From: Burkholderia sp. Bp8992 | GTDB taxonomy: Bacteria; Pseudomonadota; Gammaproteobacteria; Burkholderiales; Burkholderiaceae | DNA: 64,000 nucleotides | Direction of reading: 5' to 3' | Assembly: GCF_003853705.1 (NCBI RefSeq) | Contig: NZ_QTQI01000022.1 | Location: forward strand, 1-64,000 | In this document: piece after piece, positions 1-64,000 of the stretch | Numbering within the stretch: the stretch's first letter is position 1 | How the letters are laid out: the number at the start of each line of letters is the position of its first letter | Made by a program: the position numbers and the translations under genes | Notes under the pieces: generated by a model | Databases searched by the model: none | Told to the model about the DNA's origin: nothing | The model's input: the letters and a program-made list of their open reading frames with translations, nothing else

Positions 1-3
1 TTC

Positions 4-80
4 TGGCGGAGCGGACGGGACTCGAACCCGCGACCCCCGGCGTGACAGGCCGGTATTCTAACCGACTGAACTACCGCTCC
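4..80 (-). tRNA. tRNA-Asp (anticodon GTC)
   Basis: The reverse strand folds as a complete cloverleaf. The acceptor stem starts GGAGCGG, the anticodon loop reads CTGTCAC (anticodon GTC), the T-loop is GGTTCGAGTCC, and the 3' CCA is encoded at positions 4-6. It is the last tRNA of the Ala-Glu-Asp cluster and is probably processed from one transcript. Confidence 0.97.
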
Positions 81-158
81 AGCTTTCTTACCCAACCTGC
101 AGGACGTCGGTTACGTTCCTGCAAGCCTCGCGACACTTCTACGAAACGCCGCTGAATC

Positions 159-234
159 TGGCGTCCCCTAGGGGATTCGAACCCCTGTACTCACCGTGAA
201 AGGGTGATGTCCTAGGCCTCTAGACGAAGGGGAC
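159..234 (-). tRNA. tRNA-Glu (anticodon TTC)
   Basis: This is a cloverleaf on the minus strand. The acceptor stem is GTCCCCT paired with AGGGGAC, the anticodon loop is CTTTCAC (TTC), the T-arm is GGTTCGAATCC, and CCA is encoded at 159-161. It is the middle gene of the three-tRNA cluster, lying 78 bp from tRNA-Asp and 137 bp from tRNA-Ala. The glutamyl-tRNA synthetase gene gltX follows upstream on the same strand. Confidence 0.97.
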
Positions 235-371
235 ATGATCTTTTCAGACCTGTCTGACTTTCGCTATTCACTTCTGGTCAACAGCGAAGGCCGAAATTCT
301 AACTGCTTTGAATCATTTTGTGAAGCATTTATTACTACCGCTGCTTCGCAAATCAATCCAGCTTGTTCTGT

Positions 372-447
<76 letters not shown>

Positions 448-465
448 TTGCAGAACAGAAATGAG

Positions 466-494
466 ATTATATGGACCTACTTTGAACTTGTAAA
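466..494 (-). promoter_or_regulatory. sigma-70 promoter of the tRNA operon
   Basis: On the minus strand, TTTACA (489-494) is followed after exactly 17 bp by a perfect TATAAT (466-471), just upstream of tRNA-Ala. Position and quality fit a strong stable-RNA promoter. Confidence 0.85.
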
Positions 495-575
495 TACCCT
501 TTTTGCGATTCGCGCGAAATATTTTGCGAAGCTGCCGCGCGCTCACGCGCAGACAGCTTCATCGACGCACGAACC

Positions 576-1985
576 TCAGGCGAGCGCGCCCTCGATGCGC
601 GACACCACGACGTCCCGACCGAACAGCACCAGCACCGCATCGATCGACGGCGTATGCGTGGTGCCGGCCACCAGCAGACGCACCGGCATCGCGAGCTGCG
701 GCATCTTCAGCTTGTGCGTGGCGAGCGTCGCCTTCAGCGCAGCGGACACCGCCTCCTTCGTCCAGTCGGCCGCCTTCAGCGCGGCGGCGAGATCGGCCAG
801 CGCCGGCCGCACGGCATCGGTCACGTGCTGCGCGAGCGCGTCGGCTTCCGGTGCCGGCACACGATAGAACATCGTCGCGCCCTCCGCGATCTCCTTCACC
901 GTCGTCGCGCGATCCTTCATCAGGCCGACCACCGCGTCGAGCGCCGGGCCCGTCGCGATCGCCGCGTCGTCGATGCCGAGCGCATCGAGGAACGGCTTCG
1001 CGAGTTCGGCGAGGCGTGCGTTATCGGCTTCCTTGATGTAGTGCGCGTTCAGCCAGCTCAGCTTGCTGTGGTCGTACTGCGCCGGCGACTTGCCGAGATG
1101 CTCGAGATCGAACCATTCGACGAACTGCTCGCGCGAGAAGATCTCGGCGTCGCCGTGCGACCAGCCGAGGCGCGCGAGATAGTTGACGACCGCTTCCGGC
1201 AGGAAACCCGCGTCGCGGTACGCCATCACGCTCATCGCGCCATGCCGCTTGCTCATCTTCTCGCCCTGCTCGTTCAGCACGGTCGGCAGGTGCGCATAGA
1301 CGGGCGGCTCGCCGCCGAGCGCATTCAGGATGTTGATCTGGCGCGGCGTGTTGTTCACGTGGTCGTCGCCACGGATCACGTGCGTGATGCCCATGTCCAT
1401 GTCGTCCACCACCACGCAGAAGTTGTAGATCGGCGTGCCGTCCGGGCGCGCGATCACGAGATCGTCGAGTTCCTCGTTCGAGATCTCGACGCGCCCCTTC
1501 ACGGCGTCGTCCCAGACGACCGTGCCCGTCAGCGGATTGCGGAAGCGCAGCACGGGCTTCACGCCGGCCGGCGGCTCCGGCAGCACCTTGCCGGGCTCCG
1601 GACGCCACGTGCCGTCATAGCGCGGTTTCAGGCCGGCCTCACGCTGGCGTTCGCGCAGTGCGTCGAGCTCCTCGGCCGACATGTAGCACGGGTACGCGAG
1701 ACCCTTCTCGAGCATCTGCGCGAGCACTTCGCGATAGCGGTCCATCCGCTGCATCTGGTAGATCGGGCCTTCGTCGAAATCCAGGCCGAGCCATTGCATC
1801 CCTTCGAGGATCGCATCGACCGCTTCCTGCGTCGAACGCTCGACGTCGGTATCCTCGATGCGCAGCACGAACGTGCCCTTCATCTTGCGGGCAAACGCCC
1901 AAGGATAGAGTGCGGAGCGGATGTTGCCGAGGTGAATGAAGCCGGTGGGACTCGGCGCGAAGCGGGTACGGACAGGACGGGTCAT
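576..1985 (-). CDS. gltX: glutamyl-tRNA synthetase
   Basis: It charges tRNA-Glu with glutamate using ATP in the cytoplasm. The 469-residue protein has the usual class I length. The N-terminus reads [19 protein letters not shown], containing the HIGH-type signature as HLGN. The KMSKR loop is present as [11 protein letters not shown] at mid-protein, and the family segment [13 protein letters not shown] is intact. The start is ATG at 1983-1985. The gene stands alone between the tRNA operon and a patatin-like gene on the opposite strand. A possible promoter lies about 110 bp upstream. Confidence 0.97.
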
Positions 1986-2093
1986 AAACGGTAACTCGAA
2001 CGCCTGGGGCGCATGAATGATTCGACGCGGCGCGACGGCGGCAGCCCGGACAGCAACGGAGCCGGCGACGCCCGGAACGGGAAAGAAGCCGGA

Positions 2094-2121
2094 ATTATAC
2101 TCGCGCCGGACATCGCGCCAA
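2094..2121 (-). promoter_or_regulatory. probable gltX promoter
   Basis: The minus strand has a perfect TATAAT (2094-2099) with TTGGCG (2116-2121) 16 bp upstream. This gives a leader of about 100 nt before the gltX ATG. The rest of the 279-bp gap to the divergent patatin gene shows no further gene. Confidence 0.6.
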
Positions 2122-2264
2122 GCGCACCGCTTGCTTTATGATGTGCGCGCCGCGGCCGCCAGCCGGCGCGGCGCCGGCCGCACGGAACCCGCCGCGCGGC
2201 CGCTCGGAACCTATCGCCGCCGCGGGCCGTGTGACCCGCCGCCAAGCCGCCGGAGAACCATTCG

Positions 2265-3179
2265 ATGTCGTCCCCTCGCCTGTCGCGCCGCCACTTCACG
2301 ATCGCCTGCGCGTCCGCCAGCCTCGCCGCCTGCACGTCATTCGGCGACAAGTCTCGCCCCGGCACCGCCCAGCCGCAAGAGAAGCCCGTGAAGATCGGCA
2401 TCGCGCTCGGCGGCGGTGCCGCGCGCGGCTTCTCGCACATCGGCGTGCTGAAGGCGCTCGAGGCGCGCGGCATCCCGGTCGAGATCGTCGCCGGCACGAG
2501 CGCGGGCTCGGTGGTCGGCGCGCTCTACGCGTCGGGCATGAACGCGCTGCAGATCAACAAGATCGCGCTCGACATGGACCAGGCGGCCATCAGCGACTGG
2601 GCGCTGCCGTTCCGCTCGCGCGGCCTGCTGCAAGGCGTCGCGCTGCAGAACTTCCTGAACAAGACGCTGAACAACCGGCCGATCGAGAAGATGGCGAAGC
2701 CGCTCGGCATCGTCGCGACGGACCTGCAAAGCGGCCAGCCGATCCTGTTCCAGCAGGGCAACACGGGCCTCGCGGTCCGCGCGTCGTGCAGCGTGCCGTC
2801 GGTGTTCGAACCGGTGAAGATCGGCAACCGCGAATATGTGGACGGCGGCCTCGTGAGCCCGGTGCCCGCGTCGTATGCGCGCAAGATGGGCGCGAGCTTC
2901 GTGATCGCGGTCGACATCTCGGCCCGGCCGGACGGCGCGGCGACCAACAACCCGATCGAGATGCTGCTGCAGACCTTCACGATCATGGGCCAGACGATCA
3001 AGACCTACGAGCTCGACAAGTACGCGGACGTCGTGATCCGCCCGAACCTCGCGGCGATGGGCGGCAGCGACTTCAACCAGCGCAACGCGGCGATTCTCGC
3101 GGGCGAGGAAGCGGTCGCGCGGATCATGCCGGAACTGCAGCGCAAGCTGGCGGCCGCGCGCGGCGTGGCTGCCGCGTAG
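2265..3179 (+). CDS. patatin-like phospholipase, lipoprotein
   Basis: This is a predicted serine acyl hydrolase (patatin / RssA-like family) acting on lipids at the cell envelope. The 304-residue protein has the full catalytic set: the glycine-rich oxyanion loop GGGAARGF, the nucleophile elbow GTSAGS, and the catalytic aspartate in DGGLVSP. The N-terminus is a lipoprotein signal ending in the lipobox LAAC. Just before the hydrophobic stretch it carries LSRRHF, which resembles a Tat motif. The start is supported by ggagaa about 9 bp upstream. A bidirectional terminator follows. The substrate cannot be told from sequence. Confidence 0.9.
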   Translation: MSSPRLSRRHFTIACASASLAACTSFGDKSRPGTAQPQEKPVKIGIALGGGAARGFSHIGVLKALEARGIPVEIVAGTSAGSVVGALYASGMNALQINKIALDMDQAAISDWALPFRSRGLLQGVALQNFLNKTLNNRPIEKMAKPLGIVATDLQSGQPILFQQGNTGLAVRASCSVPSVFEPVKIGNREYVDGGLVSPVPASYARKMGASFVIAVDISARPDGAATNNPIEMLLQTFTIMGQTIKTYELDKYADVVIRPNLAAMGGSDFNQRNAAILAGEEAVARIMPELQRKLAAARGVAAA

Positions 3180-3269
3180 TCGCACCCGTCAGCGCGGGGG
3201 CGGCCCAGGTCGCCGCCCCGCTGCGGCCAGCCGTGCGAGATCCAGCCGTCGCCCGCTCGGCCCCCAAAA

Positions 3270-3308
3270 CAAAAAACCCTGCCGCCTTTCGGTGACAGGG
3301 TTTTTTTT
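3270..3308. terminator. bidirectional Rho-independent terminator
   Basis: The inverted repeat ACCCTG ... CAGGGT is flanked by six A on the left and nine T on the right. It can stop both the patatin transcript (plus) and the convergent NlpC/P60 transcript (minus). Confidence 0.85.
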
Positions 3309-3329
3309 CGGCCTGACCGACCGCGAACG

Positions 3330-4004
3330 TCAGTTGTTGCCGTTCGCCGAATCGTCGCCGATCGTCGCGCGCACGCGCTGACGGAGATCTTCGGGCTTCA
3401 TCGGGAATTCCGATTCGATCCGGCGCGCGCCGGTGAAACGCTTTTCCCAGTAGCCGCTGTCGAGATCGTCGACGCGAACGGTGCTGCCCGTCGACGGCGA
3501 ATGCACGAACTTGTTGTCGCCAATGTAGATGCCGACGTGCGAGAACGTGCGGCGCATCGTGTTGAAGAACACGAGATCGCCCGGCTTCAGGTTGCTCATG
3601 CTCACCTTCTCGCCGACGCGGCTCATCTCTTCCGCGCGACGCGGCAGCGACATGCCGAGCGTGTCCTGGAACACGTAGCGGACGAAGCCGCTGCAGTCGA
3701 GGCCCGAATCCGGCGAGTTGCCGCCCCAGCGGTAACGGACGCCGATCATGTTCAGCGCGCCGACGACCACGTCGCCTGCCTTGCCCGCCATGCCGGCAAG
3801 GAACGACTTCGCGCCGCCGCTCGACGGCTGTGCGCTGGCCTGCTGGAGGGAGGAACCCGACCCGATCTGAGTCGAATTGCTGACATTCTGGTTAAAACTG
3901 CTGACTTCGTCGGCGAACGCGCCGGGAGCAGCTGCGAACAGGGCGCCGATGAACAGCCCGGCGATGGTGCGCGCGCATGCCTGGGTCAGGGATCGATGCT
4001 GCAT
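3330..4004 (-). CDS. NlpC/P60 cell-wall peptidase (Spr/MepS-like)
   Basis: This is a predicted secreted peptidoglycan endopeptidase of the NlpC/P60 family, cutting peptide cross-links. The 224-residue protein has a signal peptide at residues 1-31 (cleavage near AFA-DE), then a Gln/Ser-rich linker to about residue 70, then the catalytic domain. The catalytic cysteine is in LDCSGFVRYVF, the histidine in FSHVGIYIGDN, and the third polar residue is the histidine of KFVHSPS. A near-consensus promoter lies directly upstream. It is not visibly in an operon. Confidence 0.92.
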   Translation of the reverse strand: MQHRSLTQACARTIAGLFIGALFAAAPGAFADEVSSFNQNVSNSTQIGSGSSLQQASAQPSSGGAKSFLAGMAGKAGDVVVGALNMIGVRYRWGGNSPDSGLDCSGFVRYVFQDTLGMSLPRRAEEMSRVGEKVSMSNLKPGDLVFFNTMRRTFSHVGIYIGDNKFVHSPSTGSTVRVDDLDSGYWEKRFTGARRIESEFPMKPEDLRQRVRATIGDDSANGNN

Positions 4005-4056
4005 TGGTCGATGGAATGTGCTTAAAAATCAGCTGATTGGCGGAAAATTTCGGTCG

Positions 4057-4085
4057 ATACTAGCCAGCGCGTAATCGTTTGTCAA
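4057..4085 (-). promoter_or_regulatory. promoter of the NlpC/P60 gene
   Basis: The minus strand carries a perfect TTGACA (4080-4085), a 17-bp spacer and TAGTAT (4057-4062). These lie about 55 bp upstream of the ATG, in an AT-rich pocket between yejF and the NlpC gene. Confidence 0.85.
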
Positions 4086-4132
4086 AACAAATTAATAAAT
4101 ACAATCGAGATGGTCAGACCATTGGACGCCTA

Positions 4133-5755
4133 TCACGCTTTCCAGACCGCTTTCAACAGCTTTTGTGTGTAAGGATGTGACGGTCTCGCGAAGATGTCGG
4201 ACACCTCCCCCGACTCGACGACGGCGCCGTCCTGCATCACCGCGACGCGGTGCGCCATCGCGCCGATCACCTCCAGGTCGTGGCTGATGAACACATAGCC
4301 GAGGTTGTATTTCTGTTGCAAATTCGCGAGCAGTTTCAGCACCTGCTGCTGGATCGACACGTCGAGCGCCGACGTCGGCTCGTCGAGGATCAGGATCCGC
4401 GGTTCCAGCACCAGCGCACGGGCGATGGCGATCCGCTGGCGCTGCCCGCCCGAGAATTCGTGCGGATACCGGTGCAGCACCGTGCGGTCGAGGCCCACTT
4501 CGCGCAGCACCTGGAGCGACTTCGCGCGGCGCGCGTCGGGCGTCATGTCGGGGCGATGCAGCTCGAGCCCCTCGCCGACGATCCGCTCGATCGTATGACG
4601 CGGAGAAAGCGAACTGAACGGGTCCTGAAAGACCACCTGCATGTTCGAGCGCAGCGCGGTCTGCTCGCGCCCGCGATAGGTCGACAGCGCGCGCCCCTGG
4701 AATTCGATCTCGCCGCCGGCCGTCTTCTGCAGCCCGAGCAGCGCCATCGCGAGCGTCGACTTGCCCGATCCCGATTCGCCGACGATGCCGAGCGTCTCGC
4801 CCTGCCGCACCGACACCGACACGTCGGCTACGGCCGTCACCGGCACCGTACCGAACCAGCCCGCGATGCCCGGCCGCTTGCGCGCGAACTGCACGCTCAC
4901 GTGGCGCGCGTCGAGCACGACGGGCGCGATCGGCATCACCGGCATGACCGTGCGCTGCGGCCGGCTGTTCAGCAGCCGCTGCGTATACGGATGCTCGGGG
5001 TTCGCGAAGATCCGCTCGACCGGCCCGCTCTCGACGAGCCGGCCGTGCTCCATCACCGCGATGCGCTCGGCGAAATGTCTGACGAGATTCAGGTCGTGCG
5101 TGATCAGCAGGATCGCCATCCCGCGCTTTTCCGCTTCCTCGCGCTGCAGCTCCAGCAGGAGATCGACGATCTGGGCGCGGATCGTCACGTCGAGCGCGGT
5201 GGTCGGTTCGTCGGCGAGCAGCAGCCGCGGCCGGCACGCCAGCGCCATCGCGATCATCGCGCGCTGCCGCTGGCCGCCCGACAACTGATGCGGATAGCTG
5301 TCGACGCGCTTGTCCGGCTCCGCGATGCCCGTGCGCGCGAGCAGCGCGATCGCGCGCTTGCGCGCCTCGGCCGCCGATACGCCGTCGTGCAGCACGATCG
5401 TCTCGCCGATCTGCACGCCGATCGTATACAGCGGGTTGAGCGCCGTCATCGGCTCCTGGAAGATCATCGCGATGTCCGAGCCGCGCAGCCCGCGCATCTC
5501 GCGCTCGCTCTTGCCCACCAGGTCCTGCCCCGCGAACCGGATCGCGCCGCCGACTTCGGCGTCGCGCAGCAACCGCAGGATCGACAGCGCGGTCACGCTC
5601 TTGCCGGAACCCGATTCGCCGACGAGCGCGACGCGCTCGCCGCGGCCGATCGCGAGCGTCACGTCGTCCACCGCGACCGTGTCGCCGAAGCGCACGTGCA
5701 GACGCTCGAGCGACAGCAGCGGTTCGCTCTGCGTCGATACGGTCGTCTCGCTCAT
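4133..5755 (-). CDS. yejF: peptide ABC transporter, dual ATP-binding protein YejF
   Basis: This is the ATPase of the YejABEF oligopeptide importer; in enterobacteria that system takes up microcin C-type peptides and others. The 540-residue protein has two nucleotide-binding domains in tandem. Each has a Walker A (GESGSGKSVT, GESGSGKSTL), an ABC signature (LSGGQRQR, FSGGQRQR) and a Walker B (LLLADEPTTALD, ILILDEPTSALD). The chosen ATG (5753-5755) overlaps the yejE stop codon by 4 bp, a typical translational coupling. The frame stays open further upstream, but that stretch is an out-of-frame reading of yejE. Confidence 0.96.
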   Translation of the reverse strand: MSETTVSTQSEPLLSLERLHVRFGDTVAVDDVTLAIGRGERVALVGESGSGKSVTALSILRLLRDAEVGGAIRFAGQDLVGKSEREMRGLRGSDIAMIFQEPMTALNPLYTIGVQIGETIVLHDGVSAAEARKRAIALLARTGIAEPDKRVDSYPHQLSGGQRQRAMIAMALACRPRLLLADEPTTALDVTIRAQIVDLLLELQREEAEKRGMAILLITHDLNLVRHFAERIAVMEHGRLVESGPVERIFANPEHPYTQRLLNSRPQRTVMPVMPIAPVVLDARHVSVQFARKRPGIAGWFGTVPVTAVADVSVSVRQGETLGIVGESGSGKSTLAMALLGLQKTAGGEIEFQGRALSTYRGREQTALRSNMQVVFQDPFSSLSPRHTIERIVGEGLELHRPDMTPDARRAKSLQVLREVGLDRTVLHRYPHEFSGGQRQRIAIARALVLEPRILILDEPTSALDVSIQQQVLKLLANLQQKYNLGYVFISHDLEVIGAMAHRVAVMQDGAVVESGEVSDIFARPSHPYTQKLLKAVWKA

Positions 5756-6849
5756 CGCTGGCCTCCCGCCGCGCGCACCGAATCGGCGATCCGCGTGTCG
5801 AGCGCGTTGCGCAGCGCGTCGCCCATGAAAGTGAGCAGCAGCAGCGTCGCGACCAGCACGCCGAACGTCGACAGCGAGATCCACCACGCGTCGAGGTTGC
5901 CCTTGCCCTGCGCGAGCAGCTCGCCGAGGCTCGGCGTCGGCGGCGGCACGCCGAGCCCGAGGAAATCGAGGCTCGTGAGCGCGAGGATCGAACCGCTCAT
6001 CCGGAACGGCAGGAACGTGATCACCGGCGTGAGACTGTTCGGCAGCACGTGGCGCCAGATGATCTGCCCGTTCGTGAGCCCCATCGCGCGGGCCGCGCGC
6101 ACGTAGTCCTGCGTGCGGTTGCGCAGGAATTCCGCGCGCACGTAGTCGGCGAGCCCGATCCAGCCGAACAGCGACAGCAGCACGATCAGCAGCAGGAAGC
6201 TCGGCTCGAAGATCGACGCGAAGATGATCAGCAGGTACAGCTCGGGCAGCGAGCTCCAGATCTCGATCAGCCGCTGCCCGACGATGTCGATGCGCCCGCC
6301 GAAGAAGCCCTGCACCGCACCCGCGGCGATCCCGAGCAGCGTGCCGATCACGGTCAGGATCAGCCCGAACTCGACCGAGATGCGGAACCCGTACACGAGC
6401 CGCGCGAGCAGGTCGCGCCCCTGCGCGTCGGTGCCAAGCCAATTCTCGCGCGACGGCGGCGCCGGGTTCGGCACGTTCGAGAAGTAGTTCAGCGTGTCGT
6501 AGTAATAGCGGTTCGGCGGATAGACGACGAAGTTGCCGGGCGCCTCGAGCCGCTTGCGCACATACGGATCGAGATAGTCGGCCGGCGTCGGGAAATCGCC
6601 GCCGAAGGTCGTTTCCGGATACGCATGGAACATCGGGAAATAGGTCTGGCCGTCGTAGCGCACGACGAGCGGCTTGTCGTTCGACCACAGCGGCGCCGCG
6701 AGGCTCGCGGCGAATGCGACGACGAAGATCACGAAGCTCCAGTAGCCGAGGCGCTGCTGCCTGAAGCGCTGCCACACGCGCCGCGCGGGCGACGGCGACA
6801 CGCGCGCGCGCGCGGCGTCGATGCGGGATGATGCGATGGCCCGGTTCAT
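5752..6849 (-). CDS. yejE: peptide ABC transporter permease YejE
   Basis: This is one of the two inner-membrane permeases of the Yej importer. The 365 residues include a cytosolic N-terminus of about 27 residues, a first membrane helix (YWSFVIFVVAFAASLAAPLW), a periplasmic loop, and a BPD-type permease domain. The EAA-type loop appears as RAARAMGLTNGQIIWRHVLP. The segment ENWLGTDAQGRDLLARLVYG is typical of OppC/YejE proteins. It overlaps yejF by 4 bp and follows yejB after 48 bp. Confidence 0.95.
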   Translation of the reverse strand: MNRAIASSRIDAARARVSPSPARRVWQRFRQQRLGYWSFVIFVVAFAASLAAPLWSNDKPLVVRYDGQTYFPMFHAYPETTFGGDFPTPADYLDPYVRKRLEAPGNFVVYPPNRYYYDTLNYFSNVPNPAPPSRENWLGTDAQGRDLLARLVYGFRISVEFGLILTVIGTLLGIAAGAVQGFFGGRIDIVGQRLIEIWSSLPELYLLIIFASIFEPSFLLLIVLLSLFGWIGLADYVRAEFLRNRTQDYVRAARAMGLTNGQIIWRHVLPNSLTPVITFLPFRMSGSILALTSLDFLGLGVPPPTPSLGELLAQGKGNLDAWWISLSTFGVLVATLLLLTFMGDALRNALDTRIADSVRAAGGQR

Positions 6850-6897
6850 CGCGCGCCTCGCCCCATGGCGCCGGACAGGCGGATGGATCGTTTCATG

Positions 6898-7941
6898 TCA
6901 GCGCTCCAGGTTGTCGAATTGAATGCGCGGATCGACCCACACATAGCAGAGATCGGAGATCAGCTTGGTCGCGAGCCCGATCAGCGTGAACAGGTACAGC
7001 GTGCCGAGCACGACCGGATAGTCGCGCCGCACGACCGACTCGTACGACAGCAGCCCGAGGCCGTCGAGCGAGAACAGCGTCTCGATCAGCAGGCTGCCCG
7101 TGAAGAACGCGCCGATGAACGCTGCCGGGAAGCCGACGATCAGCGGCAGCATCGCGTTGCGGAACACGTGCTTCCACAGCACGCTGCGCTCGGAGAGCCC
7201 CTTCGCGCGCGCGGTCAGCACGTACTGCCGGCGGATCTGGTCGAGGAACGCGTTCTTCGTGAGCATCGTGACGACCGCGAAGCTGCCGACGACCGACGCC
7301 GTGATCGGCAGCGCGATGTGCCACAGGTAGTCGAGCACCTTGCCGACGAGCGACAGCTGCGCGAAGTTGTCCGACGTGAGGCCGCGCAGCGGAAAGAGCT
7401 GCCAGAACGAGCCGCCGCCGAACAGCACGAGCAGCAGCACGCCGAGCACGAAACCCGGGATCGCATAGCCGACGAGCACGACGAGGCTCGTCGCGACGTC
7501 GAACGGCGACCCGTTGCGCACGGCCTTCGCGATGCCGAGCGGCACCGCGATCAGGTACGTGAGGAAGAACGTCCACAGCCCGATGCTGATCGACACCGGC
7601 AGCTTCTGCACGACCAGCGACCACACGCTCTGGTGGCGGAAGTAGCTCTCGCCGAGATCGAATCGCGCGAAGCGCTTCAGCATCAGCCAGTAGCGTTCGA
7701 GCGGCGGCTTGTCGAAGCCATACAGCGCCTTGAGCTGCGCGAGCTGCTGCGCGTCGACGCCGGTGTGCGCACGCATCCCGAACGGCACCGCGCCCTGCTC
7801 CGTCGCGCCCTTGCGCAATTCCTGCACGGCCTGCTCGACGGGCCCGCCCGGCACGAACTGGATCACCGCGAACGTGAGGGTCAGCACGCCGACGAGCGTC
7901 GGGATCATCAGCAGCAGGCGTTTGAGGATGTAGCTCCACAT
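6898..7941 (-). CDS. yejB: peptide ABC transporter permease YejB
   Basis: This is the second permease (OppB/YejB type) of the importer. It has 347 residues from the ATG at 7939-7941. It starts MWSYILKRLLLMIPTLVGV, the classic OppB-type first helix. The conserved coupling loop is TARAKGLSERSVLWKHVFRNA. The frame remains open another 58 codons upstream, but that part reads in frame-shifted yejA sequence and lacks family similarity. The gene sits 50 bp downstream of yejA and 48 bp upstream of yejE in one minus-strand operon. Confidence 0.95.
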   Translation of the reverse strand: MWSYILKRLLLMIPTLVGVLTLTFAVIQFVPGGPVEQAVQELRKGATEQGAVPFGMRAHTGVDAQQLAQLKALYGFDKPPLERYWLMLKRFARFDLGESYFRHQSVWSLVVQKLPVSISIGLWTFFLTYLIAVPLGIAKAVRNGSPFDVATSLVVLVGYAIPGFVLGVLLLVLFGGGSFWQLFPLRGLTSDNFAQLSLVGKVLDYLWHIALPITASVVGSFAVVTMLTKNAFLDQIRRQYVLTARAKGLSERSVLWKHVFRNAMLPLIVGFPAAFIGAFFTGSLLIETLFSLDGLGLLSYESVVRRDYPVVLGTLYLFTLIGLATKLISDLCYVWVDPRIQFDNLER

Positions 7942-7991
7942 AGGGCGTCGACTCGTGATCTGTGGCGGGTTTGACGAAGGGGCGGCGCGGG

Positions 7992-9875
7992 TCAGTGATC
8001 GGGCTTTGCCCACCAGGTCGACACGACCCAGCCTTCGGCCGAATAGTACAGCGGCAGCGTCTGCGGATAGGCCAGCGTGCGCCGGTACGCGATCCGGTGC
8101 GTCGTGCTGTACCACTGCGGCACCGCGTAGTAGCCGTGCATCAGCACGCGGTCGAGCGCGTGCGTCGCATCGAGCAGGTCTTCGCGCGTCTGCGCGGTAC
8201 CGAGCGCGTGCAGCAATGTATCGACGGCCGGTGACTTCAGTCCGATGAGGTTGTCGGAACCCGGCTCGTCAGCGAACTTGCTCGCGTAACGCGAGTACTG
8301 CTCGGAGCCCGGCACCTGCACGCCCGGCAGGCGGATCGTCGTCATGTCGTAGTCGAACGCGTCGAGGCGCTTCTGCAGCAGCGCGTAATCCGCCGTGCGA
8401 AAGCGTGCGTCGATGCCGAGCTTCGCGAGATTGCGCTGGTAGGCCGTCACGATACCTTCCATCGCGGCGCCCGAATCGTCGAGGATCTCGAACGTGAACG
8501 GCTCGCCCTTCGCGTTGCGCAGCGCGCCGTCGCGATAGGTCCAGCCCGCCTGCGCGAGCAGTGTGCGCGCCTTCAGCAGGTTCGCGCGCAGCGAGCCCGG
8601 CGGGTTCGTGTCCGGCTGCGTGACCATCGGGCCGAACACGGCCGGGTCGAGCTGCGCGCGCAGCGGCTCGAGCAGCTTCAGCTCGCCTTCGCCCGGTGTA
8701 CCGGTGGCCTGCAGGTCGGTATCGGCGAAATAGCTGTCGAGGCGCGTGTACGCGCTGTAGAACACCTGGCGGTTCAGCCATTCGAAGTCGAACGCGAGGT
8801 CGAGCGCCTGGCGCACGCGCACGTCGCGAAACAGCGGCCGGCGCAGGTTCATGAAGAAGCCCTGCATGCCGGCGCCGTTATGCTGGCGGAATTCGCGCTT
8901 GACGAGTTCGCCGCTGTCGAAGCGCTTGCCGACGTCGCGCCGCGTCCAGTTGCGCGCGATGTACTCGACGAGCACGTCGTATTCGCCGGCCTTGAACGCC
9001 TCGAGCCGCGCGACGCCGTCGCCGTACAGCTTGTAGACGATCCGCTCGAAGTTGTAGGTGCCGACCCGCACCGGCAGGTCGGCGCCCCAGTACGCAGGGT
9101 TGCGCCGGTAGGTGATCGTGCGGCCGTTGTCGTAGCGCTCGATCAGGTACGGGCCGCTGCCGATCGGCTGCTCGAACGCGAGCTGGTCGAACGGGATGCG
9201 CGAGCCGTCCGCGCGCAAGCCCCACTTGCGCGAGAACACGGGCACGCCGCCGGCGATCAGCGGCAGTTCGCGATTCGCGCTGCGGAACTCGAAGCGCACG
9301 GTGGCCGGGTCGACCACCACGGCCTTCGCGATCTCCGCGAAATACGCGCCGAACTGCGGCGCGGCCTGCTTGCTCTTCAGCGTATCGAACGAAAACTTGA
9401 CGTCGTCTGCCGTGACGCGATCGCCGTTCGAGAAGCGCGCGCGCGGATTCAGGTGGAACGTGACCGAACGGCGGTCGGGCGCGATGTCGATGTCGTCGGC
9501 CAGCAACCCGTAGGCGGACGCCGGTTCGTCGGAGCTGCCGGTCGCGAGGCTCTCGAACAGCATGTCGATGCCCGGCGCGGAATTGCCGCGCATCGTGAAC
9601 GGATTGAACTTGTCGAACGACGTCAGCCGGTTCGGGTTCGCGAGCACCAGCGTGCCGCCCTTCGGCGCATCGGGATTGACGTAGTCGAAATGCTTGAAGC
9701 CCGGCGGATACTTCGGCTCGCCGTACTGCGCGATCGCATGGGCCGCGTGAGCGGCCGGTGCGGCCAGCGCCGCATACAGCGCAAACGCCGCGGCCACGCG
9801 GCCGGCGGCCCGTACGGCACGCCGCGCGCCGAGGCAGGCTCGCGCGGCGGCGGCCCGGGGCGAACCCTTCGTCAT
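7992..9875 (-). CDS. yejA: periplasmic peptide-binding protein YejA
   Basis: This is the extracellular solute-binding protein (SBP family 5) that delivers peptides to YejBEF. The 627 residues run from ATG 9873-9875, with a signal peptide of about 45 residues ending AAPAAHAAHA. The mature protein begins AIAQYGEPKYPPGFKHFDYV. SBP-5 landmarks include DDVKFSFDTLKSKQAAPQF and PIGSGPYLIERYDNGR. An in-frame start 17 codons upstream is less likely because it would extend the signal n-region. It is the first gene of yejABEF, and nothing like an adjacent regulator is seen. Confidence 0.94.
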   Translation of the reverse strand: MTKGSPRAAAARACLGARRAVRAAGRVAAAFALYAALAAPAAHAAHAIAQYGEPKYPPGFKHFDYVNPDAPKGGTLVLANPNRLTSFDKFNPFTMRGNSAPGIDMLFESLATGSSDEPASAYGLLADDIDIAPDRRSVTFHLNPRARFSNGDRVTADDVKFSFDTLKSKQAAPQFGAYFAEIAKAVVVDPATVRFEFRSANRELPLIAGGVPVFSRKWGLRADGSRIPFDQLAFEQPIGSGPYLIERYDNGRTITYRRNPAYWGADLPVRVGTYNFERIVYKLYGDGVARLEAFKAGEYDVLVEYIARNWTRRDVGKRFDSGELVKREFRQHNGAGMQGFFMNLRRPLFRDVRVRQALDLAFDFEWLNRQVFYSAYTRLDSYFADTDLQATGTPGEGELKLLEPLRAQLDPAVFGPMVTQPDTNPPGSLRANLLKARTLLAQAGWTYRDGALRNAKGEPFTFEILDDSGAAMEGIVTAYQRNLAKLGIDARFRTADYALLQKRLDAFDYDMTTIRLPGVQVPGSEQYSRYASKFADEPGSDNLIGLKSPAVDTLLHALGTAQTREDLLDATHALDRVLMHGYYAVPQWYSTTHRIAYRRTLAYPQTLPLYYSAEGWVVSTWWAKPDH

Positions 9876-9943
9876 AAAGGCCCTGTCGGTCGAATGAGGG
9901 TTGTAACGTGGGACGATTCTACCCATTCAATCCGTCGGGCCAA

Positions 9944-9972
9944 AAGAAAACCGCCACGCGGGCGGTTTTCTT
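9944..9972 (-). terminator. Rho-independent terminator
   Basis: The perfect 12-bp inverted repeat AAGAAAACCGCC / GGCGGTTTTCTT has a 5-nt loop and A/T-rich flanks. It lies downstream of the small Pro/Tyr-rich gene on the minus strand, just before yejA. Confidence 0.8.
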
Positions 9973-10039
9973 GTCCTGTTTGCCGCCAGACAGCGCGCAC
10001 GCGTCACGCGTCACGCATCACGCGTGCGCGGCGCGCCGA

Positions 10040-10393
10040 TCAGCGCCAGCCGTTGTGGCGGCCATGATCCCAGTGACCGCGATCGTCGCCCCAGCCGCGA
10101 CCATGGCGGCGATACCACTCGTCGCGGCCCCAGTAGCGGCGGCCATCCCAGTAACGGTCGCCGTGCCAGCCGATCACGATCGTCGGCGCCGGCGCGTAGG
10201 CCGGTGCATACACCGGCGCAGGCTGGTAGACGACCGGCGGCGGGGGCGGCGGCACATACACGGGCGCGGGTGCGACGTAGACCGGTGCCGGCACGCCGAC
10301 ATTGATCCCGACATTGACTCCCGCCATTGCTGCGCCCGACACGAGCAAGGCCGTCATACCGGTCAAGAGCGAGGCAACACGCAAAGTCTTCAT
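10040..10393 (-). CDS. small secreted Pro/Tyr-rich and Arg/Trp-rich protein
   Basis: I do not recognise a characterised family. The 117-residue protein has a signal peptide (cleavage near AAMA-GV) and then a proline-rich repeat region with PAPVYV repeated. A short C-terminal tail follows, rich in Trp, Tyr, Arg, Gly and His (WHGDRYWDGRRYWGRDEWY). Such small exported proteins are common in Burkholderia and are annotated as hypothetical. The start at 10391-10393 is preferred because GAGGA sits 6 bp upstream; in-frame upstream starts lack that. A terminator follows. The gene diverges from the RND operon. Confidence 0.75.
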   Translation of the reverse strand: MKTLRVASLLTGMTALLVSGAAMAGVNVGINVGVPAPVYVAPAPVYVPPPPPPVVYQPAPVYAPAYAPAPTIVIGWHGDRYWDGRRYWGRDEWYRRHGRGWGDDRGHWDHGRHNGWR

Positions 10394-10553
10394 GGATTCC
10401 TCTTCTGGTTGTTTCATGTGTGATCCGACTATAACGGCAAGCCCCTTCTCCGCATATTTCAAGTTTGTAAGAACTGATGCGCGGCATCGCAACGGGAAGC
10501 CGCGCTAACGTCTTGTAACAATCGGCGCCCGTCCCACCCGCTTCGCGCCCTTT

Positions 10554-10573
10554 CCTAAAACATCTTTCATCCT
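10554..10573. promoter_or_regulatory. putative operator upstream of RND operon (site C)
   Basis: TAAAACATCTTTCATCC (10556-10572) matches 15 of 17 positions of the dyad TGAAACATGTTTCATCC found beside the two-component operon at 19794-19810. It lies about 120 bp before the RND pump start, in the 296-bp divergent region 10394-10689 that holds no gene. The assignment as an operator is inference. Confidence 0.45.
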
Positions 10574-10689
10574 GCCCCGCGCCCGGCGTTAAGCGGCGCC
10601 ACGCACACTGCGCGAGCCGAATCGGGTTCCCGCCACGCTTCGGCACTTCGCTGACAGGCCGGCGCCCCGCGCCGGCGGAGACCTCGCCG

Positions 10690-13600
10690 ATGCTGAAACT
10701 CGTCCGACTTGCGCTCGCGCGCCCCTACACGTTCATCGTCCTCGCGCTGCTGATCCTGATCGCGGGGCCGCTCGCGGCGCTGCGCACGCCGACCGACATC
10801 TTTCCCGACATCCGGATCCCGGTCATCAGTGTCGTCTGGAACTACGCGGGCCTGCAGCCGGCCGACATGTCGGGGCGCATCGTCACGTATTACGAGCGCA
10901 CGCTCGGCACGACGGTCAACGACGTCGCGCACATCGAGTCGCAGTCGTTCCGCAGCTTCGGGATCGTCAAGATCTTCTTCCAGCCGAGCGTCGACATCCG
11001 CACCGCGACCGCGCAGGTCACGTCGATCTCGCAGACGGTGCTCAAGCAGATGCCGCCCGGCACCACGCCGCCGCAGATCCTCAACTACAACGCGTCGACG
11101 GTGCCCGTGCTGCAGCTCGCGCTGACGAGCGACACGCTGAACGAGCAGCAGCTCGGCGACTACGCGACCAACGTGATCCGGCCGCAGCTGCTGTCCGTCG
11201 CGGGCGTCGCGATTCCGTCGCCGTACGGCGGCAAGGTGCGCCAGGTGCAGATCGACCTCGATCCGCAGGCGCTGCAGGCCAAGGGGCTGTCCGCGCAGGA
11301 CGTCGCGACCGCGCTCGCGCAGCAGAACCAGATCATCCCGGCCGGCACGCAGAAGATCGGCGGCTTCGAATACAACATCCGGCTCAACGACAGCCCGCTG
11401 ACCATCGACCAGCTCAACGCGCTGCCGATCCGGACCGTCGACGGCGCGGTGATCTTCATGCGCGACGTCGCGCACGTGCGCGACGGCTTTCCGCCGCAGG
11501 GCAACATCGTGCGCGTCGACGGCCGCCGCGCGGTGCTGATGAGCGTGCTGAAAAGCGGCTCGGCGTCGACGCTCGACATCATCGCGGGCGTCAAGGCGCA
11601 GTTGCCGCGCATCGAGGCGACGCTGCCGCCGTCGCTCCGGCTCGTCGTGATGGGCGACCAGTCGGTGTTCGTCAAGGGCGCCGTGAGCGGCGTCGCGCGC
11701 GAAGGCCTGATCGCCGCCGCGCTCACCTCCGCGATGATCCTGCTGTTCCTCGGCAGCTGGCGCTCCACGCTGATCATCGCCGCGTCGATCCCGCTCGCGG
11801 TGCTGGCGGCGATCGCCGCGCTCGCCGCCGCGGGCGAGACGCTCAACGTGATGACGCTCGGCGGGCTCGCGCTCGCGGTCGGCATTCTGGTCGACGACGC
11901 GACCGTCACGATCGAGAACGTCAACTGGCATCTGGAACAGGGCAAGGACGTGCGCAGCGCGATCCTCGACGGCGCATCGCAGATCGTCGCGCCGGCCTTC
12001 GTGTCGCTGCTGTGCATCTGCATCGTGTTCGTGCCGATGCTGCTGCTCGACGGCGTCGCGCGCTTCCTGTTCGTACCGATGGCCGAAGCCGTGATCTTCG
12101 CGATGATCGCGTCGTTCGTGCTGTCCCGCACGTTCGTGCCGATGATGGCCCGTTACCTGCTGAAGCCGCATGCCGCGCATCCGGCGGCCGTGCTCGCACC
12201 GCACGGCGCGCCGTTCGCGCCGCCGCGCGCACGCAATCCGCTCGTCGCGTTCCAGCAGGGCTTCGAGCGCCGCTTCGCCGCACTGCGCGGCGGCTACCGC
12301 ATCGCGCTCGGCCTCGCGCTTGCCCGCCCCGGCCGCTTCGTCGTGTCGTTCCTCGCGGCGGTCGCCGTGTCGTTCGTGCTGGTGCCGGGGCTCGGCCGCA
12401 ATTTCTTCCCGTCGGTCGACTCGGGCGAGATCGCGCTCCACGTGCGCGCCCCGATCGGCACGCGCATCGAGGAAACGGCCGCGCTGTTCGACCGCGTCGA
12501 GCGCACGGTACGCGGCGTCGTGCCGCCGCGCGCGCTCGCGAGCATCGTCGACAACATGGGTTTGCCGAACAGCGGGATCAACCTCACGTACAGCAACAGC
12601 GGCACGATCGGCCCGCAGGACGGCGACATCCTCGTGTCGCTCACCGGCGACCACGCGCCGACGGCCCGCTACGTGAAGCAGCTGCGCACCGCGCTGCCGC
12701 GTGCCTTTCCGGGCGTGACGTTCTCGTTCCTGCCCGCCGACATCGTGAGCCAGATCCTCAACTTCGGCGCCCCGGCCCCGATCGACGTGCAAGTGACGGG
12801 CCCCGACCGGGCGGCCAACCGGGCGTATGCGACCGAGCTGCTGCGCCGCATCCGCGCGGTGCCGGGCGTCGCCGATGCGCGCGTGCAGCAGGCGTCGACC
12901 TATCCGCAGTTCACGGTGTCGGTCGACCGCGCGCGCGCCGCGCAGCTCGGCGTCACCGAGCAGGACGTCACCAATGCGGTGGTCGCCAGCCTGTCCGGCA
13001 CGAGCCAGGTGTCGCCGACCTACTGGCTCGATCCGCACAACGGCGTGTCCTATCCGATCGTCGCGCAGACGCCGCAATACCGGATGACGTCGCTGTCCGA
13101 CCTGCGCGCGCTGCCCGTCACCGGCCGCACGGGCGCCCCGCAACTGCTCGGCGGCCTCGCGACGATCGTGCGCGGGCAGACCGACGCGGTCGTGTCGCAC
13201 TACGACATCGCGCCGCTGTACGACATCTTCGCGACCACACAGGATCGCGATCTCGGCGCGGTCAGCGCCGACATCGAGCGCGTGCTGCACGCGAGCGCCG
13301 CCGACCTGCCGAAAGGGTCGCGCGTGACGGTGCGCGGCCAGGTGCAGACGATGAACAGCGCATTCGGCGGGCTGCTCGCCGGCCTCGCCGGCGCGGTGCT
13401 GCTGATCTACCTGCTGATCGTCGTGAACTTCCATTCGTGGCGCGACGCGTTCGTGATCGTGAGCGGGCTGCCTGCCGCGCTCGCCGGCATCGTCTGGATG
13501 CTGTTCGTCACGCGCACGCCGCTGTCGGTACCCGCGTTGACGGGCGCGATCCTGTGCATGGGCGTCGCGACCGCGAACAGCATCCTCGTCGTCACCTTCG

Positions 13601-13908
13601 CACGCGAACGGCTCGCGCACACCGCCGACGCGGCCGTCGCCGCACTCGAGGCCGGCTTCACGCGCTTTCGTCCCGTGATGATGACCGCGCTCGCGATGAT
13701 CATCGGCATGGCGCCGATGGCCCTCGGCCTCGGCGACGGCGGCGAGCAGAACGCCCCGCTCGGCCGCGCGGTCATCGGCGGCCTGCTGTGCGCGACCGTC
13801 GCGACGCTGGTGTTCGTGCCCGTCGTGTTCAGCCTCGTTCATCGGCGCGATCGCGCGCCGCGCTCCGAATCCCTTTCCGTCACTCCGGGAGAACAGCATG
13901 TCCACTGA
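10690..13908 (+). CDS. RND multidrug-type efflux permease (AcrB/HAE-1 superfamily)
   Basis: This is the inner-membrane proton-driven pump of a tripartite exporter. The 1072 residues have the duplicated RND layout: TM1 at the N-terminus (FIVLALLILIAGPLAAL), a periplasmic loop with PTDIFPDIRIPVI, and TM helices 2-6 from about residue 340. The proton-relay Asp pair of TM4 is present in ALAVGILVDDATVTIENV, and a second half starts near residue 545. The Asp-Asp pair, rather than the HME pattern, argues for organic or drug substrates, not heavy metals; the substrate is unknown. It overlaps the adaptor gene by 11 bp. Confidence 0.93.
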   Translation: MLKLVRLALARPYTFIVLALLILIAGPLAALRTPTDIFPDIRIPVISVVWNYAGLQPADMSGRIVTYYERTLGTTVNDVAHIESQSFRSFGIVKIFFQPSVDIRTATAQVTSISQTVLKQMPPGTTPPQILNYNASTVPVLQLALTSDTLNEQQLGDYATNVIRPQLLSVAGVAIPSPYGGKVRQVQIDLDPQALQAKGLSAQDVATALAQQNQIIPAGTQKIGGFEYNIRLNDSPLTIDQLNALPIRTVDGAVIFMRDVAHVRDGFPPQGNIVRVDGRRAVLMSVLKSGSASTLDIIAGVKAQLPRIEATLPPSLRLVVMGDQSVFVKGAVSGVAREGLIAAALTSAMILLFLGSWRSTLIIAASIPLAVLAAIAALAAAGETLNVMTLGGLALAVGILVDDATVTIENVNWHLEQGKDVRSAILDGASQIVAPAFVSLLCICIVFVPMLLLDGVARFLFVPMAEAVIFAMIASFVLSRTFVPMMARYLLKPHAAHPAAVLAPHGAPFAPPRARNPLVAFQQGFERRFAALRGGYRIALGLALARPGRFVVSFLAAVAVSFVLVPGLGRNFFPSVDSGEIALHVRAPIGTRIEETAALFDRVERTVRGVVPPRALASIVDNMGLPNSGINLTYSNSGTIGPQDGDILVSLTGDHAPTARYVKQLRTALPRAFPGVTFSFLPADIVSQILNFGAPAPIDVQVTGPDRAANRAYATELLRRIRAVPGVADARVQQASTYPQFTVSVDRARAAQLGVTEQDVTNAVVASLSGTSQVSPTYWLDPHNGVSYPIVAQTPQYRMTSLSDLRALPVTGRTGAPQLLGGLATIVRGQTDAVVSHYDIAPLYDIFATTQDRDLGAVSADIERVLHASAADLPKGSRVTVRGQVQTMNSAFGGLLAGLAGAVLLIYLLIVVNFHSWRDAFVIVSGLPAALAGIVWMLFVTRTPLSVPALTGAILCMGVATANSILVVTFARERLAHTADAAVAALEAGFTRFRPVMMTALAMIIGMAPMALGLGDGGEQNAPLGRAVIGGLLCATVATLVFVPVVFSLVHRRDRAPRSESLSVTPGEQHVH

Positions 13909-15073
13909 ATTCGAAGTCCGTCCCCCCGGCACGCCGCGCTACCTGAAGCCGCTCGCGATCGCGGGCGCTGCCGCCGCGCTCGCCGTCGCGGCCGCCGGCG
14001 TCTTTGCCCGCCTGCACGACGCGCACGCGGTCGCCGCATGGACCGCGCAGCAAGCGATCCCGACCGTCGCAACGGTCGCGCCGCAGCCGGCCGCGGCCGA
14101 CGCACTCGTGCTGCCGGGCCGCCTGTACGCGTATGTCGACGCCCCGATCTACGCACGCGTGCCGGGCTACCTGCATGCGTGGTACGCCGATATCGGCGCG
14201 CACGTAAAGGCCGGCCAGCTGCTCGCGTCGATCGACACGCCCGATCTCGACCAGCAGTTGCAGCAGGCCCGCGCGGACCTGCAAAGCGCGAGCGCGAACG
14301 AGCGGCTCGCCGCCGTCACGGCCGCACGTTGGGCCGCGATGCTTGCGCAGGACTCCGTATCGCAGCAGGAGGCCGACGAGAAGCGCAGCGACCTCGACGC
14401 GAAACGCGCGGCGGTCGCGGCCAGCACCGCCAACGTGCGAAGGCTCGAAGCACTCGAATCGTTCAAGCGGCTCACCGCGCCGTTCGACGGCGTCGTGACG
14501 GCCCGCAAGACCGACGTCGGCGCGCTGATCGACGCGGGCAGCGGCAACGGCGCCGAACTCTTCACCGTGTCGGATGCACGGCGGCTGCGGCTGTACGTCC
14601 ACGTGCCGCAAGACGACGCGGCCGCGATCCGCGCTGGCATGCAGGTCGCGCTGACCGTACCGGAGCGCCCCGGCACGACGTTCGACGCGACGCTCGCGGA
14701 TTCCGCGCAGTCGATCGATCCGGCTTCCGGCACGCTGCTCGCGCAGTTCTCGATCGCCAACCCGGCCGGCACGCTGTTTCCCGGCGAATACGCGCAGGTG
14801 CGGATCGCGGTGCCCGGCGCCTCGCACGCGCTGACGATTCCGGCCAGCACGCTGATCTTCCGCCATGACGGATTGCAGGTCGCGGTACTCGACGCGAACG
14901 GCCATGCAAGATTGCGCAACGTATCGATCGCGACCGATCTCGGCACGCGCGTCGAGATCGCGTCGGGGCTCTCGGCCGGTGACCGCGTGATCGACAACCC
15001 GCCCGATTCGCTCGCAGATGGCGACCGCGTGCGCGTCGCCGGCACCACGACCACGGAGCGCGCGCATGGCTGA
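13898..15073 (+). CDS. RND efflux periplasmic adaptor (membrane fusion protein)
   Basis: This links the RND pump to the outer-membrane channel. It has 391 residues with a single N-terminal membrane anchor (about residues 22-42), a lipoyl/barrel half-motif (VPGYLHAWYADIGAHVKAGQLL), an alpha-helical hairpin from about 95 to 180 (QQLQQARADLQSASANERL), and the second lipoyl half with RLTAPFDGVVTARKTDVGAL. The beta-barrel and membrane-proximal domains follow. The gene overlaps the pump by 11 bp and the outer-membrane gene by 8 bp, so the three are translationally coupled. Confidence 0.94.
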   Translation: MSTEFEVRPPGTPRYLKPLAIAGAAAALAVAAAGVFARLHDAHAVAAWTAQQAIPTVATVAPQPAAADALVLPGRLYAYVDAPIYARVPGYLHAWYADIGAHVKAGQLLASIDTPDLDQQLQQARADLQSASANERLAAVTAARWAAMLAQDSVSQQEADEKRSDLDAKRAAVAASTANVRRLEALESFKRLTAPFDGVVTARKTDVGALIDAGSGNGAELFTVSDARRLRLYVHVPQDDAAAIRAGMQVALTVPERPGTTFDATLADSAQSIDPASGTLLAQFSIANPAGTLFPGEYAQVRIAVPGASHALTIPASTLIFRHDGLQVAVLDANGHARLRNVSIATDLGTRVEIASGLSAGDRVIDNPPDSLADGDRVRVAGTTTTERAHG

Positions 15074-16481
15074 CCGACTGCTTGCCGCGTGGCTGGGCAG
15101 CATCGCGCTGCTCGCGGGCTGTTCGCTTGCGCCGACCTATCGCGCACCGGACGTTCCGCTACCGGCCGCGTTTCGCGAAACGGGCCCGTGGGTCGATGCC
15201 GCACCGGCCGATCGCCTGCCGCGCGACGGCTGGTGGCGCGTGTATGGCGACGCGACGCTCGACCGGCTCGAACCGCTCGTCGCACAGGCGAATCCCGACC
15301 TTGCAGTCGCCGTCGCACGCCACGACGAAGCTGCCGCGCTGTTCGACGAAGCGCATGCGGCATTGCTGCCGACCATGGGCATCGATGCCGAAACCGACCG
15401 CGACCGCCAGTCGGCGCGCCGGCCGCTGCGCGGCAGCGGCCAGCCCGACGTCTACGAATCGAACACGCTCGAAGCCGGCATCGGCTACGACGTCGATCTG
15501 TGGGGCAAGGTCCGCAACACGGTCGCGGCCGGCCGCAACGATGCGCAGGCGGCCGACGACGATCTCGCGTCGGTCCGGCTCAGCCTGCAGGCCGGCGTGG
15601 CCAGCACCTACTTCGACCTCGCGGGCCTCGACCGCGAAGCCGACACGCTCGCGCAAACGATCGACACGTACCGCCGCGCGTGGCAGCTGACGGTCAGCCG
15701 CCATCGCGGCGGTCTCGCGTCGGGGCTCGACGTGTCGCGTGCGCAGACGCAACTCTCGCTTGCCCAGGCACGCGCGTCCGACATCGCCGCGCGCCGCGCA
15801 CTCGACGAGCATGCGATCGCGGCGCTCGTCGGCGCATCCGCGTCGACGTTCACGTTGCCCCCCGTCGCGGCGCTGCCGGGCGTGCCGTCGATTCCGACCG
15901 GGCTCGCGTCGACGCTGCTCGAACGCCGGCCGGACGTCGCCGCCGCCGAACGCCGCGTCGCGGCCGCGAACGCACGGATCGGCGTCGCCCGCGCGGCCTA
16001 TTTCCCCGACCTGTCGCTCGGCCTCGATGCCGGCTTCCAGAGCGATACGTTTTCGCCGTGGCTCGCCGCGCCGAACGAGATCTGGTCGATCGGGCCGCGT
16101 CTCGCGATGACGCTGTTCGACGGCGGCCTGCGCGCCGCCGGCGTACGCAAGTCGCGCGCGCAGTTCGCCGAACAGGGCGCACGCTATCGCGCCGTCGTGC
16201 TGCAGGCGTTCCGCGAGGTCGAGGACGATCTCGCGCTGCTGCACCGTCTCGGCGACGAATCGGACCAGGACGACGCGGCGCTCGTCGCGGCACGGCAGTC
16301 GCTCGCACTCGCGATGTCGCGCTATCGCGACGGTGCGGTCAGCTATCTCGACGTGGTCACGGCGCAGACGACCGAACTCGATACGCAGATCGCGTCGCTC
16401 GATGCCGAGGCACGACGCCTGCAGGCCTCCGTCGGGCTCGTGCGCGCGCTCGGCGGCGGCTGGCACGCCGCGCGTTCATGA
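15066..16481 (+). CDS. RND efflux outer-membrane lipoprotein (NodT/OprM family)
   Basis: This is the TolC-like outer-membrane duct of the exporter. It has 471 residues from the ATG at 15066. The lipobox LLAGC gives a lipidated Cys near residue 18, followed by SLAPTYRAPDV. The two repeats of the outer-membrane efflux domain are visible, each with a long helical segment; NLLxARPDV-type motifs appear as LLERRPDVAAAERRVAAANARIG. An upstream in-frame ATG at 15018 would put 16 residues before the signal, so it is rejected. The stop codon overlaps a candidate operator dyad. Confidence 0.94.
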   Translation: MADRLLAAWLGSIALLAGCSLAPTYRAPDVPLPAAFRETGPWVDAAPADRLPRDGWWRVYGDATLDRLEPLVAQANPDLAVAVARHDEAAALFDEAHAALLPTMGIDAETDRDRQSARRPLRGSGQPDVYESNTLEAGIGYDVDLWGKVRNTVAAGRNDAQAADDDLASVRLSLQAGVASTYFDLAGLDREADTLAQTIDTYRRAWQLTVSRHRGGLASGLDVSRAQTQLSLAQARASDIAARRALDEHAIAALVGASASTFTLPPVAALPGVPSIPTGLASTLLERRPDVAAAERRVAAANARIGVARAAYFPDLSLGLDAGFQSDTFSPWLAAPNEIWSIGPRLAMTLFDGGLRAAGVRKSRAQFAEQGARYRAVVLQAFREVEDDLALLHRLGDESDQDDAALVAARQSLALAMSRYRDGAVSYLDVVTAQTTELDTQIASLDAEARRLQASVGLVRALGGGWHAARS

Positions 16482-16496
16482 ACGTTTCTTCATCGG
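16477..16496. promoter_or_regulatory. putative operator upstream of DUF4148 gene (site D)
   Basis: ATGAA-N6-TTCAT (16478-16493) has the same dyad arms and spacing as site A at 19756-19771 near the signalling operon. A possible -10 (TAACGT, 16527-16532) begins 41.5 bp from the dyad centre. The same distance separates site B from a possible -10 (TACGCT, 19842-19847) ahead of the other DUF4148 gene. Confidence 0.45.
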
Positions 16497-16591
16497 CACG
16501 CCCGGTGCCCGCACCGGCGCGCCCGATAACGTGGTACCTGCCGGCATCGCCGTCGCGGCACCGGCCACTGTCACTTGAAAAGGATCACGCC

Positions 16592-16849
16592 ATGAAGACC
16601 TTGATGTCCGCCACCCTCCTCTCCGCCCTCTGCGTCGCGCTGCCCGGCCGGGCCAGCGCGATGCCGCCCGCTGCGCCGACGGCTTCGCAGACGCTCGCCT
16701 CCAGCGCACCCGCACGGGTGTCATCGCAATCGGCATGGAATGCCCCGCAAGCCGCGCCGCTGACGCGTGCGCAGGTCTACCGCGAACTCGTCCACGCCGA
16801 ACGCGACGGCCAGCTCGCGCAACTCAATCGCGAACTCTATTCGCACTGA
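16592..16849 (+). CDS. small secreted DUF4148-type protein
   Basis: The 85-residue protein has a signal peptide (cleavage near RASA-MP), a low-complexity Ala/Ser/Pro linker, and a C-terminal segment LTRAQVYRELVHAERDGQL. That segment is the core of DUF4148, a Burkholderiales-expanded family of unknown function. It lacks the usual YNP...YP extension and is shorter than the second DUF4148 protein in this window. AAGGA lies 9 bp before the ATG. It follows the RND operon by 110 bp, with a candidate operator in the gap. Confidence 0.75.
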   Translation: MKTLMSATLLSALCVALPGRASAMPPAAPTASQTLASSAPARVSSQSAWNAPQAAPLTRAQVYRELVHAERDGQLAQLNRELYSH

Positions 16850-16907
16850 CCGTACGCAAGCGTGCGTGCCGTGCGGCGCGCGGCACGCGCGGCGCGATAT
16901 CGCGCCG

Positions 16908-17573
16908 TCACCTGCCCGTGTCGAACCGGAACCCGAATCGCGCAACCGTTTCGATCCGCGCGGAGAACGCATGCGCGGCCAGCTTGCGCCGCAACCGCAC
17001 GACCAGCGCATTGACCGTTTCGGGTTCGATGTCTGCGTCGCCCCATGCATACCGCAGCACGACATCGCGCCCGACCGGCCGTCCCGATTCGCGCAGCAGG
17101 CATTCGACGAGACGGAATTCCCGCGCGCTGAGCGCCAGCCGCCTGCCGGGCTCCTCGAGTGCGCGTGTCGCCGCGTCGAGCCGGACCGATTCACGCTTGT
17201 CGATCGCACCGGCGCGGCGCCACAGCGCGCGCAGCCGCTCGTGCAGTTCAACGAACGAACACGGGTGGGCAAGACATACGTCGCAGCCGGCCTGCAGCAT
17301 CCGCGCCCGCTGCGCGGGTGTTGCGCCGGTGACGATCGCGGCGATCGTCGCGCCGCCGGCCGAGACGGCGAGTCGCGGCAGTCCGGCGAGGATCGCCGGG
17401 TCGGCCGCGGCATCGGGCGCAGCAATCACGACGGCATCGAACCGGTCCTGCGTCGCCGCGAAACAGCCGTCGCGCCATCCGTCGACGCGTTCGACCCCGT
17501 GCATGCTTTCGCGAAATGCCTTGTCGAGCCGCGCGGCCTCCGGGGTCGGCGGCGCAATCAGCAGGATGCGCAT
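16908..17573 (-). CDS. OmpR-type regulator with degenerate receiver domain
   Basis: It has the domain plan of an OmpR/PhoB response regulator in 221 residues. The C-terminal winged helix (about 125-219) is intact, with LSAREFRLVECLLRESGRP and VNALVVRLRRKL. The N-terminal receiver has lost its phosphorylation chemistry. The acidic pair is replaced (MRILLIAPP), the phospho-acceptor position is Ala51 (FDAVVIAAP), and the conserved Lys is His103 (CLAHPCS). It therefore probably acts without phosphorylation, perhaps through heterodimers or a ligand. It is the last gene of a three-gene signalling operon, 19 bp after the kinase. Confidence 0.85.
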   Translation of the reverse strand: MRILLIAPPTPEAARLDKAFRESMHGVERVDGWRDGCFAATQDRFDAVVIAAPDAAADPAILAGLPRLAVSAGGATIAAIVTGATPAQRARMLQAGCDVCLAHPCSFVELHERLRALWRRAGAIDKRESVRLDAATRALEEPGRRLALSAREFRLVECLLRESGRPVGRDVVLRYAWGDADIEPETVNALVVRLRRKLAAHAFSARIETVARFGFRFDTGR

Positions 17574-17592
17574 CGATCGTTCTCCTGCGCGG

Positions 17593-18984
17593 TCATGCGA
17601 GCGAGCGCGGCCAGCATTCGACCGTGATCGCCGCGCCGGCCGGCTGTGCAGCGCCGATCCGCAGCGCGAAACCGTGCACGCGCATCACGGCCGACACGAT
17701 GCTCAAGCCGAGCCCCGACCCGTTCACATGGCGCGTGCGCTCGCCGCGATAGAAGCGTTCGAGTACCGCGTCGCGCTCGCCGGGCGGAATGCCGGGACCG
17801 GTGTCCTCGAAACGCACGAGCGGGCCGTTCGCGGTCGTGTGGAGCACGACGCGCACGCGACCGCCCGGCGGCGTGAACTTGATGGCGTTGTCGGCGAGAT
17901 TGCTGAACGCCTCGAACAGCAATGCGCGGTCGCCATGAATGCCGTCGACCGATGCCGCATCGAGCATGAACGACACGTCGGCGGCTTCGGCCAGCGGTTC
18001 ATAGAGTTCGCACACGTCGCGCAGCAACGCCGCGACGTCGACCGCGGCAAAGCCGCCGCGCCGACTCAGTGTGCCGATCTCGGAGATGCGCAGCATCGCG
18101 CGAAAGCGTTCGAGCAACCGGTCGGTTTCGTCGCGCGCGCAAGCCAGCAGCGCCGCCGACGCAGGATCGTCCGCGCAGAACGGCTGGTCGGCCAGCCGCG
18201 CCAGCATCGTGTGCACGCGTGCGAGCGGTGTGCGCAGGTCGTGCGCGATGCCGTCGCAGGTATGTCGCACCTCGCCCATCAGCCGCTCGACTTCGTCGAG
18301 CATGTGGTTCACCAGATGCGCGAGCAGGTCGAGTTCGTCATAGCGGCCGACCGGCAGCCGCTTGCCGAGATCGCCTTCGGCGATCTGCCGCGTGACGCGC
18401 CGGATCGCGGCGACGCGGCGCATCTGCCGCATGCCGAGCATGCTGCCGCCCGCGATGCCCGCGATCAGGATCATCACGCCGCCGATCACGAGCCCGCGGA
18501 TCGCGACATCGCGGATCTGGATGAAATGCGACAGGTCGCGCGCGACGACCAGCGTCATTCCGTTGTCGCGGCGCACGGCCATCGCACGCGTGATCGGCGC
18601 GGGCTGGCCGTCGAGCGGCGCGAGCGTGCGGTTCAGCGTCCGCCCCTGGCGGTCCGCGCGCAGCGCGGGCGGCGTTGCGATGTCGCCGGCCACGCGGTGC
18701 CCGGCCGCGTCGAACAGCCCGTAGAAATTCGTATGCATGTGCTCGTGCTCGAGCCGCCGGTGGATCGCGAGCGGCAGCTCGGCATCGGGGATCGAATCGA
18801 AATAGATCAGCTGCCACGCGAGCACCTCGTCGGTGTCGCGCGCCATCGTGTGCGTCGCCGCCACGTTGATCACGCCCGCGAGCAGCAGCAGCGACACCGA
18901 GAAGATCGCCGCATACGCGCACAGCCAGCGAAACGTCGTCGTATGCCAGCGGCGCGTGAAGTTCGCCGCGCGAGCCGCGTCCAT
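17593..18984 (-). CDS. sensor histidine kinase
   Basis: This is a membrane sensor kinase of 463 residues. TM1 is about 18-40, a periplasmic domain of roughly 120 residues follows, and TM2 is about 163-185. HAMP follows, then the H-box GIAHDLRTPLARV with phospho-accepting His248, the N-box NLADNAIKF (362-370), the G1 box DTGPGIP (394-400) and the G2 box GSGLGLSIV. The periplasmic domain contains the cluster HEHMH (80-84), a possible metal site. The ATG at 18982-18984 lies 11 bp after the response-regulator gene. Its likely partner is that regulator. The signal is unknown. Confidence 0.93.
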   Translation of the reverse strand: MDAARAANFTRRWHTTTFRWLCAYAAIFSVSLLLLAGVINVAATHTMARDTDEVLAWQLIYFDSIPDAELPLAIHRRLEHEHMHTNFYGLFDAAGHRVAGDIATPPALRADRQGRTLNRTLAPLDGQPAPITRAMAVRRDNGMTLVVARDLSHFIQIRDVAIRGLVIGGVMILIAGIAGGSMLGMRQMRRVAAIRRVTRQIAEGDLGKRLPVGRYDELDLLAHLVNHMLDEVERLMGEVRHTCDGIAHDLRTPLARVHTMLARLADQPFCADDPASAALLACARDETDRLLERFRAMLRISEIGTLSRRGGFAAVDVAALLRDVCELYEPLAEAADVSFMLDAASVDGIHGDRALLFEAFSNLADNAIKFTPPGGRVRVVLHTTANGPLVRFEDTGPGIPPGERDAVLERFYRGERTRHVNGSGLGLSIVSAVMRVHGFALRIGAAQPAGAAITVECWPRSLA

Positions 18985-18995
18985 TCCCGCCTCCG

Positions 18996-19670
18996 TCACG
19001 CGAGCATGTAGCCCGAGCCGCGCACCGTCTGGATCATCGGTTGCGCGCCGGGCGGATCGATCTTCTTGCGCAGCCGGCCCATGTGGACGTCGATCAGGTT
19101 GGTGCCGGGATCGAAGTGATAGCCCCACACGGTCTCGAACAGCATCGTGCGCGTGATGGTCTGGCCCGCGTTGCGCATCATGAATTCGAGCACGCGGAAT
19201 TCCGTCGGCAGCAGCGGAATCTCGTCGCCGCCGCGGCGCGCGCAGCGCGAAATGAGGTCGAGTTCGAGCGCGCCGACTTTCAGCAGCGTCTGCTGCGGCA
19301 CGCCCGATGCCTGCCGGCGGCGCAGCAGCACCTCGATGCGCGCGCTCAGCTCGCCGGAATCGAACGGCTTCGTCAGGTAGTCGTCGCCGCCCGCGCGCAG
19401 CCCGCGGATGCGCTCGTCGACGTCGCCGAGCGCGCTCAGCATCAGCACCGGCGTATCGATGCCGACCGTGCGCATCGCGGTGAGGATCGCGAGGCCGTCC
19501 GCGCCCGGCAGCATCCGGTCGAGCGTGATCGCGTCGTACGATGCGCTCATCGCGCGCATCATCCCGTCGCGGCCGTTGTCGATCCAGTCGACCTCGAACC
19601 CGCGCGCGGTCAGCTCGCCGACGATCTCGTTCGCGGTCACCGCATCGTCCTCGACTGTCAGCACTCGCAT
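18996..19670 (-). CDS. OmpR-family response regulator
   Basis: This is a canonical two-component regulator of 224 residues. The receiver starts MRVLTVEDDA with the acidic pair intact, the phospho-acceptor is Asp51 (AITLDRMLPGADG), and the conserved Lys is in DYLTKPFDSGEL. The winged-helix domain includes LLPTEFRVLEFMMRNAGQTITR and VHMGRLRKKID. ATG 19668-19670 is chosen over an upstream in-frame start because GAGGA lies 7 bp before it. It is the first gene of the operon regulator-kinase-degenerate regulator and probably binds the nearby tandem dyads. Confidence 0.95.
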   Translation of the reverse strand: MRVLTVEDDAVTANEIVGELTARGFEVDWIDNGRDGMMRAMSASYDAITLDRMLPGADGLAILTAMRTVGIDTPVLMLSALGDVDERIRGLRAGGDDYLTKPFDSGELSARIEVLLRRRQASGVPQQTLLKVGALELDLISRCARRGGDEIPLLPTEFRVLEFMMRNAGQTITRTMLFETVWGYHFDPGTNLIDVHMGRLRKKIDPPGAQPMIQTVRGSGYMLA

Positions 19671-19754
19671 GGTTGTCCTCGCAATGAACGTCACGTCGGG
19701 CGCACACGGTGCGCCCGCGACTATCGTAGGCGACGCGGCCGCCGTCCGGCGCTA

Positions 19755-19811
19755 CATGAAAAATGCTTCATCCGGCGCCGCGGCAAGCGCGCGTGAAACA
19801 TGTTTCATCCG
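19755..19811. promoter_or_regulatory. tandem operator dyads (sites A and B)
   Basis: There are two 20-bp elements 37 bp apart, identical at 17 of 20 positions. Site A is ATGAA-N6-TTCAT (19756-19771). Site B is the perfect palindrome TGAAACATGTTTCA (19794-19807), and each is followed by TCCG. They lie between the minus-strand response-regulator gene and a plus-strand DUF4148 gene. They are probably operators for the adjacent regulator. Confidence 0.6.
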
Positions 19812-19888
19812 TGCGTCGCCCGCTTCGCCGTGCGCGCCGCCTACGCTGACGTCCTGCGGCATCGGGCCGCGAAACCAGGAGCTACCGG

Positions 19889-20188
19889 ATGAAACTGTCG
19901 ACCACCGTCGCCTGCATGCTGCTCGCATGCGCCAGCACCGCCGCCTTGGCGGGGCCGCACCTCACCCCGCAGGAATGCAACGCGTACCCGTTCGTTCACA
20001 CGGGCCGCGACGTCACGCATGCGGACCTCGTGCGCGAGCTGACCGAGCTCGAACAGGTCGGCTACGATCCGGCGCACGCGAGCCCCTACTACCCCGACGA
20101 TCTCGACGGCGCGAAGCATCGGCTCGCCGCCGAATACCGCGTGGACTGCACGCATGCGCTGACGGCCGACGCGGGCGTGCAGCACTGA
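19889..20188 (+). CDS. small secreted DUF4148-family protein
   Basis: The 99-residue exported protein has a signal peptide cleaved near ALA-GP. The mature part carries the full DUF4148 pattern: VTHADLVRELTELEQVGYDPAHASPYYPDDLDGAKHRL is the conserved region, interrupted here only by conservative changes. The family is frequent in Burkholderia and has no established role. The gene diverges from the signalling operon and is flanked by a terminator. Two candidate operators lie upstream. It could be a stress- or signal-induced periplasmic protein, but this is inference from context. Confidence 0.85.
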   Translation: MKLSTTVACMLLACASTAALAGPHLTPQECNAYPFVHTGRDVTHADLVRELTELEQVGYDPAHASPYYPDDLDGAKHRLAAEYRVDCTHALTADAGVQH

Positions 20189-20226
20189 GCGCACGGCCGC
20201 GCGCAACACGGCCGGGGAGAAACGAG

Positions 20227-20253
20227 AAAGGCGGCACTTGCGTGCCGCCTTTT
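20227..20253. terminator. bidirectional Rho-independent terminator
   Basis: The perfect 11-bp stem AAAGGCGGCAC / GTGCCGCCTTT has a TTGC loop and a T run on the plus side. It separates the DUF4148 gene from the convergent cyo operon. Confidence 0.9.
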
Positions 20254-20298
20254 CTTCATGAACGCGCATCGATGCCGACCGCTGCGCCGCGATGCCGC

Positions 20299-20631
20299 TC
20301 AGCGCGACATCATGTTCATGCTGACGTTGTGCATCACCCACAACGTGCCGACGATCAGGATCGCCGCGGTCAGCACCGTGTAGCTGAACGCCATCACGTT
20401 CCAGCGCTGGCCCGACGAGCCGTTCATGTGCAGGAAGTACACGAGGTGCACGACGATCTGCACGAAGGCGAGCACGGCGAGCGCGATCAGCGACGCATGC
20501 GGCGACAGCACGCCGCCCATCACGAGGCCGAACGACGCGGCCGTGAGCAGCACCGACAGGATGAAGCCGGCGACGTAGCCGCCGACGCTGCCGTGCCCTT
20601 CTTCGAGTTGAGACGAATGCGAATGGGCCAT
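20299..20631 (-). CDS. cyoD: cytochrome bo3 ubiquinol oxidase subunit IV
   Basis: This is the small accessory subunit of the bo3 quinol oxidase, assisting assembly of the copper site in CyoB. Its 110 residues contain three membrane helices (GYVAGFILSVLLTAASFGLV, LIALAVLAFVQIVVHLVYFL, and a C-terminal helix). The family segment QIVVHLVYFLHMNGSSGQRWN is present. It starts directly after the cyoC stop with no gap. It is the last gene of the cluster; no cyoE follows, and a terminator comes next. Confidence 0.96.
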   Translation of the reverse strand: MAHSHSSQLEEGHGSVGGYVAGFILSVLLTAASFGLVMGGVLSPHASLIALAVLAFVQIVVHLVYFLHMNGSSGQRWNVMAFSYTVLTAAILIVGTLWVMHNVSMNMMSR

Positions 20632-21240
20632 TTAGATCACGCTCGCGAGATAGACAAAGGAAAACACGCAGATCCACACGATGTCGAGGAAGTGCCAGAA
20701 CAGGCTCAGGCACGTCAGGCGCCGCAGGTCGCGATCGGTCAGGTCGCCGCCGCGGAACACGATCTGCCCGGCGAGCACGATCATCCACAAGAGGCCGGCC
20801 GTCACGTGCAGCCCGTGCGTGCCGACCAGCGTGAAGAACGCCGACAGGAACGCACTGCGCTGCGGGCCCGCGCCTTCGGCGATCAGGTGCGAGAACTCGC
20901 GCAGTTCCATCGCGAGAAACGCCGCGCCGAGCACGAACGTCACCGCGAGCCACGCGAGCAGCGCGCCGCGGCGCTGCTTGTATGCCGCGAGCATCGCGAA
21001 TCCGTACGTGATGCTCGACAGCAGCAGCGCGGCGGTTTCCACCGCGACGCCCGGAATGTCGAACAGCTCCTTCGCGGTCTGGCCGCCCGCATACTGGTGG
21101 CCGAGCACCGCGAACGTCGCGAACAGCGCCGCGAAGATCACGCAGTCGGTCATCAGGTACAGCCAGAAACCGAACACCGAGTGCGACGGCGGATGGTCGT
21201 CGTGCTCGAGCAGGGTTGCGCTCAACGTTTTCTGCAACAT
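20632..21240 (-). CDS. cyoC: cytochrome bo3 ubiquinol oxidase subunit III
   Basis: This is the heme-copper oxidase subunit III homologue with five membrane helices, in 202 residues. Landmarks are FGFWLYLMTDCVIFAALFATF near the N-terminus and FTLVGTHGLHVTAGLLWM, the conserved subunit III histidine/glycine motif. Its start overlaps the cyoB stop by 1 base (TGATG). The core proton-pumping subunit is CyoB; CyoC stabilises it. Confidence 0.97.
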   Translation of the reverse strand: MLQKTLSATLLEHDDHPPSHSVFGFWLYLMTDCVIFAALFATFAVLGHQYAGGQTAKELFDIPGVAVETAALLLSSITYGFAMLAAYKQRRGALLAWLAVTFVLGAAFLAMELREFSHLIAEGAGPQRSAFLSAFFTLVGTHGLHVTAGLLWMIVLAGQIVFRGGDLTDRDLRRLTCLSLFWHFLDIVWICVFSFVYLASVI

Positions 21241-23246
21241 CAGTTGGCCTCCAGTTCCACGTCGTCGACGCGCGCGGCCACGCGCTGCGTCGGCTGCTTG
21301 TCTTCGATCTTCCGCACCGTCGACGCGGGGATGTAATAGCCGTCGTTATCGCGCGAGCTGTAGATCACGAGCGTCGCGATGATCCCGACGAGCCCGCCGA
21401 TCGCCATCCACCAGATGTGCCACACCAGCGCGAAGCCGAGCACCAGGCTGAAGATCGCGATCACGAGGCCCGCGCAGGTATTCGACGGCATGTGGATGTC
21501 GCGGAACGTTGCCGGGTTCGGCCGGCCTTCGCCGCGCGCCTTCATGTCGGCGTACGCGTCGAGCGTGCGCACCTGCGGGATCACCGCGAAGTTGTAGTCG
21601 GCCGGCGGCGACGAGGTCGCCCACTCCAGCGTGCGGCCGCCCCACGGGTCGCCCGTCGTGTCGCGGTACTCGGGCAGGTGGCGGTTGCGGATGCTGACCA
21701 CCAGCTGCAGCACCTGGCACGCAATGCCGATCGCGATCAGCACGGCGCCGAACGCGGCGACCAGCAGCCAGGGATGCCAGGCCGGGTTGTCGTAGTGGTT
21801 CAGGCGGCGCGTCATGCCCATGAAGCCGAGCACGTAGAGCGGCACGAACGCGACGTAGAAGCCGATCTGCCAGAACCAGAACGCGGCCTTGCCGAGCTTC
21901 TCGTTCAGCTTGAAGCCGAACGCCTTCGGGAACCAGTAGTTGAAGCCCGCGAGATAGCCGAACAGCACGCCGCCGATGATCACGTTGTGGAAGTGCGCGA
22001 TCAGGAACAGGCTGTTGTGCAGCACGAAGTCCGCGCCCGGGATCGCCATCATCACGCCGGTCATGCCGCCGAGCGTGAACGTGACCATGAAGCCGATCGT
22101 CCACAGCACGGGCGTCGTGAATTCGATCCGGCCGCGATACATCGTGAACAGCCAGTTGAACACCTTCACGCCGGTCGGGATCGCGATGATCATCGTCATG
22201 ATGCCGAAGAACGCGTTCACGTTCGCCCCCGAGCCCATCGTGAAGAAGTGATGCAGCCACACGAGGAACGACAGCACCATGATCGCGCAGGTCGCGTACA
22301 CCATCGTCTTGTAGCCGAACAGCGGCTTCTTCGCGAACGTCGCGATGACTTCCGAGAAGATCCCGAACGCCGGCAGGATCAGGATGTACACCTCCGGATG
22401 GCCCCACGCCCAGATCAGGTTCAGGTACAGCATCGCGTTGCCGCCGGCTTCGTTCGTGAAGAAGTGCATGCCGAGGTAACGATCGAGGCCGAGCAGCGCG
22501 AGCGTCGCGGTGAGGATCGGGAACGACGCCATGATCAGCACGTTCGTGCAGAGCGCGGTCCACGTGAACACCGGCATCTTCATCAGCGTCATGCCGGGTG
22601 CACGCATCTTGATGATCGTCACGAAGAAGTTCACGCCGGTCAGCAGCGTGCCGACGCCCGAGATCTGCAGCGCCCACAGGTAGTAGTCGACCCCTACCCC
22701 CGGACTGAACTGCAGCTCCGACAGCGGCGGGTACGCAAGCCAGCCCGTCTGCGCGAATTCGCCGATCACGAGCGACACGTTGATCAGGATCGCGCTGACG
22801 GCCGTCATCCAGAACGACAGCGAGTTGATGAACGGGAACGCGACGTCGCGCGCGCCGATCTGCAGCGGCACGATCAGGTTCATCAGGCCGACCATGAACA
22901 CCATCGCCATGAAGAAGATCATGATCACGCCGTGTGCCGTGAAGACCTGGTCATAGTGGTGCGGCGGCAGGTAGCCGGGCCCGTTGTACGCGAGCGCGAG
23001 CTGCATGCGCATCATGATCGCGTCGGCGAAGCCGCGCAGCAGCATGATCAGCGCGACGATGATGTACATCACGCCGAGCCTCTTGTGGTCGACCGTGGTC
23101 AGCCATTCCGTCCACAGCCATTTCCACCGGCCGGTGATCGTCAGCGCGGCGAGAATGCCCAGCACGACCAGCCCCATGAAGGCGCCTGCCCCCATGATGA
23201 TGGGCTGGTCGAACGGGATCGCCGAGAGTGTGAGTTTGCCGAACAT
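21240..23246 (-). CDS. cyoB: cytochrome bo3 ubiquinol oxidase subunit I
   Basis: This is the catalytic subunit: it oxidises ubiquinol, reduces oxygen at a heme-copper centre and pumps protons. The 668-residue protein has the usual length. Recognised motifs are [15 protein letters not shown] (copper-ligand His and the His-Tyr cross-link region), [19 protein letters not shown], the K-channel segment [14 protein letters not shown], and HFHNVIIGG with the heme ligands. It is spaced only 3 bp from cyoA. Confidence 0.98.
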
Positions 23247-23249
23247 GCG

Positions 23250-24137
23250 TTACCCCTTCGTGCCGCAGGCGGCGTCCTTCAGGTCGAGGACGTGGCCATC
23301 GTTGTATTTCGCGATGATGTTGTGGAAGAGCCGCGGATCGACCGACGAGAAGTAGCGCACGGGCGCCTTCTCGCTCGGTTGCGCGACGGTGCCGTACACG
23401 GTCGCGTCGAGCCGGTCCGGCGACGCCTTCACCTTCTGCACCCATGCATCGAACTGTTCGCGCGGCTCGGCGAGCGTGCGGAACTTCATGTCGGAGAAGC
23501 CGCGGCCGCTGAAGTTGGCGGACGTGCCCGCGTAGTTGCCGGGTTCGTCGGCGATCAGGTGCAGGCGCGTCTGCATGCCGGCCATCGCGTAGACCTGGCC
23601 GCCGAGCTGCGGGATGAAGAACGAGTTCATCACCGAATCCGACGTGATGCGGAAATTCACCGGCGTGCCCACCGGAATCGCGAGCTGGTTCACCGACGCG
23701 ATGCCGAGTTCCGGATAGATGAACAGCCATTTCCAGTCGAGCGCGACGACCTCGACGTTGATCGGCTTCACCGACGACTCGAGCGGCTTGTACGGGTCGA
23801 GCTCGTGCGTGGTCTTCCACGTGAGCACGCCGAGGAACAGGATGATCAGCGTCGGCACCGTCCAGATCACGACCTCGATCGCGGTCGAGTGCGACCAGTT
23901 CGGTGCATAGGTGGCGTTGCGGTTCGATGCGCGATAGCGCCACGCGAACCACAGCGTGAGCAGGATCACCGGCACGACGACGACCAGCATCGCCCAGGTG
24001 GACGTCGCGATCAGCGCCTTTTCCGCGGCGCCGACGCTACCTTTCGGATTTAGTACATCTAAATTACAGCCTGACAGGCTCAACGCCGCGCCGATTGACA
24101 TCAGCGCCGACCAGCCTCTTGAAGCTTTTCTTTTCAT
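23250..24137 (-). CDS. cyoA: cytochrome bo3 ubiquinol oxidase subunit II (lipoprotein)
   Basis: This is the quinol-oxidase version of subunit II, with a lipoprotein signal (lipobox LSGC), two membrane helices, and a periplasmic cupredoxin domain lacking the copper ligands, as expected for a quinol rather than cytochrome c oxidase. It is 295 residues from ATG 24135-24137; an adjacent GTG one codon upstream is also possible. Landmarks are STAIEVVIWTVPTLIILFLG and PVGTPVNFRITSDSVMNSFF. It is the first gene of cyoABCD. No cyoE (heme O synthase) lies in the cluster, so it must be encoded elsewhere. Confidence 0.96.
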   Translation of the reverse strand: MKRKASRGWSALMSIGAALSLSGCNLDVLNPKGSVGAAEKALIATSTWAMLVVVVPVILLTLWFAWRYRASNRNATYAPNWSHSTAIEVVIWTVPTLIILFLGVLTWKTTHELDPYKPLESSVKPINVEVVALDWKWLFIYPELGIASVNQLAIPVGTPVNFRITSDSVMNSFFIPQLGGQVYAMAGMQTRLHLIADEPGNYAGTSANFSGRGFSDMKFRTLAEPREQFDAWVQKVKASPDRLDATVYGTVAQPSEKAPVRYFSSVDPRLFHNIIAKYNDGHVLDLKDAACGTKG

Positions 24138-24184
24138 CACACAGCCCGAGGGTCATTGAATCCGTTTGCGTATGCCCGATGCGC

Positions 24185-24213
24185 ATTCGATCCACGAAAG
24201 TGGCCGAATCATA
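24185..24213 (-). promoter_or_regulatory. hairpin overlapping possible cyoA promoter
   Basis: An interrupted inverted repeat (ATTCG..CCAC-GAAA-GTGG.CGAAT, 24185-24209) overlaps a possible -10 TATGAT (24208-24213, minus), about 70 bp before cyoA. No good -35 is seen. The remaining sequence up to the NuoM-like gene (24214-24413) shows nothing else. Confidence 0.35.
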
Positions 24214-24413
24214 CGTCGCGCGGGTGTGATGAAAAACCGGTGGATGCGGCAAATCATCATTGCAGAATCTGCCGTGAGTCACATTGTCGCGGGGCAATTT
24301 CACGCAGCCGGAAGCGGGCCCGGCACGCGCCGTGCCGGACCGCGATCGATGCGCGCGCAACGAGCCGGACCGCCGTGCGATGCGGCCCGCTCGCGCGGCT
24401 CGACGTGCCGCGA

Positions 24414-25943
24414 TCAGTCGTGCGTCGACGCCATGTACGACGGCGGCGTCGGCCCGGTGCCATCCCCTGCCGGCACCTTCGAATGGCTTGCTTCCTGGAT
24501 CAGCCTGCCGACGGTCGGATCGATCGCGTCGGTGAACGGCTTCGGATCGATGCCGACCGCCAGCACGATCAGCGCGAGCGACGCGAACATCACGACCTCG
24601 CGACGGTTCAGGTCGGCGAGCTTCGCGATGCCCTGGCTCGCGACCTTGCCGAACACCACGCGCTTGAGCATCCACAGCGTGTACGACGCGCTGAGGATCA
24701 GCGTCAGTGCCGCGATCGCGCCGATCCAGAAGTTGAAGCGGATCGCGCCCATGATGACCATGAACTCGCCGACGAAGCCCGACGTGCCCGGCAAGCCCAC
24801 GTTAGCCATCGCGAACAGCACCGTGAAGGTCGCGAAACGCGGCATCACGCCTGCCACGCCGCCGTATGCGGCGATCTCGCGCTGCTTCGTGCGATCGACG
24901 AGCACGTTCACGCACAACAGCATCGCGCCGGCGACGAAGCCGTACGACACGAGCTGAACGATCGCGCCTTCGACGCCGATCCGGTTGAACAGGAACAGCC
25001 CGAGCGTGACGATCCCCATGTGCGCGACGGTCGAGTACGCGAGCAGCTTGCCGAGATCGGTCTGCGCAAGCGCGATCAGGCTCGCATAGATGATCGCGAA
25101 CAGCGACAGCGCGATCACGGCCGGCGCGAAGAAGTGGCTCGCATCGGGCGTGATCGGCAGCGCGAAGCGCAGGAACCCGTAGCCGCCGAGCTTGAGCATC
25201 GCGAGCATCAACGCGGCGCCGGTCGGGCCGTCGGTGTAGACGTCGCTCAGCCACGTGTGGACCGGCCACATCGGCACCTTCACCGCGAACGCCGCGAAGA
25301 AGCCGAGGAACACCAGCAACTGCGGCGCGAAGCCGAGCTGCAGCGTGCGCCACGCGGCCATGTCGAACGTATGCGACTGCGCGTACAGGTACAGCATCGC
25401 CATCAGCAGCAGCAGCGAGCCGGCGAACGAAATGAAGAAGAACTTCACGGCCGCATATACGCGGCGCTCGCGGCCCCATGTGCCGATCAGCAGGTAAAGC
25501 GGGATCAGCGTCGCCTCGAAGAAGATGAAGAACAGCAGCCCGTCCTGCGCGACGAATACGCCGACCATCAGCCCCGACAGGATCAGGAACGATGCGTAGT
25601 ACTGCGCGACGCGCACCGTGACCGATTCCCACGATGCGATCACCACCACGAGCGTCGTGAAGGCGGTCAGCACGACGAGCCACAGCGACGCGCCGTCGAT
25701 GCCGACGCGCCACCCGGAATTGAACGCCGCCAGCCAGTCACGGCTTTCGACGAACTGCATCGCCGACGAATGCGCGTCGAAGCCGGCGACCAGCGGGACG
25801 ACGGCTGCGAGTCCCACGATCGCGCCCGCAAGCGCGATCAGCCGCGTCCGGCGCGGGTGACGGTCGGAACCGGCACGCAGCAGGCACGCGCCGAACAGGA
25901 TCGGAGCCCAGATGGCCAGGCTCAGGAAGGGAAAATCATGCAT
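24414..25943 (-). CDS. orphan NuoM-like proton-translocating subunit
   Basis: This is a homologue of complex I subunit M (antiporter-like, proton_antipo_M family) without the rest of a nuo operon. It has 509 residues and about 13-14 membrane helices. The residues that line the NuoM proton path are kept: Glu143 (FFIFFEATLIP), Lys222 (FAVKVPMWPVHTWL), Lys251 (MLKLGGYGFLRF) and Glu393 (GFVGEFMVIMG). The start is ATG 25941-25943; the open frame continues upstream without similarity. It precedes cyoA by 276 bp on the same strand. Its partner is unknown; a role in low-oxygen respiration is inference. Confidence 0.88.
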   Translation of the reverse strand: MHDFPFLSLAIWAPILFGACLLRAGSDRHPRRTRLIALAGAIVGLAAVVPLVAGFDAHSSAMQFVESRDWLAAFNSGWRVGIDGASLWLVVLTAFTTLVVVIASWESVTVRVAQYYASFLILSGLMVGVFVAQDGLLFFIFFEATLIPLYLLIGTWGRERRVYAAVKFFFISFAGSLLLLMAMLYLYAQSHTFDMAAWRTLQLGFAPQLLVFLGFFAAFAVKVPMWPVHTWLSDVYTDGPTGAALMLAMLKLGGYGFLRFALPITPDASHFFAPAVIALSLFAIIYASLIALAQTDLGKLLAYSTVAHMGIVTLGLFLFNRIGVEGAIVQLVSYGFVAGAMLLCVNVLVDRTKQREIAAYGGVAGVMPRFATFTVLFAMANVGLPGTSGFVGEFMVIMGAIRFNFWIGAIAALTLILSASYTLWMLKRVVFGKVASQGIAKLADLNRREVVMFASLALIVLAVGIDPKPFTDAIDPTVGRLIQEASHSKVPAGDGTGPTPPSYMASTHD

Positions 25944-26424
25944 GTCAACAGGGCCTTGATGAGGTCGCGCTCTGCATCGGGGACAGGCGAGACGAAAGGA
26001 ACGAAATCGAATCGACAGGTAGATTTCGTGAATCGCCAGTGTTGGCAAAATGTAAAGCGACATCACGGACAAACTTGATGTCGCTCAAACGCGATCGGGT
26101 TAACCAGCATAAGGCGATTGATTATTTTCTGCAGCGCAGCAGAGCCTCAATTTTCCACGCCGACGCATGATGCTGATTTAATTAAGTAATTTTTTGTATT
26201 GCGCGTCACGGCGAACCACGAAAAACGACGCAATGCCGCATTTTTGGTGTCGGCGTGTCGTTTCCCGGGGTCTGAACAGGATGATCGAGGTCGGGTGGGG
26301 CAACGGTCCGGCACCTCGCTTTTTCTTACATCGATACTTACATTGATATTTCAGATCGCCAGTGAATGGCCGCTCTGCCCGCCCGGTGTCGCGGCAGGCA
26401 TCGCATCGCTGATGTTCCCGGCCG
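25944..26424. other. 481-bp intergenic region upstream of the NuoM-like gene
   Basis: This region has no credible gene: the open frame on the plus strand at 26199-26735 mostly runs antisense to the next gene. It is more AT-rich than its surroundings, especially 26100-26360 (for example ttaattaagtaattttttg). It holds the FNR-type box listed separately and probably the terminator region of the glycosyltransferase-like gene. Confidence 0.6.
26075..26088. promoter_or_regulatory. FNR/ANR-type box upstream of orphan nuoM-like gene
   Basis: TTGATGTCGCTCAA matches the FNR/ANR consensus TTGAT-N4-ATCAA at 9 of 10 defined bases. On the minus strand, a weak -10 (TACATT, 26049-26054) lies 20 bp downstream of the box. 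That would put the box centre near -40, the usual place for FNR-activated class II promoters. The gene start is 132 bp away. Confidence 0.5.
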
Positions 26425-27876
26425 TCAGCGCTGATGACTCAGCCGGTCCCAGACGCGCATCGTCACCGCGCGATAGTGGTCGTGTTGTGCGGGGAAATGA
26501 ACGAAGCGGCTGTCGCGCGTCGCATAGATCGGCGATGACGCAAGCGTCGTCGCGTCGACGATATGGCGTGCGTCGATCATGCCGGATTCCAGCAGCTCCA
26601 CGTAGATCGCCTGCTGGTCGCCGCCGCTCGCGTAGACCGACGACCGATCGTCGAAGCGCTCGATGCGCGCACAGATGCGCTCGACGAGTTCACGCATCGG
26701 CGCCACGTTGCGCACGCCGATCATGCACGAGTTGATCGCCCAGGCCGTGTGATCGGTACCGATCACGAAGTCGCGGCCGTCGATCACGCTGTCGATGGCC
26801 CGACGCTGGTCGATCGCCAGGATGTCCGCATCGACCCAGAACACGAATTCGTGATGCGGCAGATGTTCGCGAATCAGATGCAGCTTCGCCCAGTTCGCGT
26901 CGATGCCGCCCGGCAGGAACGCGGGCGCCTCGCGATACGTGTGGTACGCATAGCCGTGCCGCGTGCAGTAGCGGACGAAGTTCTCCTCGTGGAGATCGCC
27001 ATAGCCCGCGACATGCGACGTATGCAGGCTCACGAACGCAATGGGTGCGTGCGGATTCACATGCCGCTCCGCTTCGCGCGGTCGCTGCTGCGCGGCGCGC
27101 CAGTCGTCCAGCGCGCGCGGGTGATCGCCGCGCTGGTACCGCTCGGCATCGTCGACGAGCGCGACCACGTAGCGGAAGTCGTAATCGGCCGCCGCCGCCC
27201 AGGTACCGCCCACCGCCTGCCACTCGGGCGCATGGTGCGCGACGAGCGGCCGCGCGCCGGCGAGCGAATCGATCGCGACGCCGTCGCTCCAGACCGTCTG
27301 GGCCGACGCGAAATGGCCGTTCGCGAGCGGCACATCGAACGGCAGCGGCGGAAAGTGCTCCGCGAGCAGCGTCGCCTCGCACGCATTACGCCGCTCCGGA
27401 AGGCGCATCGCCCATTTGCCCAGCTCGAGTGCGAGCCTGCGCAATCGCTCCCGCACGTCGGGCACGTTGCGGAAGATCATGCCGCTTGCGGCGGGCAACG
27501 GCGACTTCGACGTCTGCGTGGTGACGATTGCGTCGTAGCCGTGCGCGACGTCCGGCAGCGCGTGCGGATCGAATACGACGGAGAACGGATCGAGCACGAG
27601 CAGCCATGCGCCCGGCTCCATCGCGACGAGCTGCGCGATGATCGCGTGGTACTTGTGCAGGATCGGCTGGCGCTCGCCGTACACGTGCATGCTGTCGACT
27701 GTCGCATGCCGGTAGCCGTGCAGCTGCACGTAACGCGCGTGGTTGTCGACGAGTCCGTCGACAGGCCGATGAGAGAGGAAAGTCAGGACGGCATGCGGGC
27801 TTGCCAAGAGCGTCACCTTGAGTTGCGCCGGACGATACGCGATATGTAGCGCATGACGGGGGCTCAAGTCGAGCAA
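26425..27876 (-). CDS. glycosyltransferase-like protein with two tandem domains
   Basis: I read 483 residues as two related halves. The C-terminal half (about 278-483) looks like a GT-A glycosyltransferase of the GMA12/MNN10 (GT34) type: IAFVSLHTSHV, then NWAKLHLIREHLPHHEFVFW followed by the DxD metal site Asp349-Ala-Asp351, then GTDHTAWAINSCMIGVRN. The N-terminal half (about 20-215) has the parallel pattern YGERQPILHKYHAIIAQL then WLLVLDPFSVVFDP, where DxD is replaced. There is no signal peptide or membrane helix. The TTG start (27874-27876) is uncertain; GTG 27816 is an alternative. The acceptor and donor are unknown. Confidence 0.7.
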   Translation of the reverse strand: MLDLSPRHALHIAYRPAQLKVTLLASPHAVLTFLSHRPVDGLVDNHARYVQLHGYRHATVDSMHVYGERQPILHKYHAIIAQLVAMEPGAWLLVLDPFSVVFDPHALPDVAHGYDAIVTTQTSKSPLPAASGMIFRNVPDVRERLRRLALELGKWAMRLPERRNACEATLLAEHFPPLPFDVPLANGHFASAQTVWSDGVAIDSLAGARPLVAHHAPEWQAVGGTWAAAADYDFRYVVALVDDAERYQRGDHPRALDDWRAAQQRPREAERHVNPHAPIAFVSLHTSHVAGYGDLHEENFVRYCTRHGYAYHTYREAPAFLPGGIDANWAKLHLIREHLPHHEFVFWVDADILAIDQRRAIDSVIDGRDFVIGTDHTAWAINSCMIGVRNVAPMRELVERICARIERFDDRSSVYASGGDQQAIYVELLESGMIDARHIVDATTLASSPIYATRDSRFVHFPAQHDHYRAVTMRVWDRLSHQR

Positions 27877-27896
27877 TCATTGCCGCGGAAAAAGAA

Positions 27897-27930
27897 AAAG
27901 CCCCGCAAGTCCGAAAACTTGCGGGGCTTT
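27897..27930 (-). terminator. Rho-independent terminator of tRNA-Ser
   Basis: The perfect 13-bp stem AAAGCCCCGCAAG / CTTGCGGGGCTTT is followed on the minus strand by a T-rich tract. It lies 11 bp downstream of the tRNA-Ser gene and about 20 bp upstream of the glycosyltransferase-like start. Confidence 0.9.
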
Positions 27931-27941
27931 GTCACCGCTTT

Positions 27942-28035
27942 TGGCGGAGACGGAGGGATTCGAACCCTCGATCCAGGTTTTGGCCCAGATGCTCCCTTAG
28001 CAGGGGAGTGCCTTCGACCTCTCGGCCACGTCTCC
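27942..28035 (-). tRNA. tRNA-Ser (anticodon GCT)
   Basis: This is a class II tRNA of 94 nt including an encoded CCA (27942-27944). The acceptor is GGAGACG, the anticodon arm is CTCCC-CTGCTAA-GGGAG giving GCT, there is a long variable arm, and the T-loop is GGTTCGAATCC. It has its own promoter and terminator. Confidence 0.97.
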
Positions 28036-28078
28036 CAAACTTTCGCTCGCACCAGGGAGGCAGTGCGACGAGAACGAG

Positions 28079-28107
28079 ATAATATAGGGTTTCGAACCGC
28101 GCGTCAA
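28079..28107 (-). promoter_or_regulatory. sigma-70 promoter of tRNA-Ser
   Basis: On the minus strand, TTGACG (28102-28107) lies 17 bp before TATTAT (28079-28084). The predicted start is about 35 bp upstream of the mature tRNA. Confidence 0.85.
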
Positions 28108-28111
28108 ATTC

Positions 28112-28139
28112 CGTGATGCATTTTCTTCAATGCATCACG
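28112..28139 (-). terminator. probable lysC terminator hairpin
   Basis: A perfect 11-bp inverted repeat CGTGATGCATT / AATGCATCACG with a 6-nt loop lies just after the lysC stop. On the minus strand it is preceded, not followed, by the T run, so it may act with Rho or as a 3' stabilising stem. It abuts the tRNA-Ser promoter. Confidence 0.5.
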
Positions 28140-28145
28140 AAAAAT

Positions 28146-29399
28146 TCACGATGTCTGGTCGAGTTCGAATGCCTTGTGCAGCGCGCGGACGGCCAGCTCC
28201 ATGTATTTCTCGTCGATCAGCACCGAAATCTTGATTTCGGACGTCGAGATCATCTGGATGTTGATGCCTTCTTCCGACAGCGTGCGGAACATCTTGCTCG
28301 CGACGCCCACGTGCGAACGCATGCCGACGCCGACGACCGACACCTTCGACACCTTCGGGTCGCCCTGCACGCGCTCGGCGCTGACATGGCCCTTCACCTG
28401 GTTGGTGAGGATGTCCATCGCCTTCTGGTAGTCGCCGCGGCCGACCGTGAACGTGAAGTCGGTCTTGCCTTCGACGCTCTGGTTCTGGATGATCATGTCG
28501 ACGTCGACGTTCGCGTCGGCGACCGGGCCGAGGATCTGATATGCGATGCCCGGCTTGTCGGGCACGCCCATCACAGCAATGCGTGCTTCGTCGCGCTGGA
28601 ACGCGATGCCGGAAATGACTGCCTTTTCCATGGTCTCGTCTTCTTCAAAAGTAATCAGGGTGCCCGAGCGCATTTCTTCGTCGAGCGGAATCAGCGGATC
28701 GGTCAGGCTCGACAGCACTCGCGTCTTCACCTGGTATTTGCCGGCGAATTCGACCGAGCGGATCTGCAGGACCTTCGAGCCGAGGCTGGCCATTTCCAGC
28801 ATCTCTTCGAACGTCACGCGATCGAGGCGGCGCGCCTCTTCGACGACGCGCGGGTCGGTCGTGTAGACGCCGTCGACGTCCGTGTAGATCAGGCACTCTT
28901 CCGCGTCCAGCGCAGCCGCGACCGCCACCGCCGACGTATCGGAGCCGCCACGACCCAGCGTCGTGATGTGACCGTCCGGATCGACGCCCTGGAAGCCCGT
29001 GATGATCACGACCTTGCCGGCGTTCAGATCGGCCTTCACGCGCTCGTCGTCGATCGAGTGGATGCGCGCTTTCGTGAACGCGCTGTCGGTCTTGATCGGC
29101 ACTTGCCAGCCGGCGTAGCTCACGGCCTCGACGCCGATTTCCTGCAGCGCGATCGACAGCAGGCCGACGCTGACCTGCTCGCCGGTCGAAGCGATCATGT
29201 CGAGCTCACGCGGGCTCGGCTGGCTCGAAATCTCTTTCGCGAGACCGAGCAGACGGTTGGTTTCGCCGGACATCGCCGAAGGCACGACCACCATCTGGTG
29301 CCCGGCCTGATGCCATTTTGCGACGCGTTTCGCGACGTTCTTGATGCGCTCGACCGAGCCCATCGAAGTGCCGCCGTATTTGTGTACGATGAGTGCCAT
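28146..29399 (-). CDS. lysC: aspartate kinase
   Basis: This phosphorylates aspartate, the first step towards lysine, threonine, methionine and diaminopimelate. It has 417 residues from ATG 29397-29399, starting [20 protein letters not shown], the kinase signature. The catalytic domain runs to about 250 with [22 protein letters not shown]. Two ACT domains follow ([20 protein letters not shown] and [19 protein letters not shown]), expected to bind inhibitory amino acids. The frame is open upstream, but those codons have no family similarity. The Shine-Dalgarno is weak. dapA, the next committed lysine-pathway step in this window, is unlinked. Confidence 0.96.
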
Positions 29400-29742
29400 T
29401 GTCGTTCTGAACTGGAGGAGAAACCGCACGGGCGCGCTGGGCAGGCCGCGTAGCCGTTCGGTCACGCGGCTTGTGGCTGTGGACGGACGACGAGGGGGAC
29501 GGCTGGGACGCAACACGCAAGCGTGGCGGATTTTGCCCGGAAGGCCGATCAGGCCGCGCAAACCGGGTACGTCACGCGGAAAACCTGCACAAAACGCTCA
29601 AAAATCGAGCCGAGCAAACGACCGAGCGTACCCGATAGACGCCCGCTTGACAAGCCGCTCGCCGTGTTGACGGCCGTTCCGGCGCTGTTTACCAAATGGT
29701 GAAAATGGGCGCGCCATCGCGCCACCGGAAGCCCGCCCGCCG
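29400..29742 (-). promoter_or_regulatory. 343-bp lysC upstream region with promoter at 29625-29653
   Basis: The minus strand has TTGTCA (29648-29653), a 17-bp spacer and TACGCT (29625-29630). This predicts a leader of about 215 nt before the lysC ATG. I see no leader peptide rich in Lys or Thr and no strong terminator hairpin in the leader, so no attenuator can be claimed. No gene is seen in this stretch. Confidence 0.55.
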
Positions 29743-31164
29743 CTATGCGACCAGCAGGTCGGGACGCCATTCGATCCGGCGCCAGGCGCCGTCGCCGGCC
29801 GTCTCGCTGTCGAACACGCCGACATCGCGATTGATGCCGAGCCGCGGCACGTAGATCAGCCGCTCGCCTGCGAACAGCAGCGGCACGTCGCGCTGCCAGG
29901 CCGGCACGCCGCGCTCCTGGAACAGGTTCTTCAGCGTGCGGCCCGGCCCGCCCGGCGACGTGCGCATCCGCTCGCCGCCCGCGCGGGCGCGCGCCGCGAG
30001 CCGCACGCCGCGCAGCAGCGCCTCCGGCACGGCGTCGGCACTCCCCGCCGCGGCTTGCGCAAACACGTAGGTGCCACGCCAGCCCGGCAGGTGCCACACT
30101 TCCTGCCCGTCCCACGCGAGCGCCGCCTCCGGGTGCGGCGAACCCGTGCCGTCGTCGGCCGGTTCGCTGCTGTCGCCCGCTTCCCAGTAGACGACATCGC
30201 GATAGAGCCGCAGGCACTGCCCCGCGTGATCGACCCGCAGCGCATGGGCGTCATGCGCGGCGCGCAGCTGCCGCATCATGTTGGCGAGCCGCGCGGCCGA
30301 CGCCCCCGGCAAGCCGAGCCGGCGCATCCAGAAGCGCAGCAGGTTCGCACCGCGCGTGTCGTCGAACGCAACCAGCGCGTCGCGCGACAGCGCCTGCCCG
30401 TCATCGCGCACGGCGGCGGCGAAATCCAGTTCGGCCAGATCGTCGAGCAGCCGCTGCGCGGCGGCCGCATGCTGGGCCGCACGACCGAGTGCATCGCGAA
30501 AACCGGGAAAATGCACGGCCAGCGCCGGCAGCACGTCGATGCGCAGTGCATTGCGCGCATAGCGCGTGTCGCCGTTCGATTCGTCGTCGATCCAGGCGAG
30601 CGCGTGCTGCTCCGCATAGCGCTCGAGTTGCGCACGCAACAATCGCAGCAACGGCCGCACACGCTCGACGCTCACGCCGTCGGGGCGATAGCGCGGCGCC
30701 ATCGCGGCGAGCCCGGCGATGCCCGCGCCACGCAGCAACTGCAGCAGCACGGTCTCCGCCTGGTCGTCCGCATGCTGCGCGAGCCACAGCACGGTTACGC
30801 CGTGGCGTTCGCACATCGTGTCGAGCGCCGCGTAACGACGTTCACGCGCCGTCGCCTCGATACCGAGGCCGCTGTCGCGCGGCACGTCGACGCGCATCGA
30901 TTCGAATGCGACGCCGAGCCGGGCGGCTTCCGCTTCGGCATGCGCAACCCATACGTCAGCGTTCGCGCTCAGGCCGTGATGTACGTGCAGCGCGACGCAA
31001 CGCGACGCGCCCGCGACACGCACGGCCGCATCGAGCAGCACCGTCGAGTCGAGGCCGCCGCTGTAGGCAATCGCGATGCGCGCATCGGCCGGCAGGCCGG
31101 AAAGCGCAACGCCGACCGCGTCGAGGACGACGCGGTCGGCGGAGAATTCGGTCGGCGGGATCAC
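29743..31164 (-). CDS. tilS: tRNA(Ile)-lysidine synthetase
   Basis: This modifies C34 of tRNA-Ile(CAU) to lysidine so it reads AUA. It has 473 residues. The PP-loop ATP site is present as IAYSGGLDSTVLLDA. Family segments include LHVHHGLSANAD, QHADDQAETVLLQLLRG and DESNGDTRYARNALR. The C-terminal domain ends with RIEWRPDLLVA. The start codon is GTG (31162-31164) without a strong ribosome site, 46 bp after accA on the same strand. Confidence 0.95.
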   Translation of the reverse strand: MIPPTEFSADRVVLDAVGVALSGLPADARIAIAYSGGLDSTVLLDAAVRVAGASRCVALHVHHGLSANADVWVAHAEAEAARLGVAFESMRVDVPRDSGLGIEATARERRYAALDTMCERHGVTVLWLAQHADDQAETVLLQLLRGAGIAGLAAMAPRYRPDGVSVERVRPLLRLLRAQLERYAEQHALAWIDDESNGDTRYARNALRIDVLPALAVHFPGFRDALGRAAQHAAAAQRLLDDLAELDFAAAVRDDGQALSRDALVAFDDTRGANLLRFWMRRLGLPGASAARLANMMRQLRAAHDAHALRVDHAGQCLRLYRDVVYWEAGDSSEPADDGTGSPHPEAALAWDGQEVWHLPGWRGTYVFAQAAAGSADAVPEALLRGVRLAARARAGGERMRTSPGGPGRTLKNLFQERGVPAWQRDVPLLFAGERLIYVPRLGINRDVGVFDSETAGDGAWRRIEWRPDLLVA

Positions 31165-31210
31165 GAGAGGAACACGCGCGCAGCGGCGCGCGAATGGAAT
31201 ACGCAGCCGG

Positions 31211-32182
31211 TCATGCGCCGGGCGTGGTTTCCTTGAACTTGCCGTAGGCCATCAGGCGTTCGAAGCGGCGCTCGCGCAGCGCATCGATGCTCATGCCCTG
31301 GAACTGGCGCAGCGAATCGGCAAGCGCGCGGCGCAGCAGTGCGGCCATGCCCTTCGGATCGCGATGCGCGCCGCCGAGCGGCTCGTTGATGATCTTGTCG
31401 ATCAGGCCGAGCGCCTTCAGGCGGTGCGCGGTCAGGCCCAGCGCTTCGGCGGCTTCCGGCGCCTTCGCGGCGCTCTTCCACAGGATCGACGCGCAGCCTT
31501 CCGGCGAGATCACCGAATAGGTCGAGAACTGCAGCATCATCACGGTATCGGCCACGGCGATCGCCAGCGCACCGCCCGAACCGCCCTCGCCGATCACGGT
31601 CGTGATGATCGGCGTCTTCAGCTCGGCCATCACGTAGAGGTTGCGGCCGATCGCTTCCGACTGGCCGCGCTCTTCCGCGCCGATGCCCGGGTATGCGCCC
31701 GGCGTGTCGACGAACGTGAAGATCGGCAGCCCGAACTTCTCGGCGAGACGCATCAGGCGTTCGGCCTTGCGATAGCCTTCCGGACGCGGCATCCCGAAGT
31801 TGCGCGCGGCGCGCTCCTTCGTGTCGCGGCCCTTCTGGTGACCGATCACCATGCACGGATGACCGCCGAAGCGCGCGAGGCCGCCGACGATCGACAGGTC
31901 GTCCGCGAACGCGCGGTCGCCATGCAGTTCGTGAAAGTCGGTAAACAGTTCCGCAACGTAATCGAGCGTGTACGGACGCTGCGGATGCCGTGCGATCTGC
32001 GAGACCTGCCACGGCGACAGGTTCGCGTAGAGGTCTTTCGTCAGTTGCTGGCTTTTCTTCGACAGCCGCTCGATTTCTTCCGAAATATCGACAGCCGAGT
32101 CGTCCTGCACGAACCGCAGCTCTTCGATCTTGGCCTCGAGTTCGGCGATCGGCTGTTCGAAATCCAGAAACGTGGTCTTCAT
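31211..32182 (-). CDS. accA: acetyl-CoA carboxylase carboxyltransferase subunit alpha
   Basis: With AccD this transfers the carboxyl group from biotin to acetyl-CoA, making malonyl-CoA for fatty acid synthesis. The 323 residues have family length. The start is [20 protein letters not shown]. Core motifs are [41 protein letters not shown] and [13 protein letters not shown] possible -10 (TAGAAT, 32216-32221) lies 34 bp upstream. It is clustered with cysS, the glycosylase and tilS on the minus strand. Confidence 0.98.
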
Positions 32183-32285
32183 GTGTTCGAATCCTTGGGT
32201 CTTGCGGCAGCGCGTATTCTACCCGCGCGGGCGACGCTCAAAACCGGCTCTCAACTATTGATGTTTAAAACCCGATAGCCGACGC

Positions 32286-33113
32286 TCAGGCGTCGGTGTC
32301 GAGCGCATCGAGGCTGCGCCACATGTACCAGGTCGCGACGGTGCGCCACGGCTCCCAGTTGGCGGCGACTTCACGCGCCTCGCTGCGCGTGACGGGTTCC
32401 CCGCTGAAGTAATTGACGCTGATAGCGCGGATCAGGCCCGGGTCGTCGAGTGGCAGCACGTCCGGCCGCGACAGGTTGAAGATCAGGAACATCTCGGCCG
32501 TCCAGCGGCTGATGCCGCGGATCTGCGTGAGTTCCGCGATCACGTCCTCGTCGTCCATCGACGTCCATTTGTCGACGTGCAGCGCGCCCGATACGAAATG
32601 CTGTGCAAGATCGAGGATGTACTCCGTCTTGCGTTTCGACAGACCACACGCGATCAGCTTGTCCGCGCCGAGCCGGATCACCGGCTGCGGCGCGAGCTTC
32701 GGACAGGCGTCCTCGATGCGCGCCCACAGCGACTGCGCGGACGGCACCGAAATCTGCTGGCCGACGACCGAGCGCGCGAGCGTGACGAACGGATCGCCGC
32801 GCTTCACGAGATGCGCGGGACCGAACTTCGGAATCAGTTTCTTCAGGATGCGGTCGCGCTTGACGAGGTCGGCGCACGCCTTGTCCCAGTAGGCAGGACG
32901 CACGACGACCTCCTCGCCGTCCGCTTCGGACGCACGTGTCTTGCGGGCCGCGTCGGCGGCCGGCTGCGCAGCCGCCGGCTGCGCATGCCCGTTCAGCGCG
33001 CCGTTCGGCGCGGCACGCGTGGCGTCCGTCTTCGCCGCAGGCACGCGCCTGGCTGCCGGACGCGCGGCGACCGCGGTCGCGCGCCTGACCGGCGCTTTTC
33101 TAGCCGTTGCCAT
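32286..33113 (-). CDS. DNA-3-methyladenine glycosylase II-like (HhH-GPD)
   Basis: This is a base-excision repair glycosylase of the HhH-GPD superfamily, AlkA-like, removing alkylated purines. It has 275 residues. The catalytic domain starts near residue 85 with RDRILKKLIPKFG and includes VVGQQISVPSAQSLWARI, the helix-hairpin-helix LTQIRGISRWTAEMFLIF and the catalytic Asp in VLPLDDPGLIRA. The first 80 residues are low complexity (Ala, Arg, Pro, Lys), resembling a histone H1-like tail and absent from E. coli AlkA. AGGAGG precedes the ATG, so this start is firm. It lies 43 bp after cysS. Confidence 0.9.
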   Translation of the reverse strand: MATARKAPVRRATAVAARPAARRVPAAKTDATRAAPNGALNGHAQPAAAQPAADAARKTRASEADGEEVVVRPAYWDKACADLVKRDRILKKLIPKFGPAHLVKRGDPFVTLARSVVGQQISVPSAQSLWARIEDACPKLAPQPVIRLGADKLIACGLSKRKTEYILDLAQHFVSGALHVDKWTSMDDEDVIAELTQIRGISRWTAEMFLIFNLSRPDVLPLDDPGLIRAISVNYFSGEPVTRSEAREVAANWEPWRTVATWYMWRSLDALDTDA

Positions 33114-33156
33114 CTTGCCTCCTACCTGACGGATCGGTCAGTGGAATGCATCGCGC

Positions 33157-34554
33157 TCATACGCGACGCCATTCGGTCGATCCGCCCGGTTTGTCTTCAA
33201 GTGCGACGCCGGCTTCGAGCAGTTCCGCCCGGATCCGGTCCGCTTCGGCATAGTCCTTCGCTTGCTTCGCCGCGACGCGCGCGGCGATCTTCGCTTCGAT
33301 CTCGTCGGCCGAGAGCGCGCCCGCCTGCGCGGCGCCGGACGCCTGCTGCAGGAATGCGCGCGGTTCGCGGCCCAGCAGGCCGAGCAGGCCCGCCAGCTGT
33401 TTCAGCTGCCGCGCGAGCGACGCGTCGCGCGTACGATTCACTTCGCCCGCGAGCTCGAACAGCGTCGCCACCGCGACCGGCGTGTTGAAGTCGTCGTTCA
33501 TCGCGGCCGCGAAACGCTGCGCATGCGGCTCGTTCCAGTCGAGCGCGAGCGAGTCGGCCTCGACGTCCTTCAGCGCCGTGTACAGACGCGTGAGCGATGC
33601 ACGCGCGTCGTCGAGATGCACGTCGCTGTAGTTGAGCGGCGACCGGTAGTGCGTACGCACGATGAAGAAGCGCATGACTTCCGCGTCGTACCGCTCGAGC
33701 ACTTCGCGGATCGTGAAGAAGTTGCCGAGCGATTTCGACATCTTCTCGTTGTCGACCTGCACGAAGCCGTTGTGCATCCAGTAGTTGACGAACGTCTGGC
33801 CGGTCGCCCCTTCGCTCTGCGCGATCTCGTTCTCGTGGTGCGGGAATTGCAGATCCTGCCCGCCGCCGTGGATGTCGAAGTGATTGCCGAGCAGCGAGCA
33901 GCCCATCGCCGAGCACTCGATGTGCCAGCCCGGGCGCCCCATCCCGTACTTCGAGGCCCACGACGCGCCCTCCGGATCTTCCGGCTTCGCGCGCTTCCAC
34001 AGCACGAAATCGAGCGGATCTTCCTTCGCGTCGTTCGCCGCGACGCGTTCGCCCGCGCGGAGATCGTCGAGCGACTTGCCCGACAGCTTCCCGTAGTTCG
34101 CGAACTTGCGCACCGAGTAATTGACGTCGCCGTCGGTCGCCTGGTACGCGTAACCGTTCGACTCGAGCGTCTCGATCATGCCGAGCATCTGCGGGATGAA
34201 CTGCGTCGCGCGCGGCTCGATGTCGGGCCGCTGGATGCCGAGCGCACCTTCGTCCTCGTGCATCGCACCGATGAACCGGTCGGTCAGCGACTTGATCGTC
34301 TCGCCGTTCTCGACCGCGCGGCGGATGATCTTGTCGTCGATGTCGGTGATGTTGCGCACATACGTGACCCGATAGCCGATCGCACGCAACCAGCGCTGGA
34401 CGAGGTCGAACACGACCAGCATGCGCGCGTGGCCCACGTGACAATAGTCGTAGACGGTGATCCCGCATACGTACATCCGCACTTCGCCTGACTGGCGCGG
34501 CACGAAAACTTGCTTGTCACGCGCGAGCGTGTTGTAGATGCGCAGTGATTCCAT
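33157..34554 (-). CDS. cysS: cysteinyl-tRNA synthetase
   Basis: This charges tRNA-Cys. It has 465 residues from ATG 34552-34554 and starts [19 protein letters not shown]. The zinc and HIGH region is [19 protein letters not shown], and the KMSKS loop reads [15 protein letters not shown]. The zinc-binding histidine area is [19 protein letters not shown]. The open frame extends 35 codons further upstream without similarity. It heads a minus-strand run with the glycosylase, accA and tilS. Confidence 0.97.
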
Positions 34555-34787
34555 AGAGATGAACCGTGAGCCGAAGGAAACCGCCCTGGCGAAGCTCGCC
34601 CAGCATGCGACACGGACGGACCATCTGCTGCGGCACCGGGCCGAGCGTCCTCGTATCACATGGGGCGGTCAGGCTGCAAGCACAGCGGTGACGGCCACGA
34701 GAGGCTAAGAAAGACTGTCTGCCGCTCGCCGGAACGGGCAGACGTTTTGTTAGAATGGCTCGGAGTATAACATTCCGATTTACGCCT

Positions 34788-35510
34788 ATGAAACCTCATC
34801 GCGGCCGCGCGCAGAGCGCTGCGACCCTCGTTGCGACCACCGTCATGGGCGTCGCGCTGACGCTTTTCGCGGTCCCCGCGGCGCATGCGCAGAAGGCCCC
34901 GGCGGTCGCCGACGGCACGCCCGAAATCGACGCGTCGATCGCCGGCAAGCAGTGGCAGCAGGCGCTCGCGCAGCTCGACGCGCGCATCGCATCGAACCCG
35001 CGCGACGTGCAGGCGCAGTTCAAGCGCGGCACCGTGCTGGCCCGCCTGAACCGCGACGACGACGCGATCCAGCAGTTCGTCGCGATCACGCAGGCGTACC
35101 CCGAACTGCCCGAGCCGTACAACAACCTGGCGGCGCTGTACGCGAAGCATGGCCGCTACGACGAAGCGCGCACCGCGCTCGTCACCGCGACGCAATCGAA
35201 CCCGAGCTACTCGCTCGCGTACGAGAACCTCGGCGATCTCTACCTGCGTCTCGCGGCCGAGTCGTACAAGCGCGCGCAATCGCTCGGTCGCACGAGCGGC
35301 GCCACCGCGCAGCGCCTCGCCGATCTCCAGAAGATCGTGTCGCCGTCGAAAGCCGCACCGAATGCACGCGCGACGACGCCGGCCACGCGCGACTACACCG
35401 ACCGCGCCGCCGCGAACGTGAGCACCACCACGCTGCCGATGTCGCCGACGTTCCAGTTCAGCGGTCCGTCGGGCGCACTGGCGGCGCCGTACGTCGCGCC
35501 GTCGCACTGA
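34788..35510 (+). CDS. secreted tetratricopeptide-repeat protein
   Basis: This is a periplasmic TPR protein of unknown partner, about 240 residues, with a signal peptide cleaved near AHA-QK. Three TPR-like units are visible (ALAQLDARIASNPRDVQAQF, AIQQFVAITQAYPELPEPYN, and EARTALVTATQSNPSYSLAY), then a Thr/Ala-rich tail. The ATG at 34788 is preferred: an upstream in-frame ATG (34755) would lie inside a promoter-like TATAAC. It is followed by ppiA after 39 bp, so it may work with periplasmic folding factors; that is inference. Confidence 0.8.
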   Translation: MKPHRGRAQSAATLVATTVMGVALTLFAVPAAHAQKAPAVADGTPEIDASIAGKQWQQALAQLDARIASNPRDVQAQFKRGTVLARLNRDDDAIQQFVAITQAYPELPEPYNNLAALYAKHGRYDEARTALVTATQSNPSYSLAYENLGDLYLRLAAESYKRAQSLGRTSGATAQRLADLQKIVSPSKAAPNARATTPATRDYTDRAAANVSTTTLPMSPTFQFSGPSGALAAPYVAPSH

Positions 35511-35549
35511 GCGGCGCGGCCTTCTTCCCCTCCCAACCTGAGGATCGCA

Positions 35550-36125
35550 ATGAAACGTCTGTTGCTGGCGCTTGGCGGCGCCGCCCTTCTCGCGACCGCG
35601 CCCGCGTTCGCGCAATCGGCTACCGCGCACCCCGTCGTGCAGCTGAAGACCTCGCAGGGCGACATCCGCGTCGAGCTCTATCCGGAGAAGGCGCCGAAGT
35701 CGGTCGCCAACTTCCTCGATTACGTGAAGGCCGGCCAGTACAACGGCACGATCTTTCATCGCGTGATCAAGGGCTTCATGATCCAGGGCGGCGGCTACAA
35801 GACCAACTTCGAGGAGAAGCCGACCCGCGCGCCGATCCCGCTGGAGAGCCGCAATGGTCTGAAGAACCTGACGGGCACGATCGCGATGGCACGCACGAGC
35901 GATCCGAATTCGGCCACCGCGCAGTTCTTCATCAACACGGTCGACAACGGCGGCCTCGACTACCCGAACCCGGACGGCAACGGCTATGCGGTGTTCGGCA
36001 AGGTCGTGTCGGGTCTCGACGTCGTGAAGAAGATCGAAGGCGTGGCGACGACCTCGCGCGGCCCGATGCAGGACGTGCCGGCGCAACCGATCGTGATCGA
36101 ATCGGCCAGCATCGTCTCGAAGTAA
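35550..36125 (+). CDS. ppiA: periplasmic peptidyl-prolyl isomerase A (cyclophilin)
   Basis: This catalyses cis-trans isomerisation of X-Pro bonds in the periplasm. It has 191 residues, with a signal peptide at 1-22 (ending APAFA-QS) and then one cyclophilin domain. The catalytic segments are [17 protein letters not shown] and TGTIAMARTSDPNSATAQFF, the latter including the FIN motif. GAGGA precedes the ATG. It lies in the plus-strand series TPR, ppiA, ppiB, lpxH, which makes a matched periplasmic/cytoplasmic isomerase pair. Confidence 0.96.
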   Translation: MKRLLLALGGAALLATAPAFAQSATAHPVVQLKTSQGDIRVELYPEKAPKSVANFLDYVKAGQYNGTIFHRVIKGFMIQGGGYKTNFEEKPTRAPIPLESRNGLKNLTGTIAMARTSDPNSATAQFFINTVDNGGLDYPNPDGNGYAVFGKVVSGLDVVKKIEGVATTSRGPMQDVPAQPIVIESASIVSK

Positions 36126-36213
36126 GAACCTGCCGGCACGTCCGGCGCCACACGCGGCCGCGTCGCACGACCGGCCGCGTGCCATTTAAACCGCCTCACC
36201 GAAGGAATTCATC

Positions 36214-36705
36214 ATGGTTGAACTGCATACGAACCACGGCGTGATCAAGCTCGAGCTCGACGCCGCGAAGGCACCGAAGACGGTCGAGAACTTCCTGAAC
36301 TACGTGAAGAAGGGCCACTACGACGGCACCGTGTTCCATCGCGTGATCAACGGCTTCATGATCCAGGGCGGCGGCTTCGAGCCGGGCCTGAAGCAGAAGC
36401 CGACCGACGCGCCGATCGACAACGAGGCGAACAACGGCCTGAAGAACGACAACTACACGGTCGCGATGGCGCGCACGAACGATCCGCACTCGGCCACCGC
36501 CCAGTTCTTCATCAACGTGAACGACAACGACTTCCTGAACCACTCGTCGCCGACGCCGCAGGGCTGGGGCTACGCCGTGTTCGGCAAGGTCGTCGAAGGC
36601 CAGGACGTGGTCGACAAGATCAAGGGCGTCAAGACCGGCAACGCCGGTTTCCACCAGGACGTGCCGACCGACGACGTCGTGATCGAAAAGGCCGTCGTGG
36701 TCTGA
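36214..36705 (+). CDS. ppiB: cytoplasmic peptidyl-prolyl isomerase B (cyclophilin)
   Basis: This is a cytosolic cyclophilin of 163 residues without a signal peptide. The catalytic segments are [17 protein letters not shown] and [20 protein letters not shown]; it ends in [10 protein letters not shown]. It is clearly paralogous to ppiA just upstream (88 bp), suggesting a tandem duplication with different cellular targeting. AAGGA lies before the ATG. lpxH follows after 23 bp. Confidence 0.97.
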
Positions 36706-36728
36706 CGCACGGTTACGGAGACACTTCG

Positions 36729-37529
36729 ATGTTGCAGGAGAGTCCGCCGCGAAGCGTCTCCGCGGGCGTGCCCGGCGAGCGCGAGTACGCGCAAGCCGCA
36801 CGCCCGTTCCTGTTTCTCTCCGATCTGCATCTGAGCGAGGCGATTCCGAAGACGGTCGCCGCGTTCGAGCATTTCGTGAAATACACCGCCGACAGTGCCG
36901 ATTCGGTATTCATTCTCGGCGACCTGTTCGAATACTGGATCGGCGACGACATCCTCGACGACGATCCGTTCGCGGCCCGCATGGCCGCGCTGATGCACAC
37001 GTTCTCCGAGCGCGGGATCGCGCTCTACGTGATGCACGGCAACCGCGATTTCCTGCTCGGCCGGCGCTTCATGAAGGCGGCCGGCGCGATGCTGCTGCCC
37101 GACCCGTCGCTGATCATGGCGTTTGGCCAGCGCATCGTGCTCGCGCACGGCGACGCACAATGCACGGCCGACCGCGGCTACCAGGTGTTCCGCCGCTTCG
37201 CGCGCAATCGCGCCGCGCAATGGCTGTTTCTCGCGTGGCCGTTCCGCTGGCGCCGTGCGCTCGCGCAGCGCATGCGCTCGAACAGCGAAACGGGCCGGAT
37301 GCGCCCTGCTTCGGCCATCTACGATGTCACGCGCGATGGCGTGGCCGCCCTGTTCCGGAAGAGCCGCGCGAGCGTGATCATCCACGGCCACACGCACCGC
37401 CCCGCGCGCCACCTGGAACCCGGCGGCATTCGCTGGGTGCTGCCCGACTGGGATCTCGATCACGGCAAGCCGCGCGGCGGCTACCTGCGCGTCGACGCGG
37501 AAGGCATCCACGCGATGCCGCTCGACTGA
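36729..37529 (+). CDS. lpxH: UDP-2,3-diacylglucosamine pyrophosphohydrolase
   Basis: This splits UDP-2,3-diacylglucosamine to lipid X and UMP in lipid A synthesis, at the inner face of the inner membrane. It has 266 residues. The calcineurin-fold manganese ligands are all visible: SDLHLSE, GDLFEYWIGDD, MHGNRDFLLG, VLAHGDAQCT and IHGHTHRPARH. The first 20 residues before the domain are variable, so a later start is possible. It is the last gene of the ppi cluster; cysE is convergent. Confidence 0.95.
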   Translation: MLQESPPRSVSAGVPGEREYAQAARPFLFLSDLHLSEAIPKTVAAFEHFVKYTADSADSVFILGDLFEYWIGDDILDDDPFAARMAALMHTFSERGIALYVMHGNRDFLLGRRFMKAAGAMLLPDPSLIMAFGQRIVLAHGDAQCTADRGYQVFRRFARNRAAQWLFLAWPFRWRRALAQRMRSNSETGRMRPASAIYDVTRDGVAALFRKSRASVIIHGHTHRPARHLEPGGIRWVLPDWDLDHGKPRGGYLRVDAEGIHAMPLD

Positions 37530-37575
37530 CACCGCCGTCGCACCGACCGGCGGCTGTCGGCGCGCATCGCGCCCG

Positions 37576-38349
37576 TCACACCTGGCGCTCGACCGTCTTT
37601 CCTTCCAGCACCGCAGACAGCCGGCGCAGGTCGAGATGCGCCGCATCGGCGCCCTGCAGCGTTTCCAGATGCGTGCCGAGCTGCTCGAGCGCCGCGACGA
37701 TCTCGTCGACACGGCGGCTTTCCTTCGCCGCGTGATCGATCAGGCCGTGGATCGCGAGCGACATCGGATCGTCGGCGTTCGGCGTGATCCCGTATGCGCA
37801 GAATGCCGCGCGCTCGGGCTGCGGCTTCGGCTGTGCCGGCATCACGATGCGTGCCGGATTGCCGACCGCGGTGCCGCCCGCCGGCACCGGCTTCACGACG
37901 ACCGCGTTGGAGCCGATCTTCGCGCCCGCACCGACCGTGAAGCCGCCGAGCACCTTCGCACCCGCGCCGACGATCACGCCGGCTTCGAGCGTCGGGTGGC
38001 GCTTCGCGCCGCGTGTAAGCGACGTGCCGCCCAGCGTAACACCCTGATAGATCGTGCAGTCGTCGCCGATGATCGCCGTCTCGCCGATCACGACACCCAT
38101 GCCGTGGTCGATGAACACGCGCCGGCCGATCGTGGCGCCGGGATGGATCTCGATCCCCGTGAGGAATCGTCCGGCCTGCGACGCGAAACGCGCGAGCCAG
38201 TAGCGCTTCGCGCGCCAGCAAGCGTGCGCGAAACGATGCAGCACGAGCGCATGCAGCCCCGGATAACAGGTCAGCACTTCCCATGCACTGCGAGCGGCGG
38301 GATCGCGCTCGCGAATCGTTGCAACGTCTTCGCGCAGTCTCGTGAACAT
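37576..38349 (-). CDS. cysE: serine O-acetyltransferase
   Basis: This makes O-acetylserine from serine and acetyl-CoA for cysteine synthesis. It has 257 residues from ATG 38347-38349, beginning [19 protein letters not shown]; the frame is open 10 codons further. The left-handed beta-helix hexapeptide repeats run from about residue 65 to 165 and include [20 protein letters not shown] and [15 protein letters not shown]. The C-terminal part is longer than in short epsilon-type enzymes and ends with an Arg/Lys-rich tail. The region 38350-38645 on the upstream side shows no gene. Confidence 0.93.
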
Positions 38350-38645
38350 GATGGGGTCTGGGAAAAGGCCGGCGCGCATCGCCGGCTATGGCCGGCCGTT
38401 ATCGCGCCGGGTAATTTGCTTATGACGTTCGGCGATTGTAGGGCCAGTCGCGCACGGCCGCACGCGGTCGCGCGTTCACCCCGCCATCGGCGCGGGTATT
38501 CGGGCGAAAGGCCTGCTGGAGTAGGCGTCCGGATGGGTCGGCCGGATGGAATGCGCGAGGCCCGGCGCTTCCGCGCTGCCCGACGCACGGCCGGCCCGGC
38601 CCGAAGCGGCGGCCGGGGCGACCGGGCAGCCGGTGCGCCGGCCGC

Positions 38646-39515
38646 TTACGCGTCGCCGTCGGGCTTGCCCGATTTCAGCAGGATGTGCTTCGCGACGCCG
38701 CGCAGGATGTTGACCTCCTCACGTTCAAGCCCTGTGCGTGCGAACAGGCGCCGCAGCCGCGGCATCAGCTTCTTCGGATTGCGCGGATCGAGGAACTCGA
38801 GCGCGATCAATGCGTTCTCGAGGTGCACGTACATCCGCTCGATCTCGTCGCTCTGCGCGAGCGTGCCGGCTTCGGCCGACGGTTGCGCCGGCGGCTCGCT
38901 CGCCTGCTCGAGAAACGCGACGCGCAGCTCGTACGCGAGCACCTGCACGGCCTGCGCGAGGTTCAGCGAACTGTAGGCCGGATTCGCCGGAATGTGCGCG
39001 AGCGCGCTGCACTGCTCGACGTGCTCGTTCGCGAGGCCCGTGCGCTCGTTGCCGAACACGAGCGCGATGTCGCCCGCGCCGACCTGCGCGCTCGCCTGCG
39101 CGGCGGCCGCGCGCGGCGCGAGGCGCGGCGGCCCGTATTCGCGCGTGCGCGCGGTCAGCGCGATCGACCAGTGAACGCCGGACAGCGCGTCGCCGAGCGT
39201 CGGCACGACATGCGCGGACGCGAGGACGTCGTCCGCGCCGCTGGCCATCGCGATCGCCTCGGGGTCGCTCTGCACGTGCGGCACGCGCGGCGCGACCAGC
39301 ACGAGGCGCGAGAAGCCCATCGTCTTCAGTGCGCGGGCGGCCGCCCCGACATTGCCGGGATGGCTCGGCTCGACGAGCACGAAGCGGGTGGACGTGAAGC
39401 CGCCGGACGGCGGCAGGGACGAGGCCGCGCCCGGCTCGGACGGCGCGGCGGTGTTCTGCGGGGTTTCCACTACGATACGACTCGGTTCATCAGAATGGCA
39501 GTATGGTATCGCCAT
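38646..39515 (-). CDS. trmJ: tRNA (cytidine/uridine-32 2'-O)-methyltransferase, TrmJ-like
   Basis: This is a SPOUT-superfamily RNA ribose methyltransferase, most like TrmJ, which methylates position 32 of several tRNAs. The knot domain is clear: FVLVEPSHPGNVGAAARALKT at the start of the domain, LVFGNERTGLANEHVEQC, and IPANPAYSSLNLAQAVQVLA. The start is uncertain: ATG 39513-39515 gives about 289 residues with 40 extra N-terminal residues; a later GTG near 39471 is also plausible. It diverges from suhB. Confidence 0.88.
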   Translation of the reverse strand: MAIPYCHSDEPSRIVVETPQNTAAPSEPGAASSLPPSGGFTSTRFVLVEPSHPGNVGAAARALKTMGFSRLVLVAPRVPHVQSDPEAIAMASGADDVLASAHVVPTLGDALSGVHWSIALTARTREYGPPRLAPRAAAAQASAQVGAGDIALVFGNERTGLANEHVEQCSALAHIPANPAYSSLNLAQAVQVLAYELRVAFLEQASEPPAQPSAEAGTLAQSDEIERMYVHLENALIALEFLDPRNPKKLMPRLRRLFARTGLEREEVNILRGVAKHILLKSGKPDGDA

Positions 39516-39749
39516 CGCCGCGGCAAACCCACTCGTCCGGACGGACAGTGGGGGTTTCCCCGCATTCCGGTCGCCTGAAACAGCCAAAAATCGGGTAAAA
39601 TCATGCCTTTACGCGTCGCACACCGCGCGGCGCGGGTCGTACCCCGTTCTTTGTCAATTCGCGTCTCACCTCGCCCGGCATGCTTGCGCCGTTCCGGGCG
39701 GTCGTTCCACTTCGTGGCGGCCCGTGCCGCCAGCTACAGGATCCAGCTC

Positions 39750-40553
39750 ATGCATCCCATGCTCAACATTGCTGTCAAGGCTGCGCGCCGCGCCGGACAG
39801 ATCATCAACCGCGCGTCGCTTGATCTCGACCTGATCGAGATCCGCAAGAAGCAACAGAACGACTTCGTCACCGAAGTGGACAAGGCCGCCGAAGACGCGA
39901 TCATCGAGACGCTGAAGACTGCCTACCCCGATCACGCGATCCTCGCGGAAGAATCGGGCGAATCCGACAACGAATCCGAATTCAAGTGGATCATCGATCC
40001 GCTCGACGGCACGACCAACTTCATCCACGGCTTCCCGTACTACTGCGTGTCGATCGCGCTCGAGCACAAGGGCGTCGTCACGCAGGCCGTCGTCTACGAT
40101 CCGAACAAGAACGACCTGTTCACGGCCACGCGCGGCCGCGGTGCGTACCTGAACGACCGCCGCATCCGCGTCGGCCGCCGCGACCGCCTGGCAGATGCGC
40201 TGGTCGGCACCGGCTTCCCGTTCCGCGAGAAGGACGGCCTCGACGCGTACGCTCGCCTCTTCACCGAAATGACGCAGGCCTGCACGGGCCTGCGCCGCCC
40301 GGGCGCTGCAGCACTCGATCTCGCGAACGTCGCGGCCGGCCGCCTCGACGCGTTCTTCGAGCAAGGCATCAACGTATGGGACATGGCCGCAGGCAGCCTG
40401 CTGATCACCGAGGCCGGCGGCCTCGTGGGCAACTACACGGGCGACGCCGATTTCCTGCATCGCCACGAGATCGTCGCGGCGAACCCGAAGATCTACGCGC
40501 AGATGATCCCGATCCTGAACCGCTACACCCGAGTCCACCCGGCAGCGGAGTAA
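39750..40553 (+). CDS. suhB: inositol-1-monophosphatase family protein SuhB
   Basis: This is a magnesium-dependent phosphatase of the IMPase family. In E. coli, SuhB also joins the rRNA antitermination complex. It has 267 residues from ATG 39750, starting [19 protein letters not shown]. Metal-ligand motifs are [26 protein letters not shown] and [18 protein letters not shown] possible -10 (TAAAAT, 39596-39601) lies upstream, near the divergent trmJ start. Earlier in-frame starts lack similarity. Confidence 0.95.
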
Positions 40554-40869
40554 GCCCGGGCCGCGCCGGCACGGCGCGGCTTTCGCGCATGCCGTTCGCG
40601 GGCATCGTCAAGATCGCGCGGCACCCGCCTCCTGCTCGTCCGGGAGGCACGACAATCTTCCGTGCGCAAGGGGCGCTTCGTGCGCCTATCCTGAAGTTGC
40701 CTGAATTGTCCGGGAGGCGGCGTACCGCCGCCCGCACTGCGTTACCCGCAACGACAACGAATGGTTTGCGTCCGGCAGCCGCCGCGCGGCGGACAACGCC
40801 GCCGCCGGCATGCCGGCCCCACCTGTATCAACACCGCCACGACGCCGTGGCAATCGCATCCGAGTCCCC
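40554..40869. other. 316-bp intergenic region after suhB
   Basis: There is no gene here. It begins with a 9-bp GC-only hairpin GCCGCGCCG / CGGCGCGGC (40560-40580) followed by TTT, a plausible but weak suhB terminator. The remainder is GC-rich without a clear promoter, though it must contain the promoter for the FAD oxidoreductase gene. Confidence 0.55.
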
Positions 40870-42492
40870 ATGTTACGGCTAAGCGAAATTAAACTCCCCC
40901 TCGACCACCCCGAGAGCGCACTCGAGGCCGCGATTCGCGCGCGCCTCACGGAGCTTGGCGTGGCCGCGGACGAGCTCCTCCGTTACACCGTGTTCCGCCG
41001 CGCGCACGATGCGCGCAAGCGTTCGGACATCAAGCTCACGTACATCGTCGATCTCGAGGTCAAGGACGAGGCGGCCGCGCTCAAGCGCATCGCCGGCAAG
41101 CCGCATTGCGGCAAGACGCCCGACATGGCGTATCACTTCGTCACGAAGGCGCCCAAGCGCGCCGATTTCCTGCGCCCGGTCGTCATCGGCATGGGGCCGT
41201 GCGGCCTGTTTGCAGGGCTGATCCTCGCGCAGATGGGCTTCCGCCCGATCATCCTCGAACGCGGCAAGGCCGTGCGCGAGCGCACCAAGGACACCTTCGG
41301 CCTGTGGCGCAAGAGCGTGCTCAACCCCGAATCCAACGTGCAGTTCGGCGAAGGCGGCGCCGGGACCTTTTCCGACGGCAAGCTGTACAGCCAGATCAAG
41401 GATCCCCACCACTATGGCCGCAAGGTGCTGGACGAATTCGTCAAGGCCGGCGCACCGGAAGACATCCTGTATCTGAGCCGGCCGCACATCGGCACGTTCC
41501 GCCTCGTCAGCATGGTGGAAAAGATGCGCGCGTCGATCCATGAACTCGGCGGCGAAGTGCGTTTCGAGACGCGCGTCGACGACATCGAGATCGATCAGGG
41601 CAAGGTGCGTGCGCTCAAGCTGTCGAACGGCGAAACGCTCCGGTGCGACCATGTGGTGCTGGCCGTGGGCCACAGTGCGCGCGACACGTTCCAGATGCTG
41701 CACGATCGCGGCGTCTATATCGAAGCGAAGCCGTTCTCGCTCGGTTTCCGGATCGAGCATCCGCAGGGGCTGATCGATCGCAGCCGCTTCGGCAAGTTCG
41801 CGGGCCACAAGCAGCTCGGCGCGGCCGACTACAAGGTGGTCCACCACGCCAACAACGGCCGGGCCGTCTACAGCTTCTGCATGTGCCCGGGCGGCACGGT
41901 GGTCGCGGCGACCTCCGAGCCGGGCCGCGTCGTCACCAACGGGATGAGCCAGTATTCGCGCGCCGAGCGCAACGCGAATGCGGGCATCGTCGTCGGCATC
42001 ACGCCGGACGACTACCCCGGCGGTCCGCTGGCCGGCATCGCGTTCCAGCGCAAATGGGAGGAGCGTGCGTTCGAACTCGGCGGCGGCGACTACCGCGCGC
42101 CGGGCCAGCTGGTCGGCGATTTCATCGCAGGCCGGCCGTCGACGTCGCTGGGTTCCGTGGAGCCGTCGTACAAGCCGGGCGTCAATCCGACCGACCTCAG
42201 CACCGCACTGCCGGACTACGTGATCGAAGCCATCCGCGAGGCGCTACCTGAGATCGACAAGAAGATCTCCGGCTTCGCGATGCACGATGCCGTGCTGACC
42301 GGCGTGGAAACGCGCACGTCGTCGCCGATCCGGATTCGACGCAAGGACGACTACCAGAGCATGAACGTCGCCGGCCTGTATCCGGCCGGCGAAGGCGCCG
42401 GCTATGCGGGCGGCATCTATTCGGCAGCCATCGACGGTATCGAGGTCGCGCAGGCGGTCGCCCTCAGCATGACGTCGGGACACACGTCCTGA
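40870..42492 (+). CDS. FAD-dependent oxidoreductase (uncharacterised family)
   Basis: The 540-residue flavoprotein belongs to the conserved NAD(P)/FAD-dependent family related to bacterial 'FAD-dependent dehydrogenase' (COG2509-like). An N-terminal domain of about 95 residues precedes the dinucleotide fold VVIGMGPCGLFAGLILAQ. Other segments are ESNVQFGEGGAGTFSDGKLY, GGTVVAATSEPG and a C-terminal FAD contact YPAGEGAGYAGGIYSAA. ATG 40870 is chosen because the protein then begins MLRLSEIKLPLDH. The substrate is unknown; a cytoplasmic role is expected, since no signal is seen. Confidence 0.82.
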   Translation: MLRLSEIKLPLDHPESALEAAIRARLTELGVAADELLRYTVFRRAHDARKRSDIKLTYIVDLEVKDEAAALKRIAGKPHCGKTPDMAYHFVTKAPKRADFLRPVVIGMGPCGLFAGLILAQMGFRPIILERGKAVRERTKDTFGLWRKSVLNPESNVQFGEGGAGTFSDGKLYSQIKDPHHYGRKVLDEFVKAGAPEDILYLSRPHIGTFRLVSMVEKMRASIHELGGEVRFETRVDDIEIDQGKVRALKLSNGETLRCDHVVLAVGHSARDTFQMLHDRGVYIEAKPFSLGFRIEHPQGLIDRSRFGKFAGHKQLGAADYKVVHHANNGRAVYSFCMCPGGTVVAATSEPGRVVTNGMSQYSRAERNANAGIVVGITPDDYPGGPLAGIAFQRKWEERAFELGGGDYRAPGQLVGDFIAGRPSTSLGSVEPSYKPGVNPTDLSTALPDYVIEAIREALPEIDKKISGFAMHDAVLTGVETRTSSPIRIRRKDDYQSMNVAGLYPAGEGAGYAGGIYSAAIDGIEVAQAVALSMTSGHTS

Positions 42493-42609
42493 CAGAGCGG
42501 ACGCGGTCGGCGCGCGACGGTCCGTGACCCGAGTGCGCCGACTTTTTCATGTCCGCGGCGCCGATATGTTTCATCGACGCCCGGCCATTGCCCGCTTTCG
42601 GCATGCCCG

Positions 42610-43305
42610 TCAAAACACGCCGGGAATCAACCGGTACCGCACCTTCGACTTGTACGCACGATAATCGGCGTCCTCCGACAGCACGCGCTCTTCCATCCTG
42701 ATTCGACCGATCTGCAGCAGCATCCAGATGCCGATCGTGAGCAGATTTCGCGTACTGAAGTTGGCAAGCAGGAAACCGATTTCGGACAACAGGTAACCGG
42801 CATAGATCGGGTGGCGCATGAACCGGTACGCACCGGTCGAGACTACCCCGCGATTGGCTGGCAGCAGACCGAACGAGCGCCCGAGCGACATTTTCGCGAA
42901 CAGCTGCCACGCAATCCCGCAAATTTGCCAGGTACCGCCCGCCCACTCGGGAATCAGTTGGGTACTGGCGGTCAGCTGATAGGTCAGGCAGTAGAACGAG
43001 CCACCGAGAGAAAAACACACCGCGACGGGATGCCAGTCGCGCCGTTTCGGCAATTTGGCAAAAGCCGACATGCCGACGGTCAGTACCGCGGATACCAGCA
43101 GCAGGATCAGCGTGATCCGGCTCGGCTCCGCTCGCCACGGCATATAAATCAGATAGGCAAATACGCCCAGCACGGTCACTGACGACACGCGAGCACACAG
43201 CTCGATCAGGTCGATCCGCCCCGATTCATCCGCGACCGTTGCCGCATGCGGCACCAGAGTACTTTGCGCGCATGCGCTCCCCGCATCCTGTATGGCCTGG
43301 TTCAT
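42610..43305 (-). CDS. membrane methyltransferase (ICMT/PEMT-like)
   Basis: The integral-membrane protein of 231 residues has about five helices. Its C-terminus carries the isoprenylcysteine carboxyl methyltransferase / phospholipid methyltransferase signature: RGVVSTGAYRFMRHPIYAGY followed later by RIRMEERVLSEDADYRAYKS. In this superfamily the RHPxY and EE...L motifs bind S-adenosylmethionine. The true substrate is unknown; bacterial members methylate varied lipids or quinone-like molecules. The base composition is a little less GC-rich than its neighbours and the flanks are AT-rich, so it may have been acquired. Confidence 0.78.
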   Translation of the reverse strand: MNQAIQDAGSACAQSTLVPHAATVADESGRIDLIELCARVSSVTVLGVFAYLIYMPWRAEPSRITLILLLVSAVLTVGMSAFAKLPKRRDWHPVAVCFSLGGSFYCLTYQLTASTQLIPEWAGGTWQICGIAWQLFAKMSLGRSFGLLPANRGVVSTGAYRFMRHPIYAGYLLSEIGFLLANFSTRNLLTIGIWMLLQIGRIRMEERVLSEDADYRAYKSKVRYRLIPGVF

Positions 43306-43796
43306 GTTTTGTGCCCCGAGACTTATTGCGTTTTTATATATTGCCGTTTCAGACTAGCACGCTCCCTTCATTGAAACTTGCCTAAGTTTCGGTTTTGCAC
43401 GCTTGATTGGTGTAAGTCCCGAGAGCATGGGCAATTAAAACAAACGACCGATTAACTGGATTACGCGGCATGCCAAACGTTTCACAGTTTGTTGCGCTCT
43501 CCAGGCGGACGAAATCGTCTGCGGTAATCGGCGGCTTTTATTTCAGAAGAAAAAGGGCCGAATGAAAGCGACGAAACGGGCGGCCATGATCGAAACCGGA
43601 CAACGATGCTGCGCCGCAAGATTCAAAGCCGCAGCACGCCGCCCGAGGTCCAGACACCGGGATGACATGCGGGGCGCGGTCAGCACGCGTGGGTTCGCGC
43701 GATCGTCCACCCCTGGCCAAACGGCAAACTTCGCGCGTGCCCGCGGAAGCGACTGGTAAACTCGGGCAACCCAAGCAACAACTTCATGCCTGACCT
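43306..43796. other. 491-bp intergenic region between methyltransferase and mutS
   Basis: No convincing gene is present; a 65-codon frame at 43562-43759 has no family features or ribosome site. The left part (43306-43560) is AT-rich, with TATATA at about 43337 that may serve the methyltransferase. The right part should contain the mutS promoter; GGTAAACT near 43755 is the only -10-like sequence. Confidence 0.55.
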
Positions 43797-46454
43797 ATGA
43801 CCACGCTGTCGCCCGACGCCTTTGCCGGCCACACCCCGATGATGCAGCAGTACCTGCGCATCAAGGCCGATCATCCCGACACACTCGTCTTCTACCGGAT
43901 GGGCGACTTCTACGAGCTGTTCTTCGAAGACGCGGAAAAGGCCGCCCGCCTGCTCGACCTGACCCTCACGCAGCGCGGAGCGACGGCCGGCACGCCGATC
44001 AAGATGGCTGGCGTGCCGCATCACGCGGTCGAGCAGTATCTGGCGAAGCTCGTGAAGATGGGGGAATCGGTCGCGATCTGCGAGCAGATCGGCGATCCCG
44101 CCACGTCGAAGGGGCCGGTCGAGCGCAAGGTCGTGCGCGTCGTCACGCCCGGCACGCTGACCGATGCCGCGCTGCTGTCCGACAAGAACGACGTGTACCT
44201 GCTCGCGATGTGCACGGGCCACAACAAGCGCGGCGTCGCGGTCAATGTCGGCCTCGCGTGGCTGAACCTCGCCAGCGGCGCGCTGCGGCTCGCCGAAATC
44301 GAGCCCGATCAGCTCGCAGCCGCGCTCGAGCGCATCCGGCCGGCCGAAATCCTGACGCCGGACGGCGCAGTCGATGCCGTGCCCGCAGGCGCGGGCGCAA
44401 GCAAGCGCGTGCCGGCCTGGCACTTCGACATCGCATCGGGCACGCAACGCCTGTGCGACCAGCTCGACGTCGCGGGCCTCGACGGATTCGGCGCACACTC
44501 GCTGACGAGCGCATGCGGCGCGGCCGGCGCGCTGCTGCTCTATGCGGCGGCCACGCAGGGCCAGCAGCTGCGGCACGTGCGCAGCCTGAAGGTCGAGAAC
44601 GAAACCGAATACATCGGGCTCGATCCGGCCACGCGCCGCAACCTCGAACTGACCGAGACGCTGCGCGGCACCGAATCGCCGACGCTGTATTCGCTGCTCG
44701 ATACCTGCTGCACGACGATGGGCAGCCGCCTGCTGCGTCACTGGCTGCATCACCCGCCGCGCGCGTCGGTCGCCGCGCAATCGCGCCAGCAGGCCATCGG
44801 AGCGCTGCTCGATGCGCCGGCCAGCGCAAGCCTCGATGCGCTGCGCAGCGCGCTGCGCCAGATCGCCGACGTCGAACGGATCACCGGGCGTCTCGCGCTG
44901 CTGTCCGCGCGCCCGCGCGACCTGTCGAGCCTGCGCGACACGTTCGCCGCGCTGCCGGCGCTGCGCGAGCGCATCAGCGCGATCGTCGCGAATGCCGATG
45001 CGCTCACGCGCGTCGACGCGGCACTCGCGCCGCCCGCCGAATGCCTCGACCTGCTGACGAGCGCGATTGCGCCCGAGCCGGCCGCGATGGTGCGCGACGG
45101 CGGCGTGATCGCACGCGGCTACGATGCCGAGCTCGACGAGCTGCGCGACATCTCGGAGAACTGCGGGCAGTTCCTGATCGATCTCGAAGCACGCGAGCGC
45201 ACGCGCACCGGCATCGCGAACCTGCGCGTCGAATACAACAAGGTGCACGGCTTCTACATCGAGGTCACGCGCGGCCAGACGGACAAGGTGCCCGACGATT
45301 ACCGCCGCCGCCAGACGCTGAAGAACGCCGAACGCTACATCACCCCCGAACTGAAGACCTTCGAGGACAAGGCGCTGTCCGCGCAGGAACGTGCGCTCGC
45401 GCGCGAGCGCGCGCTGTACGACTCGGTGCTGCAGGCGCTGCTGCCGTTCATCCCCGAGTGCCAGCGCGTGGCATCGGCACTCGCCGAGCTCGACCTGCTC
45501 GCCGCCTTCGCCGAACGTGCGCGCGCACTCGACTGGGTCGCGCCGACCTTCACCGACGAGATCGGCATCGACATCGAGCAGGGTCGCCATCCGGTCGTCG
45601 AGGCGCAGGTCGAGCAGTTCATCGCGAACGACTGCCGGTTCGGCACCGAGCGCAAGCTGCTGCTGATCACCGGTCCGAACATGGGCGGCAAGTCGACGTT
45701 CATGCGGCAGACCGCGCTGATCGCGCTGATGGCGTACGTCGGCAGCTACGTGCCGGCGAAGTCGGCGTGTTTCGGTCCGATCGACCGGATCTTCACGCGC
45801 ATCGGCGCAGCCGACGATCTCGCGGGCGGCCGCTCGACGTTCATGGTCGAGATGACCGAAGCCGCGGCGATCCTCAACGACGCGACGCCGCAAAGCCTCG
45901 TGCTGATGGACGAGATCGGTCGCGGCACGTCGACGTTCGACGGTCTCGCGCTCGCGTGGGCGATCGCACGCCACCTGCTCGCGCACAACGCGTGCTACAC
46001 GCTGTTCGCGACGCACTACTTCGAGCTGACGCAGCTGCCGGCCGAATTCCCGCAAGCGGCCAACGTCCACCTGTCGGCCGTCGAACACGGCCACGGCATC
46101 GTGTTCCTGCACGCGGTCAACGAAGGCCCGGCGAACCAGAGCTACGGCCTGCAGGTCGCGCAGCTCGCCGGCGTCCCGGCACCGGTGATCCGCGCCGCAC
46201 GCAAGCACCTCGCGTATCTCGAACAGCAGTCGGCGTCGCAGCACACGCCGCAACTCGACCTGTTCAGCGCGCCGCAAGCGGTCGTCGACGATCTCGAATG
46301 CGCGGACGCGCCGGCCCTGCCCGACACGCCTCATCCGGCGCTCGACAAGCTGCGCGCCATCGATCCCGACGGTCTCAAGCCGCGCGAGGCGCTCGACCTG
46401 CTGTACGAACTGCGCACGCTGGTCCGGTCGCACGATGCCGACGGGCACGCGTAA
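43797..46454 (+). CDS. mutS: DNA mismatch repair protein MutS
   Basis: This recognises mismatches and starts repair with MutL. It has 885 residues with the full MutS plan. The mismatch-reading Phe-x-Glu is in [11 protein letters not shown] near residue 35. The connector and lever domains follow, and the ATPase has Walker [15 protein letters not shown], the ABC-like signature [14 protein letters not shown] and Walker [16 protein letters not shown]. The C-terminal helical tail ends near the 20-bp overlap with the next gene. Confidence 0.98.
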
Positions 46455-47706
46455 GCACGTCTCGCCGGGCCGGTCCGCCCGTGTGGCTTCCGCGCTGGTC
46501 GCGGCGGTTCTCGCGCTCGCGCAGGCCGGCGCACAGGCTGCCCCGCCGAAACGCACCACCGCGCCCTACTCGTTCGCGGTCGTGTCGGGCGTCGTCAACG
46601 CGCCGGCGGACGAACCGTCCGCCCAGCGGCTGCTCGATGCGATCGCGCGCGAGCGCAACCTCGCTTTCGTCGTCTATGCGGGCGATCTCAAGGGTTCGAA
46701 GGAAGCGTGCCGCGATTCACTGTATTCACAGCGCGGCGCGATCCTGGATTCGGCGCGCGTGCCGCTCGTGTTCATTCCCGGCCACGACGACTGGCTGACG
46801 TGCAACACGGCAGCCGGCGGCGGCTACGACCCGGTCGAGCGGCTCGACTTCCTGCGGCAGACGCTGCTCGCGGATGCGGCGCTGCCCGACTCCGGCGCGC
46901 TGCAGATCACGCGGGAAAGCGAAGTCGCACGGTTCCGGCCGTATCGCGAGAACGCCCGCTGGATGCGCGACGACATCGTCTACGTCGCGCTCAACGCACC
47001 GGCGCCGAACAATCACTACCTGACGGCCGGCGGCCGCAACGGCGAATTCGAGGATCGCATCATCGCGAACGGTTTCTGGATCGACCACGCGGCCGAATAC
47101 GCGAAACGGCGCGAAGCGCGTGCGATGGTGGTGATTTTCGAAGGCGATCCGCAGTTCGAACGCTATGAACGCGCGGAACGCTTTGCCTGGCTGCGTTTCA
47201 ACCGGCCGCGCGTACGCGACGGCTTCCGTGAACTGAAACGAACGCTGGTGAAGGCTGCGGCGACATTCCGCGGCCCGATCCTGGTGATGCACGCGAGCGG
47301 CGAACCGCTGGCGAACGGCTTCCTGATCGACCGGCCGCTGCACGGCGACGATGGTGAACTGATCGGAAACGTGACGCGCGTCGCGATCGGACCGCGTCAT
47401 CCGGCGAATCAATGGGTCAAGGTGAGCGTGTCGCCGTCAAGGCAGACGATCTTCAACGTGAGCCTGCAGGAGGTGCCGAAGAACCTGCCGGTGCCGCCCG
47501 CGCTGCCGCTCGTGCCGCACGACGACGTACCGCTGCCACAGATGCCGGAAATCCCCGCGCTGCCGGCGCTGCCCGATTCGTCGTCGGTCGCGCCGCCGCT
47601 GCAGGGTGACGGCGCCGCCCCGGGCGGCGCGTCGCGGCCTGCGCCGCCCCCCGCATCGGGGCCGGCGCCCGGCCTGCCTGCAAGCTCAGTGCAGGGTACG
47701 CCCTGA
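46435..47706 (+). CDS. secreted metallophosphoesterase-like protein, altered active site
   Basis: The 423-residue exported protein has a signal peptide ending near AQA-AP and a calcineurin-like fold to about residue 345. The core metallophosphoesterase motifs are altered: the opening DxH is replaced by SGV (51-53), the second motif is YAGDLKGS (81-88), and the third is PGHDDW (115-120) instead of GNHD/GDNEW. A Pro-rich C-terminal tail (about 350-423) follows. It starts inside the mutS end (20-bp overlap) and ends overlapping slyD by 21 bp tail to tail. Activity is uncertain. Confidence 0.72.
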
Positions 47707-48228
47707 CGGTGCTTCGCCGTCTTCGTCGTCGTCCTCGTCGACGATCTCGAGCCCTTCCGCGCCGTGCGCGTGCTCATGCTCGATTTCGTCTTCGGTGGCT
47801 TCGCGAACGTCCTTCACGGTCAGTGCGAACCGCAGCGCCATGCCTGCCAGCGGGTGGTTGCCGTCGAGCACGACCTTGTCTTCTGCGACGTCGGTGACCG
47901 TATAGATCAGCGAATCGACTTCCTCGTCGCCGTCTTCCGGCGTGCCTTCGAACTGCATGCCCACTTCGAGCGGCTCGGGAAAACGATCGCGCGGCTCGAT
48001 CTTCACGAGTTCGGGATCGTAGTCGCCGAACGCGTCCTGCGGCTCGAGCTGAACCTGCGCCTCGTAGCCCGGCTCGTGGCCGTCGAGCTGTTCCTCGATC
48101 TTGGGGAACGTGCCATCATAGCCGCCGTGCAGATAAACCATCGGCTCGTCGCTTTCCTCGATCAGATTGCCCTGTGCGTCCGACAGCTTGTAAGTGACCG
48201 ACACGACAGTGTTTTTTGCGATTTTCAT
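47686..48228 (-). CDS. slyD: FKBP-type peptidyl-prolyl isomerase, SlyD-like
   Basis: This is a folding helper and metallochaperone of the SlyD family. It has 180 residues from ATG 48226-48228 with GGGAGA 6-7 bp upstream. The FKBP domain is split by the insert-in-flap: VVSVTYKLSDAQGNLIEES, then YLHGGYDGTFPKIEEQLDGH and the flap PEDAFGDYDP-type sequence (EPQDAFGDYDPEL). The C-terminal tail is short, acidic and contains EHEHAHG, less His-rich than in E. coli SlyD. A perfect TATAAT lies upstream, overlapping the start of the divergent hydroxylase gene. Confidence 0.92.
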   Translation of the reverse strand: MKIAKNTVVSVTYKLSDAQGNLIEESDEPMVYLHGGYDGTFPKIEEQLDGHEPGYEAQVQLEPQDAFGDYDPELVKIEPRDRFPEPLEVGMQFEGTPEDGDEEVDSLIYTVTDVAEDKVVLDGNHPLAGMALRFALTVKDVREATEDEIEHEHAHGAEGLEIVDEDDDEDGEAPSGRTLH

Positions 48229-48252
48229 CCAATTCTCCCAAATACAACTCTC

Positions 48253-48258
48253 ATTATA
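48253..48258 (-). promoter_or_regulatory. slyD -10 element overlapping the divergent gene start
   Basis: The minus strand reads a perfect TATAAT two bases from the ATG of the divergent hydroxylase gene. A weak TTGAGA lies 14 bp further, a short spacing. The only intergenic space is 32 bp. Confidence 0.5.
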
Positions 48259-48260
48259 CG

Positions 48261-49481
48261 ATGCGCAACCGGTCTCAAGCCGAACCGCGGGAAGCCGCTG
48301 CCGCCCCGCTCGGCGCGCCGCCCTCCGATCTTCCCACACCGCTGCTCGGCGGTCTCACGCCGGCGCAATTCATGCGCGGCTACTGGCAGAAGAAGCCGCT
48401 GCTGATCCGCCAGGCGATCCCCGGCGTCGCGTCGCCGGTCTCGCGTGACGCGCTGTTCGAACTGGCTGCCGACTATGACGCGGAATCGCGACTGATCACC
48501 CATTTTCGTAACAAGTGGCAACTGGCGCACGGCCCGTTCGAACCGGGCTCGCTGCCGGCCGTCACGCGCAAGGCGTGGACCCTGCTCGTGCAGGGGCTCG
48601 ACCTGCACGTCGACGCGGCGCGCGCGCTGCTCGACCGCTTCCGCTTCATCCCCGACGCGCGGCTGGACGACCTGATGATCTCGTATGCGACGGACGGCGG
48701 CGGCGTCGGCCCGCATTTCGATTCGTACGACGTCTTCCTGTTGCAGGTCGAAGGCCGGCGCCGCTGGCGCGTCGGCGCGCAGAAGGACCTGTCGCTGCAG
48801 CCGGACGTGCCGCTGAAGATCCTCGAAAACTTCGAGCCGAGCGACGAATGGGTGCTGGAGCCCGGCGACATGCTTTACCTGCCGCCGCACATCGCGCACG
48901 ACGGCGTCGCCGAAGGCGAGTGCATGACCTGCTCGATCGGCTTCCGGGCGCCGTCCGCCGGCGAACTGGGCGCCCAGTTCCTGTACTATCTCGCGGAGCG
49001 CGGCGGCCTGCGCGACGGCGGCGGCGACGACCTTTACCGCGACCCGAAGCAGCCGGCCGTCGACACGCCCGCGCAATTGCCCCCGGCGATGGTCGAACGT
49101 GTCGCCGAGATCGTCGACGCGATCCGCTGGCGCAAGCGCGACGTCGCCGAATTCCTCGGTTGCTACCTGAGCGAGCCCAAGCCGAACGTCGTATTCGACC
49201 CGCCGGCGCGCCCGCTGTCCGAGTCCGCGTTCGTCACGCAAGCGTCACGGCGAGGCGTATGTCTCGACAGAAGAGCCGCATTGATGTATAACGCGCGCTC
49301 GTACTTCATTAATGGCGAGGAAGGACCGCTCGAGCAGGCCGGTGAATGGCTGCCCGAACTGGCCGATCAACGCCAGATGGAGGCGAAACGGTTTGTAACA
49401 CTATCCCGGGTTCCCTCGATGACAGCCTTGTTGCACGAGTGGTATCGTGCGGGCTGGATACGGGTCGGAAGCCGGAATTAG
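48261..49481 (+). CDS. roxA: ribosomal protein uL16 3-hydroxylase-like JmjC/cupin oxygenase
   Basis: This is a 2-oxoglutarate- and iron-dependent oxygenase of the YcfD/RoxA type, which hydroxylates an arginine on ribosomal protein uL16. It has 406 residues from ATG 48261. The iron-ligand motif HFDSYDVF gives His and Asp, and the distal His lies in YLPPHIAHDG. The segment VEGRRRWRVG and the C-terminal winged-helix region also match. Upstream in-frame codons lie over slyD regulatory DNA and are rejected. It is divergent from slyD. Confidence 0.88.
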   Translation: MRNRSQAEPREAAAAPLGAPPSDLPTPLLGGLTPAQFMRGYWQKKPLLIRQAIPGVASPVSRDALFELAADYDAESRLITHFRNKWQLAHGPFEPGSLPAVTRKAWTLLVQGLDLHVDAARALLDRFRFIPDARLDDLMISYATDGGGVGPHFDSYDVFLLQVEGRRRWRVGAQKDLSLQPDVPLKILENFEPSDEWVLEPGDMLYLPPHIAHDGVAEGECMTCSIGFRAPSAGELGAQFLYYLAERGGLRDGGGDDLYRDPKQPAVDTPAQLPPAMVERVAEIVDAIRWRKRDVAEFLGCYLSEPKPNVVFDPPARPLSESAFVTQASRRGVCLDRRAALMYNARSYFINGEEGPLEQAGEWLPELADQRQMEAKRFVTLSRVPSMTALLHEWYRAGWIRVGSRN

Positions 49482-49552
49482 TGTGAGTCGCCCCGTATGC
49501 CCGTACGGATCAAATTCTGTATGGGAAAGACAACGTATTGACCCCGCATTTG

Positions 49553-49581
49553 TCGACGGTCGATAGGAAAGTGCATATAAT
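49553..49581 (+). promoter_or_regulatory. promoter of the Ala/Ser-rich lipoprotein gene
   Basis: TCGACG (49553-49558), a 17-bp spacer and a perfect TATAAT (49576-49581) lie upstream, giving a leader of about 125 nt before the lipoprotein ATG. Confidence 0.7.
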
Positions 49582-49713
49582 TTCCGCCCAAGCCGTAGGG
49601 AAGATTCACGCTCTAAGAAGTGCATCTCCACCAGCGGCCCAGGTCGGTGTTGGAGCACATTACCGGTATTGTTTCGCGCTGTTGCTTACCTTTAACCATA
49701 AAAGGACGTGATC

Positions 49714-49977
49714 ATGAAGAAATCCCTCCTCGTAGCTTCCCTGTTGGCTGCTGTTGCACTGGCTGCTTGCAACAAGAGCGCTGACCAAGCTGCTTCGTCG
49801 GCTGCAAGCGACGCGGCTGCTGCTGCTTCGACGGCTGCTTCGGCAGTTGCTGGTGCAGCAAGCGACGCTTCGGCCGCTGCTTCGTCGGCAACGGCTGCTG
49901 CGAGCGACGCTGCTGCTGCAGTGGCGTCGGCTGCTTCGGCAGCGACGGCTGCTCCGGCTTCGGGCGCAAGCCAGTAA
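49714..49977 (+). CDS. small Ala/Ser-rich lipoprotein
   Basis: The 87-residue lipoprotein has the lipobox LAAC with lipidated Cys near residue 19, then NKSADQ, then a long low-complexity stretch of Ala, Ser and Thr with regular Asp, probably helical. Its layout (lipid anchor plus helical rod) recalls Lpp-type proteins, but the sequence is not Lpp. Codon choice is unusual: GCT and GCA are common for Ala, where neighbours favour GCG and GCC, as in very highly expressed genes. AAAGGA lies 7 bp before the ATG, so the in-frame GTG two codons earlier is rejected. It has its own promoter and terminator. Confidence 0.85.
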   Translation: MKKSLLVASLLAAVALAACNKSADQAASSAASDAAAAASTAASAVAGAASDASAAASSATAAASDAAAAVASAASAATAAPASGASQ

Positions 49978-49995
49978 GCCTTCAGCATCAGCTGA

Positions 49996-50025
49996 AAAAA
50001 AACCGGCCCGAGGGCCGGTTTTTTT
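49996..50025 (+). terminator. Rho-independent terminator
   Basis: A strong hairpin AACCGGCCC / GGGCCGGTT with a short loop has flanking A and T runs of 7-8. It sits 18 bp after the lipoprotein stop and can also end the opposing MBL hydrolase transcript. Confidence 0.9.
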
Positions 50026-50091
50026 ACGTCTGCCGTTTCGGTACACATCGCCCGGCAGCCGCACGGGGCCGCCGCAGCGGCCCTGCCCCGC

Positions 50092-50868
50092 TCATCCGAG
50101 CATCAGCCAGTCGAAGCCCGCGTCCTGCGAGGCCACGATCACGTCCTCCCCGTCCGTCCCCAGCACGCCGCCGAACGCCCGGCGGGCCAGTTCCGGCAGG
50201 TTGTTCTGCTGGCTCAGGTGCGCCGCGACCAGGTGCTTGAGGCGGCTGCGTTCGAGCGACGCGAGGATGTCCGCCGCCGCATCGTTGCTCAGGTGGCCGT
50301 GGTTGCCGCCGATCCGCGCCTTCAGCGACTGCGGATAGCGGCTCGCAGCCAGCATCGCGGTATCGTGGTTGGATTCGAGCACCAGCGCGTCACAGCCGCT
50401 CAGGACGGCCTTGATGTGCGGCGTGGCCATTCCGACGTCCGTCAGCACGCCGAGCCGGCTGCAGCCGTCCATGAAGACGAACTGCAGCGGTTCCCGCGCA
50501 TCGTGGGGGACCGTGTAGGGCATCACGGCCAGATCGCGTATCGCGGCCGTCTCGTCGCCCCACAGCACGTGGAGATCGACGTCGGCCTCGTCCGCGCCGA
50601 CCGCGCGCGCGGTGCCCCAGCTCATATAGAGCGGCAGCGACGCGCGGCGGGCGAGCGTCAGCGCACTGCCGACGTGGTCGCTGTGTTCGTGGGTGATGAG
50701 GATCGCATCGAGATCGTCGATGCCGAGATTCAGGCGGCCGAGCCGGCGCTCGACCTCCTTGGCGGAGAAACCGCAATCGAGCAGCACGCGCGTGGTCGTC
50801 GTGCCGCTCGAGGCCTCGACGACCAGCGCGTTACCTTCGCTGCCGCTTCCGAGGCTGGCGAATCTCAC
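50092..50868 (-). CDS. MBL-fold metallohydrolase (YycJ/WalJ-like)
   Basis: This is a metallo-beta-lactamase-fold hydrolase of 258 residues with the metal motif THEHSDH, a further aspartate in LGVLTDVG and a late histidine in GNHGHLS / AAHLSQQNN. It resembles YycJ/WalJ-type exonuclease-like proteins. The start ATG lies 4 bp after bamC, so it is co-translated with it. In many bacteria this family acts on DNA; the function here is inference. Confidence 0.85.
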   Translation of the reverse strand: MRFASLGSGSEGNALVVEASSGTTTTRVLLDCGFSAKEVERRLGRLNLGIDDLDAILITHEHSDHVGSALTLARRASLPLYMSWGTARAVGADEADVDLHVLWGDETAAIRDLAVMPYTVPHDAREPLQFVFMDGCSRLGVLTDVGMATPHIKAVLSGCDALVLESNHDTAMLAASRYPQSLKARIGGNHGHLSNDAAADILASLERSRLKHLVAAHLSQQNNLPELARRAFGGVLGTDGEDVIVASQDAGFDWLMLG

Positions 50869-50872
50869 GCGC

Positions 50873-52018
50873 TCAGTTCAGCTGAGCTTGCAGCAGCGAG
50901 ATGATCCGCTGCGCGTCCGACGAGTTGTCGACCTGGCCATTCGCGCCGATCACCGCGACCTGCGTGCCGCTGGCGCCTTGCGCGCGGACGTTGACGAGGT
51001 ATTCCTTGCCCGGCTTCGCCGCCGACGGGCCGCCGTAGAACAGCTTGCCGAACAGGCCGTCACGCTTGAGCTCTTCCATCGTATTCGCGTAGCGCACGGT
51101 GTACACGCCCTTCTCCCGGTCGCGATTGTCGACCGTGAAGTTGGTGCGGTCGAGCGCCAGGCCCACACGCAGCCACGCGCGATCGAACGACTCGGCCAGC
51201 TGCAGCGTCGCCGCGCCGCCGCTCGTGTCGCTGACCTGCGCCGGCGCCGTCGCGGAACGTGCGTCGGTCAGCAGCTGCTTCGCCTGCGCGTCGGTCAGGC
51301 CGAACTTCTGCATCAGCTTCGACAGGAACACGGCTTCGAGCACCGGGTTGCGCGGACGCTCTTCCCAACGCGACGACGTACCGCCCTGCGGGCCGACCAT
51401 CATTTCCTCCATCGCGCTGTGCGTGATCGAGATGTCGGTGTTGCCGTCCGACGTGCGGTTCACGAGCGTGCGGAAGCGATCGCGCGTGCCCGACGAGTAG
51501 GCGAAATCGATGACCTTGCCGATCGTGCGGCGGAACCAGTCGTCCGGGATATTCGCGCGGTTTTCGGCCCAGTCGGTCGCCATGATGCCGGTCGACGGCG
51601 CATCGGTCTTCAGCGAGAAGCCGTTCTCCTGCCAGAACTCCTTCAGGATCGGCCACAGCTGCTCGGGCGTCCGGCCGTCGACGACGAGCCAGCGGCGATC
51701 GCCGTCGCGCTCGATATGCATGCCGAGCGGATCCTGCGCGCTCGGGATGCCGTCGGTCGCGTTGCCGGCCTGCGTCGTGACCCGCGGCGGCAGCGTGCCG
51801 AGCCCGGCGTTGCTCGGCGGCGCAACGAACTGCTGCGTCGTCGGCACCGGCTTCAGGTCGCTCGGCACGGCCAGCGGCGGCGCCGAACCGGTGTTCTTGT
51901 AGTTGACCCGGTCGGGGGCCAGGTAGTCGTTCAGCGTATCGCAGCCAGCGAGCGCGCCCAGCGCCAGCGCCACCACCGACAACTGGATGGCGCGAGAGGA
52001 AATGGCGAAACGTTTCAT
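50873..52018 (-). CDS. bamC: outer-membrane assembly lipoprotein BamC
   Basis: This is a lipoprotein of the BAM complex that inserts beta-barrels into the outer membrane. It has 381 residues, the lipobox LAGC, and the conserved lasso region DTLNDYLAPDRVNYKNTG. Two helix-grip domains follow, with WLVVDGRTPEQLWPILKEFW and FDRAWLRVGLALDRTNFTV. It follows dapA by 111 bp and precedes the MBL gene by 4 bp. The dapA-bamC pairing is widespread in proteobacteria. Confidence 0.95.
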   Translation of the reverse strand: MKRFAISSRAIQLSVVALALGALAGCDTLNDYLAPDRVNYKNTGSAPPLAVPSDLKPVPTTQQFVAPPSNAGLGTLPPRVTTQAGNATDGIPSAQDPLGMHIERDGDRRWLVVDGRTPEQLWPILKEFWQENGFSLKTDAPSTGIMATDWAENRANIPDDWFRRTIGKVIDFAYSSGTRDRFRTLVNRTSDGNTDISITHSAMEEMMVGPQGGTSSRWEERPRNPVLEAVFLSKLMQKFGLTDAQAKQLLTDARSATAPAQVSDTSGGAATLQLAESFDRAWLRVGLALDRTNFTVDNRDREKGVYTVRYANTMEELKRDGLFGKLFYGGPSAAKPGKEYLVNVRAQGASGTQVAVIGANGQVDNSSDAQRIISLLQAQLN

Positions 52019-52129
52019 GAAATCCTTCGTCTTGCTAGAACGCTCGTCAGGAGCGGCGCCGGACGGAGCCGGCCGGTGCGGGTTGATCAGGGGTCGAGCC
52101 GGCAGCCGCAGGACGCGGCCGCCTCGGCA

Positions 52130-53032
<903 letters not shown>

Positions 53033-53078
53033 GAAACGCGATTGAATGTGTACCGGTAAACGTTGAGATTGTAGCGGA

Positions 53079-53681
53079 TTAGCCGGGCAGTTCGTAACGT
53101 GGAATTCCCGCCCCCGCCTTCGGGGTCGCGCCCTCGCGCACCGCGCCAAGACGCTGGACGAACGCCTCGCGCGGCGCGGCGACGAAACCGTCCTCGTACG
53201 CAACCACCCGGAGGCGGCCGTGCACGGCGTCCAGCAGCTCGCCCGGGGCGAGCAGGAACGCGGGGTTGGACGGTTTGCCGACCGTTTCGTTTCCTTGCGC
53301 GAAGGTTTCGTAGATCAGCACGCCGCCCGGCGCCACTGCATCGAGCAGATGGGGCCAGAGCGGACGATGCAGGTAGTTCGTGACGATCACGGCCGCAAAC
53401 TGCTCGCCGGCCGGCAGCGGCCACGGCGCGCCTTCGAGATCGGCCGCGCGGGCGTCAACGCCGGGAATCGCGCGCAATGCAGCCAGCGCGGCCGGATCGC
53501 GGTCGAGCGCGACGACCGGATGCCCGTGCGACGCGAACCAGCGCGCATGGCGGCCGCCGCCCGCGGCGACGTCGAGCACCGCGCCGCCGGCCGGCACGAG
53601 CCGCGACCATTGCACGACCCAGCGTGACGGCTCGGCCTGCGCGACGTGGCCGCCCGCGGCGGCGATGACGGATTCGCTCAT
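53079..53681 (-). CDS. class I SAM-dependent methyltransferase
   Basis: The 200-residue methyltransferase has motif I as [15 protein letters not shown], a following acidic loop [11 protein letters not shown] and the motif IV-like [15 protein letters not shown]. The substrate is unknown; it resembles small TehB-like members. ATG 53679-53681 lies 8 bp after trpS, in a tight minus-strand run. The open frame continues into trpS but without similarity. Confidence 0.85.
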
Positions 53682-53689
53682 GCGCGGGA

Positions 53690-54892
<1,203 letters not shown>

Positions 54893-54900
54893 GATTGTCG

Positions 54901-55563
54901 TTAGAAAAGCGAGGCGAATGGGGACAGGATGGCGCTCAGCACGGCGTAGCCGACGTTGACGAGCGGGCGCAGCCAGAAATTCGTCAGCACGCCCGTCGCG
55001 ACCAGCGCGAGGACGATGATGAAACCGTACGGCTCGATGCGCGACAGCGCGATCGATTGCTTCGGCGGCAGCAGCGCCGCCAGGATGCGGCCGCCGTCGA
55101 GCGGCGGCAGCGGAAACAGGTTCAGCACGCCGAGCACGAGGTTCGCGCTGACGCCGGCAAACGCCATCCGCGTGAAGAACGGCTCGTCGACGCCGACGGC
55201 GGGCAGCACGAGCGTCAGCACGCCCCAGACCAGCGCCTGCGCGAAGTTGCAGGCCGGACCCGCGAGAGACACCCACAGGCTGCCCCAGCGCGGATTGCGC
55301 AGGTTGCCGAACGAAACCGGCACCGGCTTCGCATAGCCGAACAGGAACGCACCGCCCGTCAGGAAGTACATCACCAGCGGGATCGCGATCGTGCCAAGCG
55401 GATCGATGTGGCGCATCGGGTTGAACGACACGCGGCCCATCACGTAGGCGGTGTTGTCGCCGAGCAGGCGGGCGGCGTAGCCGTGCGCGGCCTCGTGCAG
55501 CGTGATCGCGAAGATCACGGGCAGCGCGTAGACGGCGATCGTCTGTATCAGGGAAGCATCCAT
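54901..55563 (-). CDS. site-2-type intramembrane metalloprotease (M50 family)
   Basis: The membrane protein of 220 residues has about six helices. The zinc motif HEXXH appears as ITLHEAAHGYAARLL in the first helix, and the distal metal ligand is in NLFPLPPLDGGRILAAL. The compact form lacks PDZ and CBS domains, matching the minimal M50 group seen beside trpS and the yciO gene in many beta-proteobacteria. The substrate is unknown. Confidence 0.92.
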   Translation of the reverse strand: MDASLIQTIAVYALPVIFAITLHEAAHGYAARLLGDNTAYVMGRVSFNPMRHIDPLGTIAIPLVMYFLTGGAFLFGYAKPVPVSFGNLRNPRWGSLWVSLAGPACNFAQALVWGVLTLVLPAVGVDEPFFTRMAFAGVSANLVLGVLNLFPLPPLDGGRILAALLPPKQSIALSRIEPYGFIIVLALVATGVLTNFWLRPLVNVGYAVLSAILSPFASLF

Positions 55564-55610
55564 ATCGCGTTATTGTAACAAGCGCACTCGCGCAAAAATG
55601 AACGGCCCGC

Positions 55611-56243
55611 TCAGGCGGCCGAGAGGCCGAACGGTTCCAGCGCGCCGCGCCCCGCGCGCACGAGCTCCGGCTCGTCGCCGGTCAGGTCGATCACCGTCGA
55701 CGGTTCGCGCGGGCACGCGCCGCCGTCGATCACGAGGTCGACCTGCTTCTCGAGCCGCGTGCGGATTTCCTCGGGATCGTTGAGCGGCTCGTCGTCCGGC
55801 GGCAGGATCAGCGTCGTGCCGAGCAGCGGCTGGCCGAGCGATTCCAGCAGCGCGAGCGTGATCGCATGGTCGGGCACGCGCAGCCCGATCGTCTTGCGCG
55901 ACGGGTGCGACAGCCGGCGCGGCACTTCCTTCGTCGCCTGCAGGATGAATACGTAGGGGCCCGGCGTCACCGACTTGATCTGCCGGTACTGGCGGTTGTC
56001 GACCATCGCGAAGTTCGCGAGCTCCGACAGGTCGCGCACGAGCAGCGACAGGTGCTGCTTCTCGTCGAGGCCGCGAATCCGGCGCACGCGCTCGACCGCA
56101 TCCTTGTCGTCGAGATGGCACGCGAGCGCATAGCTCGAATCGGTCGGCATCGCGATCACGCCGCCCTTGCTGACGATCTCCACGGCCTGCTTGATCAGGC
56201 GCGGCTGCGGATTATCCGGATGAATCCTGAAGAACTGGGACAT
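55611..56243 (-). CDS. YciO/Sua5-family threonylcarbamoyl-AMP synthase-like protein
   Basis: The 210 residues carry a YrdC-type domain: VISKGGVIAMPTDSSYALAC-like start (IVSKGGVIAMPTDSSYALAC), QHLSLLVRDLSELANFA and PSTVIDLTGDEP. It groups by look with YciO rather than TsaC/Sua5, so a direct role in t6A synthesis is not certain. ATG 56241-56243 is chosen; ten more codons are open upstream. Confidence 0.88.
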   Translation of the reverse strand: MSQFFRIHPDNPQPRLIKQAVEIVSKGGVIAMPTDSSYALACHLDDKDAVERVRRIRGLDEKQHLSLLVRDLSELANFAMVDNRQYRQIKSVTPGPYVFILQATKEVPRRLSHPSRKTIGLRVPDHAITLALLESLGQPLLGTTLILPPDDEPLNDPEEIRTRLEKQVDLVIDGGACPREPSTVIDLTGDEPELVRAGRGALEPFGLSAA

Positions 56244-56312
56244 GGGGGCACGTAAAGGGGGAGGAATCGGCAACGCACGGCGGCGGCACGGGCGGCGGTC
56301 GGCCGCCCGGCG

Positions 56313-57152
56313 TCAGAGCCAGCGTTCCCAGACCGGCGTGAGGTCGGACGGCAACGGCGGCAGGCTGCCGAGCTCGACGCGGCCCTCGCCCGGCGCATGG
56401 AAATCCGAGCCGCGCGACACTTCGAAGCCGAAGCGGCGCGCAACGTCCGCGTATTCGCGGTACTGGTCGGGCGTATGACTGCCCGTGATGACTTCGATCG
56501 CGCGGCCGCCCAGATCGATGAACTCGCCGAAGAACGCGTCGAATTCGACCGGCGTGTAGCGGTAGCGGCCCGGATGCGCGACCACGGCTTCGCCGCCCGC
56601 CGCGCGGATCCAGCCGACCGCGTCGGACAGCGACGCCCAGCGATGCGGGACGAAGCCGGGCTTGCCGTCGCCGAGCAGGCGGTCGAACACGTCGGACGTC
56701 GATTCGGCGTGGCCGTTCTCGACGAGAAAGCGCGCGAAATGCGTGCGCGAGATCAGGTCGGGATTCGACACGTACTTCAGCGCGCCGTCGTACGCGCCGG
56801 GAATGCCGAGCGTCGCAAGCTGCTCGCCGATCGCCACCGCGCGCGCCGCGCGGCCGTGGCGCGTGCGGTACAGGCCGTCGACCAGCGCCGGGTTCGCGGG
56901 ATCGATGTTCAGGCCGACGATGTGCACGGTGCGCGACGCCCACGTGACCGAAATCTCGACGCCGCTCAGGTAGCGCATGCCGAGCGCTTCCGCCTCGCTG
57001 CGTGCCGCTGCCTGGCCGCCGATTTCATCGTGGTCGGTCAGCGCCCACAGGGTCACGCCGCCCGCATGCGCGCGGCGCGCGACGTCGGCAGGCGGCAGCA
57101 ACCCGTCGGAAACATTGGAATGGCAGTGGAGATCGGCGTTCATCGTAGGCAT
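56313..57152 (-). CDS. PHP-domain phosphoesterase (YciV/RNase AM type)
   Basis: This is a metal-dependent phosphoesterase with a PHP domain, 279 residues. Metal ligands appear in ADLHCHSNVSDGLLPP, WALTDHDEIGG and RGSDFHAPGE, plus AHPGRYRYTP. In E. coli the homologue removes 5' nucleotides from rRNA precursors and acts on 3',5'-bisphosphate nucleotides. Its position upstream of yciO and trpS is conserved in many beta-proteobacteria. Confidence 0.9.
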   Translation of the reverse strand: MPTMNADLHCHSNVSDGLLPPADVARRAHAGGVTLWALTDHDEIGGQAAARSEAEALGMRYLSGVEISVTWASRTVHIVGLNIDPANPALVDGLYRTRHGRAARAVAIGEQLATLGIPGAYDGALKYVSNPDLISRTHFARFLVENGHAESTSDVFDRLLGDGKPGFVPHRWASLSDAVGWIRAAGGEAVVAHPGRYRYTPVEFDAFFGEFIDLGGRAIEVITGSHTPDQYREYADVARRFGFEVSRGSDFHAPGEGRVELGSLPPLPSDLTPVWERWL

Positions 57153-57225
57153 GGCAGGTAAGGCTTCATTCTACTGCAATGCGGCAATTGCGCCGCCCGC
57201 CTGCCCTGCCGCCGGCGTCGCGCGC

Positions 57226-58116
57226 CTACGCGCAGAACGCCTCGATCAGCGCCGCGACCTGCTCGGGCTGGTCGTGATGCACCATGTGGCCGGCATCCTC
57301 GACGAGCTTTTCGCGCCAGTCGGGGAACGCGTCGAAGCGCGCCTTGAATTCGGGCAGCGGAATGTCGCCGGCGATGTGCGCGAGCGTCGGCGAATTGACG
57401 GCTTCGACATGCAGCACCTTCGCCCGCACCTGCTTCCAGGTGGCCATCACTTCATCGAGCCGGTACAGCAGCGGGCCCGGCATCTTGTGCGCCGGGTCGG
57501 CCAGCAGGTGGTAAAGGCCGTCGTCGCCGCGCTTCGACCAGTGCTCGGCGAGAAACGCGGCACGGCGCGGTGCGAGCCGCGGATTGGTCTTGATCAGGCG
57601 CGCCGCCACGTCGTCGAGGGACGCGTACGGCCGCAGCGCGGGCGGCTCGCGCAGTTCGTCCAGCCAGCCGCGCAACCGGCGCGGCGCCTGCTCGGCACGC
57701 GCGGGCGCGAGCCCGAAGCCTTCGAGGTCGACCACGCGCCGCACGCGCTCCGGCCGTGCGCCGGCGTACAGGCACACGACGTTCGCGCCCATGCTGTGGC
57801 CGACCAGGTTGACTTCGCCGCCCGGCGCATAGTGGTCGACGAGCGCATCGAGGTCGCCGAGGTATTCGTGGAACCAGTAGTGGCCGCCGCCCTGCCGCGC
57901 GACCGGCCAGTCGGACAGCCCGAAGCCGCGCGCATCGGGCGCGATCACCTGCCAGTCGCCCGCGAGCGCATCGACGACGAACTGGAACGACGCCGCGACG
58001 TCCATCCAGCCGTGCAGCATGAACAGCATCGGCGCATCGGGCCGGCCCCAGCGCCGCACATGCAGCTGGACGCCGCGCACCGTGACGAAATCGGAAACAG
58101 AACTCGAGGCACTCAT
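57226..58116 (-). CDS. alpha/beta hydrolase
   Basis: This is a serine hydrolase fold of 296 residues from ATG 58114-58116 (an alternative start lies 4 codons upstream). The oxyanion motif is LHGWMD, the nucleophile elbow is VGHSMGAN, and the acid/His pair is expected in the C-terminal third, with histidine in DAGHMVHHD. The lid segment after the elbow carries EGFGLAPARAEQAPRRL. The substrate is unknown. It is the first visible gene of the minus-strand run. Confidence 0.87.
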   Translation of the reverse strand: MSASSSVSDFVTVRGVQLHVRRWGRPDAPMLFMLHGWMDVAASFQFVVDALAGDWQVIAPDARGFGLSDWPVARQGGGHYWFHEYLGDLDALVDHYAPGGEVNLVGHSMGANVVCLYAGARPERVRRVVDLEGFGLAPARAEQAPRRLRGWLDELREPPALRPYASLDDVAARLIKTNPRLAPRRAAFLAEHWSKRGDDGLYHLLADPAHKMPGPLLYRLDEVMATWKQVRAKVLHVEAVNSPTLAHIAGDIPLPEFKARFDAFPDWREKLVEDAGHMVHHDQPEQVAALIEAFCA

Positions 58117-58294
58117 TGCAGCCGCCAAAAAAAAGAATGGTCGTTCGATTATAGCGGCGACGCCCCCGTTCCGGCGGCCGGCAATCGAGGCTCCGCTCTA
58201 GCGGCGCGGGCATTCGAAGGCCGGCCGGGAATCCCCACGGGCCGCGTGCGCGGGCCGCCGGGCGGCCGACCGGACACGGCCGGACGCGATCCGG

Positions 58295-59161
58295 CTAATG
58301 CGCGGCGTTACCCTCCGCCGCGTTCGCCGCGTCCTGCGCGGCCAGTGCGTCGAGTTCGGCCTGCTCGAAGCCGGCGTCGCGCCGTGCATCGAAGTTGAAC
58401 GGGCCGCGCAGCCGCGGCGCATGGTACTGCTCCGCAAGCTGCCGGTAGGTCGGCACCGGATCGCGGCCGGCTGCGTCGCACAGATGCCGGAACCAGCGGT
58501 TGCCGATCGCGACATGGCCGATCTCGTCGCGCAGGATCACGTCGAGGATCGCAGCCGACGCGTCGTCGCCCGCCTGCAGGAGCCGTGCGCGGATCGGCGG
58601 CGACGCGTCGAGCCCGCGCGCCTCCAGCGTGCGCGGCACGAGCGCCATGCGCGCCAGCACATCGCGCTTGGTCCGCTCGCACATCTCCCACAGCCCGTTG
58701 TGCGCGGGAAAATCGCCGTACGCGTGCCCGAATGCCGCGAGACGGTCCGACAGCAGCGTGAAGTGATAGGCCTCCTCGGCCGCGACCTTCAGCCAGTCCG
58801 CATAGAACGCGTCCGGCATGCCGGCGAAACGCCAGACTGCGTCGAGCGCCAGGTTGATCGCGTTGAACTCGATATGGGCGAGCGCGTGCAGCAGCACGGC
58901 GCGCCCTTCGGGCGAACGCATGCTGCGCCGCTGGAGCTGGCGCGGCTCGACCAGCGGCGGCCGCGCCGGGTGCCCGGGCAGATCGGCCGGTTCGGGCAGC
59001 GCGAGCGACGGCATGATCGTGGCCTGCCCGGCCCGCAACGCCTCGTGCAGCGCGCGCACCTGCGCGGCCTTGGCCGCGGGTTCGGACACGCGCAGCGCGT
59101 CGAGCGCCGCGCCGCGCATACAGGCCGGCGCATTGCCGATGGAAAAAGACGCCATGCTCAT
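58295..59161 (-). CDS. DUF455 ferritin-like protein
   Basis: This is a ferritin-like four-helix protein of the DUF455 family, function not established. Metal-binding Glu/His are visible in LAHIEFNAINLALDAVWRF, AAEEAYHFTLLSDRL and ILRDEIGHVAIGNRWF. The start is uncertain: ATG 59159-59161 (used, 288 residues) or 59153-59155, with no strong ribosome site for either. It is divergent from the gamma-carbonic anhydrase gene. Confidence 0.85.
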   Translation of the reverse strand: MSMASFSIGNAPACMRGAALDALRVSEPAAKAAQVRALHEALRAGQATIMPSLALPEPADLPGHPARPPLVEPRQLQRRSMRSPEGRAVLLHALAHIEFNAINLALDAVWRFAGMPDAFYADWLKVAAEEAYHFTLLSDRLAAFGHAYGDFPAHNGLWEMCERTKRDVLARMALVPRTLEARGLDASPPIRARLLQAGDDASAAILDVILRDEIGHVAIGNRWFRHLCDAAGRDPVPTYRQLAEQYHAPRLRGPFNFDARRDAGFEQAELDALAAQDAANAAEGNAAH

Positions 59162-59304
59162 AAACGGGGACACCCTGCGTGCGCGTCGCGGGAGCAGTTG
59201 CACGCGACGGTTTACAATATGCGATTGTTCCGCGGCGCCATGCGCCGGGCAAACCGGACGCGCCATTCTACCGGCGCCCATCACCGAAGAGACAAGGAGA
59301 CTCC

Positions 59305-59829
59305 GTGACGATCTACAAGCTGGGCGATACGGCCCCGACGATCCACGAAAGCGTATTCGTCGCCGATACGGCGGCCATCATCGGCAAGGTCGTGCTCGAG
59401 GAGAACGCGAGCGTATGGTTCGGCGCGACGATTCGCGGCGACAACGAAACGATCACCGTCGGCGCGGGTAGCAATGTCCAGGAAGGCGCGGTCCTGCATA
59501 CGGACCCGGGCTTTCCGCTGACGATTGCCGAAAACGTGACGATCGGGCACCAGGCGATGCTGCATGGCTGCACGATCGGCGAGGATTCGCTGATCGGGAT
59601 TCAGGCGGTGGTCTTGAATGGAGCGGTCATCGGCCGCAACTGTCTGGTTGGTGCCGGCGCGGTCGTGACGGAAGGCAAGACGTTCCCGGACAACTCGCTG
59701 ATTCTCGGCGCGCCGGCGAAGGTCGTGCGCGAGCTGTCGGCGGAAGACATCGCGCGGCTGCGCGCAAACGCGAAGACGTATGTCGAGCGGCGTGCGCATT
59801 TCAAGGAGCAACTCGTGCGGATCGGGTGA
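59305..59829 (+). CDS. gamma-carbonic anhydrase-like hexapeptide protein (YrdA family)
   Basis: This is a left-handed beta-helix trimer protein of 174 residues. It starts at GTG 59305 with AAGGAGA 5-7 bp upstream; in-frame upstream ATGs lack similarity. Zinc-ligand histidines are in EGAVLHTDPG and IGHQAMLHGC, which match the gamma-class carbonic anhydrase/YrdA pattern. Enzymatic activity of this group is often not proven. It precedes hslO by 25 bp. Confidence 0.88.
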   Translation: MTIYKLGDTAPTIHESVFVADTAAIIGKVVLEENASVWFGATIRGDNETITVGAGSNVQEGAVLHTDPGFPLTIAENVTIGHQAMLHGCTIGEDSLIGIQAVVLNGAVIGRNCLVGAGAVVTEGKTFPDNSLILGAPAKVVRELSAEDIARLRANAKTYVERRAHFKEQLVRIG

Positions 59830-59854
59830 TTCGCACGGATTTCAAGGAAGAAGA

Positions 59855-60805
59855 GTGAGCGACCAGTTACAGAAATTCATGTTCAATGCGGCGCCCGTGC
59901 GCGGCGAGATCGTTTCGCTGCGCAATACGTGGCAGGAAGTGCTCGCCCGCCGCGACTACCCTGCCCCGGTGCGCACGGTGCTCGGCGAGATGATGGCCGC
60001 GTGCGCGCTGCTGTCCGCGAACCTGAAATTTCACGGCACCCTGATCATGCAGATCTTCGGCGACGGGCCGGTCCAGATGCTGGTCGTCCAGTGCGGTTCG
60101 GATCTGTCGATGCGGGCCACCGCGAAATTCGCCGGCGACGCGGCGCAGACGATCGGCGACGACACGCGCTTCGCGTCGCTCGTCAACGCGAGCGGCCACG
60201 GCCGTTGCGTGATCACGCTCGACCCGGCCGACAAGCTGCCGGGCCAGCAGCCGTACCAGGGCATCGTGCCGCTGAACGGCGTCGACGGCCCGCTCGAATC
60301 GGTGTCGCAGGTGCTCGAGCACTACATGCACCACTCGGAGCAGCTCGACACGCGGCTGTGGCTCGCGGCCGATCGCGATCGCGCGGTCGGCATGCTGCTG
60401 CAGAAGCTGCCGGGCGACGGCGGCATCGTGCCGCGCAACGCCGAAACCGATATCGACACGTGGGAGCGCGTCTGCACGCTCGGCGGCACGCTGTCGGCGA
60501 AGGAACTGCTCGAGGTCGAACCGGAAGTCGTGTTCCGCCGGCTGTTCTGGCAGGAAAACGTGCAGCACTTCGAACCGGCCGGCACGCGCTTCCAGTGCTC
60601 GTGCTCGCGCGAGAAGGTCGGCGCGATGCTGCGCATGCTCGGTCGCGAAGAAGTCGACAGCGTGATCGTCGAACGCGGCCACGTCGAGATCCACTGCGAG
60701 TTCTGCAACCAGCGCTACGAATTCGATCCCGTCGACGTCGCGCAGCTGTTCGCGGCGCCCGGCGTCGAAACCGGCATCGCGCCGGCAACCGACCAGCGTC
60801 ACTGA
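59855..60805 (+). CDS. hslO: redox-regulated chaperone Hsp33
   Basis: This is a cytoplasmic chaperone activated by oxidation. It has 316 residues from GTG 59855 (AAGGAAGA 5 bp upstream). The redox switch is intact: Cys248-Ser-Cys250 and Cys281-Glu-Phe-Cys284 bind zinc when reduced. Other family segments are MMAACALLSANLKFHG and FAGDAAQTIGDDTRF. It follows the gamma-carbonic anhydrase gene closely. Confidence 0.95.
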   Translation: MSDQLQKFMFNAAPVRGEIVSLRNTWQEVLARRDYPAPVRTVLGEMMAACALLSANLKFHGTLIMQIFGDGPVQMLVVQCGSDLSMRATAKFAGDAAQTIGDDTRFASLVNASGHGRCVITLDPADKLPGQQPYQGIVPLNGVDGPLESVSQVLEHYMHHSEQLDTRLWLAADRDRAVGMLLQKLPGDGGIVPRNAETDIDTWERVCTLGGTLSAKELLEVEPEVVFRRLFWQENVQHFEPAGTRFQCSCSREKVGAMLRMLGREEVDSVIVERGHVEIHCEFCNQRYEFDPVDVAQLFAAPGVETGIAPATDQRH

Positions 60806-60939
60806 GCGGCGTGCTCGTGCCTGCCATCCGGGCACGGGCGCATAATGACGCACGAGCGCCGCACGCACGGCTCAGGCGCCGGAGGCCCGGCCTTCGGCGC
60901 ACGCCGCTTCCCGCCGTCGGCGCGCTGCAGGAGATACAC

Positions 60940-61296
60940 ATGAATCGCCTCCGCCCGTTTCGTACCCTCATCCTGACGAGCGTCGCCGCCAGCACGCTCG
61001 CGCTCGCCGGCTGCGCGATGCCGCCGCCGACTTCCACGATCCTGAGCCGCCTGCCCGAGCCGGGCGCGTCGAGCGGTAAGCCGCCCGCGCTGTCGAGCGC
61101 CGAACGCAAGCGCTACGACGAAATCGACCAGCAGGTCCTGCGCGAGCAGAACAGCGCCATCGCGGCCGAGGCAGCCGCGCGTGCATGGGCGTACTACTCG
61201 CCGCCGCCCGTGACGGTCTACGGCGGCTATTACGGCGGATGGGGAAATCGCTGGGGAACGGGTGTCAGCTACGGCTACCCGGGCTGGTGGTGGTAA
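60940..61296 (+). CDS. small lipoprotein with aromatic Gly-rich tail
   Basis: I do not recognise a characterised family. The 118-residue protein has the lipobox LAGC at about residues 22-25, then a proline-rich segment, a charged helical stretch (SSAERKRYDEIDQQVLRE), and a Gly/Tyr/Trp-rich tail ending GYPGWWW. Such tails may pack on the envelope. The ATG follows GGAG by 6 bp. A bidirectional terminator follows. Confidence 0.75.
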   Translation: MNRLRPFRTLILTSVAASTLALAGCAMPPPTSTILSRLPEPGASSGKPPALSSAERKRYDEIDQQVLREQNSAIAAEAAARAWAYYSPPPVTVYGGYYGGWGNRWGTGVSYGYPGWWW

Positions 61297-61328
61297 GCGG
61301 TCGATCGATTGACGACTGGCAGGAAATA

Positions 61329-61356
61329 AAAAAGCGCGGCATTTCCCGCGCTTTTT
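61329..61356. terminator. bidirectional Rho-independent terminator
   Basis: The perfect 11-bp stem AAAAAGCGCGG / CCGCGCTTTTT has a 6-nt loop. It lies between the lipoprotein gene (plus) and ftsB (minus) and suits both. Confidence 0.9.
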
Positions 61357-61378
61357 CAATGGGTCCGACGTATCGCGA

Positions 61379-61804
61379 TCAGTGATGCGCGGCCTTGCCC
61401 TTATCGCCGCCATGATGCCGCGACGGCTTCGCGATCGACTGCGGATTCGGCACGACACGCACCGGCGCCGCGGAGACGGTACCGCGCGTCGACGTGTTCG
61501 ACGGCGTGTTGTTCAGCGGCCCTGCAGGTGCATTCGGCGACACGAACTGCACGAATACTTCGCCGTCCTTCACCATGCCCATCTCGTAGCGCGCACGCTC
61601 TTCGATGGCCGCGGTGCCGCTCTGCAGATCCTGCACTTCGCCTGCAGTGCGCTCGTTGCGCAGCTTCTCGTCCGCATTCTTCTGGAGCTGGTCGTCGAGC
61701 TGCTGACGCAATTCATGCACCCGCAGCCAGCCGCCGTGTCCCCACCATAGGGGGTACTGAATGAGCGCCAGCAAGGCAATCAGGACGACAGTGACAAGCC
61801 GCAT
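61379..61804 (-). CDS. ftsB: cell division protein FtsB
   Basis: This is a single-pass divisome protein that joins FtsL and FtsQ. It has 141 residues: a membrane helix at about 3-20 ([19 protein letters not shown]), then a coiled coil ([20 protein letters not shown]) and [17 protein letters not shown]. The C-terminal 50 residues are a Pro/Asn-rich extension ending in a Lys/His cluster that is not in E. coli FtsB. It follows eno, an arrangement conserved in proteobacteria. Confidence 0.93.
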
Positions 61805-61827
61805 GTAAGAGACGCAGATATAAGAAG

Positions 61828-61857
61828 CGCCGCTCCGCGCACATGCACAGAGCGGCG
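61828..61857 (-). terminator. probable eno hairpin
   Basis: The 8-bp stem CGCCGCTC / GAGCGGCG with further inner pairing lies between eno and ftsB, followed on the minus strand by CTTCTTAT. It may attenuate rather than stop, since ftsB lies downstream. Confidence 0.5.
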
Positions 61858-61885
61858 TCGATATGACGAACCCGATAGTAGCGCG

Positions 61886-63199
<1,314 letters not shown>

Positions 63200-63275
63200 T
63201 CAAACTGCGACGGCGTGCGCGCCGGAACCGCTTTCGCTACAGACGCGCGAAGCCGTCGCAAGGTTCATTCGATCT

Positions 63276-64000
63276 TTAATTGAAATCGTTTTCCAGGAAC
63301 GGATTGCGCTTCACCGCCTGGTCGAGCGTGACGAGCGTCTCCAGCAGCGCACCCATCCGGTTCAGCGGCACCGCGTTCGGGCCGTCCGACTTCGCTTCCG
63401 CGGGATTCGGGTGCGTTTCCATGAAGAGGCCCGCGACGCCCGTCGCGACCGCCGCACGCGCGAGCACCGGCACGAATTCGCGCTGGCCGCCCGAGCTCGT
63501 GCCCTGCCCGCCCGGCAGCTGCACCGAGTGGGTCGCGTCGAACACGACCGGCGCGTTCGTCTCGCGCATGATCGCGAGCGAGCGCATGTCCGACACGAGA
63601 TTGTTGTAGCCGAACGAGACGCCGCGCTCGCACGCCATGAAGCGGTCTTCCGACAGCCCCGCCTCACGTGCCGCGTCGCGCGCCTTGTCGATCACGTTCT
63701 TCATGTCGTGCGGCGCGAGAAACTGGCCCTTCTTGATGTTGACGGGCTTGCCCGAGCGCGCGCACGCGTGGATGAAGTCGGTCTGGCGGCACAGGAACGC
63801 CGGCGTCTGCAGCACGTCGACGACCGACGCGACCTGCTCGATCTCGTCGATCGAATGCACGTCGGTCAGCACCGGCAGGCCGAGCTGGCGCTTCACCTCG
63901 GACAGGATCCGCAGGCCTTCGTCCATTCCGAGGCCGCGGAACGACTTGCCCGAGCTGCGGTTCGCCTTGTCGTAGGACGACTTGTAGATGAACGGAACGT
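63276..64000 (-). CDS. kdsA: 3-deoxy-8-phosphooctulonate synthase (partial)
   Basis: The C-terminal 241 codons of KdsA, which makes KDO-8-phosphate for lipopolysaccharide from arabinose-5-phosphate and PEP, lie in the window; the 5' end is beyond position 64000. Visible segments are [50 protein letters not shown] and [16 protein letters not shown]. It heads kdsA-eno-ftsB. Confidence 0.97.

What the first reader, a model, noticed from the sequence alone, without database searches (positions are those of the whole stretch)
10554..19811. Four copies of one dyad link an RND pump, two DUF4148 genes and a two-component operon
Seen directly: TGAAACATGTTTCATCC at 19794, a 17/20 sister copy at 19755, a 15/17 copy at 10556 before the RND operon, and ATGAA-N6-TTCAT at 16478 before the first DUF4148 gene. 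At 16478 and 19794 a -10-like hexamer starts 41.5 bp from the dyad centre. Inference: this is one local regulon, in which the regulator binds all four sites and so controls efflux and two secreted proteins of unknown role.
Basis: partly seen in the sequence, partly recalled or inferred. Interest (0 to 1): 0.7.

Follow-up and report, generated by a model that had tools for sequence, protein, structure and literature searches.

The report
Conserved two-component regulon around efflux pump
Four copies of one mirror-image DNA word mark four neighbouring promoters in a Burkholderia genome, and the same word sits in the same places in related bacteria, which points to one sensor-regulator pair switching on a drug-type pump and two small exported proteins of unknown role.

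Summary
ATGAAA-N4-TTTCAT (<=2 mismatches) occurs four times in 64 kb, exactly where reported; permuted half-sites average 0.31. The dyads recur in 23 orthologous loci; 6 of these lack pump and first DUF4148 gene, and those two dyads too. A matrix trained on 24 loci finds dyads in 46 held-out loci before RND 28/31, DUF4148 40/41 and 29/33, regulator 28/44, against MFP 0/31, OMF 0/30, HK 3/47, RR2 0/42. A -10-like hexamer lies 41.5 bp from the dyad centre at RND 27/27, D2 25/29, D1 19/40, RR1 20/28.

Best reading: the response regulator at 18996-19670 binds these 6-4-6 boxes and activates itself, an RND pump (by gene order RND-16, regulator listed as not available) and both DUF4148 genes. It works like AgrR/CusR with another half-site. 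Binding, signal and direction of control are untested. New: a conserved second regulator (RR2) with a dead receiver, and spread over eight genera of the family. Against: the 12-bp core alone is not unique (7-13 sites per genome).

The parts
10555..10570 (.). dyad 1 (CTAAAACATCTTTCAT) before the RND operon
   Evidence: conserved in 17 of 17 aligned loci
10604..10609 (+). -10-like CACACT, 41.5 bp from dyad 1 centre (putative)
   Evidence: 17 of 17 orthologous loci; A2/T6 hexamer at 41.5 in 27 of 27 distinct held-out RND promoters with a dyad
10690..13908 (+). RND permease (ACR_tran), 1072 aa
   Evidence: PF00873 674.9 bits; below the cut-off of every NCBIfam model listed for it
13898..15073 (+). 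periplasmic adaptor (MFP)
   Evidence: TIGR01730 219.6 bits, cut-off 94.9
15018..16481 (+). outer-membrane factor (NodT type)
   Evidence: TIGR01845 379.9 bits, cut-off 210
16478..16493 (.). dyad 2 (ATGAACGTTTCTTCAT) before DUF4148 gene D1, overlapping the OMF stop codon
   Evidence: best conserved 16-mer of 128 in its region
16527..16532 (+). -10-like TAACGT, 41.5 bp from dyad 2 centre (putative)
   Evidence: 18 of 18 orthologous loci
16592..16849 (+). D1, DUF4148 protein, 85 aa, signal-peptide-like start (by eye)
   Evidence: PF13663 31.3 bits, cut-off 27
16908..17573 (-). RR2: OmpR-type DNA-binding protein with a dead (pseudo-)receiver
   Evidence: only Trans_reg_C matches; phospho-acceptor Asp absent in 67 of 67 aligned RR2 copies
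17593..18984 (-). HK: sensor histidine kinase (HAMP, HisKA, HATPase_c)
18996..19670 (-). RR1: OmpR-type response regulator, proposed binder of all four dyads
   Evidence: PF00072 and PF00486; TIGR01387 204.8 bits, below cut-off 279.2
19723..19728 (-). -10-like TACGAT for the RR1-HK-RR2 operon, 35.5 bp from dyad 3 centre (putative)
   Evidence: 23 of 24 loci
19756..19771 (.). dyad 3 (ATGAAAAATGCTTCAT), RR1 side
   Evidence: 35-37 bp from dyad 4 in 24 of 24 loci
19793..19808 (.). dyad 4 (GTGAAACATGTTTCAT), D2 side
19842..19847 (+). -10-like TACGCT, 41.5 bp from dyad 4 centre (putative)
   Evidence: 24 of 24 loci
19889..20188 (+). D2, DUF4148 protein, 99 aa, with two Cys shared by its D2-type relatives
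   Evidence: PF13663 47.4 bits

Best explanation
The four dyads are operators of the response regulator encoded at 18996-19670 (RR1). Shown by sequence: a 6-4-6 inverted repeat, ATGAAA-N4-TTTCAT, lies before the RND-MFP-OMF operon, before DUF4148 gene D1, before the RR1-HK-RR2 operon and before DUF4148 gene D2, with a -10-like hexamer at a fixed 41.5 bp from the dyad centre in three of the four. Inferred: the kinase senses an unknown envelope signal and activates RR1; an RR1 dimer binds each dyad, centred near -53 if the hexamer spans -12 to -7, and recruits RNA polymerase to promoters without a good -35 element. This raises pump, both small exported proteins and the TCS itself (positive autoregulation). 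RR2, whose receiver lacks the phospho-acceptor, is probably a phosphorylation-independent partner or modulator.
For: Only four sites in 64 kb; permuted half-sites mean 0.31. Dyad pair between RR1 and D2 in 23 of 23 orthologous loci; RND dyad in 16 of 16 loci with the pump start in view, D1 dyad in 17 of 17 with D1; both absent in the 6 of 23 without pump and D1. Held-out loci with score >=12: RND 28/31, D1 40/41, D2 29/33, RR1 28/44, against MFP 0/31, OMF 0/30, HK 3/47, RR2 0/42. Held-out <=1 mismatch: 59 matches against a mean of 0.52 for 29 permuted half-sites; 59 at spacer 4 against 0-12 at the other spacers from 0 to 10. A2/T6 hexamer at 41.5 bp: 27/27 RND, 25/29 D2, 19/40 D1, 20/28 RR1; next best offset at most 7. 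46 of 72 genus-wide sites near RR1 relatives, 22 of 24 at <=1 mismatch. Of 29 other DUF4148 genes 2 score >=12. RR1 recognition helix nearly invariant. AgrR, CusR and CopR bind inverted-repeat boxes of like size (PMC7380067, PMC11195947, passages).
Against: No binding or expression data. The core with free spacer has 7-13 matches at <=1 mismatch in each of 16 genomes (read-backwards control 0-2), of which 1-3 are at this locus in the 8 genomes that the cut list shows; of 11 such other sites 7 lie in coding-like frames, and none has an A2/T6 hexamer at 41.5 bp (0 of 22 sides). Some RR1 relatives lack a good upstream dyad (p > 0.05 in 10 of 29 at 70-77% and 5 of 9 at 66-70% identity). About 6 of the 28 RR1 hits are D2's dyad seen from the other side. 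HK starts reach p <= 0.05 in 6 of 47. The window's RR1 hexamer is at 35.5, not 41.5 bp, and three of the four dyads are not the best conserved 16-mer of their region. Loci are related by descent, so counts are not independent.
Confidence: 0.82

Rival explanations
1. RR2 (16908-17573), not RR1, is the main binder of the dyads, working without phosphorylation; RR1 acts elsewhere or only through RR2.
For: RR2 is an OmpR-type DNA-binding protein in the same operon, kept in most Burkholderiaceae loci fetched. AgrR can act unphosphorylated (PMC7380067, abstract passage).
Against: RR2's recognition region differs between the window group (PETVNALVVRLRRKL) and most others (PSSVNLVVSRLRRKL type) while the dyad stays the same. 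RR2 was not detected in Pseudomonas loci L013-L017, where a dyad-like, mostly weak site lies 73-82 bp before RR1.
Confidence: 0.1
2. The dyads are operators of an unlinked regulator, and the TCS is only one of its targets.
For: The core occurs elsewhere in each of 16 genomes searched, and ATGAAA-N4-TTTCAT also sits in one homologous block of three genomes, one of which (G034) has no RR1 relative at E <= 1e-75.
Against: Sites near RR1 relatives are strongly enriched (46 of 72 in about 0.25% of the DNA); of 32 genomes without an RR1 relative, 5 hold a site other than the unrelated ATGCAACATGTTGCAT. Dyads follow RR1 across genera. Targets next to the regulator gene are common for CusR/HprR-like regulators (PMC8249747 passages).
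Confidence: 0.06
3. Shared ancestry only: the dyads are conserved because the promoters are duplicates, without one regulator.
For: D1 and D2 belong to one family and the loci compared are related.
Against: The RND, DUF4148 and RR1 promoters differ outside the dyad and hexamer, and only 2 of 29 other DUF4148 genes score >=12.
Confidence: 0.02

Closest known systems
AgrRS / AgrR box of Cupriavidus metallidurans (PMC7380067, abstract and passages)
   Same: OmpR-type regulator, 16-bp 6-4-6 inverted repeat, autoregulation, promoters with poor -35, RND genes (agrCBA) beside agrS in locus numbering, a small periplasmic protein (PrsQ2) as the most upregulated gene.
   Different: AgrR box is ATKACA-N4-TGTMAT, here ATGAAA-N4-TTTCAT; centred near -43.5 at its own promoter and slightly upstream at others, here about -53 by inference; its small proteins are CopQ-like, and the DUF4148 model found no match above cut-off on pMOL30.
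E. coli CusR/HprR and Pseudomonas CusR/CopR/CzcR (PMC11195947, PMC8249747, passages)
   Same: Local regulon, divergent TCS-target intergenic region, inverted-repeat box; E. coli CusR box AAAATGACAANNTTGTCATTTT has the half-site ATGACA against ATGAAA here.
   Different: Known targets are metal resistance genes; RR1 scores below the family cut-off and no metal link was found here.
RND-16 (BCAL2134-2136) of B. cenocepacia J2315 (PMC2891726, PMC8300704, passages)
   Same: RND gene first, then MFP and OMP; cyoD is BCAL2141 (PMC5749847 passage), and CyoD (120.5 bits, cut-off 81.45) follows D2 in the window. The review's table gives the regulator as N.A.
   Different: Identity with the J2315 proteins was not tested; the match is by gene order.
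IrlRS / IrlR2S2 with neighbouring DUF4148 genes in B. pseudomallei (PMC7549894, passages)
   Same: Two-component genes directly beside DUF4148 genes; the authors say the closeness may be coincidental.
   Different: The passages seen describe no operator; those loci were not examined here.
DzrR - RND-8 (PMC10052836, passages)
   Same: Response regulator controlling an RND pump in Burkholderia.
   Different: Its box holds two direct CTCCAT repeats; with <=3 mismatches to it the window has 4 chance-level matches, none between 10300 and 20100.

Membership tests
Heavy-metal response regulators CusR/CzcR/CopR (NCBIfam TIGR01387) | score above curated cut-off 279.2 bits | tested here: not met
   RR1 204.8 bits
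OmpR/PhoB-type response regulators | receiver plus winged-helix DNA-binding domain | tested here: met
   PF00072 79.5 and PF00486 90.8 bits
CusR/AgrR-like inverted-repeat regulons | 16-bp 6-4-6 inverted repeat at target promoters and own promoter | tested here: met
   sequence only: spacer 4 gives 59 matches against 0-12; promoters
CusR/AgrR-like inverted-repeat regulons | the regulator binds the repeat | not testable with these tools
   no binding experiment
AgrR regulon | half-site ATKACA | tested here: not met
   half-site ATGAAA
AgrR regulon | small periplasmic target of the CopQ family | tested here: inconclusive
   DUF4148 model gives one sub-threshold 23-residue match on pMOL30, which carries copQ by a PMC2864759 passage; the reverse comparison was not made
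Metal-responsive regulation | induction by a metal | not testable with these tools
   no experiment; the His-rich stretch of the kinase sensor part is only partly conserved among 71 sequences
RND-16 pump | gene order RND-MFP-OMP near cyoD | tested here: met
RND-16 pump | protein identity with BCAL2134-2136 | not tested
   J2315 sequences were not obtained
DUF4148 (PF13663) | score above cut-off 27 bits | tested here: met
   D1 31.3, D2 47.4 bits
DzrR regulon | two direct CTCCAT repeats before the pump operon | tested here: not met
   no match near the pump at <=3 mismatches

The most novel reading that the evidence does not exclude
A Burkholderiaceae-wide envelope response built of three regulator parts: a kinase, a phosphorylated activator RR1 and a conserved dead-receiver partner RR2 that shares or competes for the same dyads, with DUF4148 proteins as periplasmic accessory or feedback proteins of the pump or the kinase, in the manner of CpxP, Spy or CusF (comparison recalled). 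It would give a first functional handle on DUF4148.
Probability: 0.25. Interest if true: 0.7.

Novelty: new member of a known kind. Interest (0 to 1): 0.5.

Why it matters
It offers a concrete, testable regulator and operator for a pump listed with substrates but with regulator N.A. (RND-16, PMC8300704 table passage, if the gene-order match is right), and it answers in a testable way the published remark that DUF4148 genes beside two-component systems may be coincidental (PMC7549894 passage): here the link is a shared operator with fixed promoter spacing, kept across genera. DUF4148 genes are numerous (32 matches in G001, 30 above cut-off) and of unknown function.

Tried and rejected
Own genome not held, so genome-wide scans used the nearest genome G001 and the genus. 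The <=3-mismatch scan of G001 gave 10 places, three of them at this locus. Looked for more regulon members: 11 other matches of the free-spacer core, 10 patterns chosen by eye from the cut list, had no A2/T6 hexamer at 41.5 bp. DUF4148 as a CopQ-type protein: only a sub-threshold match. Solved structures for DUF4148: nothing convincing, one chain at E 0.29. Anti-phage library: no match for D1, D2 or RR2. DzrR-type box: not near the pump. Metal-sensing kinase: the His-rich stretch is only partly conserved. Structure prediction of D2: the machine was busy at every try, so no model was made. Loci L191-L193 (RR1 83%) seemed to lack dyads at the <=2-mismatch limit; reading them and scoring by matrix showed weaker versions at the same places.
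Full report
Observation. The four dyads are present at the stated places: 10555-10570, 16478-16493, 19756-19771 and 19793-19808. They are the only four matches to ATGAAA-N4-TTTCAT with at most two mismatches in the 64 kb. Permuting the half-site gives a mean of 0.31 matches over 29 permutations, at most 2. The two -10-like hexamers at 41.5 bp are right, and a third (CACACT at 10604) lies at the same distance before the RND gene.

Genes. Pfam and NCBIfam place an RND permease, an adaptor, a NodT-type outer-membrane factor and a first DUF4148 protein (D1) on the + strand; on the - strand RR1 (receiver plus winged helix), a HAMP-HisKA-HATPase kinase and RR2, an OmpR-type protein with no receiver match; then a second DUF4148 protein (D2) on + and cyoDCBA on -. 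In 67 of 67 aligned RR2 copies the acidic pair, the phospho-acceptor Asp and the Lys of the receiver are replaced; 108 of 111 aligned RR1-type sequences keep the Asp and 3 have Glu (the 111 include distant relatives down to about 32% identity).

Orthologous loci. RR1 has matches at E <= 1e-75 in 33 of 65 genus genomes; 23 of these carry an orthologue at 96-100%. In 23 of 23 fetched loci a dyad pair stands between RR1 and D2; the RND dyad is present in 16 of 16 loci with the pump start in view and the D1 dyad in 17 of 17 with D1. Pump and D1 are absent in 6 of 23 (L130, L133, L137, L139, L142, L143; L143 keeps an 81-residue RND remnant), and there the RND and D1 dyads are absent as well; L131 ends inside the OMF gene. 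Half-site identity in the alignments is 0.98-1.00 against 0.83-0.88 for the rest of the regions. The D1 dyad is the best conserved 16-mer of 128 in its region, but the others rank lower (RND 17 of 168, D2 24 of 209, RR1 60 of 209), as other parts of these regions are conserved too. Spacing to the hexamer is 41.5 bp in 17 of 17 (RND), 18 of 18 (D1) and 24 of 24 (D2); the RR1 promoter has TACGAT at 35.5 bp in 23 of 24. One named record, B. cenocepacia CMCC(B)23006 (NZ_CP091013), has the same TCS, D1 and D2 with three dyads but no RND match and only a 27-residue OMF match.

Held-out test. A symmetric matrix was trained on the window and 23 orthologous loci and used on 46 loci not in the training set: paralogous loci of the genus (RR1 about 73-76%) and loci of other genera of the family (RR1 relatives at E <= 1e-85 in 76 of 398 genomes and 8 of 25 genera, of which I fetched a choice). 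Best score in 300 bp upstream, threshold 12: RND 28/31, D1 40/41, D2 29/33, RR1 28/44; controls inside the operons MFP 0/31, OMF 0/30, HK 3/47, RR2 0/42; by shuffles at p <= 0.05 the controls give 1, 0, 6 and 1. Genes below an identity limit or with under 200 bp upstream were dropped before the count. Limits: a dyad between divergent genes is counted for both, and about six of the RR1 hits (L195-L199, L216) are D2's site. Relatives of RR1 at 54-64%, most of them beside a pump, mostly lack a dyad of their own: 4 of 32 at p <= 0.05, two of these four being the separate L158/L159 systems. One search holds L011 and L012 beside L196 and L210, which look like the same or nearly the same loci. Of 29 DUF4148 genes read in 30 loci (of 83 matches in three genomes), 2 score >= 12, at 15.4 and 12.5.

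Promoter architecture. In held-out promoters with a dyad, the offset with most A2/T6 hexamers is 41.5 bp for all four classes: RND 27 of 27 distinct sequences, D2 25 of 29, D1 19 of 40, RR1 20 of 28; the runner-up offset never exceeds 7. This spacing was not part of the matrix. In Pseudomonas loci L013-L017 a dyad-like site precedes RR1 with CANAAT at 29.5-31.5 bp, about one helical turn closer; these sites are mostly weak (p 0.005 to 0.24), and for L013 I chose the 16-mer by eye, the matrix preferring another frame.

Genome-wide. With at most 2 mismatches to ATGAAACATGTTTCAT, 72 places in 65 genomes; 46 lie within 12 kb of an RR1-family gene, a zone of about 0.25% of the DNA; at <=1 mismatch 22 of 24. 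29 of the 33 genomes with an RR1 relative have such a near site. The read-backwards control gave 0 in all 65. Twelve of the 26 distant places are one unrelated palindrome, ATGCAACATGTTGCAT. Against confinement: with a free spacer, 7-13 places per genome at <=1 mismatch in 16 genomes, control 0-2 (the list was cut). Eleven of the others were read: 7 lie in coding-like frames, and none has the hexamer at 41.5 bp (0 of 22 sides).

Which protein binds. RR1's recognition-helix stretch is nearly identical from the window to Pseudomonas L013-L017; RR2's changes between groups and RR2 was not detected in those Pseudomonas loci. I therefore favour RR1, with RR2 as a partner of unknown role.

Known systems. 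The 6-4-6 geometry, autoregulation, weak -35 and a small periplasmic target resemble AgrR (PMC7380067: abstract and passages seen) and CusR/CopR (PMC11195947, PMC8249747: passages seen). RR1 does not reach the cut-off of the heavy-metal family, and the half-site differs by one letter from ATGACA. The pump fits RND-16 by gene order: BCAL2134-2136 (PMC2891726 passages) and BCAL2141 cyoD (PMC5749847 passage), with regulator N.A. in the table of PMC8300704 (passage). Searches for tags BCAL2134-2138 and BCAL2139-2144, for RND-16 and for DUF4148 in the held open library listed no paper on this regulation as far as listings and passages show; subscription papers are mostly not held.

Noticed in passing
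window 16908-17573 and RR2 copies in L121-L222: Conserved OmpR-type protein whose receiver lacks the phospho-acceptor Asp and partner residues in 67 of 67 aligned copies.
   Followed up: partly
L097, L107, L113 near position 1501: ATGCAACATGTTGCAT, followed about 25 bp on by a second TGCAACTTGTTGCA, near an ATG; the palindrome recurs once in 12 of 65 genus genomes and looks like another regulator's operator (three loci read).
   Followed up: partly
L106, L110, L160: An ATGAAA-N4-TTTCAT site in one homologous block of three genomes; in L160 a nearby ORF reads like a phage-type replication protein (judged by eye).
   Followed up: partly
L144-L157 and many of L192-L222: A 54-64% relative of RR1 stands directly beside the pump in many paralogous loci and mostly has no dyad before itself.
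   Followed up: partly
window 19889-20188 and alignment A1: D2-type DUF4148 proteins share two cysteines (ECxxYPF ... YxxDC) that the nine ordinary DUF4148 proteins in the alignment lack.
   Followed up: no
held-out promoters: A second small element, GNTAG or GTTAG, 25.5 bp from the dyad centre in many RND, D1 and D2 promoters (by eye); not seen in the window's D1 and D2.
   Followed up: no
L191-L193: Tandem HK-RR2-RR1-HK-RR2 arrangement, beside the pump in L192 and L193.
   Followed up: no
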